From contig NZ_CP013661.2 in NCBI RefSeq assembly GCF_001465835.2, forward strand, positions 744,001-808,000: 64,000 nucleotides of DNA, in the 5' to 3' direction. The translations under genes were made by a program, and so were the position numbers. Shown piece by piece: positions 1 through 64,000 of the stretch. A model generated the notes under the pieces. That model saw only the letters and a program-made list of their open reading frames with translations, did no database searches and had not been told where the DNA came from. Position 1 is the first letter of the stretch. Every line of letters starts with the position of its first letter. Source of the stretch: Planococcus kocurii (GTDB taxonomy: Bacteria; Bacillota; Bacilli; Bacillales_A; Planococcaceae).

Positions 1-1382
<1,382 letters not shown>

Positions 1383-1635
1383 AGAGTAGTGTTGATTGCT
1401 CAATACTGCTGGCGTATCGCCGTCCGAAGACGCACGATTCGCTTTGATCTGCGTGATGCTGATCAGTAAGTTGTAGTCACGAACACCGAGAAGGAAAACA
1501 ACTTTGCTCTGGTTGCCATAAGGCAAACTTCGCAAAAGCCGTTCTCGCACCGAAGTGCTCGTGACGTCTTTCGTTGACGTTTTGCTGTTCAGTTTTCAAG
1601 GTTCAATGTGTTCGTTCTGTAAAAGCAACTTCTCT
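1383..1635 (-). other. rRNA operon leader
   Basis: This is the transcribed leader between the proximal rrn promoter and the 16S 5' end. On the minus strand it carries the CCTTGAAAACTGAAC stretch typical of Bacillales rRNA spacers and leaders (about 1587-1601). Several short inverted repeats nearby may help RNase III processing. No gene is supported here. Confidence 0.6.
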
Positions 1636-1664
1636 AATTTAACATTGTCTTCCGAGAGAGTCAA
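1636..1664 (-). promoter_or_regulatory. rrn promoter P2 (proximal)
   Basis: On the minus strand a -35 TTGACT (1659-1664) and a -10 TAAATT (1636-1641) are separated by 17 bases and point into the 16S leader. Tandem P1/P2 promoters are usual for Bacillales rrn operons. Confidence 0.7.
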
Positions 1665-1712
1665 GCTTTTTTATTATTGTAAAAAACTTAATTTCTCTTA
1701 GCGACGTGTATT

Positions 1713-1742
1713 ATCATAATACAGATCCACTTAATATGTCAA
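1713..1742 (-). promoter_or_regulatory. rrn promoter P1 (distal)
   Basis: On the minus strand a consensus -35 TTGACA (1737-1742) is followed after 18 bases by TATGAT (1713-1718). With the downstream P2 this forms the tandem promoter layout of rRNA operons. Confidence 0.65.
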
Positions 1743-1824
1743 CGGTTAAAGCAAAATAATTTCAAAAATATTACTCGTCTTAATAAATAAGCTGTTAAAT
1801 CATTATTCTTTAGTGAATTCTAGC

Positions 1825-1873
1825 AAAAAAAAGCTGTCACTAAAGTCCAAATATCCGACTTTCAGTAACAGCT
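1825..1873 (-). terminator. intrinsic terminator downstream of ygxA
   Basis: A long hairpin (AGCTGT-ACT-AAGTC arms, 1832-1873) is followed on the minus strand by eight T residues (1825-1832). It lies about 160 bases after the ygxA stop and upstream of the rrn promoters. The stretch 1874-2035 shows no gene. Confidence 0.7.
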
Positions 1874-2035
1874 ATCAATTCAATTCAGTTCTTGGCACTT
1901 ATTTTGTCTCTACATATCTTTGTAATCCCCTTAACTGCTCCAGTCTTCCTAACTTTATCGCTAAGGGAAAAGCGCAACAACGCGCATTTCATTTTTCTAT
2001 CATTCGAAAGAGCATTCACTTCTCTAAATCACCCT

Positions 2036-2902
2036 TTATTTTTTTACGTAATAATACCTGTGGAAAATCCCTTCACTCTTGGTCGTTACCCCGTTAATAA
2101 AAATCAATTCTTTGTCTACTAAATATTCGATGAACACTTCAAGATCAGAAGAATAGTTTTTCAATTCTTCTTGCTCGTGTAACTCCTGTATCATCCAGCT
2201 ACTTTGTTTCTCCATAACTTCTCTTATATGAAGAGCACCGTCTTGTGTCCGCGAATGAATATAAAATTCACTCGCTAAAAATAACAATTCTAGCCGTTTA
2301 TCAATAGGCTCATCACTCGAAATCAATTCTTCGTAGAGTTTGTAGATGGCGGGTTCCATTTGTTTAACTTGCGACCAAACAGTCACTTCTGGAGGCAAAC
2401 CATTTTCTAGCACTGCCAATCGCGCTAAATGATGTAGCGACTCAACCATATGATTATAGGCATCCATGTAGTTCTTTTCTTCAAAAAACACTTTTCCTTC
2501 CATATAACGACGAATGAGTTTTGCAAATTCCATACCCATCTTGATTTTCCGTCCATAGAAAGGATAGTCTTTTAGCTCGGTCTTTAACTTTTCCATGAAT
2601 TCGTTCCGGTCGTAGATTACGCGACCATAAAACAACCAGTCAACAATTTTTCGATTTGTCCCTAGCAGCAGCCATTTATGTAATTGCTTTTCGGTAACGA
2701 TGTGCATTGCTGCTTTTTTAGCTAGATACGTATAATGTTTTGTAAATACGGGTGTCTCGTTTTCCTTGGTGATAATTAACAAGATCGAATCGAACGTATC
2801 TGTAATCTGACTTAGCTTTTCTCTTTTTTCAACTAAGATCACGCCAAGTGTACTTTCTTGGCTGGCACGTTCTTGATAAATAGGTCGTAGTATTTGTTCC
2901 AT
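2036..2902 (-). CDS. ygxA: YgxA family nucleotidyltransferase-like protein
   Basis: A 288-residue soluble protein recognised as the B. subtilis YgxA family, described as nucleotidyltransferase-like with a C-terminal helical substrate-binding-type region. The N-terminal half (about 1-120) has the alternating beta/alpha pattern of the fold (VILVEKREKL, DSILLIITK, GRVIYDRNEF), and the rest is helical. The ATG follows GGAGTGAAAACAA. The position between the rrn operon and ygzB/perR matches B. subtilis and supports the call more than any visible catalytic motif. No clear GS-x9-DxD signature is seen, so enzymatic activity is uncertain; the substrate is unknown. Confidence 0.8.
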   Translation of the reverse strand: MEQILRPIYQERASQESTLGVILVEKREKLSQITDTFDSILLIITKENETPVFTKHYTYLAKKAAMHIVTEKQLHKWLLLGTNRKIVDWLFYGRVIYDRNEFMEKLKTELKDYPFYGRKIKMGMEFAKLIRRYMEGKVFFEEKNYMDAYNHMVESLHHLARLAVLENGLPPEVTVWSQVKQMEPAIYKLYEELISSDEPIDKRLELLFLASEFYIHSRTQDGALHIREVMEKQSSWMIQELHEQEELKNYSSDLEVFIEYLVDKELIFINGVTTKSEGIFHRYYYVKK

Positions 2903-3165
2903 TTGTTTTCACTCCTTGCTGTCTCTATCGCATTCTGCTATAAAGCTGAACAGAGTCGTTAGTTATAAACTACAGCTTGTTTTCATTTCCCCATCGTCTG
3001 CTAGACTTTGCCATTCTCTTTTTCTCAAACCTTACTGTCACTTTCATTGATTCCTACCCTTCTTTATTTCGACATATTTATTACGGATTCCTTCATTTGA
3101 AAACCGATATCACTTTTTAAGAACATTTATGATATAGTATGATGGATGCAAGGAGGAAATAAATC

Positions 3166-3519
3166 ATGAAACCTTATAAAAATAAAATCAATCGCATTCG
3201 GACGTTTGCGTTAGCGCTAATCTTCATTGGTATCGTCATTATGTATGTCGGCATCTATTTTAGAAATCACCCTATTGTCATGGTGATTTTCATGTTGCTT
3301 GGTGTTGTAGCGATTATTGGCAGTACAGGTGTCTATGCTTGGATTGGGTTGCTGTCTATGAAAACCGTACCCGTGGAATGTCCTAACTGTGGAAAACATA
3401 CAAAAATGCTGGGTCGCGTAGATATTTGCATGCATTGTAACGAGCCATTGACAATGGATCGCTCTCTTGAAGGAAAAGAGTTTGATCAAGACTACAATAA
3501 AAAAAGTTCACAGCATTAA
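3166..3519 (+). CDS. ygzB: YgzB family membrane protein with zinc ribbon
   Basis: A 117-residue protein of the DUF2614/YgzB family. Two hydrophobic segments (about residues 12-30 and 36-60) predict two membrane helices. They are followed by a cytoplasmic-type zinc ribbon, CPNC near residue 73 and CMHC near residue 92. The ATG is preceded by AGGAGGAAATAAATC. A TATGAT -10-like box lies about 20 bases before the RBS. It is divergent from ygxA and convergent with perR, the same neighbourhood as in B. subtilis. The function of the family is not established. Confidence 0.85.
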
Positions 3520-3557
3520 AAACAACCAGCGAATGAACATTTCGCTGGTTGTTTTTC
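3519..3557. terminator. terminator between ygzB and perR (ygzB side)
   Basis: A perfect stem (AACCAGCGAA paired with TTCGCTGGTT) is flanked by A-run and T-run, so it can act in both directions. It begins at the ygzB stop. Confidence 0.8.
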
Positions 3558-3566
3558 ACTGCATAC

Positions 3567-3604
3567 AAAAGAGCTTACCGCTAATTGCAATAAGCTCTTT
3601 TTAC
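3567..3604. terminator. terminator between ygzB and perR (perR side)
   Basis: The stem GAGCTTA/TAAGCTC is flanked by AAAA and TTTTT runs just downstream of the perR stop on the minus strand. Together with 3519-3557 it gives each convergent gene its own hairpin. Confidence 0.75.
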
Positions 3605-3615
3605 TTTTTAGAAAT

Positions 3616-4059
3616 TTATTGGGCTTTTGCCGTTTCGCTTAAGCAATTCTGGCATGTTCCATAAATTTCGAGACGGTGATAATCCACTTGGAATCCAGTC
3701 ACGTGAGAAGCTAGATGTTCAACCTCATCAAGTCCGGGATAATGGAAATCAACAATCTTTCCGCAATCATTGCAGATAATATGGTAATGATCATGTGTCA
3801 CAAAGTCGAAACGGCTTGAAGAATCTCCATAAGTCAGCTCTTTTACCAATCCCGCTTTTCTGAACACCCGTAAATTATTATAAACAGTTGCAACACTCAT
3901 ATTAGGAAACGTTTTTTCAAGCGCGCGATAAATGTCATCCGCTGTTGGGTGTGTTGTCGAGTGAATCATGTACTCCAAAATCGCATGGCGTTGGGGCGTG
4001 ATTCTTACACCTGTTGACTTCAAAGCATCAAGCGCGTCTTTTAATTGTACTTCAGACAT
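3616..4059 (-). CDS. perR: peroxide-responsive repressor PerR (Fur family)
   Basis: A 147-residue Fur-family regulator. The winged helix (about 10-80) includes [13 protein letters not shown] and [12 protein letters not shown]. The metal site shows the PerR pattern: a conserved Asp and His residues ([10 protein letters not shown], followed by CNDC) for Fe/Mn sensing. Two CxxC pairs (CNDC near 96, CQNC near 137) form the structural zinc site. PerR represses peroxide-stress genes until H2O2 oxidises the iron-bound histidines. The ATG at 4059 was chosen over a GTG 15 bases upstream because AGGTG lies 7 bases before it and the length matches B. subtilis PerR (145). A Per box lies 34 bases upstream. 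Confidence 0.96.
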
Positions 4060-4092
4060 CGCCGTGCACCTCACTTCATAGATATTCTTACA

Positions 4093-4107
4093 TTATAATC
4101 GTTATAA
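4093..4107 (-). promoter_or_regulatory. Per box (PerR operator) upstream of perR
   Basis: The 15-mer TTATAATCGTTATAA matches the Per box consensus TTATAATNATTATAA at all but one position. It sits 34 bases upstream of the perR start, consistent with the negative autoregulation known for PerR in B. subtilis. Confidence 0.85.
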
Positions 4108-4180
4108 ACAGTGTACCTAATGAAAGTGCTAGATGTCAAGAAATCACTATATGCCCACCGGTCGCTACGCATCTCTTACT

Positions 4181-4732
4181 TTATTTTTCATGTAGTCCTT
4201 TTTCTTTACGGCCAAGGCGCTGGTTAACTAGGCGTGCTGCAACAAACAAAAAGTCGGATAAGCGATTTAAATACGCCAAAACTAGTGGAGAAACGTCCGT
4301 TCCGGTGGATAAAACCGTCCGTTCCGCTCTCCTGACGACGGTCCTAGCCACATGAAGTGTCGCACCGGACGGATGTCCTCCTGGCAAAATAAAGTTAGTA
4401 AGTGAAGAAACTTTTGCATCGTAGTGGTCCACCCATTGTTCTAGCTTTGAAATATCTTGTTCTGTTAGTTTCCATTTTACTTGTTTGCCTTTTGGCGTAG
4501 CGAGTTCAGCCCCTACATGGAATAAGGTCGTTTGGATTTCATGGAAAACTTCACATAGTGCTTCTTTTTCTTCAAAAAACTCCGTAGTCATATGCCCTAC
4601 CGATAAACCGATCAAGGAGTTTGCTTCATCACAAGTTCCATATGCTTCAACTATCGCATCATTTTTCGCCACTCGCACTCCATAAACTAACGAAGTAGTC
4701 CCGTTATCCCCCGTCTTCGTATAAATTTTCAT
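4181..4732 (-). CDS. cob(I)yrinic acid a,c-diamide adenosyltransferase, PduO type
   Basis: A 183-residue ATP:cobalamin adenosyltransferase of the PduO/YvqK family, making adenosylcobalamin from reduced corrinoid and ATP. The family signatures are present: N-terminal KIYTKTGDNGTTSL (ATP P-loop-like), YGTCDEANSLIG, the PGG-x-aromatic-type segment FILPGGHPSGATLHVAR, and RRAER with a C-terminal YLNRLSDFLFVAAR. The start ATG (4732) was preferred over a TTG two codons upstream because AAGGGG is 8 bases before it. It lies 2 bases after the dehydrogenase stop, so the two are probably cotranscribed. No other corrinoid gene is in the window, so it may serve a salvage or B12-dependent enzyme elsewhere. 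Confidence 0.9.
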   Translation of the reverse strand: MKIYTKTGDNGTTSLVYGVRVAKNDAIVEAYGTCDEANSLIGLSVGHMTTEFFEEKEALCEVFHEIQTTLFHVGAELATPKGKQVKWKLTEQDISKLEQWVDHYDAKVSSLTNFILPGGHPSGATLHVARTVVRRAERTVLSTGTDVSPLVLAYLNRLSDFLFVAARLVNQRLGRKEKGLHEK

Positions 4733-4734
4733 GC

Positions 4735-5676
4735 TCAATACCCCTTTTCCATGTCAACCAGATTAGTTGGAACGGTTCTATTGACGAGCCATTTTTTGAG
4801 ATTCGGTATAAATATATCTAAGGTACGCTCTACATACTTGCTAGATTTACTTGAGATGTGAGGTGACACGACGACATTATCCATTGTCCAGTAAAGATGA
4901 TCCTCCGGAAGCGGTTCCTGCTCAAAGACATCTAAAACCGCAGAAGCAATCTCTTCTTTTTGCAGTGCATTCAAAAGAACTGCATCAGCGACTAAATCGC
5001 CTCTTCCGAAATTCATAAAGATGGCTGTTTTTTTCATTGCTTTGAAATGCTCTTCCTTTAATAGATATTTTGTTTCAGTTGTACTCGGCAAAATTGATAT
5101 CACATAATCTGCCTGCGATAGTTTTTCAAGAATTGCTTCGAATGAGATCATTTCATCCATATGAGGTGACTGTGTTCCTGAACGGTTGCAACCAATCGTT
5201 TTGACACCAAACGCCTGCAGCAATCGACCGATTTCTGAACCAATCGCGCCCGGTCCAAGGATCAACGCTGTCGAATCTTTCAATTCAACAGAACCTACTC
5301 TTCTATTCCAATCTTGGTTGCGCTGATTTTGATAAATTAACGGCAACGAGCGCTCGAGAGATAAAAGATGAGCCAGAACAGATTCAGCCATAGGGATTTT
5401 GTGAATGCCTTTAACGTTAGACACCGTAATGTCACGATTCTTAATAGCTTGATGAGGCAGTTTTTCGATACCGGCACTAGCTACCATAAGCCACTGCACA
5501 TTTTTAGCAGCGTCAATATCTTCTGCCGTTAAATCTTCTCCATAAGTGACGATAACGTCTGCAGACGCTAAACGTGTTTTATCTTTATAGAGAAAATAGA
5601 ACTCAATTTTGGGGAATTCAGCTTTCAACCTCTGTTGTTGATCTTCTTTTGGAACGAATGTAAACAGAATCTCCAT
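4735..5676 (-). CDS. D-2-hydroxyacid dehydrogenase family protein
   Basis: A 313-residue NAD(P)-dependent D-isomer-specific 2-hydroxyacid dehydrogenase of the glyoxylate/hydroxypyruvate reductase type. The Rossmann motif is LGPGAIGSEIGR near residue 140. The catalytic Arg is likely in FMNFGRGDLV (about 223-232), the Glu in DVFEQEPLP (about 250), and the His in VVSPHIS (about 276). The gene starts with a good AAGGAG 8 bases upstream. It is followed at 2 bases by the adenosyltransferase gene. The substrate cannot be assigned from sequence. Confidence 0.88.
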   Translation of the reverse strand: MEILFTFVPKEDQQQRLKAEFPKIEFYFLYKDKTRLASADVIVTYGEDLTAEDIDAAKNVQWLMVASAGIEKLPHQAIKNRDITVSNVKGIHKIPMAESVLAHLLSLERSLPLIYQNQRNQDWNRRVGSVELKDSTALILGPGAIGSEIGRLLQAFGVKTIGCNRSGTQSPHMDEMISFEAILEKLSQADYVISILPSTTETKYLLKEEHFKAMKKTAIFMNFGRGDLVADAVLLNALQKEEIASAVLDVFEQEPLPEDHLYWTMDNVVVSPHISSKSSKYVERTLDIFIPNLKKWLVNRTVPTNLVDMEKGY

Positions 5677-5688
5677 AACTCTCTCTCC

Positions 5689-6165
5689 TTATTGATCGCT
5701 AATTGTTTTCAAGGTTTCTAAAACGTCTTGGATATGATTGGGTACTTTAACTTTGCGCCACACGTTAACGATTGTTCCTGTCGGATCGATTAAATAAGTC
5801 GCGCGTTCAATGCCCATAAACTTTTTCCCGTACATATTTTTTTCTACCCAAACCCCATACTCTTCTGAAACTTGATGATCTTCGTCGACCAACAATGAAA
5901 ATGGCAAACCATGTTTTTCGATGAATTTATTGTGGAGATCTTCTGAATCTGCACTGACCCCGAGAATCACAGCGTTGAGTGCTGAAAAATCAGCTTGCGA
6001 ATCGCGGAAGTCACAAGCTTGCGTTGTACAACCGGGCGTCATATCTTTCGGATAAAAATAAAGAACCACATATTTACTACCAGAAAAATCCTTTAGAGAA
6101 ACAGTCTCTCCCGCTTCGTTTTTTAACGAAAAGTCTGGTGCTTGCACACCGGTTACTGCTGACAT
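5689..6165 (-). CDS. bcp: thioredoxin-dependent thiol peroxidase (Bcp/PrxQ)
   Basis: A 158-residue peroxiredoxin of the Bcp/PrxQ subfamily, reducing H2O2 and organic peroxides with thioredoxin-supplied electrons. The active site reads FYPKDMTPGCTTQACDFRD near residues 35-53: a peroxidatic Cys (TPGCT) and a resolving Cys five residues on, the PrxQ-alpha layout. The conserved later Arg is in ERATYLID. The ATG at 6165 was chosen because AGGAG is 8 bases upstream; the longer frame adds 18 unlike residues. A TTGAAA-N17-TACGAT promoter lies upstream. The place beside perR and hemL matches B. subtilis ygaF. Confidence 0.93.
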   Translation of the reverse strand: MSAVTGVQAPDFSLKNEAGETVSLKDFSGSKYVVLYFYPKDMTPGCTTQACDFRDSQADFSALNAVILGVSADSEDLHNKFIEKHGLPFSLLVDEDHQVSEEYGVWVEKNMYGKKFMGIERATYLIDPTGTIVNVWRKVKVPNHIQDVLETLKTISDQ

Positions 6166-6290
6166 CTTCATCACTCCTTTTCTTTTCCTTATCGTACCGA
6201 ACCCAAGCGCTAGTTTCAATTTCTTTGGCGTTTATGCACAAGATTGTCTACAATAAAGAATAGACTAACCAATAGGAGGCAATTCACCCA

Positions 6291-7577
6291 ATGAATCATT
6301 CAACTTCAGAAAAGCTTCACGCAGAGGCATTACAGCACATTGTGGGTGGCGTCAACAGCCCATCAAGATCCTTTAAAGCAGTAGGTGGCGGATCTCCCGT
6401 CGCGATGGAACGTGGCAAAGGCGCTTATTTTTGGGACGTCGATGGCAATAAGTACATAGATTATTTAGCGGCATATGGTCCTATCATCACAGGACATGCA
6501 CATCCGCACATTACGCAAGCAATTACGCGTGCAGCGGAATCCGGACTGCTTTACGGAACTCCAACGCGCCACGAAATTACGTTTGCTAAAATGTTAAAAG
6601 AAGCGATGCCGAACATGGACAGAGTACGTTTCGTTAATAGCGGAACTGAAGCTGTCATGACAACAATTCGCGTTTCACGCGCATACACCGGACGAACAAA
6701 GATCATGAAGTTTGCTGGGTGCTATCATGGCCACTCCGACTTAGTACTAGTTGCTGCAGGATCTGGTCCGGCAACACTAGGCACTCCTGATTCAGCAGGT
6801 GTTCCAAAATCAATCGCAGAAGAAGTTATCACAATTCCTTTCAATGATATTGAAGCATTTTCAGAAGCCATGGACCGCTGGGGCGAAGAAATAGCTTGTC
6901 TTTTAGTCGAACCGATTGTCGGTAATTTCGGAATCGTTGAACCAAAAGAAGGCTACCTGAAAGAAGTTCATCGCATCGCTCACGAAAAAGGTGCGTTAAT
7001 TGTCTATGACGAAGTCATTACAGCTTTCCGCTTCCACTACGGCGGTGCACAAGACATGCTCGGCTTAGTCCCAGACCTGACAGCACTCGGTAAAATCATC
7101 GGTGGCGGACTGCCAATTGGTGCTTATGGTGGAAAAAAAGAAATTATGGAAACGGTCGCTCCTTTAGGTCCCGCCTATCAAGCTGGAACAATGGCTGGAA
7201 ATCCTGCTTCGATTCAAGCTGGGATTGCTTGTTTAGAAGTACTTGGCGAAGACGGAGTGTATGAAAAAATGGATCAACTGGGTGCACAGCTTGAACAAGG
7301 TATTTTGTCAGCTGCTGAAGAATTTGGTGTAACCATTACCGTTAATCGCTTGAAAGGTGCATTAACTATTTACTTTACGGATGTAACAGTGGAAAACTAC
7401 GAACAAGCTGAAAAATCGGATGGTGAAATTTTTGGTCGCTTTTTTAAATTGATGCTTGCTCAAGGCATTAATCTAGCTCCATCAAAATATGAAGCTTGGT
7501 TTTTAACTACTGAACATACAGAAGAAGATGTAGAATTTTCTATCCAAGCAGTACGTGAGGCGTTTAAACAGTTATAA
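6291..7577 (+). CDS. hemL: glutamate-1-semialdehyde 2,1-aminomutase
   Basis: A 428-residue PLP enzyme that converts glutamate-1-semialdehyde to 5-aminolevulinate, the C5-pathway entry to tetrapyrroles. Visible motifs are the N-terminal [13 protein letters not shown] typical of [17 protein letters not shown] for the PLP phosphate, [12 protein letters not shown], and the Schiff-base lysine in [18 protein letters not shown] (about residue 267). The RBS AGGAGG precedes the ATG. Synteny (bcp-gsaB-ygaE) equates it to B. subtilis gsaB, the stand-alone paralogue, so a second hemL in a hem operon elsewhere is likely. No other haem gene is adjacent. Confidence 0.94.
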
Positions 7578-7617
7578 TTAATGAAAATCATTTTTTAAGG
7601 AAGGAGTCCTTAAGTAC

Positions 7618-8703
7618 ATGAAATTAGGCGCACGTATTTTTAAAACTGGCGTGGCCATTTCTATGGCCCTGTATCTGGCCAATTTACTTGGATTGCCTTC
7701 CCCTGTTTTCGCAGGAGTGGCAGCGATTTTCGCTATCCAGCCATCTATTTACCGTTCTTACTTAACATTACTCGATCAAATTTATGGAAATTTGATTGGT
7801 GCCGCAATAGCGATCGTTTTTGTCCTAACACTTGGCAGTAATTATTTAACCATTGGTATAGCAGCAATATTAGCCATTGTGGTCATGCTGAAGTTGAAGT
7901 TAGAAAATACCGTTCCTTTAACATTAGTAACAATCATCATCATCATGGATTCTCATTCTACGAACTTCTTAACTTTTGCGTCGTTAAGAATTTCCACTGT
8001 TATGCTTGGAATTATATCTGCCTTTATCGTAAATATGATATTTCTGCCACCTAAATACGAAACCCGTTTGTTTACGTCCATTCATTCCGTTAGTGAAGAA
8101 GTGATTCGTTGGATTCGCGTTTCGATCCGTCATGCCTCTGATCATGCCTCTGTTAAAGAAGACATCGATAAATTAACAGAGAAATTAATAAAAGTTGATC
8201 AATGGTATTCATTTTATAAAGAAGAACGTAGCTACACCAAGAAGCAGCAATATGCAAAAGCACGAAAATTGGTCCTGTACCGTCAAATGATTGCCACATC
8301 GAAAAAGAGCTTAGAAGTTTTAAAACGCTTGAACCGTTTTGAAAATGAACTAATGGAACTTCCTGAGCACTTTCATATGATGGTTCAAGAGCGATTAGAA
8401 AGTTTGGCGAGTTATCATGAGCAACTTTACATGAAATATGTTGGTAAATTACGTCCCGAACATAGCGAAGGTTCTGGGACTGATGCCGTCATGAGACGCA
8501 ATGAAGTCATGACAATTTTTGTGAAAGAAATCAATTTAGCACATGAAGAAAATGAAGGTGAATTTTCGGTTTATCATTTAATGCATGTGCTATCAGCTAT
8601 TTTAGATTACGAAGAACAACTAGAGCATCTAGACTTACTTATCATCGCTTACTTGAACTATCATTCAGAAGAAGTAGACACAGGTCTTGAAAATGCCATA
8701 TAA
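7618..8703 (+). CDS. ygaE: aromatic acid exporter family (YgaE/DUF939) membrane protein
   Basis: A 361-residue membrane protein of the ArAE/FUSC family. The N-terminal 145 residues hold four to six hydrophobic helices, starting VAISMALYLANLLGLPSPVFAGVAAIFAIQPS by sense (about 12-43). The remaining half is a soluble helical domain rich in charged residues (about 150-361). The ATG follows AAGGAAGGAG, 41 bases after hemL, so the two may be cotranscribed. Proteins of this family are predicted to export aromatic carboxylates, but B. subtilis YgaE itself is uncharacterised, so the substrate is unknown. Confidence 0.82.
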   Translation: MKLGARIFKTGVAISMALYLANLLGLPSPVFAGVAAIFAIQPSIYRSYLTLLDQIYGNLIGAAIAIVFVLTLGSNYLTIGIAAILAIVVMLKLKLENTVPLTLVTIIIIMDSHSTNFLTFASLRISTVMLGIISAFIVNMIFLPPKYETRLFTSIHSVSEEVIRWIRVSIRHASDHASVKEDIDKLTEKLIKVDQWYSFYKEERSYTKKQQYAKARKLVLYRQMIATSKKSLEVLKRLNRFENELMELPEHFHMMVQERLESLASYHEQLYMKYVGKLRPEHSEGSGTDAVMRRNEVMTIFVKEINLAHEENEGEFSVYHLMHVLSAILDYEEQLEHLDLLIIAYLNYHSEEVDTGLENAI

Positions 8704-8738
8704 AAAAAGTGTGAGGCAAATTTGCCTCACACTTTTTT
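8703..8738. terminator. bidirectional terminator between ygaE and the ABC operon
   Basis: The perfect stem GTGTGAGGCAAA/TTTGCCTCACAC is flanked by A- and T-runs. It serves both convergent transcripts and touches the stop codons on both sides. Confidence 0.9.
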
Positions 8739-9625
8739 TATGATTTCATTCGTGGATCTAGCGCATCACGCAAACCGTCACCCATCAAGTTAAAGCCAAG
8801 TACAGTTAGCATAATCGCAACACCCGGGAAAATCATTGTCCAAGGGGCATTCGTTAAATACGAACGTGAGTCTGCCAGCATTTTGCCCCATTCTGGAGAA
8901 GGAGCTTGTGCACCTAATCCTAAGAAACCTAGTGCTGCTGCTTCGATAATCGCAGTTGCAATTGCTAATGTTCCTTGAACAATAACAGGTGCCATGGAAT
9001 TTGGTAAAATATGCGAAATAAGAATACGGTTATCTTTCATACCAATCGCTTTCGCAGACATAATGTATTCATCTTCTTTAATACTTAATACTTTCGAGCG
9101 AATCAAACGGCCAAAATTTGGCACGTTAATAATGGCGATGGCGATAAGTGCATTACGTAAAGACGGTCCAAGAACCGAAACAACTGCAATGGCCAATAGA
9201 ATACTCGGAAACGCTAACATAATATCAAAGATACGTGAAATAATTGTATCTACCCAACGTCCGTAATATCCTGCTAAAATCCCTAAAATACTGCCTACAA
9301 TGACGGAGCCAATAACTGCTAAAAAGCCAACCCATAACGAAATTCGGGCACCATAGACAACTCGCGATAAAATATCTCTTCCAAAATCGTCCGTCCCCAT
9401 CCAATGCGCGGAAGAAGGGGGCAGAAGCCGTTGAGACAGATTTTGCTCATTGATGCCTTGCGATGTTAGAAGCGGACCAAAAATTGCTAGCAGGATAAAG
9501 AAGATAACAATTCCCATTCCAATAACCGCAACTTTACTTTTACGGAAACCGCGCCAAGCCTCTTTCCAAGGGCCAGCAACTTTTTGCATTTTTACTTGAT
9601 CTTGTTTGTCTACTGTTTCAGCCAT
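8738..9625 (-). CDS. peptide-type ABC transporter permease (DppC/OppC)
   Basis: A 295-residue inner permease subunit. It has an N-terminal OppC_N-type helix after a charged cytoplasmic lead (about 30-52). A periplasmic-facing loop follows with GTDDFGRDILSRVVYGARIS (about 77-96), a hallmark of DppC/OppC. Five further helices come next, and an EAA coupling loop EAAALGFLGLGAQAPSPEWG near residues 240-260. The RBS GGGGGAG precedes the ATG. It is last in a five-gene operon and ends at a strong terminator. Substrate (di/oligopeptide, or possibly nickel/other) is not decidable here. Confidence 0.92.
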   Translation of the reverse strand: MAETVDKQDQVKMQKVAGPWKEAWRGFRKSKVAVIGMGIVIFFILLAIFGPLLTSQGINEQNLSQRLLPPSSAHWMGTDDFGRDILSRVVYGARISLWVGFLAVIGSVIVGSILGILAGYYGRWVDTIISRIFDIMLAFPSILLAIAVVSVLGPSLRNALIAIAIINVPNFGRLIRSKVLSIKEDEYIMSAKAIGMKDNRILISHILPNSMAPVIVQGTLAIATAIIEAAALGFLGLGAQAPSPEWGKMLADSRSYLTNAPWTMIFPGVAIMLTVLGFNLMGDGLRDALDPRMKS

Positions 9626-9642
9626 AATACGTCTCCCCCTTC

Positions 9643-10647
9643 CTAGTCATATTTAATGCGTGGATCAACCAAACCGTAAAGCAGATCGACAAACAGATTA
9701 ATCATAACGAAAATAAATGCAACGATTAATATACCTGACTGGATAACCGGATAATCACGGAAGCCAATCGCTTCATAAATATAACGTCCGATTCCAGGCC
9801 AGCCGAAAATGGTTTCTGTCAAAATAGCACCACCAAGTAGCAATCCCATTTGAAGTCCAATAATTGTCAATACAGGAATAATCGCATTTTTAAGCGCGTG
9901 TTTGTAAACTACCCAAAACATCGACAAACCTTTCGACCGAGCTGTTCTGACGTAATCCGAACGCATTACTTCTAGCATGCTCGACCGAGTCATTCTAGCA
10001 ATAATTGCCATTGGTATCGTCGCTAATGCGGTCCCCGGCAATACAAGATGTTTTAACACAGTCGATAATTGATTAAAATCTCCCGCAAGCAATGTGTCAA
10101 TGACGTAAAAACCAGTCATAACATCCACAGGATCTCGAACATTTTCACGCCCTGTTGTTGGAAGAATTCCAAGTTCAATTGAGAAGATCCATTGGTTCAT
10201 TAAACCCAACCAGAAGATTGGCATCGATACTCCGATTAACGCAATAATCATTGCTAAATAATCGAACCATGAATTTTGGAACCAGGCTGAAATAATGCCG
10301 GCATTGATTCCGATAATAACGGCAATGATAATAGCAAATAAAGAAAGTTCGATTGTTGCAGCCAAATATGGCCATACTTCATCTACAACAGGCGTTCGTG
10401 TACGAAGCGATTCTCCCAAATCACCAGTAACTAATCCTTTTAAATAATCAAAGTACTGAATATACCAAGGATTATCCAACCCCAAATTTGTTCGTAATGC
10501 CTTTATTGCTTCTTCGGATGCTTGCTGACCAAGAATAACTTGTGCAGGGTCACCAGGAATGGCACGGATGATCATAAAAACGATAAATGTCATACCGAGT
10601 AACACTGGGATCAACTGTAGAAGCCGTCTTCCGATATAGTGAAGCAT
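9643..10647 (-). CDS. peptide-type ABC transporter permease (DppB/OppB)
   Basis: A 334-residue permease starting MLHYIGRRLLQLIPVLLGM, the classic DppB N-terminus, followed by the conserved IPGDPA segment (about 28-33). About six membrane helices are visible. The EAA loop reads KNAIIPVLTIIGLQMGLLLG with ETIFGWPGIG (about 260-292). The ATG at 10647 was chosen because GGAGAGGTG precedes it; the longer frame adds 11 unlike residues. It pairs with the downstream permease as the membrane core of the importer. Confidence 0.92.
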   Translation of the reverse strand: MLHYIGRRLLQLIPVLLGMTFIVFMIIRAIPGDPAQVILGQQASEEAIKALRTNLGLDNPWYIQYFDYLKGLVTGDLGESLRTRTPVVDEVWPYLAATIELSLFAIIIAVIIGINAGIISAWFQNSWFDYLAMIIALIGVSMPIFWLGLMNQWIFSIELGILPTTGRENVRDPVDVMTGFYVIDTLLAGDFNQLSTVLKHLVLPGTALATIPMAIIARMTRSSMLEVMRSDYVRTARSKGLSMFWVVYKHALKNAIIPVLTIIGLQMGLLLGGAILTETIFGWPGIGRYIYEAIGFRDYPVIQSGILIVAFIFVMINLFVDLLYGLVDPRIKYD

Positions 10648-10690
10648 CTTCTTCACCTCTCCATCTCTAACAATATGCAATATGTATAGC

Positions 10691-10728
10691 AGTAAAAAAA
10701 ACGAGAGGAAATCATTCCGACTTCCTCC
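10691..10728 (-). terminator. terminator-like hairpin inside the ABC operon
   Basis: On the minus strand the stem GAGGAA/TTCCTC (with flanking G-T pairs) is followed by an eight-T run, between the binding-protein stop and the DppB start. It could partly terminate transcripts or protect the upstream 3' end, giving more binding protein than permease. Confidence 0.5.
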
Positions 10729-10738
10729 CTTGAATTGC

Positions 10739-12343
10739 CTACTCTAAATCTACTCCAGCCAACTTGTCAGAACCTGTTGGATGCGCTTTAAAATCAATTA
10801 CGTTTTTCCCACCAGCTAATAGCGGTGTGGAGTGTGCAAGTGGAACCCAAGGAGCATCATCATGGATGATTTCTTGAGCTTGCATGTATAATTCATTTCT
10901 CTTATCTTCCTCAACTTCTGATTGTGCTTGAATTAAGATATCGTGCAATTCCTGATTTTCATAGTACGTGTAATTGTTAGTACCAACATTGTCTTGGTCA
11001 AGTAATGCATACAAGAAGTTATCTGCATCGCCGTTATCGCCAGTCCATCCAAGTAAGAATGCATCAGCTTCTCCGTTTGCAGCTTTCTCTAGATAAGTAG
11101 CCCATTCAAATGACACGATTTTAGCAGTTACGCCAACGTCAGCCAAGTTCTTTTGAATCGCCTCAGCTACTTTTTGACCATCCGGCATATATGGACGGGG
11201 AACTGGCATTGCATAAAGTTCCATTTCAAATCCATCTGGAAGACCCGCTTCGGCTAATAATTCTTTTGCTTTTTCAGGGCTGTATTCGTAATCTTCAATA
11301 CTGTCGTTATATCCACTAATAACTGGTGGAATCGGGTTTTTCGCTACTTCTGCACGTCCTTCAAAAAATGCGTCTACAATCGCTTGTTTATCGATTGCAT
11401 GGTTGATCGCTTGGCGTACTTTTGGATCATCAAATGGTTCACGTGTTACAGTCATTCCAAGGTAGCCAACGTTCATAGATGGGCGTTCATACAATTGAAG
11501 ATCTGCATTTCCTTCAATTGTTTTACCATCAGACGGTGTAATGCCGTCTGCCAAATCAATTTCACCTGACAGTAAAGCGTTTAAACGAGCTGAGTTATCT
11601 GGAATCGCGCGGAATACCACTTGATCTAGTTTCGGCTCGCCATCTACCCAATAATCATCAAATTTTTCGATTGTAATTGTATCATTGCGTTTCCATTCAA
11701 CAAATTTGAATGGACCAGTTCCGACCGGATTGTCACCGAAAGAATCCCCTGCTTCTTCAAATGCAGTTGGCGATGCAATCGCGAACGGGCTCATTGCTAG
11801 GTTTTTAAGGAATGGTGCTTGTGGACGATTTAATGTGAAAACAACTTCATAATCGCCAGTTGCTTCAACAGATTTGATAACATGTCCTTCCTCATCACCA
11901 TAACCACCGAACATAGAACCGTAATATGGGAATTTCTCGCCGTCACCAGCTGCCCAACGTTCAAAGTTTTTCACAACAGCTTCTGCATTAAAATCAGTGC
12001 CATCATGGAATTTAACGCCTTCTTCTAATGTGAACGTATATGACAATCCATCTTCAGAAGGTTCCCATTTAGATGCTAACGCTCCTTCGATTTCTGTGTC
12101 CTGTTCACCAAAATTCACTAATGTATCAAAAATGTTTTTTGTAACTTTAAAAGATTCCCCATCTGTTACAGTAATTGGATCAAGTGACACCGAGTCGCCT
12201 CCGCGTCCAAAGATCAATTGCTTCTCTTCAGCAGAGCCACCTCCGTCTTCTTTTGAACCTTCATCAGAACTACAGCCATAAAGAGCTGTTGAAACTAACA
12301 AAAGCAATAAAAATGTCCACGACAAGAACTTTTTCTTCCCCAA
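10739..12343 (-). CDS. peptide-binding lipoprotein of ABC importer (SBP family 5)
   Basis: A 534-residue solute-binding lipoprotein. The signal peptide is LGKKKFLSWTFLLLLLVS with lipobox ALYGC (lipidated Cys near residue 23), then a Gly/Ser/Glu-rich linker. The SBP_bac_5 domain follows (EPSEDGLSYTFTLEEGVKFHDGT about 95-120, NPVGTGPF, AINHAIDKQAI). A TTG start at 12343 is proposed: CGGAGGGG lies 6 bases before it and it begins exactly at the signal peptide; an upstream ATG has no RBS. It sits in the middle of the operon between the ATPases and permeases. Dipeptides/oligopeptides are the likely ligands; not certain. Confidence 0.9.
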   Translation of the reverse strand: MGKKKFLSWTFLLLLLVSTALYGCSSDEGSKEDGGGSAEEKQLIFGRGGDSVSLDPITVTDGESFKVTKNIFDTLVNFGEQDTEIEGALASKWEPSEDGLSYTFTLEEGVKFHDGTDFNAEAVVKNFERWAAGDGEKFPYYGSMFGGYGDEEGHVIKSVEATGDYEVVFTLNRPQAPFLKNLAMSPFAIASPTAFEEAGDSFGDNPVGTGPFKFVEWKRNDTITIEKFDDYWVDGEPKLDQVVFRAIPDNSARLNALLSGEIDLADGITPSDGKTIEGNADLQLYERPSMNVGYLGMTVTREPFDDPKVRQAINHAIDKQAIVDAFFEGRAEVAKNPIPPVISGYNDSIEDYEYSPEKAKELLAEAGLPDGFEMELYAMPVPRPYMPDGQKVAEAIQKNLADVGVTAKIVSFEWATYLEKAANGEADAFLLGWTGDNGDADNFLYALLDQDNVGTNNYTYYENQELHDILIQAQSEVEEDKRNELYMQAQEIIHDDAPWVPLAHSTPLLAGGKNVIDFKAHPTGSDKLAGVDLE

Positions 12344-12372
12344 ATTAACCCCTCCGTTTTTTCTATTTATTA

Positions 12373-13356
12373 TCATTGCGGCCTGGATTCTTCGTAAAGA
12401 TGACAGGCAACAGAATGACCTTTTTCAACTTCCGCAAAAATCGGTACGACTTGTGAGCAAATGTCCATTTTGAACGGACAGCGCGTATGAAATCTACAGC
12501 CACTTGGCGGATTTGCTGGACTTGGAACATCTCCAGTAATAACGACTTCTTCCCGGACAAATGCGGGATCTGGTACCGGTACTGCAGCCAATAGAGCTTG
12601 CGTATACGGATGCAATGGTTTTTCGTATAAATCTTCAGTATTGGCAAGTTCCGCCATTTGCCCGAGATACATAACACCTACGCGGTCACTAATATGGCGA
12701 ACTACTCCTAAATCATGAGCAATAAAAATATAAGTCAGCTTCAGCTCTTTTTGTAGATCTTGCATCAAGTTTAATACTTGTGCTTGAATTGATACGTCAA
12801 GTGCCGAAACGGGTTCATCTGCAATAATCAGTTTTGGATTTGTCATTAAGGCGCGTGCAATCCCGATGCGTTGCCTTTGACCACCACTAAATTGATGCGG
12901 ATAACGTTTAGCGTGGTAACTACTCAATCCGACAATTTCCAAAAATTCGTGCACTTTTCTTTTCCGTTCTTTTGGATCGCCTATATTATGAACATTAAGC
13001 GGTTCCATTAAAATCTTCTCAATGGTATGACGTGGATTTAATGAAGCGTAGGGATCTTGAAAGACCATTTGAATATCGCGACGGGCTTTGCGCATGTCGT
13101 GATTTGATAAACTGGTCAATTCCTGTCCATCAAATGTCACAGTGCCTTCTGTTGGTTCCAAAAGACGCATCAACATGCGACCTGTTGTGGACTTTCCACA
13201 ACCTGATTCACCAACGATTCCCAGTGTCTCCCCTTCTTGAACTGTAAACGACACATCATCTACAGCTTTTACATGATTGCTAACTTTCCCTAAAATTCCC
13301 GATTTAATCGGGAAATACTTTTTTAATCCTTCAACTTTTAACAACGGTTCTGTCAT
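12373..13356 (-). CDS. peptide ABC transporter ATP-binding protein (DppF/OppF)
   Basis: A 327-residue ABC ATPase. Walker A is [11 protein letters not shown] near residue 48, the Q-loop is in [13 protein letters not shown], the signature is [15 protein letters not shown], Walker B is [13 protein letters not shown], and the switch His is in [11 protein letters not shown]. The C-terminal oligopeptide extension has four cysteines ([14 protein letters not shown] and CHLYEE) that in the DppF/OppF family bind an iron-sulphur cluster or zinc. AGGAGG precedes the ATG. It overlaps the upstream ATPase gene by 26 bases, indicating translational coupling. Confidence 0.93.
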
Positions 13357-14350
13357 GAGACTGTACCTCCTTCGGATCGAATAGGAAACAGCGTGTTTGA
13401 TGATCTTCCGCTGTTTGGTACAGCTCTGGATTTTCTACGGTGCAGCGATCAAAAGCAAATTCACAACGTGCTGCGAATTTGCAGCCTGTTTTTATCGCTC
13501 CCGGTTTGGGAACGTTCCCAGGAATCGAATACAATCGCTCTTTTTTAAAACGCATATCTGGAACTGATTCAAGTAAGCCTTTTGTGTAGGGATGTTGTGG
13601 GTCGTTAAAAATCGTGTGGACCGGACCTTCTTCGACTACTTTTCCGGCATACATAACGACTACCCGCTCACAAGTTTCAGCTACTACACCTAAATCATGA
13701 GTAATTAATAGCACTGCTGTATTTAACCGTTCGTTAAGATTTTTGATCAATTTCAGAATTTGAGACTGAATCGTTACGTCAAGCGCTGTTGTCGGTTCGT
13801 CTGCAATCAATACTTTCGGATCACATAACAAAGCCATTGCAATCATGACTCGTTGACGCATTCCGCCTGATAATTGATGTGGATATTCTTTCATCAACCC
13901 TTCAGGTCGAGGCAAGCCTACCAAATTCATCATTTCAATTGCTCTTTCTTGCACCTGTTTTTTTGACCAATCTTTTTTATGAATTTTAATCGCTTCACGA
14001 AGCTGATTGCCAATTGTAAACAACGGGTTTAACGACGTCATCGGTTCCTGAAAAATCATTGCGATATCATTTCCTCGGATTCCTCGCATTTCTTTCTCGG
14101 ATAATTTCGTTAAATCTTTATCCTGAAATAAAATTTCGCCGTTCGTAATTTTCCCAGGAGGACTTGGAACTAATCCCATTATGGAAAGTGACGTCACACT
14201 TTTACCACATCCGGATTCCCCAACAATTCCAAGCACTTCCCCTTCTCGTATATGAAAATCTACATTATCTACTGCTGGTATCTCTCCATCGTCTGTGAAA
14301 AAGGTTGTTTGTAATCCTTTAACGTCTAAGATGGTTTTGCGTTCATTCAT
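13331..14350 (-). CDS. peptide ABC transporter ATP-binding protein (DppD/OppD)
   Basis: A 339-residue ABC ATPase, first gene of the importer operon. Walker A is [11 protein letters not shown] near residue 38. IFQEPMTSLNPLFTIG is the typical DppD Q-loop, with signature LSGGMRQRVMIAMAL, Walker B VLIADEPTTALD and H-loop LITHDLGVVAE. The C-terminal Cys cluster is CKFAARCEFAFDRC. The ATG at 14350 follows GGGGGAG; the longer frame adds seven residues without an RBS. A clear promoter lies 50-80 bases upstream. It works as a heterodimer with the DppF-like ATPase. Confidence 0.93.
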   Translation of the reverse strand: MNERKTILDVKGLQTTFFTDDGEIPAVDNVDFHIREGEVLGIVGESGCGKSVTSLSIMGLVPSPPGKITNGEILFQDKDLTKLSEKEMRGIRGNDIAMIFQEPMTSLNPLFTIGNQLREAIKIHKKDWSKKQVQERAIEMMNLVGLPRPEGLMKEYPHQLSGGMRQRVMIAMALLCDPKVLIADEPTTALDVTIQSQILKLIKNLNERLNTAVLLITHDLGVVAETCERVVVMYAGKVVEEGPVHTIFNDPQHPYTKGLLESVPDMRFKKERLYSIPGNVPKPGAIKTGCKFAARCEFAFDRCTVENPELYQTAEDHQTRCFLFDPKEVQSHDRTVVKS

Positions 14351-14400
14351 GATGCTCCCCCTTTTACACAAAAATGATTCAGAACATTCTCCTTCTTTTA

Positions 14401-14428
14401 ATTATACGTAATATTATTATTAATGCAA
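14401..14428 (-). promoter_or_regulatory. promoter of the peptide ABC operon
   Basis: On the minus strand a -35 TTGCAT (14423-14428) and a consensus -10 TATAAT (14401-14406) are spaced by 16 bases. They lie about 50 bases upstream of the first gene. Confidence 0.65.
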
Positions 14429-14465
14429 TATCTTATTTGTATTTGCTGGAAGTCGAAGACATCAC

Positions 14466-14496
14466 AAAAGAGCCTCCAAAATAATGGAGGCTCTTC
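14466..14496 (-). terminator. terminator downstream of the ABC exporter gene
   Basis: The stem GAGCCTCC/GGAGGCTC with an AT loop is followed by TTTTG on the minus strand, just after the gene ending at 14504. Confidence 0.8.
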
Positions 14497-14503
14497 GTGT
14501 CAA

Positions 14504-16258
14504 TCAATTAAAATGTTGAACTTGGAATAAGTTGTAATATACTCCTTGCTGTTTCATCAGTTCTGCATGCGTACCATTTTCAGCAAGTTTACCATGATCG
14601 ATGACCAAAATTTGGTCTGCATGAGTAATTGTTGAAAGGCGATGTGCAACAATTAAGGTTGTGCGGTCATGTGCCAAACGTTCTAGTGAATCTTGAATCA
14701 ATGCTTCACTTTCAAGGTCTAGTGCTGAAGTGGCTTCATCTAAAATAAGAATCGGTGGATTTTTCAAGAAGACACGTGCAATCGCGACACGTTGTTTTTG
14801 TCCACCCGATAATTTCACTCCGCGTTCTCCAACTTTAGTGTCGTAGCCTTCAGGCAGCTGCGAAATAAATTCATCTGCATTGGCAGCTTTGGCTGCTGCA
14901 ATTACTTCTTCGTCTGTTGCCTCTGGTTTGCCCATCAGGATATTTGCTTTTACCGAATCGCTAAAGAGAATAGAATCCTGTAGCACTAATCCAATCTGAT
15001 CACGTAACGTATGAGTCGTGACGTCGCGCAAATCGTGACCATCCATGAAGATCCCACCACTCGTAACATCGTAGAATCTCGGAATCAAGGAGACAATCGT
15101 AGATTTTCCACCACCGCTCATTCCAACAAATGCGACAGTCTCTCCAGGTTTCACTGTAAAGTTCAAATTAGATAATACGTTATTTCCACCATCGTTGTAA
15201 TGGAAAGAAACGTCTCGGAATTCCAATTTGCCGTCAACCACTGTTAAATTATGTGCTTGTTCTTTATCAGTCACGTCGTAGTCTTCATCGATCAATTCGA
15301 AAACACGATCCATAGAAGCTAGTGACTGCACCAAAGTCGTTGAAGAATTGACTAAGCGGCGAAGTGGACTATAAAGTCGTTCAATATAAGCAATAAACGC
15401 TACCATTGTCCCGAGTGTTAAATTGCCTTCAATTACTTGATAACCGGCGTAGCCGATAACCAATAGCGGAGCAACATCCGTAATCGTATTGACTACAGCG
15501 AATGCTTTAGCATTCCATTTCGTATGATCAATAGCTTTTTCTAGAAATTGATTATTGGTATCGTTGAAAATTTTCTGCTCGTGCTTTTCGAGTGCAAAAC
15601 TTTTAATGATACTCATTCCTTGAACACGTTCATGTAAATAGCTTTGAACATTAGCTAAAGCCTGAGAACGTCCACGCGTCAAGTCGCGCAAACGACCAAA
15701 GAAATATTTGACGCTGAAGGCATAGAACGGAAATGCCAGTAATGCAACAATAGTTAACGAAACGTCCATAGAAAGCATGATCGCAATGGCGATGAGAATC
15801 GTTGCCAGATCCAGCCACACGTTCATTAAGCCAATCATGACAAAGTTTTTGGTTTGCTCAACGTCGTTAATGATGCGTGAGATAATTTCACCCGCTCGTG
15901 TGTTCGCGTAATAGCGCAGGCTTAACCGTTGCAAATGGCCATATAAATAGCCACGGATATCATAAAGAATCTTATTGCTGACATACTGCGCGTAATATTG
16001 ACGGTAATATTCAATGGGTGGACGCAATAAGAAAAAGACGATTGCGGTTCCGCCAAGCCATAAATATAGCTGGTTCAACTTTTCGGCATTAGACAATGCA
16101 TCCGCTCCAATAATGTCGTCAATGACGATTTTGATTAGTAGCGGAATAAAAAGTGGGATGGCAAATTTGAATATCCCAATGACAATTGTTAACGCAATCT
16201 GCCAATAATACGGTTTGACAAACTGCATATAGCGTTTCACACTACTCAAATTTCTCAC
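14504..16258 (-). CDS. ygaD: ABC exporter, fused membrane and ATPase domains (YgaD family)
   Basis: A 584-residue half-transporter of the MsbA/lipid-multidrug exporter type, acting as a dimer in the membrane. The six-helix transmembrane domain covers about residues 1-310. The ATPase domain has Walker [10 protein letters not shown] (about 378), Q-loop [13 protein letters not shown], signature [16 protein letters not shown], Walker [14 protein letters not shown] and H-loop VAHRLSTI. It lies next to the DUF402 gene in the same order as B. subtilis ygaD-ygaC. The substrate is unknown. Confidence 0.92.
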
Positions 16259-16274
16259 TCCATTCTATTCAAAA

Positions 16275-16308
16275 CGAAAAACCTGTTGGCAAGCAACAGG
16301 TTTTCATT
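16275..16308 (-). terminator. terminator downstream of ygaC
   Basis: The stem AACCTGTTG/CAACAGGTT is flanked by AAAAA and TTTTC and sits directly after the ygaC stop on the minus strand. Confidence 0.75.
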
Positions 16309-16854
16309 TTAATCACGAATCCGATTTTGTCTATGAAATTCATAGCGATTCGTCCATACTTCGATAAAGTCCTGGGCAAATGGTCCTCTGCGCTGTTTGA
16401 TCCAGCCAATCAGTTTTTCAACATTTCGATGAAGAATTTGATCGATCACATCAGGATAACCCATTTGTCGCTTATGGTCTTCATATTCGTCTTCATCCAA
16501 CAGCGTGTAAGACATGTCTGGAAACACTTTGACGTCTAAGTCATAATCGATGTATTTCAACGAGCCATTATTATAAACGAATGGAGAACTGACATTGCAA
16601 TAATAATAAACACCGTCGTCTCGGAGCATACAGATGATGTTAAACCAATGTTCTGCATGAAAATAGCAGATTGATGGTTCGCGCGTCAACCAAGTTCGGC
16701 CATCAGATTCTGTCACTAGCGTCCGTTCATTTGCACCAATTACAATATTATTCGTACCTTTCAGTACAGTTGTTTCCTGCCAGACACGGTGGATTCGGCC
16801 GTTGTGCTTGTAACTGTGGATTTGGATTGTTTCACCCTCCGCAGGAATCGCCAT
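16309..16854 (-). CDS. ygaC: DUF402 nucleoside di/triphosphatase (YgaC/Ntdp)
   Basis: A 181-residue DUF402 protein. Members such as the S. aureus and B. subtilis homologues hydrolyse nucleoside tri- and diphosphates with divalent cations. Conserved family blocks are visible: HNGRIHRVW (about 16), the Arg/Tyr-rich [10 protein letters not shown] (about 88), [12 protein letters not shown] (about 102) and [11 protein letters not shown] (about 118). These carry the acidic residues that bind metal and phosphate. The ATG is preceded by AAGGTGGG. Gene order ygaC-ygaD is as in B. subtilis. Confidence 0.9.
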
Positions 16855-16957
16855 GTACTATCCCACCTTCTTGTCTAAGCCATTATTTATCTGCTATTTC
16901 AGTATTATATCAACCAATTCTGAAAACATACAGCAATAAGGCATAAGGACCAAAGGA

Positions 16958-18771
<1,814 letters not shown>

Positions 18772-18902
18772 GGTTATTTCCTCCGTTCAGCTTGATTATT
18801 CGAATCCTTTTCCGGGTATATATGACAATGAGGAATCTGTTTATTTTAACAAAAAAATTTAGTTTTTCATAAACATAACTTCTCTAGAGAGGAGATGAGA
18901 CA

Positions 18903-19883
18903 ATGGATACAGGTACTCATATTGTCATGGGTATCGCCCTTGGTGGCCTCGCAATGGCCGATCCCGTCGTCGCCAGTCACCCCGTTACCATGACCGCTGT
19001 TATTTCTGGTGTTATTATTGGCTCGTTAGCGCCAGATGTTGATACTGTTTTAAAATTGCGAGATAACGCTGTTTATATTCGCCACCATAGAGGTGCAACT
19101 CATTCGATTCCGGCAGTATTGTTATGGCCATTGCTTATAGCAGGTGCGATTTCTCTGATTTTTCCAGAAGCTAATCTACTGCATTTATGGCTTTGGTCTT
19201 TCTTGGCTGTCTTTATCCATGTGTTCGTCGATATTTTCAACTCGTATGGTACACAAGCCTTAAGGCCAATCTCTAACCGCTGGATTGCGCTTGGTGTCAT
19301 TAACACCTTCGATCCGATTATTTTTGGTGCACACGTGTTGGCTTTAACGATATGGGCATTTGGCGCTGATCCTGTTTGGACCATTAGCATCCTGTATATT
19401 ACCTTATTCTTCTACTATCTTGCACGTTTTGCGCTACAAGCCGCAATTAAAAAAGCCGTTCTCAACACCATCCCAGGTGCTTCTGCCGTTTTTGTGGCAC
19501 CGACGATGCGTTTTTTTCACTGGCGTATTGCTGCCGACACTGAACGTCACCATTATGTCGGCCGTGCATATGGGCGAACAATCAACATCTACGATAAATT
19601 TATGAAAAAAGAAATGCCTGAAAATAACTTGATTCAAGCAGCAATGAAAGACAAAAACATAGCTGCATTCATTTCGTTTTCTCCATTGTACCGTTGGGAA
19701 ATCAACGAGTACGGCGACATTTTCGAAGTGCGATTGATTGACCTGCGCTATCGCAGCAATGATTATTATCCATTTGTTGCTGTAGCTCATTTGGACAAAG
19801 AATGTAAAATTATCAATTCGTATACGGGCTGGATTTTTAGCGAAGACAAGTTAAGAAAAAAACTAGATTTTAGCCATAACTAG
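18903..19883 (+). CDS. yfhP: YfhP family membrane-bound metal-dependent hydrolase
   Basis: A 326-residue protein of the YdjM/DUF457 membrane-bound metal-dependent hydrolase family. The N-terminus MDTGTHIVMGIALGG carries the family His, followed by PDVDTVLK and RHHRGATHS (about 62-70), further putative metal ligands. Four to five hydrophobic helices occupy residues 5-195; a soluble C-terminal domain follows. GGAG lies 8 bases before the ATG. It is divergent from mutY, as in B. subtilis yfhP-yfhQ. B. subtilis YfhP is reported as a regulator of yfhQ and neighbours, but the enzymatic role is unproven. Confidence 0.85.
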   Translation: MDTGTHIVMGIALGGLAMADPVVASHPVTMTAVISGVIIGSLAPDVDTVLKLRDNAVYIRHHRGATHSIPAVLLWPLLIAGAISLIFPEANLLHLWLWSFLAVFIHVFVDIFNSYGTQALRPISNRWIALGVINTFDPIIFGAHVLALTIWAFGADPVWTISILYITLFFYYLARFALQAAIKKAVLNTIPGASAVFVAPTMRFFHWRIAADTERHHYVGRAYGRTINIYDKFMKKEMPENNLIQAAMKDKNIAAFISFSPLYRWEINEYGDIFEVRLIDLRYRSNDYYPFVAVAHLDKECKIINSYTGWIFSEDKLRKKLDFSHN

Positions 19884-19919
19884 AAAACGCGCACCCTAGG
19901 GTGCGCGTTTTCTTTTTTA
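19883..19919 (+). terminator. terminator of yfhP
   Basis: The GC-rich perfect stem AAAACGCGCACCC/GGGTGCGCGTTTT is followed by CTTTTTT. It lies right after the yfhP stop and before the repeat array. Confidence 0.9.
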
Positions 19920-19959
19920 TGCTTACAACAAAAAACTTTCAGAAATGTACCGATTTGCG

Positions 19960-20452
19960 CTTTTCTTTGTCTAGGCTCCTGCGCCCAACACCTTGGGTCA
20001 TAAGTCATCCCGGCTGTGCGGCCAAATGCGCCGCTCTGCCAGTCTGTCTTATGCCTGTCGGTGCTACACGGGCGCTTGCGCTTTTCTTTGTCCAGACTCC
20101 AGCGCCCAGATCCTCGGGTCATAAGTCACTCCGGCTGTGTGACAAAGAACGCCACTCCGCCAGCGCGTCTTATGCCCGTCGAATCTACACGGGCGCTTGC
20201 GCTTTTCTTTGTCCAGACTCCAGCGCCCAGATCCTCGGGTCATAAGTCACTCCGGCTGTGTGGCAAAGAACGCCACTCCGCCAGCGCGTCTTATGCCCGT
20301 CGAATCTACACGGGCGCTTGCGCTTTTCTTTGTCCAGACTCCAGCGCCCAGATCCTCGGGTCATAAGTCACTCCGGCTGTGTGGCAAAGAACGCCACTCC
20401 GCCAGCGCGTCTTATGCCCGTCGAATCTACACGGGCGCTTGCGCTTTTCTTT
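19960..20452. repeat. tandem array A: four 121-bp structured repeats
   Basis: The block CTTTTCTTTG recurs at 19960, 20081, 20202 and 20323, with a final partial copy at 20444: an exact 121-base period. Units 2-4 are almost identical; unit 1 is diverged. Each unit can fold into one long hairpin with four stems: AGCGCCC/GGGCGCT outermost, then AGAT/ATCT, GGG-CATAAG/CTTATG-CCC, and an apical GTGGC/GCCAC. Unit 1 replaces the apical stem with GCGGC/GCCGC, and CACC/GGTG replaces the second stem, preserving pairing. The array ends one base after the yfhJ stop codon. Open frames across it are repeat artefacts. It fills the gene-free stretch 19884-20451. Confidence 0.95.
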
Positions 20453-20703
20453 TAGTCGTTTAAAAGATGTGCATATTTCGGATTCGTTCCGGCAAATTCA
20501 TGAATTTTGTCGCCATAGCTGTCGATCCACTGTCGCATGACTTTTTCAACTACTGCGGTCCCTTGGTAATCGTATCCTGCTTTGGCGTAAGACGATTCAA
20601 AGTCAGATGCTAGTAGTTCAACCCATGTCCGTGCTTTCTCTTCTGTAAGATTCGGATTTTTTTCCTGTAACTCAATTGTTAGTTGATCGATAATTTCTTT
20701 CAT
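20452..20703 (-). CDS. yfhJ: YfhJ family (WVELL) small protein
   Basis: An 83-residue acidic helical protein containing the family hallmark WVELL (about residues 27-31, in ARTWVELLASDFE). No signal peptide or membrane helix is seen. It follows yfhH by 3 bases on the same strand, as in B. subtilis yfhH-yfhJ, suggesting one transcript with recX. Its stop codon lies immediately beside the last copy of array A. Function unknown. Confidence 0.85.
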   Translation of the reverse strand: MKEIIDQLTIELQEKNPNLTEEKARTWVELLASDFESSYAKAGYDYQGTAVVEKVMRQWIDSYGDKIHEFAGTNPKYAHLLND

Positions 20704-20706
20704 CTT

Positions 20707-21039
20707 TTACTTCCCTTCTTTCAATGGACGCAGCATCGAAATAGGCAGCGCCTCTGTAAATTTTTCTCCACCCATTCGGTAACCCCAAGCAAAACGACCT
20801 TTTAAATAATCGATTTGAAAATAGACATTTGGGTCTCCTTCAATGCGGTATATCTCGCCTTGTTTAAAATCAGCGGGATTCAGCATATAAGCTGCTGCCA
20901 TCATGGCTTTTCGCTCGAGTACTGCGAATTCATTGACGATGCCTAGTTGCTCAGCTTTTCTAGCTTTTTCTTTTAAGTTAGCAATTTCTCCGCGAAGTTC
21001 ATGCTCTGTCATGTCACTGTATGGTTTTTTCTCAGTCAT
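20707..21039 (-). CDS. yfhH: YfhH family protein (DUF1811)
   Basis: A 110-residue cytoplasmic protein of the YfhH/DUF1811 family: an N-terminal coiled helical part (YSDMTEHELRGEIANLKEKARKAEQLG by position about 7-33) and a C-terminal SH3-like barrel with the GEIYRIEGDPNVYFQIDYLKG segment. The ATG at 21039 (AAGGAG 7 bases upstream) was chosen over a TTG two codons earlier. It overlaps the recX end by 8 bases, implying translational coupling. The role of the family is not known. Confidence 0.88.
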   Translation of the reverse strand: MTEKKPYSDMTEHELRGEIANLKEKARKAEQLGIVNEFAVLERKAMMAAAYMLNPADFKQGEIYRIEGDPNVYFQIDYLKGRFAWGYRMGGEKFTEALPISMLRPLKEGK

Positions 21040-21838
21040 CTTCAAGCTCCTTCTTATCTAGATAGTCGTTGATTACTTCACTTGGAAATCCCTTTTGGTA
21101 AAGTCCTTGCTTAACTTTCGATTTCAAATCATAGCCGGACAGTTTTGAACTCTGCTTGCGCCATAACTTATCGCCTTGTTCTGCGACAATTTCCAACCAC
21201 TGATCATCATTTTTCTCAAGGTCAAGTTCTTCAATTGCTAGTTTAATCAACGAATAGTTATAGCCTTTTCTCATCAGGGTGTCATTAATTTTTTGATGGA
21301 TTTGGCTTGGCGTTTTCATCTTTTCTTTAAGTGCAATTTTCTCTGCAAGGCCTTTGGCAATTTCCAATTGCTCTTCTTCGGAATAGGAATCTAAGACGTC
21401 TTTTTGCATCTGTTTATCAATCCCTCTCTTTTGCATATCTTGCTGGATTGCGCGCGGACCTTTTTTTCCTGATTTGATTTGGGTTCTCATCAGCGCTTCT
21501 GAAAATTGTTGATCATCTAAAAAACTATGGACATATAGTTTCTTAATCGCTTCATCTATTACGGCATCTCCGTATTCTTTTTCTTTTAACTTTTGGCGTA
21601 CTTCTCCTTCGCTTCGCATACGGAAGCCAAGGTAATAAAGAGCTTTATTATAGGCTTTTCGGACTTCGTCTTCGAAGTTAACTTCTTCGATGGTCCATTG
21701 GTCCAGCTCTTTGCCTTTTGTCAGCTGATACCTAATAAGCACCGCCTCATCCACGCTAAAAGCATATTTATCTTCGAAAAAGATATTATACCTTTCAGGG
21801 TTTTTCTTTCCCTGTGTGATTTTTGAAATAATCGGCAT
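21032..21838 (-). CDS. recX: recombination regulator RecX
   Basis: A 268-residue RecX, the modulator of RecA filaments. It has the repeated three-helix modules of the family: KAYNKALYYLGFRMRSEGEVRQKL (about 60-83), VIDEAIKKLYVHSFLDDQQFSEALMRTQ, then KKGPRAIQQDMQKRGI (about 125-140), and two more modules toward the C-terminus. Bacillales RecX are longer (about 260-270) than proteobacterial ones (about 150), and this length fits. It heads the recX-yfhH-yfhJ cluster, divergent from yfhF. No LexA box was recognised. Confidence 0.93.
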   Translation of the reverse strand: MPIISKITQGKKNPERYNIFFEDKYAFSVDEAVLIRYQLTKGKELDQWTIEEVNFEDEVRKAYNKALYYLGFRMRSEGEVRQKLKEKEYGDAVIDEAIKKLYVHSFLDDQQFSEALMRTQIKSGKKGPRAIQQDMQKRGIDKQMQKDVLDSYSEEEQLEIAKGLAEKIALKEKMKTPSQIHQKINDTLMRKGYNYSLIKLAIEELDLEKNDDQWLEIVAEQGDKLWRKQSSKLSGYDLKSKVKQGLYQKGFPSEVINDYLDKKELEDD

Positions 21839-21942
21839 TTACCGGCACCTCTCTTCTCCTTATATTATACACCTTCAGGACAAAAAATGGCATAGCTTAG
21901 AGCCATTAAGGGTATGCTAACAAGAAACAGGAGGAGATGGAA

Positions 21943-22842
21943 ATGAAAGTAGCAATTACAGGTGGCACAGGATTCGTTGGCAAAGAATTGACTCGCTTAC
22001 TACTTGATCGAGGCGATGAAGTAGTTATTTTGACGAGAAATCCAAAAACGACAGCCAATAAAATTACATACGCCAAATGGCTGGAGAAAGATGCTGTTCC
22101 AGAAAAACAATTAGAAGGCGTTGATGCTTTTGTTAATTTGGCTGGTACTTCTATTAACGATGGTCGATGGAGTGAAGAACAGAAAAAAATGATTTACTCA
22201 AGTCGGATGGATGCCACGAATGAATTATTGCGCATTATTCACAAGCTAGAGAAAAAGCCGAAAGTTTTAGTAAACGCCAGTGCTGTCGGTATTTACCCAC
22301 CTTCTCAAACGGTTACTTATACTGAGGCTTCTGCCGAACTTGGTTCAGACTTCTTGGCACAAACGGTTCGTGATTGGGAAATTTTAGCTCATCGCGCTGA
22401 AGAAGATGGATTACGTGTAGCGTGTGGGCGTTTCGGCATTGTTCTTGGGAAAAATGGAGGGGCTTTACCTTTAATGGCTTTGCCTTATAAAATGTTCGCT
22501 GGCGGCACTGTTGGGTCTGGTAAACAATGGCTGTCATGGGTTCATATTAAAGACGTCGCTCGGGCATTAGCTTTTGCACTCGATACTGATCAATTAAGCG
22601 GCGCCTTTAATGTCACCGCTCCAAGTCCAAAACAAATGAAGGATTTTGGCAAGGAAATTGCCCATACACTTGGACGGCCGCATTGGATTCCTGTCCCATC
22701 ATTTGCTATGAAAGCTATCCTAGGGGAGAAGAGTCAGCTAGTTCTTGAAGGCCAACGAGTCCTCCCTACGGTTCTTCAGCAACATGGTTTCCAATTCAAG
22801 TTTTCTAATTTACGATCAGCACTGGCTGATATCTATAAATAA
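21943..22842 (+). CDS. yfhF: TIGR01777 family NAD(P)-binding epimerase-like protein (YfhF)
   Basis: A 299-residue extended short-chain dehydrogenase of the SDR39U1/YfhF family. The cofactor motif GGTGFVGKELTRLLLDRG is at residues 7-24. Later features are NLAGTSINDGRWSEEQK (about 65), the VNASAVGIYP motif (about 112) and the C-terminal DUF1731 segment RVLPTVLQQHGFQF. The ATG at 21943 lies 8 bases from GGAGG, whereas an ATG 6 bases earlier overlaps the RBS. It is divergent from recX, as in B. subtilis. The substrate is unknown. Confidence 0.9.
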   Translation: MKVAITGGTGFVGKELTRLLLDRGDEVVILTRNPKTTANKITYAKWLEKDAVPEKQLEGVDAFVNLAGTSINDGRWSEEQKKMIYSSRMDATNELLRIIHKLEKKPKVLVNASAVGIYPPSQTVTYTEASAELGSDFLAQTVRDWEILAHRAEEDGLRVACGRFGIVLGKNGGALPLMALPYKMFAGGTVGSGKQWLSWVHIKDVARALAFALDTDQLSGAFNVTAPSPKQMKDFGKEIAHTLGRPHWIPVPSFAMKAILGEKSQLVLEGQRVLPTVLQQHGFQFKFSNLRSALADIYK

Positions 22843-22883
22843 GACTATAATGGGGAGATGATTAACTGAAGGATGTGAGATCC

Positions 22884-24248
22884 ATGAACGATAAACCTAG
22901 TATTGAAGAAGGCCAGAAAATTCCGATGACCATTAAACGACTCGGCATTAACGGCGAAGGCATTGGCTATTTTAAACGTAATGTCGTATTTGTTCCAGGA
23001 GCTCTTCCAGGTGAAGAAATCGTGGCGCAAGTAACTGTAGTCAAGCGCAACTTTGCACAAGCACGCATTATTAAAATATTAAGCGCTTCTCCCCATCGTC
23101 AGACACCACCTTGTCCAATTTATGAAGCATGCGGCGGCTGTCAATTGCAACACATGACGTATGATCAGCAATTAGTTGAAAAGCGGGATCTTGTCGTACA
23201 GGCATTGGAGCGCTACCTAAAAGGGACGACCGTGCATGTTGAGAAAACCATCGGCATGGAAGAACCGTGGCGTTACCGCAACAAGAGCCAATTCCAGACA
23301 CGCTTAAAAGGCACAAAAGTTATCGCAGGATTGTTTGCAGAAGGCTCTCATCAACTTTTGGATATCGATGAATGTATCGTTCAGCACCCCGATACAACGG
23401 TCATTACGAACGCAGTCAAGCGAATTTTGGAAGAATTGAAAATGCCAATATACGATGGCAAGACGATGAAAGGCATTATCCGTACCATCGTTGTCCGCAC
23501 TGGTGTTAGAACGGGTGAAATTCAGCTGGTCTTAGTGACGACACGTTCGAAGATTCCACAAAAAGAATTATTAATGGAACGTCTGCAAAAAATCGACACA
23601 AACTTAGTATCAATCGTTCAAAACATCAATAAAGAAAAAACTTCTTTGATTTTTGGAGACGAAACGATTACATTGTTCGGCAAAGATACGATCCACGAAG
23701 AGTTAGGCGAATTGGCATTCGATTTGTCAGCACGTGCCTTTTTCCAACTAAATCCGACGCAAACCGTCAAACTATACGATGAAATCAAACGCGCTGCTGA
23801 ATTAACTGGACAAGAAACGGTCGTCGATGCTTATTGTGGCGTCGGAACGATTGGACTTTGGCTAGCAGACCGTGCTAAAGAAGTTCGGGGCATGGACGTT
23901 TTACACGAAAGTGTGGTTGACGCTAAAGCCAATGCTAAAGCACAAGGCTATACAGCAAAATATGTTACAGGTACAGCCGAGAAATGGTTGGAGCTTTGGA
24001 GCAACGAAGGATTTGTTCCGGATGTGTTAACCGTAGATCCACCACGTACTGGACTTGCCGATTCACTTTTGCAAACTATTTTAAAAGTAAAACCGAAGCG
24101 TTTTGTTTATACGTCTTGCAATCCTTCCACTTTAGCTAAGGATTTACAGCAATTAACTAAAATCTACCGCATTGAATACATTCAACCGGTCGATATGTTC
24201 CCACAAACAGCGCAAGTAGAATCTGTTACAAAATTAGTACTGAAATAA
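22884..24248 (+). CDS. RlmD/TrmA-family 23S rRNA (uracil-5-)-methyltransferase, YfjO type
   Basis: A 454-residue SAM-dependent RNA m5U methyltransferase. The N-terminal TRAM domain is about residues 8-68. The 4Fe-4S cysteines are [14 protein letters not shown] (about 76-89) with the fourth Cys further on (DECIVQH). The SAM site is [15 protein letters not shown] (about 316), and the catalytic nucleophile is in [12 protein letters not shown] (about 412). The ATG at 22884 has AAGGA 10 bases upstream. A second paralogue lies at 54542-55906. By elimination this is the YfjO-like copy; its target base is not known from sequence. Confidence 0.9.
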
Positions 24249-24293
24249 AAAAAGCTGATGCTAGAAGCATACCTCTAGGCATCAGCTTTTTTG
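24249..24293. terminator. bidirectional terminator
   Basis: The stem AAAGCTGATGC/GCATCAGCTTT with a 17-base loop is flanked by A- and T-runs between two convergent genes. Confidence 0.85.
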
Positions 24294-25469
24294 TTAAGCA
24301 TTACTCGTTTTCACTGGATTTTTCAGGGCAATCGGTACTGTAATTATTAGTAAAATACCAGCGATGAGCAGCAGAAAACTTACCCCTCCTGAGAATTGAA
24401 CAAATAATCCACCCATTGTAGGTCCTGCTAAGCTGCCAATACTAAATCCGATTCCACATAACAAGTTCCCTGTTGGCAATAACTCTTTTGGCATCAAATC
24501 TGCCATATAAGATATACCCAGTGAAAATGTTGAACCAACAAACATACCCGCTACTGCAAAAAATCCAACAGTTACCCAAGCATTCGATTCATAAAAGCTA
24601 GCAGTAGCAAAAACTAGCGCTCCACCGGCCAATGCTACTAACAGTACTTTTTTTCGACCGATGCGATCACTCAAATTCCCAAGTGGCAATTGCGTAACAA
24701 TCGCTCCTGCTGAAAAAGCGGCTAGCATAATCGAAACCATTCCAACTTCAATAGACTGACGAAGCGCATAAACTGGATAAATGGCATTGAGTGAAGCTTC
24801 TAAAAACCCATAGCCCAGCGGTGGAAGAAAGGCAACCCAAGCAATGAGGATGGCTGCTTTAAATCGTCCTACCGTACCTTTTGCTGTCATGGCACTTCCC
24901 GTAACTTCAGGAAAATCATTTCTAAGCAAAAAAACCAATGACCAAGCTAGCAAACACAATAAACCTGAAATGATGAATGGCAGAGCTTCAAACACTTCTA
25001 CCATCGGAACAAATAGTGGACCCGCTCCAAAACCGATACTGAAAGACATCCCATAAATCGCGATATTACGTCCTAACCGGTGGTGTGGCGACGTACTCGT
25101 AATCCAAGTTTGCGTTGAAAAATGTAAGGCTTGATCACCAATACCAATTAAAATACGCAACACAAACCAAAACAACACTGATTTCCATAACGGAAAAAGA
25201 AAAAGCGATACGACAACTAATCCTCCGCCTACTAAAATCAATGGTTTGTAACCAAATTTTCGCAATTGCGGTTCCATAAAAGGCGCGATTACTAATGTTC
25301 CAATATACAAACCTGTGGCACTCAAGCCATTTAATGCGGAAGATACACCATCCTGTTCAAAAATAACTGCGATTAATGGCAGCAGCATGCCTTGTGAAAA
25401 GCCTGAAATCGAGACAATGGCAACAAGAATCCAAAATCGGCCACGCTCACTTTTTGAAAATTTCTTCAT
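24294..25469 (-). CDS. MFS transporter
   Basis: A 391-residue major facilitator with about 12 hydrophobic helices. The loop 2-3 motif is weak, while the loop 8-9 motif GNLSDRIGRKKVLL (about 265-278) is well kept. The ATG at 25469 follows AGGAGG; the longer frame adds 7 residues only. It resembles the YfkF/YfhI-like drug-efflux-type permeases of Bacillus, but no substrate can be named. It is divergent from the OsmC gene. Confidence 0.85.
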   Translation of the reverse strand: MKKFSKSERGRFWILVAIVSISGFSQGMLLPLIAVIFEQDGVSSALNGLSATGLYIGTLVIAPFMEPQLRKFGYKPLILVGGGLVVVSLFLFPLWKSVLFWFVLRILIGIGDQALHFSTQTWITSTSPHHRLGRNIAIYGMSFSIGFGAGPLFVPMVEVFEALPFIISGLLCLLAWSLVFLLRNDFPEVTGSAMTAKGTVGRFKAAILIAWVAFLPPLGYGFLEASLNAIYPVYALRQSIEVGMVSIMLAAFSAGAIVTQLPLGNLSDRIGRKKVLLVALAGGALVFATASFYESNAWVTVGFFAVAGMFVGSTFSLGISYMADLMPKELLPTGNLLCGIGFSIGSLAGPTMGGLFVQFSGGVSFLLLIAGILLIITVPIALKNPVKTSNA

Positions 25470-25548
25470 AATGCCTCCTCGAACAAGCATGTTCTTTTGT
25501 ATTTAATAAGATTTCAGATACAATTCTAACATAGGGAGGCGTTACAAG

Positions 25549-25935
25549 ATGAACTATTCAATGAACGAAAACGGCTTTACAGGGCATTTGCCTTTTGGTG
25601 ACATCCAAATTTCAGGCGACGAGGAATATGGTTTTAGACCTTATCAATTATTGATCTCTTCGTTGGCTGTATGTAGTGGTGGGGTTATGAGAAAAGTCCT
25701 CGATAAAATGAGGATGCCTGCTAAAGATATTCAAATCGAAGTAACAGAAGTTGTTCGCAATGACGAAGAAGCTGGTCGTGTGGAAAAAATTCATTTACAC
25801 TTTACGATTACTGGTGACATTGACGAAAAGAAAATGGCGCGTGTTATGGAATTAACTCGAAAAAACTGCTCAATGGTTCAGTCGGTAAAGGATTCTATCG
25901 AAATCATTGAAAGCTTTGAAGTTCGTCAAACATGA
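25549..25935 (+). CDS. OsmC family protein
   Basis: A 128-residue OsmC/Ohr-fold protein. The two conserved cysteines of the peroxidatic site are in LAVCSGGVMRKVLDK (about residue 43) and KNCSMVQSVKD (about 105). A FRPYQLLISSL segment matches the GPxELL region of the family. The RBS GGGAGG is 8 bases from the ATG. OsmC-fold proteins reduce organic hydroperoxides; this short form could act as such but has no characterised close relative I can name. Confidence 0.87.
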   Translation: MNYSMNENGFTGHLPFGDIQISGDEEYGFRPYQLLISSLAVCSGGVMRKVLDKMRMPAKDIQIEVTEVVRNDEEAGRVEKIHLHFTITGDIDEKKMARVMELTRKNCSMVQSVKDSIEIIESFEVRQT

Positions 25936-25936
25936 T

Positions 25937-25983
25937 AAAAGGCTCATTCTATATCTGATGTCAGATTAAGGATGAGCCTTTTA
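25937..25983 (+). terminator. terminator of the OsmC gene
   Basis: The stem AAAAGGCTCATTC/GATGAGCCTTTT (one mismatch) with a 21-base loop starts just after the stop codon. Confidence 0.7.
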
Positions 25984-26263
25984 CAGTTTATATACAGTTA
26001 AGTTATCTTTCATAAATGCCATTTTCGGCTAAGACGCCGGTGAAATGTGCGAACCGCCTCCTTCGAATTTTCTGATGCTGTGATGTGGCTTCGCTGATTC
26101 CCTTCGGCCTCCCCTCTCTTTTGATTAACCTTAACTTAACACAAACTCTATATTAAGTAAATATTCAAAATAGTAAAACTAGTAAAATAATTAGTTCTAC
26201 CTATAGTTATTGAATTCGTCTCCATTATCCGTTACGATTAATAGGCGAAATGAGGTGTATCAA
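25984..26263. other. intergenic region with a GC-rich island
   Basis: No gene is seen. The part 26020-26125 is clearly richer in G+C than the surrounding AT-rich spacer. On the minus strand it contains AAGGAGGCGG without a convincing reading frame behind it. It may be a dispersed repeat or relic; see findings. Confidence 0.4.
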
Positions 26264-26458
26264 ATGGGAAAATCCATTACGAATAAAGAGCAACAAGTTT
26301 CTTATATGAAACAGCGCTTAAGCATGTTTTTAGAAGTATTAGATGCTATCGAACCTGAAAACACAGAACTCGAAGACATTGATCGGTTAATCGCGATGGT
26401 TGATGATTTGGATGATAAAATGAAACAATTCCAGTCACGTCCTTCTGAAGATCGATAA
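26264..26458 (+). CDS. SE1561 family small protein
   Basis: A 64-residue acidic helical protein starting MGKSITNKEQQVSYMKQRL. It has the conserved FLEVLDAIEPENTELEDIDRLI centre of the SE1561 family, known only by sequence in staphylococci and other Bacillales. The ATG at 26264 has GAGGTG upstream; the longer frame adds 18 residues through the promoter region. A heptad-like pattern (residues 20-55) suggests a short coiled coil. Function unknown. Confidence 0.75.
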   Translation: MGKSITNKEQQVSYMKQRLSMFLEVLDAIEPENTELEDIDRLIAMVDDLDDKMKQFQSRPSEDR

Positions 26459-26464
26459 GTAGTA

Positions 26465-26495
26465 AATCCGTTGCCTTTTGGCAGCGGATTTTTTT
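26465..26495 (+). terminator. terminator of the SE1561 family gene
   Basis: The stem AATCCGTTGCC/GGCAGCGGATT with a TTTT loop is followed by TTTTT, just after the stop. Confidence 0.85.
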
Positions 26496-26641
26496 GTCTT
26501 TTACTGTAGTGATAGCTGCTCTATTGCTTAGAAGTAATGTGATAGACTACACAGTAATAGAGTTTTAGTTTTTCCTTTCTGCACCTCCGTCCTTCAGAAT
26601 TTTTAATTCGACAAATCGATTTAGAAAGGCAGGTATCGCTC

Positions 26642-28510
26642 ATGCTATTTTTAAAAACTCATATCGAATTGATTGCCTCGTTGTTTTCAGGATTTTTAAT
26701 TGTCATCGCGTTTATACTAGATCTGCAACAGTATTCCACTTATTCAGTCACTACCTTTTTACTAGCTTTTGTAATTGGTGGTTATGCCAAAGCCAAATAT
26801 GGCATATTGAAAACTTTAGAAGATAGACAATTAAATGTTGAAATCTTAATGATTTTAGCAGCAGTTGGCTCTTCTATCATTGGCTATTGGGCAGAAGGCG
26901 CCATCCTAATTTTTATCTTTTCTTTAAGTGGCGCGCTAGAAACGTACACAATGAACAAAAGTCGGAAAGAAATTACCTCGTTAATGGAAATACAGCCCGA
27001 ATCAGCCTGGCGCGTTCAAAATGGACAAACACTGCGTGTCCCTTTAGGTGACTTGGACATTGGTGATTATATCGTCGTAAAGCCTGGTGAGCGAATACCA
27101 GTTGATGGGGTTTTACATACTGGCCAAAGTGCTGTAGACGAATCAGCCATCAGCGGTGAAGCTCTTCCTGTCTCGAAGTATGAAGAAGATGAACTATTTG
27201 CAGGGACAGTCAATTTGTCAGGTGCCATCACGATAGAAATGACGAAGCCCAGTTCTGAAACTTTGTTTCAAAAAATAATTGATTTGGTTCAGTCGGCACA
27301 AAGTGAAAAGTCCCCTTCTCAGCAATTTATCGAACGCTTTGAAGGTCGTTATGTAAAAGCCGTTCTTGTAGGTTTTGTCATCATGCTATTTGCGCCACAT
27401 TACGTTTTCGGTTGGGATTGGAACACAACACTTTATCGCGCTATGGTCTTACTTGTAGTAGCTTCTCCTTGTGCACTTGTCGCTTCTATTATGCCAGCCA
27501 CGCTTGCGGCCATTTCTAACGGCGCAAAAACAGGAATTATCTTCAAAGGTGGCATGCATTTAGAAAACCTGAGCTTGGTTCGTGCTATCGCTTTTGATAA
27601 AACGGGCACATTAACACGCGGTCAACCTGAAGTTACAGACTTTGTTATTCGCAAAGGCGCAGATCCTCAACTGACAATGGCAAGAATTGCAGGAATTGAG
27701 ACACAATCGAATCATCCTTTAGCAAAAGCTATTAGTGATTTTGTTGTTTCTAAAGGAATTGTTCCATTGCCTAACTTATTAATTGAAGATATTCCAGGTA
27801 ACGGCTTAAAAGCAATGATTGAACAAGAAGAATTTCTCGTCGGTAAGCCGAAATTTGTTGGCGAACAGCTAGCAGAAGTTTTTGAAAATGGGCTATTGGC
27901 GAAACTAGCCAATCAAGGAAAAACGGTGACCTTCGTTCGAGACCGCGAAGGAATTCTTGCCGCTATGGCGTTAAAAGATACAGTTCGTACTATTACCAAG
28001 GCAACGATTAATGAGTTGGAAAAACTAGGGGTTTACTGCATTATGCTAACAGGTGATAACCACAAAACAGCAGCGGTGATTGCCAAAGAAACTGGAGTCA
28101 CTGACTATGTCGCAGAATGCATGCCTGCTGATAAAGTAGAAGAAATAAAAAAGTTGTTAAAAAAGTATAAATACGTTGCGATGACAGGTGATGGCATAAA
28201 TGACGCACCTGCTTTAGCAACGGCAACAACTGGCATTGCGATGGGTGCTGGAACCGATATTGCACTGGAAACCGCTGATGTTATTTTGATGAAAAACGAT
28301 TTATCGCGCATAGTCTACGCAATCAAGCTTTCACGCAAAATGCAGCGGATCGTCAAACAAAATATTTTCTTTTCTGTTTCAGTCATTATTTTATTGATCA
28401 TCTCAAATTTTTTTCAGACGATTACTTTGCCCATTGGCGTCATCGGACATGAAGGCAGTACCATTTTAGTTATTTTAAATGGGTTGCGTATGTTGAATCG
28501 CAGCATATAA
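26642..28510 (+). CDS. P1B-4 type heavy-metal translocating ATPase (ZosA/PfeT/CoaT-like)
   Basis: A 622-residue metal-pumping P-type ATPase without an N-terminal metal-binding domain. Motifs are SGEALP (171-176), SPC in the sixth helix (275-277) instead of the usual CPC, DKTGT phosphorylation site (319-323), a HP dipeptide in SNHPLAKA, MTGDGINDAPAL, and HEGST in the last helix (603-607). SPC plus HEG(G/S)T defines the P1B-4 class, whose members export Fe(II) or Co(II). B. subtilis PfeT (formerly ZosA), a PerR-regulated iron exporter, belongs here. No convincing Per box is seen upstream, so regulation is open. The metal is inferred from class only. Confidence 0.9.
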   Translation: MLFLKTHIELIASLFSGFLIVIAFILDLQQYSTYSVTTFLLAFVIGGYAKAKYGILKTLEDRQLNVEILMILAAVGSSIIGYWAEGAILIFIFSLSGALETYTMNKSRKEITSLMEIQPESAWRVQNGQTLRVPLGDLDIGDYIVVKPGERIPVDGVLHTGQSAVDESAISGEALPVSKYEEDELFAGTVNLSGAITIEMTKPSSETLFQKIIDLVQSAQSEKSPSQQFIERFEGRYVKAVLVGFVIMLFAPHYVFGWDWNTTLYRAMVLLVVASPCALVASIMPATLAAISNGAKTGIIFKGGMHLENLSLVRAIAFDKTGTLTRGQPEVTDFVIRKGADPQLTMARIAGIETQSNHPLAKAISDFVVSKGIVPLPNLLIEDIPGNGLKAMIEQEEFLVGKPKFVGEQLAEVFENGLLAKLANQGKTVTFVRDREGILAAMALKDTVRTITKATINELEKLGVYCIMLTGDNHKTAAVIAKETGVTDYVAECMPADKVEEIKKLLKKYKYVAMTGDGINDAPALATATTGIAMGAGTDIALETADVILMKNDLSRIVYAIKLSRKMQRIVKQNIFFSVSVIILLIISNFFQTITLPIGVIGHEGSTILVILNGLRMLNRSI

Positions 28511-28556
28511 AAAGAAGGCATTCTGAATGAGTGACAATTCAGGATGCCTTCTTTTT
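28509..28556. terminator. bidirectional terminator
   Basis: The stem AAAAGAAGGCAT-CTGAAT/ATTCAG-ATGCCTTCTTTTT lies between convergent genes. Its right arm overlaps the last codons of the YihY gene. Confidence 0.8.
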
Positions 28557-29507
28557 GAAATGTCGCCGTTCTTTCATGACAGCGTTAATCTGCCCACCAA
28601 TTATTAATACCATAGCCGAAATATAAAGCCAAAGCATTAAGATAATCACGCCTCCGATGCTACCGTAAGTTGCTGAAAAATTACCGAAATTGCTGATATA
28701 AATTGAAAACAGATAGGAAATCACCAACCAACCGATTGCGGCAAATGCAGCGCCTCCTAAGACGCTTAAAATATTCATTTTTACGTTTGGAGCTAGCCAG
28801 TAAATGATGGCACAAGCAACAAATGTAATAATCGTTGGGATGGTAAAACGGATTGAGCTCCAAAGCGCAAGAAACCCTTCTTCCAATCCTAGAAACGAAA
28901 AAATCAACAAGCCAAGCTGTTCACCGAAAACGGGCAATGCTAAAGCAATAATCAAAATAAAAATTAGCAAAATGGTCATCAAAATAGACATACCACGCGC
29001 GATGAGAAGCGGACGATTTTCTGTTACTTTATAAGACGTATTCAACGACTTGATTAACGAATCCATCCCTAAACTTGCTGACCAAATCGTCGCTAAAATC
29101 CCAAAGGATAACAATCCAGTGTTTTGACTTGTCAAAATCTCTTGTAATGTGCTTTCAATCAGCACATAAACCTCTCCAGGTACCACTTCTTGCATATAAC
29201 TAAAAATTTGCTCTTCCGACAAAGATAAATACGGTAAAAGGGTTACTAAGAAGATCAGTAGAGGGAAAATGGACAATAGGAAAAAAAACGCCAACTGTGC
29301 TCCTAGTCCTGGCACGTCGACGTCTTTAATCCGTTGCAATAATTCTTTTAAAAACCCGCTAGTCGTTGTTACATCAAACCTATTTAAACGGGCGCGTTCT
29401 TTACTATTAGTTGGTTGTTGCCCTGCAGGTTTCATCGGGACAAACAGCCTATAATCGATTTTGGGAATTTGAACTCCCATTAGCTTGATTTTTTGTGTGG
29501 CCGGCAT
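28539..29507 (-). CDS. YihY/BrkB family inner-membrane protein
   Basis: A 322-residue (as drawn) membrane protein of the YihY family, formerly annotated as ribonuclease BN. The conserved N-terminal region DVPGLGAQLAFFFLLSIFPLLIF is near residues 64-86. About six membrane helices end in LYISAMVLIIGGQINAV, the family signature. The start is uncertain: the frame opens inside the upstream YtxH gene, and Met at 29480 or 29435 are alternatives. None has a strong RBS, so translational coupling with the upstream gene is likely. Function unknown; B. subtilis YfkH is the probable counterpart. Confidence 0.82.
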   Translation of the reverse strand: MPATQKIKLMGVQIPKIDYRLFVPMKPAGQQPTNSKERARLNRFDVTTTSGFLKELLQRIKDVDVPGLGAQLAFFFLLSIFPLLIFLVTLLPYLSLSEEQIFSYMQEVVPGEVYVLIESTLQEILTSQNTGLLSFGILATIWSASLGMDSLIKSLNTSYKVTENRPLLIARGMSILMTILLIFILIIALALPVFGEQLGLLIFSFLGLEEGFLALWSSIRFTIPTIITFVACAIIYWLAPNVKMNILSVLGGAAFAAIGWLVISYLFSIYISNFGNFSATYGSIGGVIILMLWLYISAMVLIIGGQINAVMKERRHFKKKAS

Positions 29508-29937
29508 CGTTTGATGATGATCCAGAAGTGCTATCGTTGTCTCCTAAAGAAGTGCTTGGTGATGGATTGTCTTCTTTGACGGCTGATATTACATCATCTT
29601 TTGTTTCAACAACAGCAGCTTTTGTATCCATAAATACCTCTTTTGTTTCGAGTGCCATTTCTTTTACTTGTGGTGTCATTTCTTTCAATTCATTTACTTT
29701 ACTGCCAACGTAAGAAGCATCTTCAGAAATACGAGAATATAGGTTTTGTGCTCTTTCAGCTTGATGCTGGAAAGCCTGTACCAATTCATCTCTATTTGAT
29801 GCATAGTATTTTGCGCTATTGCTTGCTTTTTTCGATTTTTGAACAACATCGTTTCTAGTATTACTGTCGAGTAATGAAACAATAATTCCTACTGCTGCCC
29901 CTACTAATAAACCTGTCATTAACTTGTTTTGACTCAT
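29449..29937 (-). CDS. YtxH domain-containing protein
   Basis: A 162-residue protein. An N-terminal membrane helix, KLMTGLLVGAAVGIIVSLLDS (about residues 5-25), carries the Gly-rich YtxH motif. A long helical part follows (to about 120), with a DTKAAVVETKDDV repeat pattern, and a low-complexity Ser/Asn/Asp tail. AGGAGG precedes the ATG. YtxH proteins are general-stress or gas-vesicle-like envelope proteins; their exact role is unknown. It overlaps the YihY gene, so the two are probably expressed together. Confidence 0.78.
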   Translation of the reverse strand: MSQNKLMTGLLVGAAVGIIVSLLDSNTRNDVVQKSKKASNSAKYYASNRDELVQAFQHQAERAQNLYSRISEDASYVGSKVNELKEMTPQVKEMALETKEVFMDTKAAVVETKDDVISAVKEDNPSPSTSLGDNDSTSGSSSNDAGHTKNQANGSSNSQNRL

Positions 29938-30125
29938 CCTAAATTCCTCCTAAGATAAAAATAATTTTTCACATCTGTTTAGAATTTTCCCTAATCTTAA
30001 AAATTTTAAACGCTAATCTAAAAGTTATTTTTAAAAAATAGCTTGACTATCTTTAAAAAATTTCGGAATATTATGTTTACGGGAGGTTTTACAGATAAAA
30101 AGGAGAGATAGAAGGGGGAGAGATT

Positions 30126-31487
30126 ATGTCACAAGTTGAAGAGTTATTGGGCACAATTAGCGGTTACATATGGGGACCGCCTTTATTGATTTTATTAGTA
30201 GGTACTGGAATTTTCTTAACTGTCCGTCTCGGTGTTCTACAGCTTCGTCTATTGCCCTATGCCTTGAAACTAGTTTTCACTAAAAATACGGATAAAAGCT
30301 CTGAAGGGGATATCAGTCACTTTCAGGCACTCTCCACTGCCATGGCTGCTACAGTCGGTACCGGTAATATTGTTGGTGTCGCAACAGCGGTTATTCTCGG
30401 CGGACCAGGTGCTATTTTCTGGATGTGGTTCTCAGCATTCTTCGGGATGGCCACGAAATACGGTGAAGCGGTTCTCGCAGTCAAATACCGTGTAGTGGAT
30501 GCTAAAGGTCAAATGGCTGGCGGACCTATGTATTACTTGGAGCATGGATTAAAACAGAAATGGCTAGCTGTTTTATTTGCTATCTTCGGTGCCCTTGCTG
30601 CTTTTGGTATTGGTAATGGCACACAGTCAAACTCAGTTGCTTCGGTTGTTCGTGATACGTTCAGCGTGCCCACATGGATTACAGGCATTATTTTAACCAT
30701 TTTTACGGCGTTGGTTCTGCTCGGTGGAATTAAGAGCATTGGACGCGTTACTTCATTCTTTGTTCCTTTCATGGCATTGTTTTACATAATCGCAGGAATT
30801 ATTATTATGATTTTGAACATGGAATTGATTCCAGGAGCTTTTGCTACAATTTTCAGTGCTGCCTTTACAGGTGAAGCAGCAGTTGGTGGTGCTATTGGTG
30901 CCGCTATCCGCTACGGTGTGGCACGCGGCGTCTTCTCCAACGAAGCAGGACTTGGTTCCGCTCCGATTGCAGCAGCTGCTGCCATAACAGATCTTCCGGG
31001 ACGTCAGGCATTGGTGTCTATGACACAAGTGCTTTTCGATACAATCATCATTTGTTCGATTACAGGTGTCACCATTGTCATGTCGGGTCTTTATAAAGAC
31101 GAGTCACTGGAAGGCGCTGCTTTAACAACTGCTGCTTTTGAACAATTTTTAGGAAGTGCCGGTCCACTTGTAGTGGCGATTGGCTTAATTTTCTTTGCAT
31201 CCTCTACGATTATTGGATGGTCTTATTACGGAGAGAAATGTTTCCAGTATTTATTCAAAAACCCAGCATTGTTAGTCGTTTATCGCATTGCTTTCGTAGC
31301 GATGGTTTTCGTCGGTGCAACCGTTTCACTTGATGTTGTTTGGACGTTCTCTGACGTGATGAATGGTTTGATGGCGTTCCCGAACTTAATTGGTCTTCTT
31401 GGTTTGTCTGGTGTTATTGTCTTCGAGACAAAACGCATCGTTGCCAAAATCAAAGAAGAAAAAGAAGCAGAACGCTCTGGCAATTGA
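30126..31487 (+). CDS. alanine/glycine:cation symporter family protein (AgcS)
   Basis: A 453-residue sodium-coupled amino acid transporter with about 10-11 helices. Family signatures visible are FQALSTAMAATVGTGNIVGVATA (about 59-80), ATKYGEAVLAVKYR (about 108), and GVARGVFSNEAGLGSAPIAAAAA (about 262-285). The RBS GGGGGAGAG precedes the ATG. Related B. subtilis proteins are AlsT/GlnT, YrbD and YflA; which amino acid is carried cannot be decided. It stands alone, with DUF1128 following 58 bases later. Confidence 0.93.
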   Translation: MSQVEELLGTISGYIWGPPLLILLVGTGIFLTVRLGVLQLRLLPYALKLVFTKNTDKSSEGDISHFQALSTAMAATVGTGNIVGVATAVILGGPGAIFWMWFSAFFGMATKYGEAVLAVKYRVVDAKGQMAGGPMYYLEHGLKQKWLAVLFAIFGALAAFGIGNGTQSNSVASVVRDTFSVPTWITGIILTIFTALVLLGGIKSIGRVTSFFVPFMALFYIIAGIIIMILNMELIPGAFATIFSAAFTGEAAVGGAIGAAIRYGVARGVFSNEAGLGSAPIAAAAAITDLPGRQALVSMTQVLFDTIIICSITGVTIVMSGLYKDESLEGAALTTAAFEQFLGSAGPLVVAIGLIFFASSTIIGWSYYGEKCFQYLFKNPALLVVYRIAFVAMVFVGATVSLDVVWTFSDVMNGLMAFPNLIGLLGLSGVIVFETKRIVAKIKEEKEAERSGN

Positions 31488-31545
31488 CATTGCATTTGAA
31501 TAATGAAATGATAAAGTATACCCATCCGAAAGGCAGGAACTTATC

Positions 31546-31767
31546 ATGGACTTATCAACACCTTCTCCAGAGAATGTTAGCTTTATGATTGAAGAAATAA
31601 AAGCAAAATTACGCATGGTTAATGTAGATGCAATGAAAGCTGAGCATTTTAATGCATCTCAATATGAAGACTTGCATGAGCTTTACGAAGTTGTCGCAAA
31701 TCGCGATAAATTTAGTACGAGCGAAATGCAGGCCATTGCTACTGAGCTTGGTTCTTTACGTAAATAA
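31546..31767 (+). CDS. DUF1128 family protein (YfkI)
   Basis: A 73-residue acidic helical protein. It matches the DUF1128 family by the [22 protein letters not shown] segment (positions about 10-31) and the [18 protein letters not shown] end. AGGCAGG precedes the ATG. No membrane segment is seen. B. subtilis YfkI is the likely counterpart. Function unknown. Confidence 0.85.
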
Positions 31768-31774
31768 GATAGTT

Positions 31775-31810
31775 AAAATCCCCTGAAGGAGACTCCTTTA
31801 GGGGATTTTT
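31775..31810 (+). terminator. terminator of the DUF1128 gene
   Basis: The stem AAATCCCCT/AGGGGATTT with inner GGAG/CTCC pairing is followed by TTT, immediately before array B. Confidence 0.85.
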
Positions 31811-31828
31811 GATTTGATGCTGTTAATG

Positions 31829-32363
31829 TGCCTGTCGGAGCAAAACGGTCGTTTCAGCTTTTCTTTTTGGCTAGCTTCAACGACCTGCTCCTCGGGTCAT
31901 AAGCCATCCCGACTATGCGCCTGTAAACATGTCGCTTCGCCGGTCTGTCTTATGCCTGTCGGAGCAAAACGGTCGTTTCAGCTTTTCTTTTTGGCTAGCT
32001 TCAACGACCTGCTCCTCGGGTCATAAGCCATCCCGACTATGCGCCTGTAAACATGTCGCTTCGCCGGTCTGTCTTATGCCTGTCGGAGCAAAACGGTCGT
32101 TTCAGCTTTTCTTTTTGGCTAGCTTCAACGACCTGCTCCTCGGGTCATAAGCCATCCCGACTATGCGCCTGTAAACATGCCGCTTCGCCGGTCTGTCTTA
32201 TGCCTGTCGGTGCAAAACGGTCGTTTCAGCTTTTCTTTTTGGCTAGCTTCAACGACCTGCTCCTCGGGTCATAAGCCATCCCGACTATGCGCCTGTAAAC
32301 ATGTCGCTTCGCCGGTCTGTCTTATGCCTGTCGGAGCAAAACGGTCGTTTCAGCTTTTCTTTT
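31829..32363. repeat. tandem array B: four 124-bp structured repeats plus partial ends
   Basis: The block CTTTTCTTTTTGGC recurs at 31858, 31982, 32106 and 32230, and a last CTTTTCTTTTC at 32354: an exact 124-base period. A partial unit precedes the first copy (31829-31857). The layout equals that of array A, with the shared core CCTCGGGTCATAAG and CTTATGCC-GTCG. The outer stem is AACGACC/GGTCGTT and the second stem TGCTCC/GGAGCA, both different in sequence from array A but still paired. The last copy runs into the final codons of the methyltransferase gene. Identical 73-residue frames here are repeat artefacts. Confidence 0.95.
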
Positions 32364-33336
32364 CATAATGTACGACATACCAGCCGCCTTCTTTTATGAC
32401 AGTTTGGATGCTGAGTAGTTCGAGTCCTGCTTGTTCTCCCCATTCAGCTAGTTCTTCGCGTTCAGGCAACCGGTATAGGTTGTCGAATGATGAGAAAAAG
32501 CTATTAAAGACATTGGCAAAAGGTGGACTGTCACTACCTCCGGCAATAGGTGTAATGATGGATAACATGCCTTCTTCTCTAACCCAGCTAGCCAATTCGT
32601 TGAAAAGTTCTTGACGTTTTTCAAGGTCGATATAGTGAATGACGTTGTTCATCATGACCATGTCTTGTGGGTTGTCAGGTTTGTATTTCCAAAGATCTGC
32701 TTGTTCGATTGTAATGTTTTTGTTTTTTTCCGTTAGTTTCTTCGCAACTTCTATTACTGAAGGGCTGATTTCAATGCCTGTGAAATGTGTATTGGGGAAG
32801 CGTTCAGCTAACTTTTTGATGTAGCCACCTTCGCCGCAGCCAATATCTAATACTGAATCCGCATGTGTTTCTTTTAAGCGTCTAGCTATTTTAGGTAAGG
32901 CCAATACTTCTAACAAACGACTTGTTTCTGCTACTGTCGACGCATGTTTTTCTTCATCGTAATGAAGACGCTCTTGGTTACGCATCATGTCTGGATAACT
33001 TAAAAGTGTTGGAATGTGCAATTCCATCATTTCTTTCAGTAGCACACCTGAAGAATTATTGCCCTTTGGTTTTGGCAATTTCCAGGCATTCCACGTTTTG
33101 TAGCGATTTCTTTCCATCTCTTTTAAATGACCGATAGAAACCCCAATACTCACCCACTGCGTTAAAAGATCTTCATCAAGTTGCAACGCATCTGACACGT
33201 CAAATTTTGTCATGGGTCGATCAAACGCTTTAAACAAATCTAGCTCATAGCCAACATATGCGTGCCAGCTATACAAAAAAGGTTCGTTCCGTTTCATATA
33301 CATCCTTGCCTTAAACATCTTCATTACATCAATCAT
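32350..33336 (-). CDS. class I SAM-dependent methyltransferase with winged-helix N-terminus
   Basis: A 328-residue protein. The N-terminal 115 residues look like an O-methyltransferase dimerisation winged helix (MTKFDVSDALQLDEDLLTQW). The Rossmann methyltransferase has motif I VLDIGCGEGGYIKKL (about 160), the acidic residue in HFTGIEISPSVI, and ADLWKY and NNVIHYI. GGAGG lies 7 bases from the ATG, which overlaps the stop of the upstream oxygenase gene (ATGA). Coupling to an FAD hydroxylase suggests that it methylates an oxygenated product; the substrate is unknown. The last codons (EKKS) are encoded by the edge of repeat array B. Confidence 0.85.
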   Translation of the reverse strand: MIDVMKMFKARMYMKRNEPFLYSWHAYVGYELDLFKAFDRPMTKFDVSDALQLDEDLLTQWVSIGVSIGHLKEMERNRYKTWNAWKLPKPKGNNSSGVLLKEMMELHIPTLLSYPDMMRNQERLHYDEEKHASTVAETSRLLEVLALPKIARRLKETHADSVLDIGCGEGGYIKKLAERFPNTHFTGIEISPSVIEVAKKLTEKNKNITIEQADLWKYKPDNPQDMVMMNNVIHYIDLEKRQELFNELASWVREEGMLSIITPIAGGSDSPPFANVFNSFFSSFDNLYRLPEREELAEWGEQAGLELLSIQTVIKEGGWYVVHYEKKS

Positions 33337-34640
33337 GTGAGTCCCTCCGTTTTCCATGGATAATCTTCTTCCGGTGTATAATACCTTAATTCTTTCGTAT
33401 CTTTAGCTAAGTCTTTTATACGGACTGGCATAATGCCTCCTTGAATAAATCGGTCTCGAACGTTTTCTTTCCACATGCCTAGTCCTGAAACATTCAGCAT
33501 TTGTTTAAAATGAAGAATTGGATCTTCTTCCATTCGTTCAAATGTTCGCTGACGTAAGTAACTCACCGGTTTAAATGGAAACGAATAAGCCAGTGCGGCT
33601 AAATGACTTAGCTGGATAACATGGTCCGCCCGTTTATAGCGAACCTTTTCATACCATTTTAAATTAGTAAGATCGGTTTGTTGCCGTTCAAACATATCTG
33701 CCGTTAGTTCGCCGAGAACATCGGCATCTTGAATTGCCATGTTCATGCCTTCTCCTGCCATTGGATGAACCGCATGACTGGCATCTCCAATAATAGCCTT
33801 ATTGTCTTTTACATATGAATCAGCATGATACATTACAGGAATCATTAATTGTATTTTTTTCCAATCAAGCAATTGCTGTACATAGCCGTCTACTACAGGT
33901 GCTAAGTCTGTATAGAGTTTATGAAAATGACTAATTGGTTTTTCTTTTAATGCTTTGTAATCTCCAGGGGGTATTAAATAAACACTGCGAACCTGATCGT
34001 CCGGCAGTGGAAAAAGGCCCAAAAAGCGATTGTATGTAGAAATAATTTTACCATCTGTAAAATCTTCTGCACGTGGAAACGTCACTGTTAGAAAGTGGTG
34101 GTTGTAAGTAGTTTGTTTGACCTCAACTTCCATCGCTTTACGCGTAACCGATGAACGCCCTTCTGCTCCGAAGAAAAACTGTGCTTCTACTTCAAATTTT
34201 TCTGTCCCTTTTTGAAGCAAAGCTGTTCCCTCTCCATAGCCTTTACAAGCCACACCCTTTAAATAGTGGAAATTATCAAACGCACAAGCGGCTTTTAAAA
34301 TGACGGACTTTAATTCTTCATGATGCATCATATAAGCTGCATTGTACTTACCCGGCAGCACACTATAATCCATGAACGATTGATCTTTTACTTGCAAGGA
34401 ACTTGAAAGTTCCAGCATATCTAAAACTTTTATTTCATTTGAGCGATTGCATATTTGTTCGTACAGTCCAAGACTATCGAATATTTGCATACTTTTTGGC
34501 TGTAGCAGTTCTCCCTTATAAGTAGGTGCCTTAACAGCCATCCGTTCAGCGAGAACTACATTGACACCACGTTGCACCAATTTCAAAGCAAGCGTCAATC
34601 CTCCAATGCCCCCACCGCCAATGAATACATCTGCTTTCAT
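33333..34640 (-). CDS. FAD-dependent monooxygenase (UbiH/aromatic hydroxylase type)
   Basis: A 435-residue flavoprotein of the PHBH/UbiH class. The dinucleotide motif GGGGIGGLTLALKL is at residues 8-21. A weak DG motif follows mid-protein, and the FAD-ribityl motif is IIGDASHAVHPMAGEGMNMAIQ-type (about 275-296). The start at 34640 was chosen because AAGGGG is 9 bases upstream; the longer frame adds 22 residues. It is translationally coupled to the methyltransferase, so the two probably modify the same molecule in sequence. A quinone, polyketide or phenolic substrate is possible; none can be proved. Confidence 0.85.
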   Translation of the reverse strand: MKADVFIGGGGIGGLTLALKLVQRGVNVVLAERMAVKAPTYKGELLQPKSMQIFDSLGLYEQICNRSNEIKVLDMLELSSSLQVKDQSFMDYSVLPGKYNAAYMMHHEELKSVILKAACAFDNFHYLKGVACKGYGEGTALLQKGTEKFEVEAQFFFGAEGRSSVTRKAMEVEVKQTTYNHHFLTVTFPRAEDFTDGKIISTYNRFLGLFPLPDDQVRSVYLIPPGDYKALKEKPISHFHKLYTDLAPVVDGYVQQLLDWKKIQLMIPVMYHADSYVKDNKAIIGDASHAVHPMAGEGMNMAIQDADVLGELTADMFERQQTDLTNLKWYEKVRYKRADHVIQLSHLAALAYSFPFKPVSYLRQRTFERMEEDPILHFKQMLNVSGLGMWKENVRDRFIQGGIMPVRIKDLAKDTKELRYYTPEEDYPWKTEGLT

Positions 34641-34707
34641 CCGCATCATCCCCTTGTGGCTCTTTACCCTAAATTCAATGGAATGAAAACCCATTAAATG
34701 CTTCAAC

Positions 34708-34737
34708 TAAAAAAAGAAGCCCACGAATGGACTTCTC
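34708..34737 (-). terminator. terminator downstream of psuG
   Basis: On the minus strand AGAAGTCCA pairs with TGGGCTTCT (one G-T pair) and is followed by seven Ts. Confidence 0.75.
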
Positions 34738-34751
34738 TACACAAGCTATTT

Positions 34752-35663
34752 TTAAAGTTTATTGTAAGCTACAGCAAGTTCTGCTCCAACTTTTGCATTA
34801 TGCTTCACTAATTCGATATTAGCGACCAAGCTTTTTCCTTCAGTCAATTCTTTCACTTTACCTAGAAGGAAAGGAGTTACTTCTTTACCAGAAATGCCGT
34901 TGTCATTTGCTTCAGCCATTGCCTGTGCAATGATGCCGTTAATGAATGACTCTTCTAGAGCATGTTCTGCTGGAATTGGGTTGGCAATAACTGCTCCGCC
35001 TTTGATTCCTAAATCCCATTTCGCTTTTAAGACTTGTGCAAGTTCTGCTGCATCGTCACTGCGGAACGTTAAGTCAAATCCGCTTGAACGCGTGTAAAAT
35101 GCCGGCATTACATTTGTCTGATAGCCGATAACTGGAACGCCTTTTGTTTCAAGGTACTCCATTGTTAAGCCGATATCCAAAATCGATTTTGCACCTGCAC
35201 ACACAACAGCTACTCCCGTATTGGATAACTCTTCAAGATCAGCTGAAACATCCATCGTCGTCTCAGCGCCTCTATGCACCCCGCCTATGCCGCCTGTTGC
35301 GAAAACACGAATGCCCGCAAGTTCTGCACAAATCATCGTCGCAGCCACCGTTGTAGCACCGATTTTTTTTGTAGCGATTAATTGGCCGATATCTCTTCTT
35401 GAAACTTTAGCAACACCAGGTGTATTGCCGAGCAATTCAAGCTCTTCTTCGGATAAACCAATTTTAATCTTGCCATCCATAATGGCAATGGTTGCTGGAA
35501 CTGCTCCATTGTCACGGATAATTTGCTCGACCATACGAGCCGTTTCGACATTCTGTGGATAAGGCATACCGTGTGAGATAATCGTCGATTCAAGTGCTAC
35601 GATCGGTTTTTTGCCCTCTAGTGCCTGCTGTACTTCAGTTGAATAAGATATCATGTTTGTCAT
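34752..35663 (-). CDS. psuG: pseudouridine-5'-phosphate glycosidase
   Basis: A 303-residue enzyme splitting pseudouridine-5'-phosphate to uracil and ribose-5-phosphate. Family motifs are [17 protein letters not shown] (about 22-38, with catalytic Glu), [22 protein letters not shown] (about 121-142), [11 protein letters not shown] (about 153) with the active-site Lys, and [11 protein letters not shown] near 230. GGAGG is 7 bases from the ATG. Its start overlaps the stop of the kinase gene by 4 bases, so kinase and glycosidase are coupled as in E. coli psuK-psuG. Confidence 0.95.
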
Positions 35664-36754
35664 TGTAATTCCTCCAGTTCTTTTTGTAGTTGTACTGCCG
35701 TCAATTCGTGCCGTACTGTGTCGTTACTTGCTAGCGTTTTTGCTGCATTCATCATACCTGTACGGATAATTGTTTCGAATTCTTGATCCTCCATGACACT
35801 GTGGACAATGGCACTTGAAAATGCATCGCCAGCCCCTGTTACATCGGTAACTTGATCGACTTGCATAGAAGGATAATAACGAATGCCGGTAGAATTCCCA
35901 GCCATTGCTCCTTCTTTTCCTGCTGTAATAACTACAGCTTCCGCTCCTCGATTTACTAATTGTTGAACTGCTTGTTGCCAGTCATCTAGTGAATCGATGG
36001 ACACTTGCAAATATTTACTTGCTTCGTCACGGTTTAAGATTAGCCAACTGATTCCAGTCAAATCTTCACTTAACCGATCCATTTTTGGAGCAGATACGGG
36101 AATGACCGCCAGCGGGATTTTATTGGCAGAAGCTAACTGTCTTACATATTCAACAGTTTCCAGAGGACAATTTAAATCGATGACGAGAAAAGCAGCTGAT
36201 AATAGCGTACTGTCATTTTTAGAAATATACTCCGGTGTCAGAAAATCGTAAATTTTCATATCAGCCATCGCCAACAGCATTTCACCATCGGGTTCTAAAA
36301 TGGCTGTGTATGTTCCCGTCGAAAATCCTTCGACAGCTTTGGTTAGTTCAGTCGACATAAATGAGTTTGACGCTGACTCGATTAACTTCCATTCTGAATC
36401 ATTGCCTACAATGGACAAGAGTTTAACAGAATGACCGAGTCTTCCTAGATTCTCGGCTACATTTCTTGCCACTCCACCAACACTACCGGATACTGATGCA
36501 GGATTTGACGTTCCCATCTGCGCTCGATGTTGAATCAGAAATTTTCTGTCGACATTGGCACCACCGATGCAGATCACCGTTTTTTCTTCTGGCAACACAT
36601 AAGCACGTCCTAAAATCTTTCCTTGTTTCATTAAGTTCGAAATAAAGTTGGCAAGCGACGGTCTAGACATATTCAAGTGTTCTGCCATCTCCTGCTGTGA
36701 CAAATAAGGGTTTCGCCGGATCAATTCCAACACTTCTACTTCTTTTTGATTCAT
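35660..36754 (-). CDS. psuK: PfkB-family pseudouridine kinase with N-terminal winged helix
   Basis: A 364-residue protein: an N-terminal winged helix-turn-helix (about 4-55, [23 protein letters not shown]) fused to a PfkB sugar/nucleoside kinase. The kinase shows GGANVDRK (about 67), [17 protein letters not shown] (about 90) and the catalytic [13 protein letters not shown] (about 305-317, with Asp). The partner psuG implies pseudouridine as the substrate. The added DNA-binding domain suggests that it also regulates its own operon; this fusion is found in other Firmicutes PfkB proteins. GGAGG precedes the ATG. Confidence 0.88.
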
Positions 36755-36848
36755 CGTAACACCTCCAACTTAAACATTTGTTTAAATCATAAACTTTTAT
36801 AACTAAAATAGCAAGTAAAAATAGTAATTCGAATATCGTTATAAATTG

Positions 36849-36878
36849 TTGCAGGTAGTAACTGAAAATTGCTACTAT
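36849..36878 (+). promoter_or_regulatory. probable promoter of the M29 aminopeptidase gene
   Basis: TTGCAG (36849-36854) and TACTAT (36873-36878) are spaced by 18 bases, about 25 bases upstream of the proposed TTG start. Confidence 0.45.
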
Positions 36879-36903
36879 AGATAGGATGAGAGGAGAGATT
36901 TAT

Positions 36904-38136
36904 TTGACATCATTTAATGAAAAGTTATCTCGCTATGCTGAACTGGCTATAAAAGTGGGAGTAAATATCCAACCTGGTCAACAACTTTATATTGCTGCAA
37001 CCATTGATTCGGCACCATTCGTTCGTTTACTTACAGAAAAAGCATATCAAACAGGGGCTAAACAAGTCTATATTGATTGGGCTGACGATACCGTTACACG
37101 GCTGCGCTTTGAATTAGCGCCAGAAGAGGCGTTTACTGAATTTCCTGCCTGGAAAGTACAAGAGCGTGAACAATTAGCAGAGCAAGGTGCTGCATTTATT
37201 AGCATCGTGTCACAGAGCCCGGATCTATTGACGGGAATTGATGCGACACGTATTGCAGCTTCACAAAAAGCTACAGGTCAAGCATTGAGTAAATATCGGC
37301 AGTATGTCCAATCAGACAAAATTAGTTGGACAGTTCTTGCAGCACCTTCCCAAAAATGGGCAGCTAAAGTATTTCCAGACGCACCAGCAAATCAGCAAGT
37401 TGACATGCTATGGGATGCCATTTTCAAAGCTGTACGTGTAGACTTAGATCAACCAATTGAAGCATGGGCTGAGCATGATCGCTTATTGCATACCAAAGTC
37501 GATTATTTGAACGACAAAAAATATGCGAAACTTCATTACACATCACCGAAAACAGATTTGGAAGTTGCTCTTCCAGCAGGACATCTTTGGTGTGGTGCAG
37601 GTTCAGTTAACGAAAAAGGCGATACGTTCATGGCAAATATGCCAACTGAAGAAGTATTCACCGTTCCTCATAAAACGGGTGTAAACGGCTATGTTTCGAG
37701 CACAAAACCACTGAGCTATGGCGGCAATATTATTGATGACTTTAAAGTAACGTTTAAAGATGGGAAAATCATCGACGTGACTGCAGCACAAGGAGAAGAA
37801 GTCTTGAAACAATTAGTTGCTACTGATGAAGGTTCACACTTCCTTGGTGAAGTGGCGCTGGTTCCTCATCAGTCACCGATTTCTGATTCGAATATTCTTT
37901 TCTATAACACATTGTTTGATGAAAATGCTTCAAACCATTTCGCTATCGGAAGTGCTTATGCATTCTGCCTTGAAGGTGGGAAAACCATGTCACCAGAAGA
38001 TTTGTTGAAAAACGGCTTGAATCAAAGCATCACACATGTTGATTTTATGGTTGGGTCTTCTGAAATGAATATTGATGGGATCTTGGAAGATGGTTCCCGT
38101 GAGCCGATTTTCCGCAACGGCAATTGGGCATTTTAA
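36904..38136 (+). CDS. M29 family aminopeptidase (AmpS/PepS type), copy 1
   Basis: A 410-residue metallo-aminopeptidase of the thermophilic leucyl aminopeptidase family (M29), active on N-terminal residues in the cytoplasm. The metal-ligand regions are MPTEEVFTVPHK (about 240-252), FLGEVALVPHQSPIS (about 310-325), FDENASNHFAIGSAY and VDFMVGSSEMNIDG (about 375-390). A TTG start at 36904 is proposed because AGGAG is 8 bases upstream and the product then aligns with the paralogue at 48896-50125, about two thirds identical by eye. The upstream ATG overlaps the RBS. Confidence 0.93.
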   Translation: MTSFNEKLSRYAELAIKVGVNIQPGQQLYIAATIDSAPFVRLLTEKAYQTGAKQVYIDWADDTVTRLRFELAPEEAFTEFPAWKVQEREQLAEQGAAFISIVSQSPDLLTGIDATRIAASQKATGQALSKYRQYVQSDKISWTVLAAPSQKWAAKVFPDAPANQQVDMLWDAIFKAVRVDLDQPIEAWAEHDRLLHTKVDYLNDKKYAKLHYTSPKTDLEVALPAGHLWCGAGSVNEKGDTFMANMPTEEVFTVPHKTGVNGYVSSTKPLSYGGNIIDDFKVTFKDGKIIDVTAAQGEEVLKQLVATDEGSHFLGEVALVPHQSPISDSNILFYNTLFDENASNHFAIGSAYAFCLEGGKTMSPEDLLKNGLNQSITHVDFMVGSSEMNIDGILEDGSREPIFRNGNWAF

Positions 38137-38221
38137 GTATCGATAATTCGACACTTATTTTTTGCTTCGATATCGGGTATACTTAATATTGATAATTACA
38201 GTTTAGAGAGGAGTTATCATT

Positions 38222-38362
38222 ATGTTTTACGATCTTACCGTAGTACTTGGCTTTATGGCCGTAATCTTCATGTTTTTCTTTACGCTTCTTCACTTTCTTG
38301 GGAAAGAGCTCCACACGCACGACGCAGAACATGTAGATCCTATTCCTGAAAAAAAATACTAA
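38222..38362 (+). CDS. small membrane protein, 46 residues
   Basis: This frame encodes MFYDLTVVLGFMAVIFMFFF then a short HFLGKELHTHDAEH tail ending PIPEKKY. There is one hydrophobic helix (about 5-25) and a His/Asp/Glu-rich C-terminal tail that could bind metal or stay in the cytoplasm. GAGGAG lies 8 bases before the ATG, and a terminator follows the stop, so it looks like a real single-gene transcript. I do not recognise the family. It sits between the aminopeptidase and mreBH genes. Confidence 0.7.
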   Translation: MFYDLTVVLGFMAVIFMFFFTLLHFLGKELHTHDAEHVDPIPEKKY

Positions 38363-38365
38363 GCG

Positions 38366-38401
38366 ATAAAAGCCGGTTTCTTCATTGAAGCCGGTTTTTA
38401 T
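38366..38401 (+). terminator. terminator of the small membrane protein gene
   Basis: The stem AAAGCCGG-TTTC/GAAGCCGGTTTT is followed by TTTATG, four bases after the stop. Confidence 0.75.
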
Positions 38402-38620
38402 GTTTGTTACTATATCTCTTGTTCTATACGAGCAGAAGGTTTTAATAAAATACCTGTTACCAGATCATTAAGTAGTCTAGCCACTCAGTCTACTCTGTAT
38501 GAAAACAACTGTATTTTTCCCTTCCGCTACGTTTTAGGTTCCTTCGACACTTTCACTTAGTCTTCTATAATGGTAAAATCTGTACTAGTTAGCGTCTTTA
38601 TTTATAGGAGGAATTCACGT

Positions 38621-39628
38621 ATGTTTTCTGCAACAGCTATTGGGATTGATTTAGGAACTGCAAATATATTAGTGTATACAAAAGAAAAAGGCATCATCAT
38701 AAATGAACCTTCTGTAGTCGCATTGGATGCGAAAACTCGGAACATCTTAGCGGTTGGTAATGAGGCGAAAGCCATGCTTGGCAAAGCTCCTGACTCTATT
38801 GATGTGATTCGCCCTTTAAAAGACGGCGTTATCGCAGATTTTGATGTAACAAGAGAACTTTTAACAATTATTATGCAAAGAGCTGCTAAGCAATTAGGCA
38901 GCGCTTTTCGTAAGCCTAACGTTATGGTCTGCACACCTTCTGGAGCTACCACGGTCGAACGCCGCGCTATTCACGATGCAGTGAAACAAGGCGGTGCTAA
39001 GACCGTTCACTTAATCGAAGAAACTGTCGCAGCAGCTATTGGTGCGGATTTACCAATTAGTGAGCCGGTTGCAAGCGTTATTGTAGACATTGGTGGCGGC
39101 ACAACAGAGGTTGGCATCATTTCTTTTGGTGGTGTGGTTTCTTCAAATACAGTAAAAGTGGCAGGCGATCGCATGGATGAAGATATCATTCATTATGTCC
39201 GCAAAAAGTACAATGTCTTAATCGGCGAACAGACTGCTGAAAATATCAAAAAAGAAATTGGCTATGCACCTGTTCCACATGAAGCTGAATACATGGATAT
39301 AAGGGGCCGCGATATCTTAACCGGATTGCCGAAAACCATCAACTTAAGTTCTCACGAAACACAAGAAGCGCTAAAAGAATCGCTATCTGCCATTTTAGAA
39401 TGCATCCGTGCGACCTTGGAAAATTGTCCTGCTGAATTATCAGGCGATATGGTTGACCAAGGTGTCGTTATTTCTGGAGGTGGTGCATTGCTAAAAGGCA
39501 TGCAAGAATGGTTATCAAAAGAAATTTCGGTACCTGTTCATATCGCGCCACACCCTCTTGAGTCTGTCGCTATTGGCACAGGCCTATCACTTGGCATGAT
39601 TAAACAACTCGAAAAAATGTCACGTTGA
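38621..39628 (+). CDS. mreBH: rod-shape-determining actin homologue, MreBH/MreB family
   Basis: A 335-residue bacterial actin that positions the cell-wall elongation machinery. Nucleotide-binding motifs are [12 protein letters not shown] (phosphate 1, about 7-18), [13 protein letters not shown]-type phosphate 2 (about 158) and SGGGALLKG adenosine motif (about 290). MreB signatures such as [18 protein letters not shown] and [11 protein letters not shown] are present. Length 335 equals B. subtilis MreBH, and the gene is solitary (no mreCD next to it), favouring MreBH over the mreBCD copy. AGGAGG is 9 bases from the chosen ATG. Mbl is the alternative. Confidence 0.88.
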
Positions 39629-39644
39629 TCAGTAAAAACTAGGA

Positions 39645-39695
39645 GGCTGTCCCCAAAAGTCATAAAAAAAGACTTTTGGGGACAGCCCCTTTTTT
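39645..39695. terminator. perfect 17-bp hairpin after mreBH, IS1182-like terminal repeat pair
   Basis: Positions 39645-39661 (starting GGCTGTCCCC) pair perfectly with 39671-39687, followed by CCTTTTTTT. It can terminate mreBH. The arm sequence resembles the terminal inverted repeat of IS1182-family elements, and a degenerate copy occurs at 40044-40062, so it probably derives from a mobile element. Confidence 0.7.
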
Positions 39696-39709
39696 TATTT
39701 GTGAGAAAA

Positions 39710-39770
39710 GGCTGATGTCCATTTCGACAGACGCTTTCCGCGGGAGTCGCTGTCTCCATTCCCATCAGCC
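39710..39770. repeat. palindromic element with CGCTTTCCGCGG core
   Basis: Outer arms GGCTGATG/CATCAGCC enclose an inner GACAG/CTGTC stem and a core CGCTTTCCGCGGGAG. The core resembles a short dispersed repeat that I recall from Bacillales chromosomes; copies outside this window could not be checked. Confidence 0.55.
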
Positions 39771-39859
39771 GTTCTGTAATGAAAAAATGATACAAAAAAT
39801 CATTTATTTCTGTAAAACGAAAGTTCCCACATCTTCATTACAGAAAAGACGATTTTTAT

Positions 39860-40060
39860 GTGAAATCTGGAGATGACTTTCCCGATAGTACGGAGAAAGT
39901 GTGTTCAGTCCTATCCAAGAGCAATCGGTCGTTCAGGCGATTCCTCTTCCTGGGCCTCGATAAAGTGCATACGACGTTCGGGATTGTGGCATGGACCTAT
40001 AATCTCCTAGAAAGTAGCGGGCATTCGGCAACTGCTTTCAAGGGACTTATGAGACAGCCC
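39860..40060 (+). pseudogene. transposase C-terminal fragment (IS1182 family)
   Basis: The frame encodes SNRSFRRFLFLGLDKVHTTF and then GIVAWTYNLLE. This closely resembles the C-terminus of IS1182-type DDE transposases (FRRFLLRGLEKV...LAHNLLK). The catalytic DDE core and start are absent, and no RBS is present. The frame runs on beyond the right terminal repeat only by chance. Confidence 0.6.
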
Positions 40061-40243
40061 CCTGGTTTTCTTCGGTTCGAGAACCTGTTTTCTAAATTTT
40101 TTATAAAAGACAAGCCGTTAACAAAAAAAGAAAGTTAATAGATGACTTTTTTCCTGATTTTTTGCATTATGTCAGTTTCAATTCGTATTTTTCAGACATT
40201 AGGATTAAACTTAATAAGTATCAGTCGATAAGGGGGAACTATA

Positions 40244-40810
40244 ATGGCTTTATTAGACCAAATCTTAGAGTACAACGAAGTGTTCGTAAAGGAAAAGCGT
40301 TACGAGGAATTTATAACGACTAAATTTCCGGATAAAAAATTCGTCATTTTAACATGTATGGATACACGACTTTTAGAAATGCTACCGAAAGCGATGAATT
40401 TCAAAAATGGGGATGCGAAAATTGTTAAAAGTGCCGGAGCTGTCATCAACCACCCATTTGGTGGTATTATGCGCAGCCTACTTGTAGCTGTATACGAACT
40501 GAATGCAGATGAAATTTATATTGTTGGCCATCATGACTGCGGCATGTCTGCTATAGATCCTGATGTAATCCTTGATAAAATGAAAAAACGAGGAATAGAT
40601 GAAAAGACCATTGAGATGATGAAGTATTCAGGAGTCAATTTAGAAGGTTGGCTTGGTGGATTTGACGACGTAGCAGAAAGTGTCGCTCATAGTGTCGACA
40701 TGGTACGTCATCATCCCTTACTAGTCAATACAGTCCCAGTTCATGGCCTGGTTATTGATCCAACTACTGGAAAATTAGATGTTGTTGTTAATGGAAACGA
40801 AAACCGCTGA
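40244..40810 (+). CDS. beta-class carbonic anhydrase (YtiB type)
   Basis: A 188-residue beta-carbonic anhydrase interconverting CO2 and bicarbonate. Zinc ligands are Cys in LTCMDTRL (about residue 39, with the catalytic Asp-Arg dyad two and four residues on), and His and Cys in VGHHDCGMSA (about 96 and 99). The N-terminal ILEYNEVFV and C-terminal PVHGLVIDPTTGKL are typical of the plant-like/YtiB subgroup. GGGGGAAC precedes the ATG, and a strong hairpin follows the stop. It supplies bicarbonate for carboxylases. Confidence 0.93.
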   Translation: MALLDQILEYNEVFVKEKRYEEFITTKFPDKKFVILTCMDTRLLEMLPKAMNFKNGDAKIVKSAGAVINHPFGGIMRSLLVAVYELNADEIYIVGHHDCGMSAIDPDVILDKMKKRGIDEKTIEMMKYSGVNLEGWLGGFDDVAESVAHSVDMVRHHPLLVNTVPVHGLVIDPTTGKLDVVVNGNENR

Positions 40811-40835
40811 GAGTTTCTCAGCGGTTTTGTTTTTG
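40801..40835. terminator. bidirectional terminator
   Basis: The perfect stem AACCGCTGAGA/TCTCAGCGGTT with a GTT loop lies between the convergent carbonic anhydrase and DinB genes. It overlaps the last codons of the former. Confidence 0.85.
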
Positions 40836-41300
40836 GTAATAGATGTAATCAAGCGCCATGCCTTCTTTCCCGAATTGCCGTAGCAAAGACGTTACCTGCC
40901 CCCTATGATAGCTAGCATGATTAACAAAAGTGAATAGCATTTCTTCTCTAGTTGTGGAAAAATCATCTCCGCGCATATTTCGATAATGGAGCGTTTCTTG
41001 CCACTGCGCTTCAGGTAAAGAGGCGAAGAATAATTCCATTTCAGCATGAAGCAACATAAAACTTTCTGCTGCTTGTTCCGTTGTTTCTACATCGAAATGT
41101 TCAAATGTCGGATTCGCTACACCTGACATTCGAAGCAACCACAGTTTTTCCACGCCTAAAACATGCTCTGTTGTTTCTTGAATCGAAGCAAAAGAATTGA
41201 TTCCTTCTGTTTTGTAAAGTTCTTCGCCTAAATCTCTAACGTGTTGCAGGCAGGCTAATGTGGCCCATTTGTGATAGGAGAACATTTTGTCTTTGTTCAA
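40818..41300 (-). CDS. DinB/YfiT family four-helix-bundle protein
   Basis: A 160-residue DinB-like protein. Three His residues form the usual metal site: HKWA near 11, HVLG near 50, and HASYHRGQ near 130-134. The family includes thiol (e.g. bacillithiol)-dependent transferases and stress proteins of unknown role. A TTG start at 41300 is proposed because AGGTG is 6 bases upstream; an in-frame GTG 9 bases earlier overlaps the RBS. The downstream boundary is the shared terminator. Confidence 0.85.
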   Translation of the reverse strand: MNKDKMFSYHKWATLACLQHVRDLGEELYKTEGINSFASIQETTEHVLGVEKLWLLRMSGVANPTFEHFDVETTEQAAESFMLLHAEMELFFASLPEAQWQETLHYRNMRGDDFSTTREEMLFTFVNHASYHRGQVTSLLRQFGKEGMALDYIYYQKQNR

Positions 41301-41385
41301 TTTACACACCTCTCTCTACCGCTACTCACGATTCAAACCAACGTCGCGCATCTTTCCACCATTTTTTATAGGTGGCCTTGCCCTT

Positions 41386-41934
41386 TCAAAATTCTTCCTC
41401 AATTACTGAATAATAAAAATGGTCTTTCCACTCACCATTTATATAGAGAAAACTCTTCAACAAGCCTTCTTGTCGAAAACCCGTTTTCTCCAACACGCGA
41501 ATAGAGCCCACATTATCCGGAGAAACATAAGCTTCGACTCGGTGAAGACGAAGCTGTTCAAAACCAAAGACCGTCATTAAGTTGACTGCTTCTGTAGCAA
41601 TCCCTTTACCCACATACACCTTATCAATCGAATAACCGATCAAAGCACTTAAAAAAGGCATCCGTTTCACGCTGTACACGGAGATGTGTCCAATCAACTT
41701 ATTGGTATTGTGTTCAAAGATCCCAACGCTGTATTCTCGATTTTCTCTCGCTTGATAAATCGATTCCCGAATTTTTTCTCGCTGAACGCTCGCTGAGAAA
41801 TAGCTGTCTCGATGACGTGGTTCGTAGACAGACCAGTATTCTCGGTTACGAAGCAGCAATTGCACCATTTCCTCTGCATCTTCAACCGCTAAACTGCGCA
41901 GATAGCATGTCTGCCCTTCAAAAAGCAAATTCAC
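41386..41934 (-). CDS. GNAT family N-acetyltransferase (RimJ type)
   Basis: A 182-residue acetyltransferase of the RimJ/RimL-like group. It shows the usual order: LRSLAVEDAEEMVQLL (about 12-27), KLIGHISVYSV (beta 4), IGYSIDKVYVGKGIATEAVNLM with the acetyl-CoA Q/R-x-x-G-x-G/A loop (about 104-125), then LHRVEAYVSPDNVGSIRVLEKTGF (about 133-156). A GTG start one base after the PepF stop with GAGG 6 bases upstream implies translational coupling with pepF. The acceptor (ribosomal protein, peptide or small molecule) is unknown. Confidence 0.9.
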   Translation of the reverse strand: MNLLFEGQTCYLRSLAVEDAEEMVQLLLRNREYWSVYEPRHRDSYFSASVQREKIRESIYQARENREYSVGIFEHNTNKLIGHISVYSVKRMPFLSALIGYSIDKVYVGKGIATEAVNLMTVFGFEQLRLHRVEAYVSPDNVGSIRVLEKTGFRQEGLLKSFLYINGEWKDHFYYSVIEEEF

Positions 41935-41935
41935 A

Positions 41936-43735
41936 CTAGGCCTCAGTAGATGTCAATGAAATGAATTCCTTGGCATCTTGAACACATAAGGCAATTCCTT
42001 TTTCCCAAAACGCCTGTTGTGTAATATCTTCGCCTAAATGCTTCATTGCTAAGTCTTCTGCTGACATTACCGCTGTATCACGAAGTAAAGCCATGTACTT
42101 TCCTTCAAAACTATCCCCTTCTTCTAAAGCTTTTGCGTATACGCTCAAAGAGAATAAATAACCAAAGGTGTAAGGGAAATTGTAAAAAGGTACTTGGGTA
42201 ATATAAAAATGTAATTTGGATGCCCAGAAATGTGGATGCGTTGACGCCAATCCGCCCGCAAATCCTTCTGTTTGAGCCTGCTCCATTAATTCATTTAATC
42301 TAGCTGCAGGAACAACACCGTTTTTACGTTCTTCATAAAAACGAGTTTCAAAAAGGAAGCGCGAATGAATGTTCATGAAGAAAGCAACACTACGCTGAAC
42401 TTTATCTTCTAGCAACGCAATTTTCTCTTCATTGGACTGGGCATTTTTCACAGCTGCATCTGCCACAATCATTTCTGCAAATGTAGACGCTGTTTCTGCG
42501 ACATTCATGGCATACGAACGGTTTAACGCGTGAACTGGACGAAGAGCGAAAGAATGAAATGCATGCCCAAGTTCATGAGCCAAAGTTGCCACATTAGACA
42601 TCGAGCCACTATAAGTCATGAAAATACGCGATTCTTCACCTAGTGGCAAGCTTGTACAAAATCCACCAGGTCGTTTGTTCGGACGATCTTCTGCTTCGAT
42701 CCAGCCATTTTCAAAAGCTTGCTGTGCAAATTGCTCTAGTTCCGGACCAAATTTTCCAAATTGCTTAAGGATAAATTCTGCCCCTTCTTGATAAGAAAAC
42801 TGTTGCGTACTTTCCGTTACTGGTGCATCCACGTCATACCAATCCAGTCCGTCTTTTCCAAGTAGTTTTCCTTTTCGGTTTAAATAATCAACAAAAGGCT
42901 GTTTGTTTTTACTAATAGCTCCCCACATGGCATCTAAGGTTTCTTGCTTCATGCGATTAATGTGTAAGGGTTCTTGAAGGGGATTGTCCCATCCACGTTT
43001 TTTATACGTTTCCAAACGAAAGCCACCAATGGAATTCAAGGTTTTGGCAAAGAATTCTTCTTTCTCTGTCCATGCTTCCTCTAATTTTTGGTAGGACTCT
43101 TTTCGAACTGCTGCATCTTTATGAGAACTCAGATTATTCGCTTGTCCTACCGATAATGACTTCTCTTCGCCGTCCACTGTGACTGTAACGTTAATTTCGC
43201 CAACTAGCATATCGTATAATTGGCCCCAGCTGTGATACCCGTCAATACTTAACGCGGTAATCAAGCCTTCCTCTTTTTCAGAAAGTAACATTTTTGCCTC
43301 GTCACGCCACTCGTTTAAGACAAACGTAAATTTATGTAAAGACTCTTCGTTTACTAGTTCGTTCCATATGCCATCCTCGGTCTTTACTAAATCTTGTTGG
43401 ATTTTCTGAAAAGAGTTTTGGAAACGTGCAGATAAGGTCGAAGCTTCACTTTCTAAAATACCTGCTTTTTTATCTTGTGTATTTTGTGCCATCAAACAGC
43501 CAATAAATGAACCTGCTTGACTGAGATGGCGCATTACATGGCTCATTTGTTCAAGCAAGTCAGCAACTTTTGGTGCATCTTCTTTCGTCGTTAGTACTTC
43601 AAATTTTTGGACGTGCTCTTCAAATTCAGAGAGTTTGTTTACTGCCTCGTCCATATGTAGCCGCAATTCCCGAGATTCACTTCCTCCTGGAAATAGCGTG
43701 TCCAAATCCCATTGTTCTGGATAGGTAACTGTCAT
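41936..43735 (-). CDS. pepF: M3 family oligoendopeptidase (PepF type)
   Basis: A 599-residue zinc oligopeptidase of the M3B clade that degrades short peptides in the cytoplasm. The zinc motif is HELGHAFHS (387-395), with the third ligand Glu in NVAETASTFAEM (about 413-418). The Gly/Pro-rich GGFCTSLPL loop and the late YFITQVPFYNFPYTFGYLFS-type region (about 520-540) are family hallmarks. AGGAGG lies 7 bases before the ATG. It may support nutrition with the peptide ABC importer of this window, though that is only a functional guess. Confidence 0.93.
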   Translation of the reverse strand: MTVTYPEQWDLDTLFPGGSESRELRLHMDEAVNKLSEFEEHVQKFEVLTTKEDAPKVADLLEQMSHVMRHLSQAGSFIGCLMAQNTQDKKAGILESEASTLSARFQNSFQKIQQDLVKTEDGIWNELVNEESLHKFTFVLNEWRDEAKMLLSEKEEGLITALSIDGYHSWGQLYDMLVGEINVTVTVDGEEKSLSVGQANNLSSHKDAAVRKESYQKLEEAWTEKEEFFAKTLNSIGGFRLETYKKRGWDNPLQEPLHINRMKQETLDAMWGAISKNKQPFVDYLNRKGKLLGKDGLDWYDVDAPVTESTQQFSYQEGAEFILKQFGKFGPELEQFAQQAFENGWIEAEDRPNKRPGGFCTSLPLGEESRIFMTYSGSMSNVATLAHELGHAFHSFALRPVHALNRSYAMNVAETASTFAEMIVADAAVKNAQSNEEKIALLEDKVQRSVAFFMNIHSRFLFETRFYEERKNGVVPAARLNELMEQAQTEGFAGGLASTHPHFWASKLHFYITQVPFYNFPYTFGYLFSLSVYAKALEEGDSFEGKYMALLRDTAVMSAEDLAMKHLGEDITQQAFWEKGIALCVQDAKEFISLTSTEA

Positions 43736-43929
43736 AATTTCTCCTCCTGATAAACTAAATTTTCTAAAAACACTTCTTTAGTATATCATTTTTCTTTCCG
43801 AAACCGGAACAATATTCCACTCTTCAAGCTAATACTTCACCTTATCGACATGTTTAGGGATTTTTTTGGAAAAGGTTAATTGTTGATTGAAACGACGACA
43901 GGTATACTAAAATGAAGGAGGGATTCTGC

Positions 43930-44661
43930 ATGATTCGTATTTTACTTATGACAATTTCTTTTATTGCTGTCGTTGTCATGAATACTTTGGCAAATACCTT
44001 GCCGTTAAACGATCAAACTACAGGTGACGTGTCTAACCGACTGTTAGTCTTGTTTACACCAGCCGGTTACGTATTTTCAATTTGGTCCATCATCTATCTT
44101 TTGCTGGCTGTTTGGATTGTTGCTTTCTGGATACGTTTAAGAAAAGGACAGACCCCTTCATACAAGATCACTTTGTTTTTCGTCTTAAGCTGCCTGTTCA
44201 ATATAAGTTGGCTCCTGTTATGGCATTATGAGTTTTTTGCCTGGTCCATTGTTGCCATGCTTGGCTACTTGATAGCGTTGATTGCTCTTTATCTGCAATA
44301 TGGAAATTCGGAAAGATCGTTTACTGAACGGCTGCCTATTTCAATCAATATGGGATGGATTAGTGTAGCCACTATAGCCAACATCAGTTTCGTCTTAACT
44401 TTTTACAATTGGAGCGGTTGGGGGTTGAGCGATCAGCTGTGGACAGTTATTATGTTGACAGTCGCGACTGCAATCGCTTTGCATATTCGGTTTCATCATA
44501 TGGATATTCCTTTCGCTTTGGTCTTTATATGGGCGTTCATTGGAATTGCTGTTAAACACGGTACAGACGAAATGTTAGTAACAACCGCATCTCTTTTCTT
44601 GAGCGGCGTTATCTTAACCGGTATTTTGCTCATAAAAAAAAGAACGGCACCTACTCAATAA
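43930..44661 (+). CDS. tryptophan-rich/TspO-like membrane protein
   Basis: A 243-residue integral membrane protein with about seven hydrophobic helices and many Trp. The FTPAGYVFSIWSIIYLLLA segment (about 41-59) is a variant of the TspO/MBR core. It is longer than classical TspO (about 160), as in the larger 'tryptophan-rich sensory protein' group of Firmicutes. GGAGG is 8 bases from the ATG at 43930. TspO proteins bind tetrapyrroles; whether this long form does is unknown. Confidence 0.75.
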   Translation: MIRILLMTISFIAVVVMNTLANTLPLNDQTTGDVSNRLLVLFTPAGYVFSIWSIIYLLLAVWIVAFWIRLRKGQTPSYKITLFFVLSCLFNISWLLLWHYEFFAWSIVAMLGYLIALIALYLQYGNSERSFTERLPISINMGWISVATIANISFVLTFYNWSGWGLSDQLWTVIMLTVATAIALHIRFHHMDIPFALVFIWAFIGIAVKHGTDEMLVTTASLFLSGVILTGILLIKKRTAPTQ

Positions 44662-44663
44662 AT

Positions 44664-44708
44664 CTGCGAGAGACTCGATTAGAGCGAGCTTGTCTGCAGA
44701 TTTTTTGC
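44664..44708 (+). terminator. terminator of the TspO-like gene
   Basis: AATCTGC pairs with GCAGATT across a GAGAC/GTCT-containing loop and is followed by TTTTTT. Confidence 0.55.
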
Positions 44709-44727
44709 ATTCACATTCAACTAACAT

Positions 44728-44765
44728 AAAAAAGAGATTCGGCTATTCCACCGAATCTCTTTTTA
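44728..44765. terminator. bidirectional terminator downstream of map
   Basis: The perfect stem AAAGAGATTCGG/CCGAATCTCTTT is flanked by A- and T-runs, next to the map stop. Confidence 0.9.
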
Positions 44766-44767
44766 TG

Positions 44768-45520
44768 TTAGCTGTTTAGTTTAGTCAATAAAATCGGTTC
44801 ACCTTTTGTTACCAATACAGTATGCTCGATTTGCGCGACCAATGATTGATCCGGTGTTATAAATGTCCAGCCATCACCTGACTCGATAATGTGCTCGGCT
44901 TTTTGAGAGATAAAGGGCTCTACTGCAAGTACCATGCCTTCTTTTAAAATCGTCGTCTCCCAAGCATCGTAATAATTTAAAATATGTTGAGGCGCTTCGT
45001 GAAGTGATTTACCTATGCCATGTCCAGTCAAGTTTTTGATGACGAACAAACCTTGCTCTTTCGCTTCACGTTCAACAGCCTTACCAATTTGGTTGAGTTT
45101 TGCACCGGCTTTGACTTTCGTCATCGCGCGGTCAAATGCCGAAGCAGCTGCTTCACAAATTTTTTCTTTTTCAGCATGTCCTTCGCCTACAACAAATGAA
45201 ATTCCTGTATCAGAGAAGAATCCTTCATATGACCCCGAAACATCGATATTCACAATATCTCCATCTTGGATGACACGGCTACCTGGAATACCATGAGCCA
45301 CTTCTTCGTTGACGCTGATACATGTATACCCAGGAAAATCATATTCTGATTTTGGACCGGAAACGCCACCCAGCTCCTCAAATAATTGACCGCCCAGTTC
45401 GTCGATTTCTTTTGTCGTGACTCCAGCTTTTGTGGCAGCTTTCATCGCTTCCCGAATTTCAGCCACCATTTGGCCAGCTTTTTTTAACATTTCAATCTCT
45501 TTTTCATTAGTTGCTATCAT
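44768..45520 (-). CDS. map: type I methionine aminopeptidase, second copy
   Basis: A 250-residue MetAP that removes initiator Met from nascent proteins. Metal ligands: the two Asp in NIDVSGSYEGFFSDTG (about 95-108), His in TGHGIGKSLHE (about 168), Glu in LAVEPFIS (about 202) and Glu in QIEHTVLV (about 235). It is isolated from ribosomal-protein genes, so it resembles B. subtilis YflG, the accessory copy. An in-operon copy near secY/infA is expected elsewhere. The start at 45520 has GAAGGG upstream; the longer frame adds 6 residues. Confidence 0.94.
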   Translation of the reverse strand: MIATNEKEIEMLKKAGQMVAEIREAMKAATKAGVTTKEIDELGGQLFEELGGVSGPKSEYDFPGYTCISVNEEVAHGIPGSRVIQDGDIVNIDVSGSYEGFFSDTGISFVVGEGHAEKEKICEAAASAFDRAMTKVKAGAKLNQIGKAVEREAKEQGLFVIKNLTGHGIGKSLHEAPQHILNYYDAWETTILKEGMVLAVEPFISQKAEHIIESGDGWTFITPDQSLVAQIEHTVLVTKGEPILLTKLNS

Positions 45521-45616
45521 CAATGACCCTTCTTTCAAGCTTTTCTATTCAAGAATTATACCACAAAATTAAAAGGGATTCTCTTCTACAGGTCTAACTA
45601 GTTCTGAATCCAAAGA

Positions 45617-45652
45617 TTGAAAAGAAGGCTGTCAAAAGACAGCCTTCTACCA
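45617..45652 (-). terminator. terminator of thiT
   Basis: The perfect stem AGAAGGCTGTC/GACAGCCTTCT with a 4-base loop is followed by TTTTC on the minus strand, just after the thiT stop. Confidence 0.85.
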
Positions 45653-45654
45653 TT

Positions 45655-46230
45655 TCAAGCTTCTGCATCTACCAATTTCGGTGCAGCCGCAAAAAGCGCA
45701 GCACAGACAAAAGCAGCAAGCAAGAATACCGGTATCATGTAAGTTGCATTATAGATGACCGAATAGATGATCACATTGCCTTCAGCAAACATGCCGAAGA
45801 ACAAAATACCTGTAATAACATGGACCAAGTAGCGCAACACAGAAGCGATTAGCACTCCTACTACTATAGCCGTTATCATTTTACCCGTTTGCTTAGCTTG
45901 CGCATGTTGCATATACTTTGCACGCATAACGCCCGCTACCCCAACAACTCCATACGCTAAAATATAATCCAGCAAGACCTGCATGACAACAAACCCAAAC
46001 GATAATGGGGTGACAGAGATAAATCCAGAAACGATTTGCAGGAGCCCGACTAAAATCCCAGTTAGAATTCCGGCACCTGCACCTCTTCTAAAAGCAATTA
46101 AAACAATTGGAATCATTACCAAGCTGACCGAGCCGCCTTGTGGCATCCGGAAAGAAATGAAATCCAACACAAATCCAAGAGCCGCGAAAATTGCAATTTC
46201 TGTCATCAACAATACTTTTTTATTTCTCAT
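45655..46230 (-). CDS. thiT: thiamine ECF transporter substrate-binding subunit ThiT
   Basis: A 191-residue S-component with six membrane helices. The conserved FISFRMPQGGSVSLVMIPI (about 24-42) and the ITGILFFG/YNATYMIP segment (about 140-165, thiamine-binding aromatics) match ThiT/YuaJ. It captures thiamine outside and associates with the shared EcfAA'T energy module encoded elsewhere. AGGAGG lies before the ATG at 46230; the longer frame runs back through the riboswitch. A TPP riboswitch with its own promoter and terminator lies directly upstream, confirming the role in thiamine supply. Confidence 0.95.
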   Translation of the reverse strand: MRNKKVLLMTEIAIFAALGFVLDFISFRMPQGGSVSLVMIPIVLIAFRRGAGAGILTGILVGLLQIVSGFISVTPLSFGFVVMQVLLDYILAYGVVGVAGVMRAKYMQHAQAKQTGKMITAIVVGVLIASVLRYLVHVITGILFFGMFAEGNVIIYSVIYNATYMIPVFLLAAFVCAALFAAAPKLVDAEA

Positions 46231-46287
46231 GACTTCCTCCTTAGGTGTTGTGTACATCACCAGAAGGGTCGTGAATAAAACCATATT

Positions 46288-46322
46288 AAAAACGACGTCA
46301 GGACAGAGCCTGGCGTCGTTGT
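46288..46322 (-). terminator. expression-platform terminator of the TPP riboswitch
   Basis: On the minus strand ACGACG-CAGG pairs with CCTG-CGTCGT (one mismatch), followed by TTTTT. It lies between the TPP aptamer and the thiT RBS, so ligand binding can stop transcription. Confidence 0.8.
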
Positions 46323-46332
46323 AAGAGCCGGT

Positions 46333-46418
46333 TTCCATCCACATCCCTGCGCAAGTGTTAACTTACAGGTTCAAAGGGTAAGAACAAATGTTCACTCTCA
46401 GCAAAAGCTCCCCTTGTG
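46333..46418 (-). ncRNA. TPP riboswitch (THI-box) aptamer
   Basis: The minus strand shows the THI-box blocks in order: GGGGAGC, GCTGAGAGTGAAC, ACCCTTTGAACCTGTAAGTT, AACACTTGCGCAGGGATGTGGA. These form the P1-P5 helices binding thiamine pyrophosphate. A terminator follows before thiT, so high TPP is expected to switch the gene off. Confidence 0.95.
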
Positions 46419-46448
46419 GTGTATACAACTATATTAACAGTCACCTGT

Positions 46449-46477
46449 ATTATACACAACACTGTTCTTTTATGCAA
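46449..46477 (-). promoter_or_regulatory. promoter of the riboswitch-thiT transcript
   Basis: On the minus strand TTGCAT (46472-46477), 17 bases, then consensus TATAAT (46449-46454) lie about 30 bases before the aptamer. Confidence 0.75.
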
Positions 46478-46572
46478 CATCGTTTTAAGATGATGTGATA
46501 GGGTAAAGATGAGAATAGTTACGATACTTGAAAGGTGGTGGAGGCAGCCGGGATATTAGGCTTGCCAAAAGG

Positions 46573-47646
46573 ATGATTGAATTGTTAAAAGAATTGATAA
46601 AGATTCAAAGTGATACCAAAGAGGGTGCCAACAAAGCTCTTCTTTTCTGTGCCGATTGGCTAAAAACCAAAGGAGAATCCGTGAAGGTTCATGACAATAA
46701 AGGCTACTTGATGTTGACAGCTGTTAAAGGGCAAGGAGAAGAGACGATTGTCTGGAATGGTCACGTTGATGTAGTTCCGGGTCATAAAGAGCAATTTGTA
46801 CCTGTTGAAGAAGGAGATCGACTTTACGGGCGAGGCGCTGCTGACATGAAAGCCGGAGTTGCAGCCATGATGCAGGCGTTTGTCGAACTCGACAGTTCCC
46901 TCGTAACTCGCGAAGTGCAGTTACATATTGTCACTGATGAAGAAATTGGCGGACGCCATACATCCAAGTGGCTCGTCGAACAAGGATTCCACGGTGATTT
47001 TGTCATTTGCGGAGAACCTACCGGATTAAAAGTCGGGCTTCAATCTAAAGGGATTTTGAGAATGGATATGGTTTTTAAAGGAAAACCTGCTCATGGTAGT
47101 CGTCCATGGGAAGGAATTAACGCCATTGAATCTGCGATGAAATTCCATCTGTCTGTCGCCGATTTACCGTTCCGAAAAGAATCCACCGAATATTACGAGC
47201 AACCTTCTGTCAATCTGCCCATCATCAAAGCAGGACAACGCTATAATGTCGTTCCTGAAGTTTGTGAAATGTCTTACGATATCCGTTTTATGCCAGGACA
47301 GCAAAAAGAAGAGATCGTTCGACAATTGGTGGACTTGGCTGAGACTTTGAACGTTACTATGGATTATAAAGCTTCGGGATCTACACCTCCTCTAACAACT
47401 ACAAAAGACAATCCATTTATTCAAAGCTTGCAAAAAGCAATTACAGCTACTACACAACAACAAGCTGTTTTGTTTGGTCAGCACGGCGCAGCCGACACAC
47501 GTTATTATGCAGCCGTAAACGGCGGTGAAGGTGCCATTGAATTCGGACCAAGTGGTGACGACTGGCATGGCAATGCGGAATATGTAACGATTTCAAGTGT
47601 TCACGCATACAAAAACATCTTGCTGGCACATGCGCAACTGACGTAA
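46573..47646 (+). CDS. M20 family metallopeptidase/deacylase
   Basis: A 357-residue (from the first ATG) dinuclear zinc hydrolase of the ArgE/DapE/ACY1 family. Ligands are the His-x-Asp in WNGHVDVVPG (about 65), Asp in GRGAADMKAGVAAM (about 97), the Glu pair in TDEEIGG (about 128) and His in FGQHGAADTR (about 310). The lid domain is about 165-275. The start is unclear: AAAGGTGG-GGAGG lies 30-40 bases upstream of the ATG, so a non-ATG start further upstream (TTG at 46528 or ATT at 46555) is possible. Substrate unknown. Confidence 0.9.
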   Translation: MIELLKELIKIQSDTKEGANKALLFCADWLKTKGESVKVHDNKGYLMLTAVKGQGEETIVWNGHVDVVPGHKEQFVPVEEGDRLYGRGAADMKAGVAAMMQAFVELDSSLVTREVQLHIVTDEEIGGRHTSKWLVEQGFHGDFVICGEPTGLKVGLQSKGILRMDMVFKGKPAHGSRPWEGINAIESAMKFHLSVADLPFRKESTEYYEQPSVNLPIIKAGQRYNVVPEVCEMSYDIRFMPGQQKEEIVRQLVDLAETLNVTMDYKASGSTPPLTTTKDNPFIQSLQKAITATTQQQAVLFGQHGAADTRYYAAVNGGEGAIEFGPSGDDWHGNAEYVTISSVHAYKNILLAHAQLT

Positions 47647-47711
47647 AAGGTTTGCATTATAGAGAACTCGGGAAAACAACAATCACTACGATTATGAATG
47701 GAGAGATTTAA

Positions 47712-47849
47712 ATGGCAATTGGAAGACTACTGAAATCTGCAATCAAATATGGCCCTATAGCATATCCCATTATTCGCAAAGTATTAAACAAAAGAAAACA
47801 AGGCAAAGCAGGTCAATCCCCTACTAAACAGCCTACTAAAAAACGCTAA
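47712..47849 (+). CDS. small basic protein, 45 residues
   Basis: This frame encodes MAIGRLLKSAIKYGPIAYPI followed by IRKVLNKRKQ and a PTKQPTKKR tail. It is strongly basic (about 12 Lys/Arg, no acid residue). The N-terminal half could form an amphipathic helix that lies on a membrane, and the tail could bind nucleic acid. GGAGAG lies 7 bases before the ATG, and a terminator starts at the stop. I do not recognise the family. It follows the M20 gene by 65 bases. Confidence 0.65.
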   Translation: MAIGRLLKSAIKYGPIAYPIIRKVLNKRKQGKAGQSPTKQPTKKR

Positions 47850-47887
47850 TAAAAAACGTTCTGGCATATATGCCGGAACGTTTTTTA
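47850..47887 (+). terminator. terminator of the small basic protein gene
   Basis: The stem AAAAACGTTC-GGCA/TGCCGGAACGTTTTT (one mismatch), starting right after the stop, is followed by TTATT. Confidence 0.85.
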
Positions 47888-47971
47888 TTAGCATGAAACA
47901 GCTACTCTTCTTCCATAAAAAAGTGAACCTCTCAGTATTTAGAGAAAAGTGAATATGCATTTTCGCACATT

Positions 47972-48883
47972 TTAAACGTAAGGGATTTCTTGCTGTAAAG
48001 CCAAGTAACCTGTTTTGTTTTGATCAGAAGGTCGCTTCGCCGTTTCTTCAGCTTCGCTATCTTTTGGTTTCTTCTGTTCTTGCTGTTCTTGTGCTTCTAT
48101 AATTTCCTCAAAAGACAGCGGGTTTGCTGGTGGCAGTTCAGAATTTTCTATAGTCCACGCTTCTTGATAGTTTTCGAAAAATGCGTTTGCCATCGCCTGG
48201 TAACCAATTACGTTCGGATGAACATCGGCTGGATTTGGAATTTTATCCACGCCGTTTGCACCAAATGGTTGGTCTACTGACACAAAAACAGCACCCGCTT
48301 TTTCAGCTGACAGTCGAAGAATTTCATTAAGCCGATCCAGTTGTTTGGACGTGCCATTTTTTTGACTTTCACGGACGTGAGGGTATGCAAAATAATAGCC
48401 CATCACATAAACAGTGGCATCTGGAGATTTTTCGGTAAGCTCAGACAAGATTAAGTCCATATTTTTTCTTGCTCCATTGAGCGCAAAATCTACTTGACGT
48501 TGTTGAAAAGTCAAAGAACCTTGTTTCGAGTCGTTTTGCACTAAACGCAACAGATCATTTGCTCCAGCTGATATCGTTATCAGATTAGCTGACCCAAGCA
48601 CTTTTTCCGCCTCATCTGTTTGTATACTGTCTAACACATCAGCCGTTGTAAATCCAGGAAATGCCAAATTTTTCGAATAAAAGGCCACGGGTTGATTGCG
48701 TGTTAGTTCTTGATGGATCAAATCGGTATAACCCGTATCTATTTGTTGATTGGGTGTTTGTCCTGCTGCTAGTGAATCCCCGATTGCCACATACGCGGCA
48801 GGGATTTGTATCGCTGCTTGCGCAGAGGCCGTTCCACTAAACAATAGAAAACCAGCCATTGCTGCCATCCAATACTTCTTCAT
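47972..48883 (-). CDS. secreted SGNH/GDSL-family hydrolase
   Basis: A 303-residue exported esterase-like enzyme. The signal peptide is MKKYWMAAMAGFLLFSGTAS with cleavage near AQA-A (about residue 24). Block I is AIGDSLAAG (Ser near 37), block III is SAGANDLLRL (Asn near 110) and block V is NPADVHPNVIGY (Asp-His near 210). A Gln/Glu/Lys-rich tail (about 245-303) follows. The ATG at 48883 has AGGTG upstream, and an ATG two codons earlier is possible. It follows the aminopeptidase stop by 12 bases and so may be cotranscribed. Lipid or sugar esters are possible substrates. Confidence 0.88.
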   Translation of the reverse strand: MKKYWMAAMAGFLLFSGTASAQAAIQIPAAYVAIGDSLAAGQTPNQQIDTGYTDLIHQELTRNQPVAFYSKNLAFPGFTTADVLDSIQTDEAEKVLGSANLITISAGANDLLRLVQNDSKQGSLTFQQRQVDFALNGARKNMDLILSELTEKSPDATVYVMGYYFAYPHVRESQKNGTSKQLDRLNEILRLSAEKAGAVFVSVDQPFGANGVDKIPNPADVHPNVIGYQAMANAFFENYQEAWTIENSELPPANPLSFEEIIEAQEQQEQKKPKDSEAEETAKRPSDQNKTGYLALQQEIPYV

Positions 48884-48895
48884 CTCCATCACCTC

Positions 48896-50125
48896 TTAGA
48901 ATGCCCAGTTTCCGTTTCGGAAGATAGGCTCTTTTGAACCATCAATCGTGATGCCATCAATATTCATGTGCTCACTGCCTATCATGAAATCTTCATGGAC
49001 AATTGACGTGTTAAGGCCGATAGCTGCTAGTTGATTGCGCTCTAAATCGCGTGCACCTTCGTAGCAAGTAGGATAAGAATCGCCAATCGCTAAATGATTT
49101 GAAGCATTTTCATCGAATAAGGTATTGTAAAACAGAATATTCGAATCGGAAATTGGAGAATGGAATGGCACTAATGCCACTTCTCCCAAATAAGCTGCCC
49201 CTTCGTCGGCGCTAATCATTTCGTCTAGAAGTTCTTGTCCTGTTGCTGCTTTGGCCTGAACAATTTTCCCTTTTTCAAAAGTCAGTGTAAATCCATCAAT
49301 CACATTGCCTTGGTAGACCAGTGGCTTTGTGTTCTGAACGATGCCATCTACTCCATGCTTCAACGGAACGGTGTAAACTTCTTCGGTCGGCATATTCGCA
49401 ATAAATGGATTTCCTTGAGGCGTTTTTGACGCACCAGACATCCAAATGTGCTTGTCTGGAAGTTCAATAGTTAAATTCGTTCCAGGTGCACTATACTGCA
49501 ATTTCACGTAACGTTTATCGTTTAATTGCATAGCTCGTTTCTCTAACAAGGCGATGTGGTTTTTCCAAGCTTCCACTGCATTGCCTTCACCGATTCGTAC
49601 AGTTTTGAAAATAGCTTGCCATAAAGACTCCATTTGTTGTTCAGCCGGCAAGTTGGGAAACACTTTTTGTGCCCATTTTGAGGACGGAATTGCAACAATC
49701 GACCATGCTACTTTGTCCGTTCCAACTGCTTGACGATAGCGCTCTAACGCTGTTCCTGAAGCTTTTTGCCAATCGGCCAAACGTTTTGCTGGAATTCCAG
49801 TTAGCAAATCCGGATCTTCCGCATCAATCCACAGGAAAGCCCCACCCGTATTAACAACTTCGTCTCGCTGTAAGACAGACCATTCTGGATATTCTTTAAA
49901 TGTATCATCAGGAGCTAATTCAAAATGCGTTCGTGTCAATACCGGATCTTCGTAATTAACCTGTACGCGTTTAGCACCTGCTTCATAAGCTTTTCTAACG
50001 ACAATCCGCGTAAATTCAAGCGTGTCAATTGTTGTATTGATGACGACCAATTGTCCTTTTTGAACATTTAATCCGACATAAACCGTTAATTCAGCGTATT
50101 GTTCAAGCTTTTCATGAAAATTCAT
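48896..50125 (-). CDS. M29 family aminopeptidase (AmpS/PepS type), copy 2
   Basis: A 409-residue metallo-aminopeptidase closely similar to the product of 36904-38136 over its whole length. The same key blocks are present: MPTEEVYTVPLK, YLGEVALVPFHSPISDSN, FDENASNHLAIGDSY and EDFMIGSEHMNIDG (ligand Glu/His/Asp). Its ATG overlaps the helicase stop by 4 bases (ATGA), indicating coupling. Two such paralogues in 12 kb are noteworthy. Confidence 0.93.
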   Translation of the reverse strand: MNFHEKLEQYAELTVYVGLNVQKGQLVVINTTIDTLEFTRIVVRKAYEAGAKRVQVNYEDPVLTRTHFELAPDDTFKEYPEWSVLQRDEVVNTGGAFLWIDAEDPDLLTGIPAKRLADWQKASGTALERYRQAVGTDKVAWSIVAIPSSKWAQKVFPNLPAEQQMESLWQAIFKTVRIGEGNAVEAWKNHIALLEKRAMQLNDKRYVKLQYSAPGTNLTIELPDKHIWMSGASKTPQGNPFIANMPTEEVYTVPLKHGVDGIVQNTKPLVYQGNVIDGFTLTFEKGKIVQAKAATGQELLDEMISADEGAAYLGEVALVPFHSPISDSNILFYNTLFDENASNHLAIGDSYPTCYEGARDLERNQLAAIGLNTSIVHEDFMIGSEHMNIDGITIDGSKEPIFRNGNWAF

Positions 50126-51282
50126 CGCTTATTCCCCTTCGCGGCAATGGTTTTGCTAGATCCTTCGATTAACTTACCACCATGAACAATTTTTTGAACA
50201 GGCTTAGAAGGCAATTCTTTCGTAAATTTTTTATAATGACGTTCATCAGCATACGCCAACAAAGTCAATACTTCACCATCAGCCCCAGCTCTTCCGGTTC
50301 TCCCTGAACGATGTAAGTATTGCTCAACGGTTTGTGGAACATCGACGTGAACCACATGCGTCACCAAATCGATATCCAATCCACGTGCCGCTACTTCTGT
50401 TGCAATCAAAACGGCTACTTCCCCTTTACGAAAAGCATCTAATGCTTTTTTACGTTCATCTTTTTTCATTTCAGAATGCAATGTGACGATTTTCGCGTCA
50501 CGGAATTTCAATTTATTTTCCTTCATTAGCAACTGATCTAAGTTATTCACAAACGCTAATGCTTTCATGCCTGGAATATGCGAAATGCTGCGCAGCAATT
50601 CCGTTTTATCACGTTCATCCACTTTGATGAATGAATGCGTCACTTTGCCAAACATTGGTAAATCTGCAGCTGTTACTTGCAGACGCGTTGGATGTTGCAT
50701 TAACCGTTCGGCAACTACTTCTATTTCTTCTGTAATGGTCGCAGACACAAGAACCAATTGGCGATCATGTTGCGTTTTTTCAATCAAGTCTTTCATAATC
50801 CCACGGTGCTCACGCGCCATTAACTGATCGCCTTCATCCAATACCAACATACGGATTTCATGCATTTTCAATTTTTTCGTTTTCACTAATTCATTTAGAC
50901 GTCCCGGAGTTCCAACTACAATCGTTGGCTTTTTCTTCAGCTTTTCTAATTGACGCTGCATATTTGCACCACCAATCAACTGCGTAACGGTTACGTCTGT
51001 TCCTTCTGTCCACTCACGTAAGACATTAACGATTTGCATAGACAATTCCTGCGATGGCGCAACGATCATTGCTTGTATTGCTGGTTTTTCTGGATTTACT
51101 CGTTCTAATATCGGCAAGACATATGCCAAAGTTTTACCAGAACCTGTTGGAGATTCTGCTACGATATCATTGCCTGCTAACATTTCTGGAATCATCTGGT
51201 CTTGAATCGGCATTGCCGCTTCAAATCCAGCCTTCTCCCATTTCTCTTGCCATATTGGACTTAGTTCTTTTATAAAAGTCAT
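50122..51282 (-). CDS. DEAD-box RNA helicase (YfmL/CshC-like)
   Basis: A 386-residue ATP-dependent RNA helicase core with a short basic tail. The Q motif is in FEAAMPIQDQMIP; motif I SPTGSGKT (44-51); motif Ia APSQELS; motif II DEGD instead of DEAD (about 147-150); motif III SAT; motif V ARGLDI; motif VI HRSGRTGRAG. Length and tail fit small B. subtilis-type helicases such as YfmL, which assists ribosome assembly. The ATG at 51282 follows AAGGTGG; the longer frame adds 27 residues. It is coupled to the downstream M29 aminopeptidase. Confidence 0.9.
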   Translation of the reverse strand: MTFIKELSPIWQEKWEKAGFEAAMPIQDQMIPEMLAGNDIVAESPTGSGKTLAYVLPILERVNPEKPAIQAMIVAPSQELSMQIVNVLREWTEGTDVTVTQLIGGANMQRQLEKLKKKPTIVVGTPGRLNELVKTKKLKMHEIRMLVLDEGDQLMAREHRGIMKDLIEKTQHDRQLVLVSATITEEIEVVAERLMQHPTRLQVTAADLPMFGKVTHSFIKVDERDKTELLRSISHIPGMKALAFVNNLDQLLMKENKLKFRDAKIVTLHSEMKKDERKKALDAFRKGEVAVLIATEVAARGLDIDLVTHVVHVDVPQTVEQYLHRSGRTGRAGADGEVLTLLAYADERHYKKFTKELPSKPVQKIVHGGKLIEGSSKTIAAKGNKR

Positions 51283-51418
51283 TTGCGATTCCACCTTTTT
51301 TTCAATGCTTTTAGTGTACCATATTTGCTGTTTTATCGCCTTTTTGAAACCGGAAAAGTGCAAGCCTCCCTAGTGTCTAATGACTAACAAAGTGCAGTCA
51401 TTTCTATTTTCTTAAATT

Positions 51419-51449
51419 CAAAAAGCCAGCCCGGATACCGGACTGACTC
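51419..51449 (-). terminator. probable terminator of the MFS gene at 51456
   Basis: CAG-CCGG pairs with CCGG-CTG (each arm with one unpaired base) around a 3-base loop, followed by GCTTTTT on the minus strand. Confidence 0.6.
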
Positions 51450-51455
51450 AGTCAA

Positions 51456-52925
51456 TTATTCAGTTACTTCTTTTCGTCTGTAGACAATTTCTTTTTCGGC
51501 TTCAGTGACTGGTCGAACAGGCTTTTTAATAAAGAAAGCCAGTATCAATGATACGAGCGCGATAAAAGTAGAAACGAAAAACGCGAAGTTAATGCCGTCA
51601 AGCATGGCTAAGTTCAAAATACTCTCCGGAGAAGTTCCACTTGCCGCCAATTCTTTCGCTGACGATTCGGTGCGTGTGTTCATGATGGTAATTAAGAAAG
51701 CAGATCCAACAGCCCCTGCCACTTGCTGCAACGTATTATTGATTGCTGTTCCGTGAGGGTAAGATTTTATCGGCAAGGTATTCAAACCGTTGGTCATAAC
51801 CGGCATCATAACCATTGAAATACCAAACATCCGCAATGTGTAAATTACCATAATACTGACGTAACTAGAGTCTAAGCTCAATTGGCTAAACATATACGTC
51901 GTTAAAACAACTAATGACAACCCAGGAATGGCCAACACTTTAGCGCCAAAACGGTCGAAAAGTCGGCCAGTAATCGGCGACATAAAGCCCATAATTAAAG
52001 CGCCCGGCAACATTAACAACCCCGAGTTAATCGGTGAAATTCCTTTGATGGTTTGGATATAAATCGGCATTAAAATCATTGCTGAGAACATAGACATGGA
52101 AAGAGAAATTGAAATAGCAGATGATAAAGCAAACATCGGATATTTATAAATTCGAATTTCCAGTAAAGGCTCATCTAATTTTAATTGGCGGAACCCGAAA
52201 ACAATTAAAGATATCACACCTATTGCGATTGTCACTATGACAGTGGCATTGGTCCAGCCGAGCGTTCCGGCTGAACTGAACCCGTATAAAACACCGCCGA
52301 ATCCTAAACTTGAAAGAGCCAACGAAGCTTTATCAAGTGATATATCTCTATTTTGGAATGTTAGGTTCTTTAATTTGAATATCCCTAAAGTAAGAGGAAC
52401 TAGTGCGATCGGTAAGACAATCCAAAAGAGAACACGCCATGAGTAATGCTCGACGATAAATCCAGAAAGAGTTGGGCCAATTGCAGGTGCAACGACCATA
52501 ACCAGTCCGAATATCCCCATTGCAGATCCTCGTTTTTCAACAGGAAAAGCAGCAAGCATAACGTTCATTAATAATGGCATCATCAATGCTGCCCCAGAAG
52601 CTTGGACCATTCTGCCGATTAGCAGAATGCTAAATGTTGGCGATATTGCCGCCAATAATGTGCCGAGTGCAAATAATGACATCGCCACAATGAAAATCGA
52701 ACGATTGGAATAGCGCTGAATGAAAAAAGCACTAGCAGGAATCAAAATCCCGTTAACTAGCATATAGCCTGTAACTAACCATTGTGCTGTAGAAGCGGCT
52801 ATATTTAAATCGATCATAATTTCAGGCAATGCAATGTTCAACAAAGTCTGATTAAAAATCGCTACGAACGCGCCGGTAAAGAGAATGGCAATAATGCCAT
52901 AAGGTGGTTTTTTCTGTTCTGTCAT
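51456..52925 (-). CDS. MDR family MFS transporter, DHA2 (14-TM) type
   Basis: A 489-residue multidrug exporter of the EmrB/LmrB drug:H+ antiporter-2 family with about 14 helices. The N-terminal NQTLLNIALPEIMIDL and TAQWLVTGYML segments (about 25-57) and the motif C-like GLVMVVAPAIGPTLSGFIVEH region (about 140-160) are typical. GGAGG is 8 bases before the ATG at 52925. It is divergent from a TetR regulator over a 168-base spacer, so it is probably an inducible efflux pump controlled by that regulator. Confidence 0.92.
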   Translation of the reverse strand: MTEQKKPPYGIIAILFTGAFVAIFNQTLLNIALPEIMIDLNIAASTAQWLVTGYMLVNGILIPASAFFIQRYSNRSIFIVAMSLFALGTLLAAISPTFSILLIGRMVQASGAALMMPLLMNVMLAAFPVEKRGSAMGIFGLVMVVAPAIGPTLSGFIVEHYSWRVLFWIVLPIALVPLTLGIFKLKNLTFQNRDISLDKASLALSSLGFGGVLYGFSSAGTLGWTNATVIVTIAIGVISLIVFGFRQLKLDEPLLEIRIYKYPMFALSSAISISLSMSMFSAMILMPIYIQTIKGISPINSGLLMLPGALIMGFMSPITGRLFDRFGAKVLAIPGLSLVVLTTYMFSQLSLDSSYVSIMVIYTLRMFGISMVMMPVMTNGLNTLPIKSYPHGTAINNTLQQVAGAVGSAFLITIMNTRTESSAKELAASGTSPESILNLAMLDGINFAFFVSTFIALVSLILAFFIKKPVRPVTEAEKEIVYRRKEVTE

Positions 52926-52980
52926 ATTTTCATTTCCTCCATACATCTTACGCTTTTTCTATTTCTTCATTTGATTATTC

Positions 52981-53081
52981 TATACCGGTTGTATATTTTT
53001 TTCAAGTCAAATGTTTTATTCATCTTTAATCATTGATTTGAAAGCGTTTTTAACTTATTATAAAGATAGACTAACGGTATA
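52981..53081. promoter_or_regulatory. divergent promoter region with inverted TATACCG half-sites
   Basis: TATACCGG at 52981-52988 overlaps the likely -10 region of the MFS gene. The inverse CGGTATA at 53076-53082 lies near the expected transcription start of the TetR gene. Such sites near both promoters are candidates for TetR binding; this is inference only. Confidence 0.35.
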
Positions 53082-53093
53082 AAGGTGAGGTAT

Positions 53094-53954
53094 ATGAATC
53101 CGAAAAAACAACAAATTTTAAGCGCAGCCTACAAGCTGTTCATCAATAAAGGCTATAACCCCTCTTCTATCCAAGACATACTCGATGATGCTGGCGTGTC
53201 TAAAGGAACTTTCTACAACTATTTCGGTTCCAAATCTGAGTGCCTTATGGCAATCATGGAATCTATTGGCAGTGAAATTCGCCAGCAACGATTAGCCGCA
53301 GCACTTGGAATGCTAACCAACGATCCAGAGGTTCTGGCAGAACAACTGTCTATTCGCATCAAGCTGAACCTTGAAAAAAATCTATTTTCTCTCTACGAAA
53401 GCATCTTTTATTCACAAGATCCGGAACTAAAAGCATTTTCCATTAAACAATATACGTTAGAAATGGAATGGATTTCTTCACGAATCGTAGATGTTTTTGG
53501 CAAAGAAGCAGCTCCTTACGCATTAGAAAATGCGGCTTTTGTCCACGGTTATGTTCAGCAACTGATCCATTTATGGCGTCTCGTTTCTGTGGAGGAATTA
53601 CCGGCAGAAAAACTCTCTTCTTTTGTCGTCCGCCGCTTACAAGCAACGATAACTCTTCAAATAGCAGCGAAAGACAGTTTTATTGGCAAGCTCAAATTAC
53701 CAATCGCCACTTTAGCAGATCATGTTAGCATTGAAGAACTTGCTATGCTATTAGAAGCTTATGCTCAAAACTTAAAAGATCATGCCAACACACGGCAATT
53801 AGTGCAGTTTCTAGCAACAGAGCTCGCCACAGAAGCGCCGAGAAAAGCGTTAATTGAAAGTGTCCTAACGACTTTAGCTAATGACAAACGGATCGAAGCT
53901 GAACTGTCGATACTCATAGAACAAGTATGGAAGCATTTAGACGAGTTGGCATAA
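53094..53954 (+). CDS. TetR family transcriptional regulator
   Basis: A 286-residue regulator. The N-terminal TetR HTH is complete: ILSAAYKLFINKGY (8-21), SSIQDILDDAGVSKGTFYNYFGSK (23-46). The remainder (about 230 residues) is helical and longer than the usual TetR ligand domain (about 140), so it may hold an extra helical module. The ATG at 53094 follows AAAGGTGAGG. Divergent from the DHA2 exporter, it is most likely its repressor. Confidence 0.9.
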   Translation: MNPKKQQILSAAYKLFINKGYNPSSIQDILDDAGVSKGTFYNYFGSKSECLMAIMESIGSEIRQQRLAAALGMLTNDPEVLAEQLSIRIKLNLEKNLFSLYESIFYSQDPELKAFSIKQYTLEMEWISSRIVDVFGKEAAPYALENAAFVHGYVQQLIHLWRLVSVEELPAEKLSSFVVRRLQATITLQIAAKDSFIGKLKLPIATLADHVSIEELAMLLEAYAQNLKDHANTRQLVQFLATELATEAPRKALIESVLTTLANDKRIEAELSILIEQVWKHLDELA

Positions 53955-53988
53955 AAAAAGCGAAGCCAGTTTTGGCTTCGCTTTTTTC
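53953..53988 (+). terminator. terminator of the TetR gene
   Basis: The perfect stem AAAGCGAAGCC/GGCTTCGCTTT is followed by TTT and begins at the stop codon. Confidence 0.9.
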
Positions 53989-54016
53989 GACATTTGCTTT
54001 TGTGTGCATTTCATCA

Positions 54017-54199
54017 CTAGTAGCTATATTGTCTTCCAGCAAAATGGGGATGCCATGCAAATGTGAAATCGTTTCTTTGTACATTAAAACTGATTTTTTC
54101 TGAAGTTAAGTTATCAGCTGTCAGTTCTTGCTACATTTCGGCAATCGTCAGTTCAACTAATCGATTCTTGCGATAGGTTGCTAATTTTTCATCACACAT
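54017..54199 (-). pseudogene. small protein gene broken by an in-frame TAG
   Basis: From an ATG at 54199, with GGAG 8 bases upstream, the frame reads MCDEKLATYRKNRLVELTIA then EM, a TAG at codon 23, and continues in the same frame for 37 codons (QELTADNLTSEKISFNVQRN, DFTFAWHPHFAGRQYSY) to a second stop at 54017. Both halves look protein-like, with a Trp/His-rich end. So either a CAG-type codon mutated to TAG, or the stop is read through. I do not recognise the family. Confidence 0.6.
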
Positions 54200-54229
54200 G
54201 AACATGGCTCCTACTTTGTATCAACCATT

Positions 54230-54257
54230 AAAAAAAGCCAGAATCAACCGGCTTTTT
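54230..54257 (-). terminator. terminator of the FbpA-like gene
   Basis: AAAAAAGCC pairs with GGCTTTTT across a 10-base loop. It overlaps the last codons and stop. Confidence 0.65.
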
Positions 54258-54408
54258 CATTGTCTGTATAAGTTTTCATTAATTCATAAAGTGAAGTTTC
54301 ATATAATTGTCTGCCATTGATCTTAAATACATTTTGTTCGACTAACCCTTGAATGATGGTTTCACGTTTATCTGTGAATTTTGACTCGGGCACTTGTTTC
54401 ATTTTCAT
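54244..54408 (-). CDS. small protein resembling Fur-regulated basic protein FbpA
   Basis: A 54-residue protein MKMKQVPESKFTDKRETIIQ with a central FKINGRQLYETSLYELMK segment. That segment matches the FbpA family pattern (basic N-terminal part, then Gly-Arg-Gln-Leu-Tyr-Glu and a Leu-x-x-Leu stretch). B. subtilis FbpA is a small protein of the iron-sparing response. AAGGAG lies 6 bases before the ATG. No Fur box was recognised upstream, so iron regulation is not supported by this sequence. It follows nothing on its strand within 130 bases, so it has its own promoter. Confidence 0.6.
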   Translation of the reverse strand: MKMKQVPESKFTDKRETIIQGLVEQNVFKINGRQLYETSLYELMKTYTDNEKAG

Positions 54409-54497
54409 CGTTATCTCCTTCTGGAAGTATTCTTTTATCTTTACCCTATGATTTATCTCTTTAAAACCTGTAACTCAGTAAAGTTGTGTCAAAAATA

Positions 54498-54543
54498 AAA
54501 AAAGAGTTTAATCAGCGCGTTTCGCCAATTAAACTCTTTTTTT
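54498..54543 (-). terminator. terminator of rlmCD
   Basis: The perfect stem AAAGAGTTTAAT/ATTAAACTCTTT with a 15-base loop is flanked by A- and T-runs. It overlaps the rlmCD stop. Confidence 0.85.
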
Positions 54544-55906
54544 ATTTTTCTAGCTCTAGCCAAGCCACTGCTTCACAATGCGTTGACTGTGGGAACATAT
54601 CAACAGGCTGTACTTCTTTTGTGCGGTAGCCACCATCTTCTAATATGCGCAAGTCACGCGCAAGTGTAGCCGGGTTACACGATACATAAACAACACGCGA
54701 TGGACGCTGCTTGAGAATAGTCCGTAGCAACTGCTCATCACAGCCTTTACGTGGTGGATCGACCACTAAAACATCCGCCTGCTTGCCTTCTTTGTACCAG
54801 CGCGGAATCACTTGTTCGGCAGGTCCTGCTTCAAATAATGTATTTGTTAAACCATTTAGTTCCGCGTTGCGTTTAGCGTCTTCAATTGCTTGCGGCACAA
54901 TTTCAACACCCATGACAAATTTAGCTTGCTTTGCAAGGAACAGAGAAATGGTCCCAATGCCACAATACGCATCAATGACGGTCTCCTGTCCCGTTAATTG
55001 AGCGTATTCAAGCGCTTGACCGTAAAGAATTTCTGTTTGTATCGGGTTGATTTGATAAAAAGAGCGTGCTGAAATTTCAAAACGAACGTTACCGATCCGA
55101 TCTTCAATCACATCTTTGCCCCAAAGCGTTACGGTTTCATCACCAAAAATAACATTGGTTTTTTCATGGTTGATGTTTTGGACAATCGATGTCACTTCCG
55201 GAACAGTTGCTTGAATCAATTCAATTGCTCGTGCTGAATGAGCAAACTTCTTTTTCTTAGTGACTAAAACGACCATAATTTCTCCAGTCGCTCGAGCTTT
55301 CCGAACCACTACGTGGCGAAGCATACCGCGGTGTGTAGCTTCTTCGTAAGGTTCAATGCCTATTTCCACTAAGTTGTTTTTCAAAGCGACCATAATCGCA
55401 TCTGCTTCAGGTGTTTGAATCAAACATGTATCCGTATCTGCAATGTCATGAGAACGCGGCTGATAAAATCCAGCGACCACTTTGCCGTCTTGTGTACCAA
55501 AAGGAATTTGAGATTTATTGCGGTAGCGCCACGGATCTTCCATACCTTTAACTGGATGTACCGGCACATCTGGTAATTTACCGATACGTGTAATCGCGTC
55601 GCGCACTAATTTTCGTTTAAAAGTCATCTGTCCTTCGTAGGACAAGTGCTGAATTTGACAGCCTCCACATGTATCAAACACTGGACACGGAGCTGTAACA
55701 CGAAAAGGTGAAGCTTGCTGTATTTCGATTAGCTTTGCAAAGCCATAAGATTTCAAGGTTTTTAACACATGGACCGAGACATCTTCTCCTGGCAAAGCGC
55801 CTGGGATAAACAGCGGATAGCCATCAACTTTTGCTACGCCTGCACCGTCATGTGTCAAATCTTCTACATGGACTGTTAGTCGATCGTTTTTGTTTACTGG
55901 TTTCAA
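54542..55906 (-). CDS. rlmCD: 23S rRNA (uracil-5-)-methyltransferase RlmCD/RlmD (YefA)
   Basis: A 454-residue m5U methyltransferase. TRAM domain about 5-62. The 4Fe-4S cysteines are CPVFDTCGGCQIQH (about 75-88), with the fourth in DTCLIQTPEA. The SAM site is VIDAYCGIGTISLFL (about 316), and the catalytic Cys is in YVSCNPATLARD (about 411). A TTG start with GGAG 9 bases upstream is used. Position near dgkB and gatB mirrors B. subtilis yefA, whose product methylates U747 and U1939; that is the basis for the name over the copy at 22884. The cyd operon and others have been inserted between. Confidence 0.92.
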   Translation of the reverse strand: MKPVNKNDRLTVHVEDLTHDGAGVAKVDGYPLFIPGALPGEDVSVHVLKTLKSYGFAKLIEIQQASPFRVTAPCPVFDTCGGCQIQHLSYEGQMTFKRKLVRDAITRIGKLPDVPVHPVKGMEDPWRYRNKSQIPFGTQDGKVVAGFYQPRSHDIADTDTCLIQTPEADAIMVALKNNLVEIGIEPYEEATHRGMLRHVVVRKARATGEIMVVLVTKKKKFAHSARAIELIQATVPEVTSIVQNINHEKTNVIFGDETVTLWGKDVIEDRIGNVRFEISARSFYQINPIQTEILYGQALEYAQLTGQETVIDAYCGIGTISLFLAKQAKFVMGVEIVPQAIEDAKRNAELNGLTNTLFEAGPAEQVIPRWYKEGKQADVLVVDPPRKGCDEQLLRTILKQRPSRVVYVSCNPATLARDLRILEDGGYRTKEVQPVDMFPQSTHCEAVAWLELEK

Positions 55907-55941
55907 AAAAATTCACTCCATTTCACATCTACTTATCATAC

Positions 55942-55979
55942 AACAAAAAAACGCGTCAGGCAAAAGCCTGTACGCGTTC
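55942..55979 (-). terminator. terminator of the cytochrome bd operon
   Basis: ACGCGT-AGGC pairs with GCCT-ACGCGT across an AAAA loop, followed by TTTTTTT on the minus strand, directly after the cydS stop. Confidence 0.85.
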
Positions 55980-56090
55980 CTAATTTTTTTCTTTTCTAGC
56001 GGGACCATCTTTCAGAGAGAACCAGAAACCAAAAATAATGGCTCCGAACAACACTAGAAATGGTGCATAAAATATCATGAAATCCTGCAT
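55980..56090 (-). CDS. cydS: cytochrome bd oxidase small subunit CydS
   Basis: A 36-residue single-helix membrane protein: MQDFMIFYAPFLVLFGAIIF then GFWFSLKDGPARKEKN. The family pattern is met: a short MQ-x-F-(L/M)I-x-YAP start, one hydrophobic helix, and a WxxLKD end. In the Geobacillus bd oxidase structure a CydS of similar length shields the heme in CydA. GGAGG lies 8 bases before the ATG. The gene begins 15 bases after the cydB stop and ends at the operon terminator. It is too short for ordinary gene finders. Confidence 0.88.
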   Translation of the reverse strand: MQDFMIFYAPFLVLFGAIIFGFWFSLKDGPARKEKN

Positions 56091-56105
56091 GAATAATGCC
56101 TCCTC

Positions 56106-57134
56106 TTATGCGTGGTAATCTGATTTGCCTTCCACGTAGTCCTTATCGAACAAGAACAGACGGAACAACAAGTAAAGCGATGGCAACAACAAGAACAGCC
56201 CTGCGATAAATGCAATGATCAAAGCAATCGCCATGGCTTCATTTGTAAAGCTGTCATATATCGTCAAATACGGATAAAGCAAGTACGGGTAATGGGATGC
56301 ACCATAGGCGAAGAATGCTGTAAAGAACTGACCCATTAACAAAATAAAAGCCCAACCGTAATGACGCTTTTTCCAAATTAGGTAAACCGTTCCAGCAAAC
56401 AATAAGAACGACAATGCGAATGCCCACCATAAATCAAGAATACGAGCGTAATGCTCTGGATTGTGGCCACGCAGTTCGTAAATAATCCCGGTTGCAGTAA
56501 CGATTGCGGGAGCTGCCCAAACGAGTGCATATTTACGCATCAAATCAGTCGCTTTCGCATCACCAGCTTTCGATGAGTACCAAGTTAAAAATACCGACGA
56601 AATATAAAGAACTGCTGTTAAACTCAAAACGACAATACTCCACATTAACGGACTGGTGAACAATGCCCAGTAATCCAAGTAAGGCTGGCCATTATCAAGT
56701 TGGATAAAGCCACCTTCAGACATGGCAAGAACTGGTGATAATGCCGCTGGTAACAACAGCCCAGACAACCCATACATATAGATATACCCTCTATGATTGA
56801 TTTTTGCTCCGTAAGTCGCAAAAGCGTAATAGGAACCTCGAATCGCCAGCAGTATCAATGCTAGACTAGCTGGAACTAATAAGGTTGTACCGTAGTAAAA
56901 AGCGGTTTGCGGAAAAAATCCGATAATCCCGACAAAGAAGAAAACAAAAAATACGTTGGTAACTTCCCAAACTGGTGACAAGTAGCGCTGAATAACCCCT
57001 GTCAAAATATGTTGCTTGCCAACAAACGAGCTATAGGCATTAAAGAAGCCGGCGCCGAAGTCAATCGACGCCACGATGACGTATAGAAACAGAAACAACC
57101 ATAAAACAGAAATCCCAATAATTTCTAGAGTCAT
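56106..57134 (-). CDS. cydB: cytochrome d ubiquinol oxidase subunit II (CydB)
   Basis: A 342-residue membrane subunit with eight to nine helices. The N-terminal LWLFLFLYVIVASIDFGAGFF (about 10-30) and PVWEVTNVFFVFFFVG (about 54-69) are conserved CydB segments. It pairs with CydA in the high-affinity menaquinol oxidase, which reduces O2 to water without pumping protons. Its ATG overlaps the cydA stop by 4 bases, and cydS follows. AAAGGCGG is the RBS. Confidence 0.94.
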   Translation of the reverse strand: MTLEIIGISVLWLFLFLYVIVASIDFGAGFFNAYSSFVGKQHILTGVIQRYLSPVWEVTNVFFVFFFVGIIGFFPQTAFYYGTTLLVPASLALILLAIRGSYYAFATYGAKINHRGYIYMYGLSGLLLPAALSPVLAMSEGGFIQLDNGQPYLDYWALFTSPLMWSIVVLSLTAVLYISSVFLTWYSSKAGDAKATDLMRKYALVWAAPAIVTATGIIYELRGHNPEHYARILDLWWAFALSFLLFAGTVYLIWKKRHYGWAFILLMGQFFTAFFAYGASHYPYLLYPYLTIYDSFTNEAMAIALIIAFIAGLFLLLPSLYLLFRLFLFDKDYVEGKSDYHA

Positions 57135-58477
57135 TCTTCTTCACCGCCTTTGCCATTTTCACGTGCTGCTAATTCTTTTTCAACGGGGTTGCGTCTATAC
57201 ATTCTCGAAAGAACAACAACCGTCCCGATTCCTAGAATCAAATACAAGCCAGCAAACAAAACAATCATCAAGTCCACATGACCACTAGTAGTTGCCGCTT
57301 CATCAATCTTCATATGACCTCGAAGAATCCAAGGCTGGCGTCCTACTTCTGTAAACCACCATCCTGCTTCAATAGCCACGAGTGCCAAAGGACCTCCTGC
57401 TACTGTTAGCCAACGGAACCATTTTGTCCGTATAAACGACCAGTTACGCCAAGCCGCCACAACATAGACAAAGGAGAAGAAGGCTAGCCACATCCCAATA
57501 GTGACCATCGTATCAAAAAGATAGTGGATCCATAATGGTGGAATTTCGTCCTCTGGGAACTCATTAAGACCTGTTACTTCAGCAAATGGATTACTGTGCG
57601 CCAGTATGCTTAAAGCATATGGAATCTTAATGGCGTACTTCACTTCTTCACCATCTAAAACTCCAAACATGACCAAACCAGCATCTTCTTCGGTTTCAAA
57701 ATGCCACTCAGCAGCTGCCAATTTTTCCGGCTGATACTCTGCCAAATACTTACCAGAAAAATCACCAATTAAAGCCGTAGCGACAGAAAATACCAATGCT
57801 AACTTCATCGTCAAGAACAAAGCTTTTTTGTGATAAATATGCGTAGAGCCACGTAACATTCGGAAAGCCGCAATAGAAGCCAGTAAAAATGCGCTGGTCA
57901 TGAAAGCTGTCGCCATAACGTGCGCTACTTTTGTCGGTACTGCAGGACTAAACATCGCCAGTAGCGGGCTGACGTTAACCATTTCACCATTTAGTATTTC
58001 AAAGCCCTGTGGTTGGTTCATAAAGGCGTTGACAATGGTGATAAAAACGGACGATGCGGCTGCACCCAGTGCAACCGGAATCAGTAGCAGGAAATGCTTC
58101 CGCTGATCTTCAAAGCGATCCCATGTATAAAGGTAAATCCCGAGGAAAATTGCCTCGAAGAAAAACGCAAAAACTTCCATAAACAATGGCAACGCAATGA
58201 CGTTCCCTGCTAATTGCATAAAATTCGGCCACAACAGCGATAACTGCAAGCCGATCGCCGTACCGGTTACAACTCCTACAGCTACGGTTATAACAAAGCC
58301 TCTTGCCCAACGGCGAGCCATCAAAATATAATGTTCATCTTTTTTCTTAATCCCCACCCACTGGGCGATCATAATCATGAGTGGTACCCCTACGCCGATT
58401 GTTGCGTAGAGAATATGGAATGATAAAGTCAAAAGCGTTAGAATACGACTCAGAAAAGCTGGATCTTGGAATTCCAA
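57131..58477 (-). CDS. cydA: cytochrome d ubiquinol oxidase subunit I (CydA)
   Basis: A 448-residue heme-bearing subunit. The heme-ligand His residues are in LTLSFHILYATIGVG (about 18), HVMATAFM (about 186) and others. The conserved GWWFTEVGRQPWILRG near residue 385 is the GRQPW motif of the family. The quinol-binding Q-loop (about 240-310) is short, as in Bacillales. A TTG start with GGAG 9 bases upstream is used. First gene of the cydABS operon. An oxygen-limited induction by Rex is expected, but no clear Rex operator was found upstream. Confidence 0.95.
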   Translation of the reverse strand: MEFQDPAFLSRILTLLTLSFHILYATIGVGVPLMIMIAQWVGIKKKDEHYILMARRWARGFVITVAVGVVTGTAIGLQLSLLWPNFMQLAGNVIALPLFMEVFAFFFEAIFLGIYLYTWDRFEDQRKHFLLLIPVALGAAASSVFITIVNAFMNQPQGFEILNGEMVNVSPLLAMFSPAVPTKVAHVMATAFMTSAFLLASIAAFRMLRGSTHIYHKKALFLTMKLALVFSVATALIGDFSGKYLAEYQPEKLAAAEWHFETEEDAGLVMFGVLDGEEVKYAIKIPYALSILAHSNPFAEVTGLNEFPEDEIPPLWIHYLFDTMVTIGMWLAFFSFVYVVAAWRNWSFIRTKWFRWLTVAGGPLALVAIEAGWWFTEVGRQPWILRGHMKIDEAATTSGHVDLMIVLFAGLYLILGIGTVVVLSRMYRRNPVEKELAARENGKGGEEE

Positions 58478-58621
58478 TCTACTCGTCTCCTTTTTTCAAA
58501 CATGTAATTTACTGTTCCCTTAGTTCCTATTGTACATCAAACGCACTTGCCAAAACTCTTCCTAAGCCTTGGTATCACAACCAACTTTGAATAAGCTGTG
58601 ACAAAAACGAAGTAAAAAGAA

Positions 58622-58650
58622 TTGAAATTTTTCTCAATTTTTAGTATTCT
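58622..58650 (+). promoter_or_regulatory. promoter of the Nudix gene
   Basis: TTGAAA (58622-58627), 17 bases, TATTCT (58645-58650), about 30 bases before the start codon. Confidence 0.5.
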
Positions 58651-58680
58651 ATAAAGAACAAAGAAAAAGGGTGATTCATC

Positions 58681-59109
58681 ATGAGAACAAAACGGAAAGT
58701 ATTTGCTTATATCACAAGAGGCGATGATGAAAATCGTGAATTGCTTGTATTCGAATACAAAGGAGAACCAGAAGTTGGCCTGCAAGTTCCAGGTGGCACA
58801 ATCGAAGACGGCGAACTATTGATCGATGCATTATACCGAGAAGTAAAAGAAGAAACAGGTTTGCCACGTGAAGTTCTTGACTTTGTAGGGAAAATCCACA
58901 AGTATACGTATTATCCTGAACATCAGGATAAGGCATACGAACGGAATATTTTTCAATTTGAATATACCGGAGAACCTATTGAATTTTTTGAACACATGAT
59001 TAAAAGCCAGGGCCGTGATAACGGCATGACGTTGTTATTCCGCTGGGAATCGATTAAAAGTCTGCCGCAGCTTGCAGCAGAACAAGACAAAGCAATCGAA
59101 CTACTTTAG
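58681..59109 (+). CDS. Nudix hydrolase
   Basis: A 142-residue Nudix protein with a perfect box: GGTIEDGE (40-47) with x7, then REVKEETGL (55-63), i.e. Gx5Ex7REUXEExGU. The metal site hydrolyses a nucleoside diphosphate linked to another group. The PGG upstream of the box and the C-terminal FFEHM-RWESIKSLP part do not identify the substrate. The RBS AAAGGGTG precedes the ATG. It is divergent from cydA. Confidence 0.9.
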   Translation: MRTKRKVFAYITRGDDENRELLVFEYKGEPEVGLQVPGGTIEDGELLIDALYREVKEETGLPREVLDFVGKIHKYTYYPEHQDKAYERNIFQFEYTGEPIEFFEHMIKSQGRDNGMTLLFRWESIKSLPQLAAEQDKAIELL

Positions 59110-59136
59110 AATGTCGCAAAATAGTAACTAGCAAAC

Positions 59137-59183
59137 GGGGCTGTCCCAAAAAGTCATGAACAATGACTTTTTGAGTACGGCCT
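59137..59183. repeat. IS1182-like terminal repeat pair (solo)
   Basis: GGGGCTGTCCCAAAAAGTCAT faces ATGACTTTTTGAGTACGGCC across five bases, with 11 perfect pairs next to the loop. The sequence is nearly the same as the hairpin after mreBH (39645-39687), and no transposase sequence is present. It is probably a relic or miniature derivative. Confidence 0.55.
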
Positions 59184-59235
59184 CTTTTGCTTCTAAAAAT
59201 GCACACCGAGTTCTATATTCTTGGCAGCAATCCAA

Positions 59236-59284
59236 AAAAAACAGACGGTGGAAAAAGAACTCTTTTTCCACCGTCTGTTTTATT
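59236..59284. terminator. terminator of dgkB, bidirectional
   Basis: A 19-bp near-perfect stem (ACAGACGGTGGAAAAAGA opposite TCTTTTTCCACCGTCTGT) is flanked by A- and T-runs. On the minus strand it lies 27 bases after the dgkB stop. Confidence 0.85.
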
Positions 59285-59310
59285 TTAGAGACTTACCGGA
59301 CGACTTATTT

Positions 59311-60225
59311 TTATTTACGGTCTTTTTCGTTCAATGAATCAATCGGTACATACATCTCAATATGACTAGCTAAGTTTTCGAATACAGCTGGCAGTAACCC
59401 ACCATACTCTCCATCTAAATTGAGTAATACTCGTTCTTCTGTCGTTACTGTAATTTTGCTGGCTTTAGCATAAATTACATGAGAGTCCGATAAATGTTCA
59501 CCCCGAAGAGCTAAAGAGGCAACACGGATAAACTCAGCCATATTGAGCTCTTTTAAAATTAATAACGTAAACTTCCCGTCGTTAATACTAGCATCAGGCG
59601 CTAATTTTTCAAATCCTCCAACCGAATTAGTCAATCCGATCAAAAACATCATGGCACTGTCATCAAAAACTTGACCATCGTATTCAATCCGAACACGTGA
59701 AGATCGAATCGAAGGCAGCATCTCGATGCCTTTTAAATAATAAGCCATTTGACCGAGAACTGTTTTTAACTTGCTTGGAACTTCATACGTTAGCTCCGTC
59801 AGCCTGCCGCCCCCTGCAATGTTAATAAAATACCGATCACCATTCATTAACCCAATATCCACAGGAATTGAATCACCTTTAAGAATAATATCAACAGCTT
59901 TTGTTATATCGCGTGGAATATGAACAGCGCGAGCAAAGTCATTGGTCGTTCCCATTGGAATAAGACCCACTTTGGGACGATTTTCAAAAGGAGCGATTCC
60001 TGAAACAACTTCGTTTAACGTACCGTCTCCACCCACAGCAATTACTAAATCAAACTTCCGCTCCACAGCAAAAGCTGCGGCTTGAATGGCATCGCCTTCA
60101 CAAGTTGTCGCGTGACAAGATGTTTCGTAGCCCGCTTTTTCCATTTTTTCTAAAACTTCAGGCAGGTGTTTTCGGAACAACTCACGGCCGGAAGTTGGAT
60201 TGTATATAATACGTGCACGTTTCAT
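59311..60225 (-). CDS. dgkB: diacylglycerol kinase DgkB
   Basis: A 304-residue soluble diacylglycerol kinase, recycling DAG from lipoteichoic acid synthesis into phosphatidic acid. The catalytic-domain motif is VIAVGGDGTLNEVVSG (about 61-76), with IPMGTTNDFARA (about 90). The second domain has NIAGGGRLTELTY and the C-terminal LNLDGEYGG. AAAGG lies 9 bases before the ATG at 60225; the longer frame adds 13 residues. Same neighbourhood as B. subtilis yerQ/dgkB near gatB and rlmCD. Confidence 0.94.
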   Translation of the reverse strand: MKRARIIYNPTSGRELFRKHLPEVLEKMEKAGYETSCHATTCEGDAIQAAAFAVERKFDLVIAVGGDGTLNEVVSGIAPFENRPKVGLIPMGTTNDFARAVHIPRDITKAVDIILKGDSIPVDIGLMNGDRYFINIAGGGRLTELTYEVPSKLKTVLGQMAYYLKGIEMLPSIRSSRVRIEYDGQVFDDSAMMFLIGLTNSVGGFEKLAPDASINDGKFTLLILKELNMAEFIRVASLALRGEHLSDSHVIYAKASKITVTTEERVLLNLDGEYGGLLPAVFENLASHIEMYVPIDSLNEKDRK

Positions 60226-60314
60226 GAGATTCAGCCTTTCTGGACTTTCTGTAAAGATCGACAAAACATTTTCTAGGTAAGCAGTTATAGGTTTTCTAAA
60301 AATAGATCATTCAT

Positions 60315-60875
60315 TTATGTTAGTGCTTTTTGAAATGCTTGACGTAAGTCTTCATAAACGATTTGCCAAAAACCATTGTTATATACAAATCCATCTGAAA
60401 TCTCACCAATAACGGTCTTCAAGTGATGCTCGTATTGGGAGTCGTCTTTATCCGGAAGTACCGATTTCTTTTCATCGACAAAGTTTTGAACTTCAGGTGC
60501 TCGTGGTCCCCAAGTACCCAGAACCTTGCCATCTTTTGAAAGAATAATGTATTTAGGAATTGAACGTCCGCTATTCGTTAAATAACGATCCATCAATTCG
60601 AGATTTTCATCACGGTATACGCAATGAACCTCTAAATGAACCGCATCTGTGATTTTTCGCAGGATGGCATTATTCATCATCGCATCGCCACACCAATCTT
60701 CAGTAATAACCAAAATATGAGGTTGCTTTTCTTTTAGCAACGCCATAAATTCCGAGTCTTCTGGAAGGTTAAACTTCTCATAGATGCTATAGGACTTTTG
60801 CTGATTCGACTCCATTTGAGCCATATAACTTTCCAAAGTAATGCCAGCTTCAAAATACTGCTGCTCCGTCATCAT
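60315..60875 (-). CDS. thioredoxin-family protein with WCGDA site
   Basis: A 186-residue protein of the thioredoxin-like group often annotated as 'thioredoxin family protein'. The active-site region reads TEDWCGDAMMNNA (about 58-70): a single Cys with Asp in place of the second Cys, so no classical disulphide exchange is expected. SIPKYIILSKDG contains the cis-Pro of the fold. GGGAG lies 10 bases before the ATG. Not linked to neighbours. Function unknown. Confidence 0.82.
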   Translation of the reverse strand: MMTEQQYFEAGITLESYMAQMESNQQKSYSIYEKFNLPEDSEFMALLKEKQPHILVITEDWCGDAMMNNAILRKITDAVHLEVHCVYRDENLELMDRYLTNSGRSIPKYIILSKDGKVLGTWGPRAPEVQNFVDEKKSVLPDKDDSQYEHHLKTVIGEISDGFVYNNGFWQIVYEDLRQAFQKALT

Positions 60876-61299
60876 ACAATCACGTCTCCCTCTTCCTACT
60901 TTCTACTAAACAGTCGGTTCCTCTCGAATTAGAAGGTTCATTCACATGAATTCAGTTGAAATTACAAGATCCATCAAGCACATGCTATTGATCCAAACTT
61001 ATCTTTACTACCAGTTTACTGTTATGTAGCAAAGTCTTCAAGGCTTAGGTGAAGAAATGCTGATTTACAGCGGTGTAAGTCACCACTAATTAACGGTCAA
61101 CTTAAAGACGTCTAAAGTTTAACTTAGTTTCACTAAGCATAAAATAAACTTTTACCTGCAATTCTCCTAACTAAAAGAAGCCGATTCCAGCACGAAGCGC
61201 GTCCATCGGCTAAACGAAGCTAAAGACAAACGGATTTTTCTTAGCTTTAGCGAGAGCAATGCTCAAAGTGGCCGGTATCGCTTTAACTTTACCCAACCC
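60876..61299. other. gene-free intergenic region
   Basis: No reading frame with an RBS is seen. At 61176-61290 there are inverted repeats (AGCCGAT/ATCGGCT; GCTAAAG/CTTTAGC), which could be a small structured RNA, a relic repeat or the gatB terminator region. Nothing more can be supported. Confidence 0.5.
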
Positions 61300-61337
61300 A
61301 TAAAAAAGGATGATCCATAATGGACCATCCTTTCACA
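61300..61337 (-). terminator. terminator of the gat operon
   Basis: The stem AAAGGATG-TCCA/TGGACCATCCTTT with a 3-base loop is followed by TTTTT on the minus strand, just after the gatB stop. Confidence 0.85.
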
Positions 61338-61347
61338 TAGGTAAAGC

Positions 61348-62778
61348 TTATCTTTTAGCAATTTCTTCAAGAAGAATTTTATTAAGCAATGGCGGATTTG
61401 CTTGCCCTTTAGTTTGTTTCATGATTTGCCCGACAAGGAAACCAATTGCTCGATCTTTACCGTTTTTAAAGTCTTCAATCGACTGTGGATTATTGTCAAG
61501 AGCTGCTGTAACGAATTCACGCAATGTGTTCTCATCAGAGATCTGAACAAGTCCTTTCGCTTTAACGATATTGTTCGCGTCGCCGCCTTTTTCAATCAAT
61601 TCCTTAAAGACTTTCTTCGCAATTTTAGATGAAATGGTGCCATCTGAAATCAATTTGATCATACCAGCCAAACCTTCTGGTGTTAATTCCGTATCTTCAA
61701 GTTCTTTTTGCTCAGCGTTCAAGTAAGCAGATACTTCCCCCATCAACCAGTTAGATGACAGTTTTGCGTCGGCGCCAGCAGTTACTGTTGCTTCGAAGAA
61801 ATCCGAAATTGGTTTTGCTAGTGTCAGAACCATAGCGTCATAAGAAGACATGCCTAGCTCTGAAACATAACGAGCTTTTCGTGCATCTGGCAATTCTGGA
61901 ATTTCTGAACGAACGCGTTCTAGCCAAGCATCATCAATAACGATATCGACAAGATCAGGTTCAGGGAAGTAACGATAATCGTCAGATCCTTCTTTAATGC
62001 GCATCAACAAGGTTTTTCCTGTGGATTCGTCGTAACGACGTGTTTCTTGCTCGATAATCCCACCGGACAATAACACTTGCTCTTGACGAACTTGCTCATG
62101 CTCAATCCCTTTACGAACAAAGTTGAACGAGTTTAAGTTTTTCAATTCGGTTTTTGTGCCAAATTGTTCTTGACCAAACGGACGAAGCGAAATGTTCGCG
62201 TCGCAACGCAATGATCCTTCTTCCATGCGTACATCAGAAACGCCTGTGTACTGAATAATGGCTTTGATTTTTTCAAGATACGCATACGCTTCATCAGCTG
62301 TACGAATATCTGGCTCAGAAACAATTTCGATTAATGGTGTGCCTTGACGGTTAAAGTCAACCAATGAATGGCCTTTGCCCGTGTGCGTTAGTTTCCCTGC
62401 ATCTTCTTCCATATGAAGACGGGTAATGCCAATCCGTTTTTTCTCGCCTTTTACTTCAATTTCAATCCAGCCATGCTCACCAATCGGCTGATCAAATTGT
62501 GAAATTTGATAAGCTTTCGGGTTATCTGGATAAAAATAGTTTTTGCGATCAAATTTCGTGTGGCGCGTAATTTCGCAGTTTAATGCAAGTGCCGCTCTCA
62601 TTGCCCAGTCCACTGCTGTTTTATTCACTACTGGTAAAACACCTGGATAGCCAAGGTCAATGACGTTTGTATTGGTATTCGGTTCCGCACCAAAATGAGC
62701 CGGTGCTGGAGAAAACATTTTCGATTCTGTTTTTAATTCAACGTGGACTTCAAGTCCAATGATTGTTTCAAAATTCAT
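61348..62778 (-). CDS. gatB: aspartyl/glutamyl-tRNA amidotransferase subunit B
   Basis: A 476-residue GatB, which activates Glu-tRNA(Gln) or Asp-tRNA(Asn) for transamidation. N-terminal blocks are [17 protein letters not shown] (about 5-21), [11 protein letters not shown] and [16 protein letters not shown] (about 74). The C-terminal YqeY-like helical domain is about 325-476. GGAGG lies 10 bases before the ATG at 62778, which overlaps the gatA stop by 4 bases. With GatC and GatA it forms the amidotransferase used by Bacillales in place of GlnRS. Confidence 0.96.
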
Positions 62779-64000
62779 TGTGCTGCTCCCTCCCATGTTT
62801 GAGGAGTTTTTTTATGGAAATCTGTTGCTTGTTCATATACATCTGCAACACGATAAACGGTTTCTTCATCAAAATGTTTCCCGATAATTTGCAAACCTAG
62901 TGGTAGACCATTTTCAAACCCACAAGGAATAGAGATAGCTGGAACACCTGCTAAGTTAACTGGAATTGTTAAAATATCGTTTGCATACATTGTTAATGGA
63001 TCGTCAATGATTTCACCAATTTTAAATGCTGGTGTTGGCGTTGTTGGACCAACGATGACATCGTATTTTTCAAATGCATCATCAAAGTCTTTTTTGATCA
63101 ATGTCCGAACTTTTTGTGCTTTTTTGTAGTAAGCATCGTAATAACCTGAGCTTAGTGCATACGTTCCAAGCATGATGCGGCGTTTTACTTCATCACCAAA
63201 TCCTTCAGAGCGCGTATTCATGTAAAACTCAAGAAGACTTCCTGCTTTTTCTGTGCGGTAGCCATAACGAATGCCATCGAAACGTGACAGGTTAGATGAA
63301 GCTTCAGAAGAAGCCAAAATATAATACGTAGCTAATGCGTATTTCGAATGAGGCAGTGAAATTTCTTCACAAATCGCACCCTGTTCTTCAAGCACTTTCA
63401 AAGCATCAAGAACAGCTTGTTTTGCTGCTTCGCCAACACCTTCAGCAAAATATTCTTTTGGAACACCGATGCGAAGACCTGTAATGTCACCCGTCAATGC
63501 CGCAGTGAAATCCGGAACTTCAACATTAGCAGAAGTTGAATCTTTGTCGTCATATCCCGAAATCGCATTTAACAGGAGTGCGTTGTCTTTTACAGTTCGT
63601 GTAATTGGACCGATTTGATCTAACGATGAAGCATAAGCAATCAACCCAAAACGCGAAATTCGTCCGTAAGTAGGCTTCATACCAACTACACCACAAAAAG
63701 CAGCAGGTTGACGAATTGAGCCACCCGTATCTGATCCTAGCGAAAACGGAACTTGTCCTGACGCAACTGCAGCAGCAGACCCGCCTGAAGAACCACCCGG
63801 AACAGTTTCAAGATTCCATGGGTTTTTTGTTTTTTTGTAATACGAGTTTTCGTTAGACGAACCCATTGCAAATTCATCCATATTTAGTTTTCCGACGGTC
63901 ACCATTCCAGCAGCTTTTAATTTGTCTACGACTGTTGCATCATAGATTGGATTAAATCCTTCTAAAATACGGCTAGAAGCAGTTGTTTCAAGACCTTCTG
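62775..64000 (-). CDS. gatA: aspartyl/glutamyl-tRNA amidotransferase subunit A, 5' end outside window
   Basis: The last 408 codons of GatA, the amidase that frees ammonia from glutamine. An in-frame Met/Val at 63905 is internal: coding clearly continues to the edge (…[20 protein letters not shown]). The amidase signature [14 protein letters not shown] with the cis-Ser and nucleophile Ser follows, and [12 protein letters not shown] contains the catalytic Ser. The catalytic Lys lies upstream beyond the window. It overlaps gatB by 4 bases. Confidence 0.96.

Follow-up and report, generated by a model that had tools for sequence, protein, structure and literature searches.

A structured intergenic repeat that follows stop codons and forms tandem arrays in Planococcus kocurii and other Bacillales

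Structured intergenic repeats are common, and several families have been described that share one or more properties with the repeat presented here. The BOX elements of Streptococcus pneumoniae are structured intergenic repeats with tandem inner modules, and the attC sites of integrons, including the VCR, are imperfect hairpins of approximately 121 bp that are found right after stop codons and fold in a strand-specific manner. Group IIC introns prefer the neighborhood of intrinsic terminators. REP sequences are palindromes of 20-40 bp (PMC3733652), and a study of the Bacillus cereus group describes bcr1-bcr18 as dispersed, intergenic Bacillales repeats, some of which are MITE-like and some structured, and which are often located in UTRs (PMC3446304).

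The repeat was encountered in a window of 64,000 nucleotides of the Planococcus kocurii genome (positions 744,001 to 808,000 of contig NZ_CP013661.2), which contains two arrays, designated A and B (Table 1). It represents a dispersed, non-coding structured repeat that occurs at dozens of places per genome in Bacillus-like bacteria. Its combination of strong covariation, a single folding strand, and near-exact anchoring at stop codons in many genera of the Bacillales is absent from Rfam, no family of which matches array A at gathering or permissive thresholds, and no description of the family was found in the open-access literature that was searched.

By description, these known systems are the closest to the family. 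Like BOX, it consists of structured intergenic repeats, but BOX has a modular boxA-B-C composition and belongs to another host group. Hairpin size, placement at stop codons, and a strand-specific fold are shared with attC and VCR sites, whereas unit 2 of array A lacks, by reading, a GTTRRRY box on both strands, the genes beside the arrays keep their synteny, and the tandem sites contain no cassettes. With group IIC introns the family shares the neighborhood of terminators, but no intron core was recognized, there being no Rfam match, and most host genomes lack RVT_1; a link with reverse transcriptase was rejected, as RVT_1 occurs in only 11 of 46 genomes. The family resembles the REP/REPIN sequences and their RAYT proteins in its extragenic hairpins in many copies and in the single-copy Y1 transposase of many hosts; the present units, however, measure approximately 120 nt, are not flanked by RAYT at the RAYT-size loci read, and do not depend on RAYT. 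Like MITEs, the family is non-coding and has many dispersed copies; with respect to MITE traits, the foot of the hairpin pairs by AGC/GCT only, and flanking direct repeats vary in length between approximately 0 and 40 nt, establishing no target duplication of fixed length. Finally, the family resembles bcr1-bcr18 (including bcr3) in being dispersed, intergenic, structured, UTR-borne, and found in Bacillales; the accessible part of the bcr description presents those repeats as a B. cereus-group set and does not mention anchoring at stop codons.

Table 1. Coordinates of arrays A and B, their neighboring genes, and two further features of the window.
Feature	Position in window	Strand	Remark
Unit 1, array A	19960..20080	-	Divergent copy, hairpin; farthest from yfhJ stop codon
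Unit 2, array A	20081..20201	-	Hairpin; one apical pair G-U on minus, A-C on plus
Unit 3, array A	20202..20322	-	Hairpin
Unit 4, array A	20323..20443	-	Hairpin; nearest to yfhJ stop codon
GAAAAG foot (minus strand)	20444..20449	-	Opens first unit; 2 nt past yfhJ stop codon
yfhJ-like gene (WVELL, PF14043)	20452..20703	-	Stop codon 20452-20454 abuts array A
Bidirectional intrinsic terminator	19882..19913	.	Between array A and convergent gene
Convergent gene, YdjM domain (PF04307)	18903..19883	+	Domain match
Array B	31829..32363	-	Same family as array A; 124-bp units, ~4.3 copies, half unit at distal end
Methyltransferase gene	32350..33357	-	Last codons and stop (GAAAAGAAAAGCTGA) overlap array B start
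TPP riboswitch	46327..46424	-
16S rRNA gene	1..1382		Cut by window edge

Array A has a tandem period of 121 bp with 4.1 copies between 19955 and 20452 according to TRF, and reading of the sequence agrees with the initial annotation in recognizing four 121-bp units (19960-20443) that each form one long bulged hairpin. The exchange of the second stem that had been noted between unit 1 and units 2-4 is seen in the sequence as well, as AACACC/GGTGCT versus AGATCC/GAATCT. The apical stem was likewise thought to change with preservation of pairing, which applies to units 3 and 4 (GTGGC/GCCAC versus GCGGC/GCCGC in unit 1), but unit 2 (GTGAC/GCCAC) keeps all its pairs on the minus strand only, the odd pair being G-U. 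The conserved element, as read on the minus strand in array A, comprises GAAAAGC, a bulged hairpin of approximately 37 pairs, and CTRGAC.

The fold is clearly conserved, with covariation beyond that of controls. A structure alignment of 43 diverse units from within the genus predicted 37 pairs, 28 of which have changes on both sides, and 96.4% of the cells in this alignment pair, as compared to 26-43% in slid controls. None of 500 shuffles reached any of the five measures used, such that the covariation among homologous copies, on which the initial annotation had let its proposal of a conserved fold rather than a conserved sequence depend, is far above chance. The proposal also holds between genera and families, for which covariation is found in 34 of 37 pairs and pairing in 94.6% of the cells, in an alignment that leans towards structure because it was fitted to the model and includes some antisense matches, although slid controls still fall to 30-45%.

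The plus strand had been implied as the folding strand, which has to be revised in favor of the minus strand, which for yfhJ is the sense strand, because of its better folding energy and its excess of G-U over A-C pairs. RNA folding of unit 1 on the plus strand gave a z-score of -3.45, and unit 2 reached -40.6 kcal/mol (z = -2.47) on the plus strand versus -56.5 kcal/mol (z = -5.50) on the minus strand, while consensus folding yielded -55.7 kcal/mol for the minus and -44.9 kcal/mol for the plus strand. Among the non-Watson-Crick cells of the genome's own units, 42 were G-U and 10 were A-C on the minus strand (pairs common to both folds, one plus-only pair being left out). In a larger set, core G-U to A-C counts were 310:114 in stop-adjacent arrays and 142:52 in other arrays, the p-values for which assume independence of related copies and are consequently too small. 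Judging from the sequences, this bias fits RNA, and it would also fit single-stranded DNA, in which G-T pairs are tolerated.

Read in the sense direction of the adjoining gene, the arrays begin with GAAAAG and have one orientation. This start lies between -3 and +5 nt from the end of the stop codon in 121 of 193 dereplicated arrays and 6-20 nt after it in only 3, and a further group has the stop codon within the unit; array B is an example, its methyltransferase gene ending with ...GAA AAG AAA AGC TGA and thereby overlapping the GAAAAGC start. Stop-anchored starts were observed in 108 of 156 cases, whereas uniform placement within the residual gap would give 42.6. Approximately 20% of the arrays have no adjacent stop codon, and the quality of the fold, in terms of both pairing and G-U bias, is the same in these arrays as in stop-adjacent ones. 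Some of them follow the 3' end of 23S rRNA or a terminator: units are found directly after the 23S rRNA 3' end in two genomes that belong to a different genus of the taxonomic family (locus L147, approximately 1501-1750, and L148, 105-232), and just past the terminator of an apparent T-box leader in L151 and L253.

Genes without the element that have a detected native intrinsic terminator mostly have its stem beginning 0-15 nt past the stop codon. A sense terminator is located within 200 nt beyond the distal end of 44% of the stop-adjacent arrays versus 4% of random segments, as scored by a simple home-made terminator finder. In an empty site (L039) the stop codon taa is followed by GAAAAGCTGGAGTC and then by the terminator GACTTCAAGCTTTTTTT. 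In a filled site (L222) taa is followed by GAAAAGCGAAAGCG, the unit, AATAAGAAAAAGCTTGAAG, and the terminator; the element thus lies between the stop codon and the terminator seen in L039, and has GAAAA(A)GC on both sides. Empty versions of a further orthologous site, designated D, consist of a stop codon, approximately 8 nt, and a terminator. Because empty orthologous sites display a stop codon and then an intrinsic terminator, the arrays are expected to reside in 3' UTRs. Array A would belong to the 3' UTR of yfhJ, because the bidirectional terminator is located beyond the array, and is probably transcribed as part of it, judging from the arrangement of these sequence features.

Within its own 3.49-Mb genome, the array A unit has 77 matches, and a profile search of regions retrieved from this genome detected at least 86 non-overlapping units, distributed over 38 arrays that each hold 1 to 8 of them. 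The family is present in all 24 genomes of the same genus, and covariance model matches were obtained in 38 of 61 genomes of the taxonomic family and in 40 of 299 genomes of the class, corresponding to 21 of 118 genera and several families; most of the family counts are drawn from one genus, and the sample of loci favors element-bearing sites. No plasmid or phage record matches the unit. The core pattern also matches two contigs of Phytobacter ursingii (Enterobacterales; L189, 1400-1429, and L197, 3039-3068).

Orthologous sites were occupied in 4 (A), approximately 22 (B), 24 (C), and 12 (D) of 30 genomes, figures that are biased because the sites were chosen for the presence of the element in the own genome. 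Species differ in which core type fills the same position at site C. The arrays grow in tandem in place: their linkers agree with the flank preceding the stop-proximal GAAAAG over 1.40 nt, versus 0.79 nt after shuffling (highest null value 1.04), and such likeness to the local flank is expected of growth in place. Where a next GAAAAG exists, most arrays end 0-30 nt from that next unit. Polarity of array growth was rejected, the outlier unit being in the middle in 19, distal in 12, and proximal in 10 arrays, as was uniform truncation at the distal end, since partial units cluster 0-30 nt from a next unit.

Taken together, the family is probably, though by no means certainly, a REP-, BOX-, or MITE-like structured repeat of the stop-to-terminator interval that expands in place and is co-transcribed with the preceding gene. 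Copies would arrive by insertion in this short interval; the A-rich terminator foot is a possible target, as one empty site contains GAAAAGC. The hairpin may be recognized by some mobilizing or binding factor. Subsequently, the arrays would grow in tandem where they are and be transcribed together with the gene as hairpins of its 3' UTR, any effect on the host mRNA being secondary at most.

The main rival is a role for the host in mRNA decay or termination, according to which the array would be a beneficial 3'-UTR RNA, maintained by selection, that shields the 3' end of the mRNA or controls decay, termination, or the last ribosome. This is possible but on balance rather unlikely. It would account for the anchoring at stop codons in a fixed orientation and for a bulged fold that is conserved and shows its G-U bias on the strand of the transcript, and the long-lived occupancy of some orthologous sites, in particular B and C, also fits a host function. 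Moreover, longer half-lives have been described for B. cereus transcripts with bcr3 repeats (PMC3446304), a precedent rather than a test. However, copy number is very uneven among species of one genus, the few host genes examined share no function, and arrays away from stop codons fold equally intact. A more doubtful reading is that of a Bacillales-wide class of structured RNA, fixed in the sense orientation 0-5 nt after stop codons, for which translation termination either determines the placement or is the site of action; this could involve RNA- or terminator-guided insertion, or an action on the terminating ribosome or the 3' end of the mRNA.

It is very unlikely that the repeat is a REPIN-like single-stranded-DNA hairpin moved by a RAYT or IS200-type Y1 transposase. 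The strand-specific bulged hairpins and the single-copy Y1_Tnp genes (approximately 200 aa) that many genomes of the genus carry would suit such an element, but genomes without Y1_Tnp hold as many copies (67 matches in one of them, G017), among the Y1 loci read units flank only the IS200-size one (L071), and the foot has no GTAG/CGTC tag. A link to the RAYT/Y1 transposase was accordingly rejected, copy number showing no dependence on Y1_Tnp (Mann-Whitney p = 0.27).

Similarly improbable is that the units serve as tandem intrinsic terminators for the plus-strand gene. The tract after each stem had been called terminator-like, and on the plus strand CTTTTCTTT indeed recurs after each unit, a CTTTTC tract follows every unit, and terminator-like scan matches occur at each unit of array A. 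These matches are stems of 5 pairs, of which 3 are GC (GGGCGCTTGCGCTT followed by TTCTTTGTCC); they are made by GCGCTTGCGC and are found in array A only, other arrays carrying different bases at that place, such that the small GCGC stem is a peculiarity of array A. Moreover, the plus strand has the poorer fold, the end of the main stem is separated from the T tract by approximately 5 nt, a strong native terminator is already present next to the convergent gene, and no U tract follows the hairpin on the better-folding minus strand. A terminator-like character is therefore unsupported as a trait of the family. Finally, self-correction of the palindrome, without selection, as the source of the covariation is hardly credible: template switching between hairpin arms readily affects long near-palindromes, but the asymmetric bulges and internal loops have been retained instead of being corrected away, and copying between arms would not generate the 2.7- to 4-fold excess of G-U over A-C on one strand.

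If the repeat indeed resides between stop codon and terminator as a transcribed insertion, it would lengthen the 3' UTR of dozens of genes in each genome, that of yfhJ by approximately 500 nt. The filled and empty orthologous sites provide natural comparisons, by which the question how a repeat finds gene ends becomes testable. Among the loci surveyed, a divergent core type (sense ...GACAAGCGCTGGAAGC...AATGGC...) with the outer stems kept was observed in the same arrays as the main type (L052, approximately 2314; L055, approximately 2185; L056, approximately 2554) and at the site C loci L300, L301, and L304; species differ at one site in whether they carry it or the main type. In addition, locus L044 (1636-2387) contains a 121-aa ORF that is flanked by two arrays of the same orientation.
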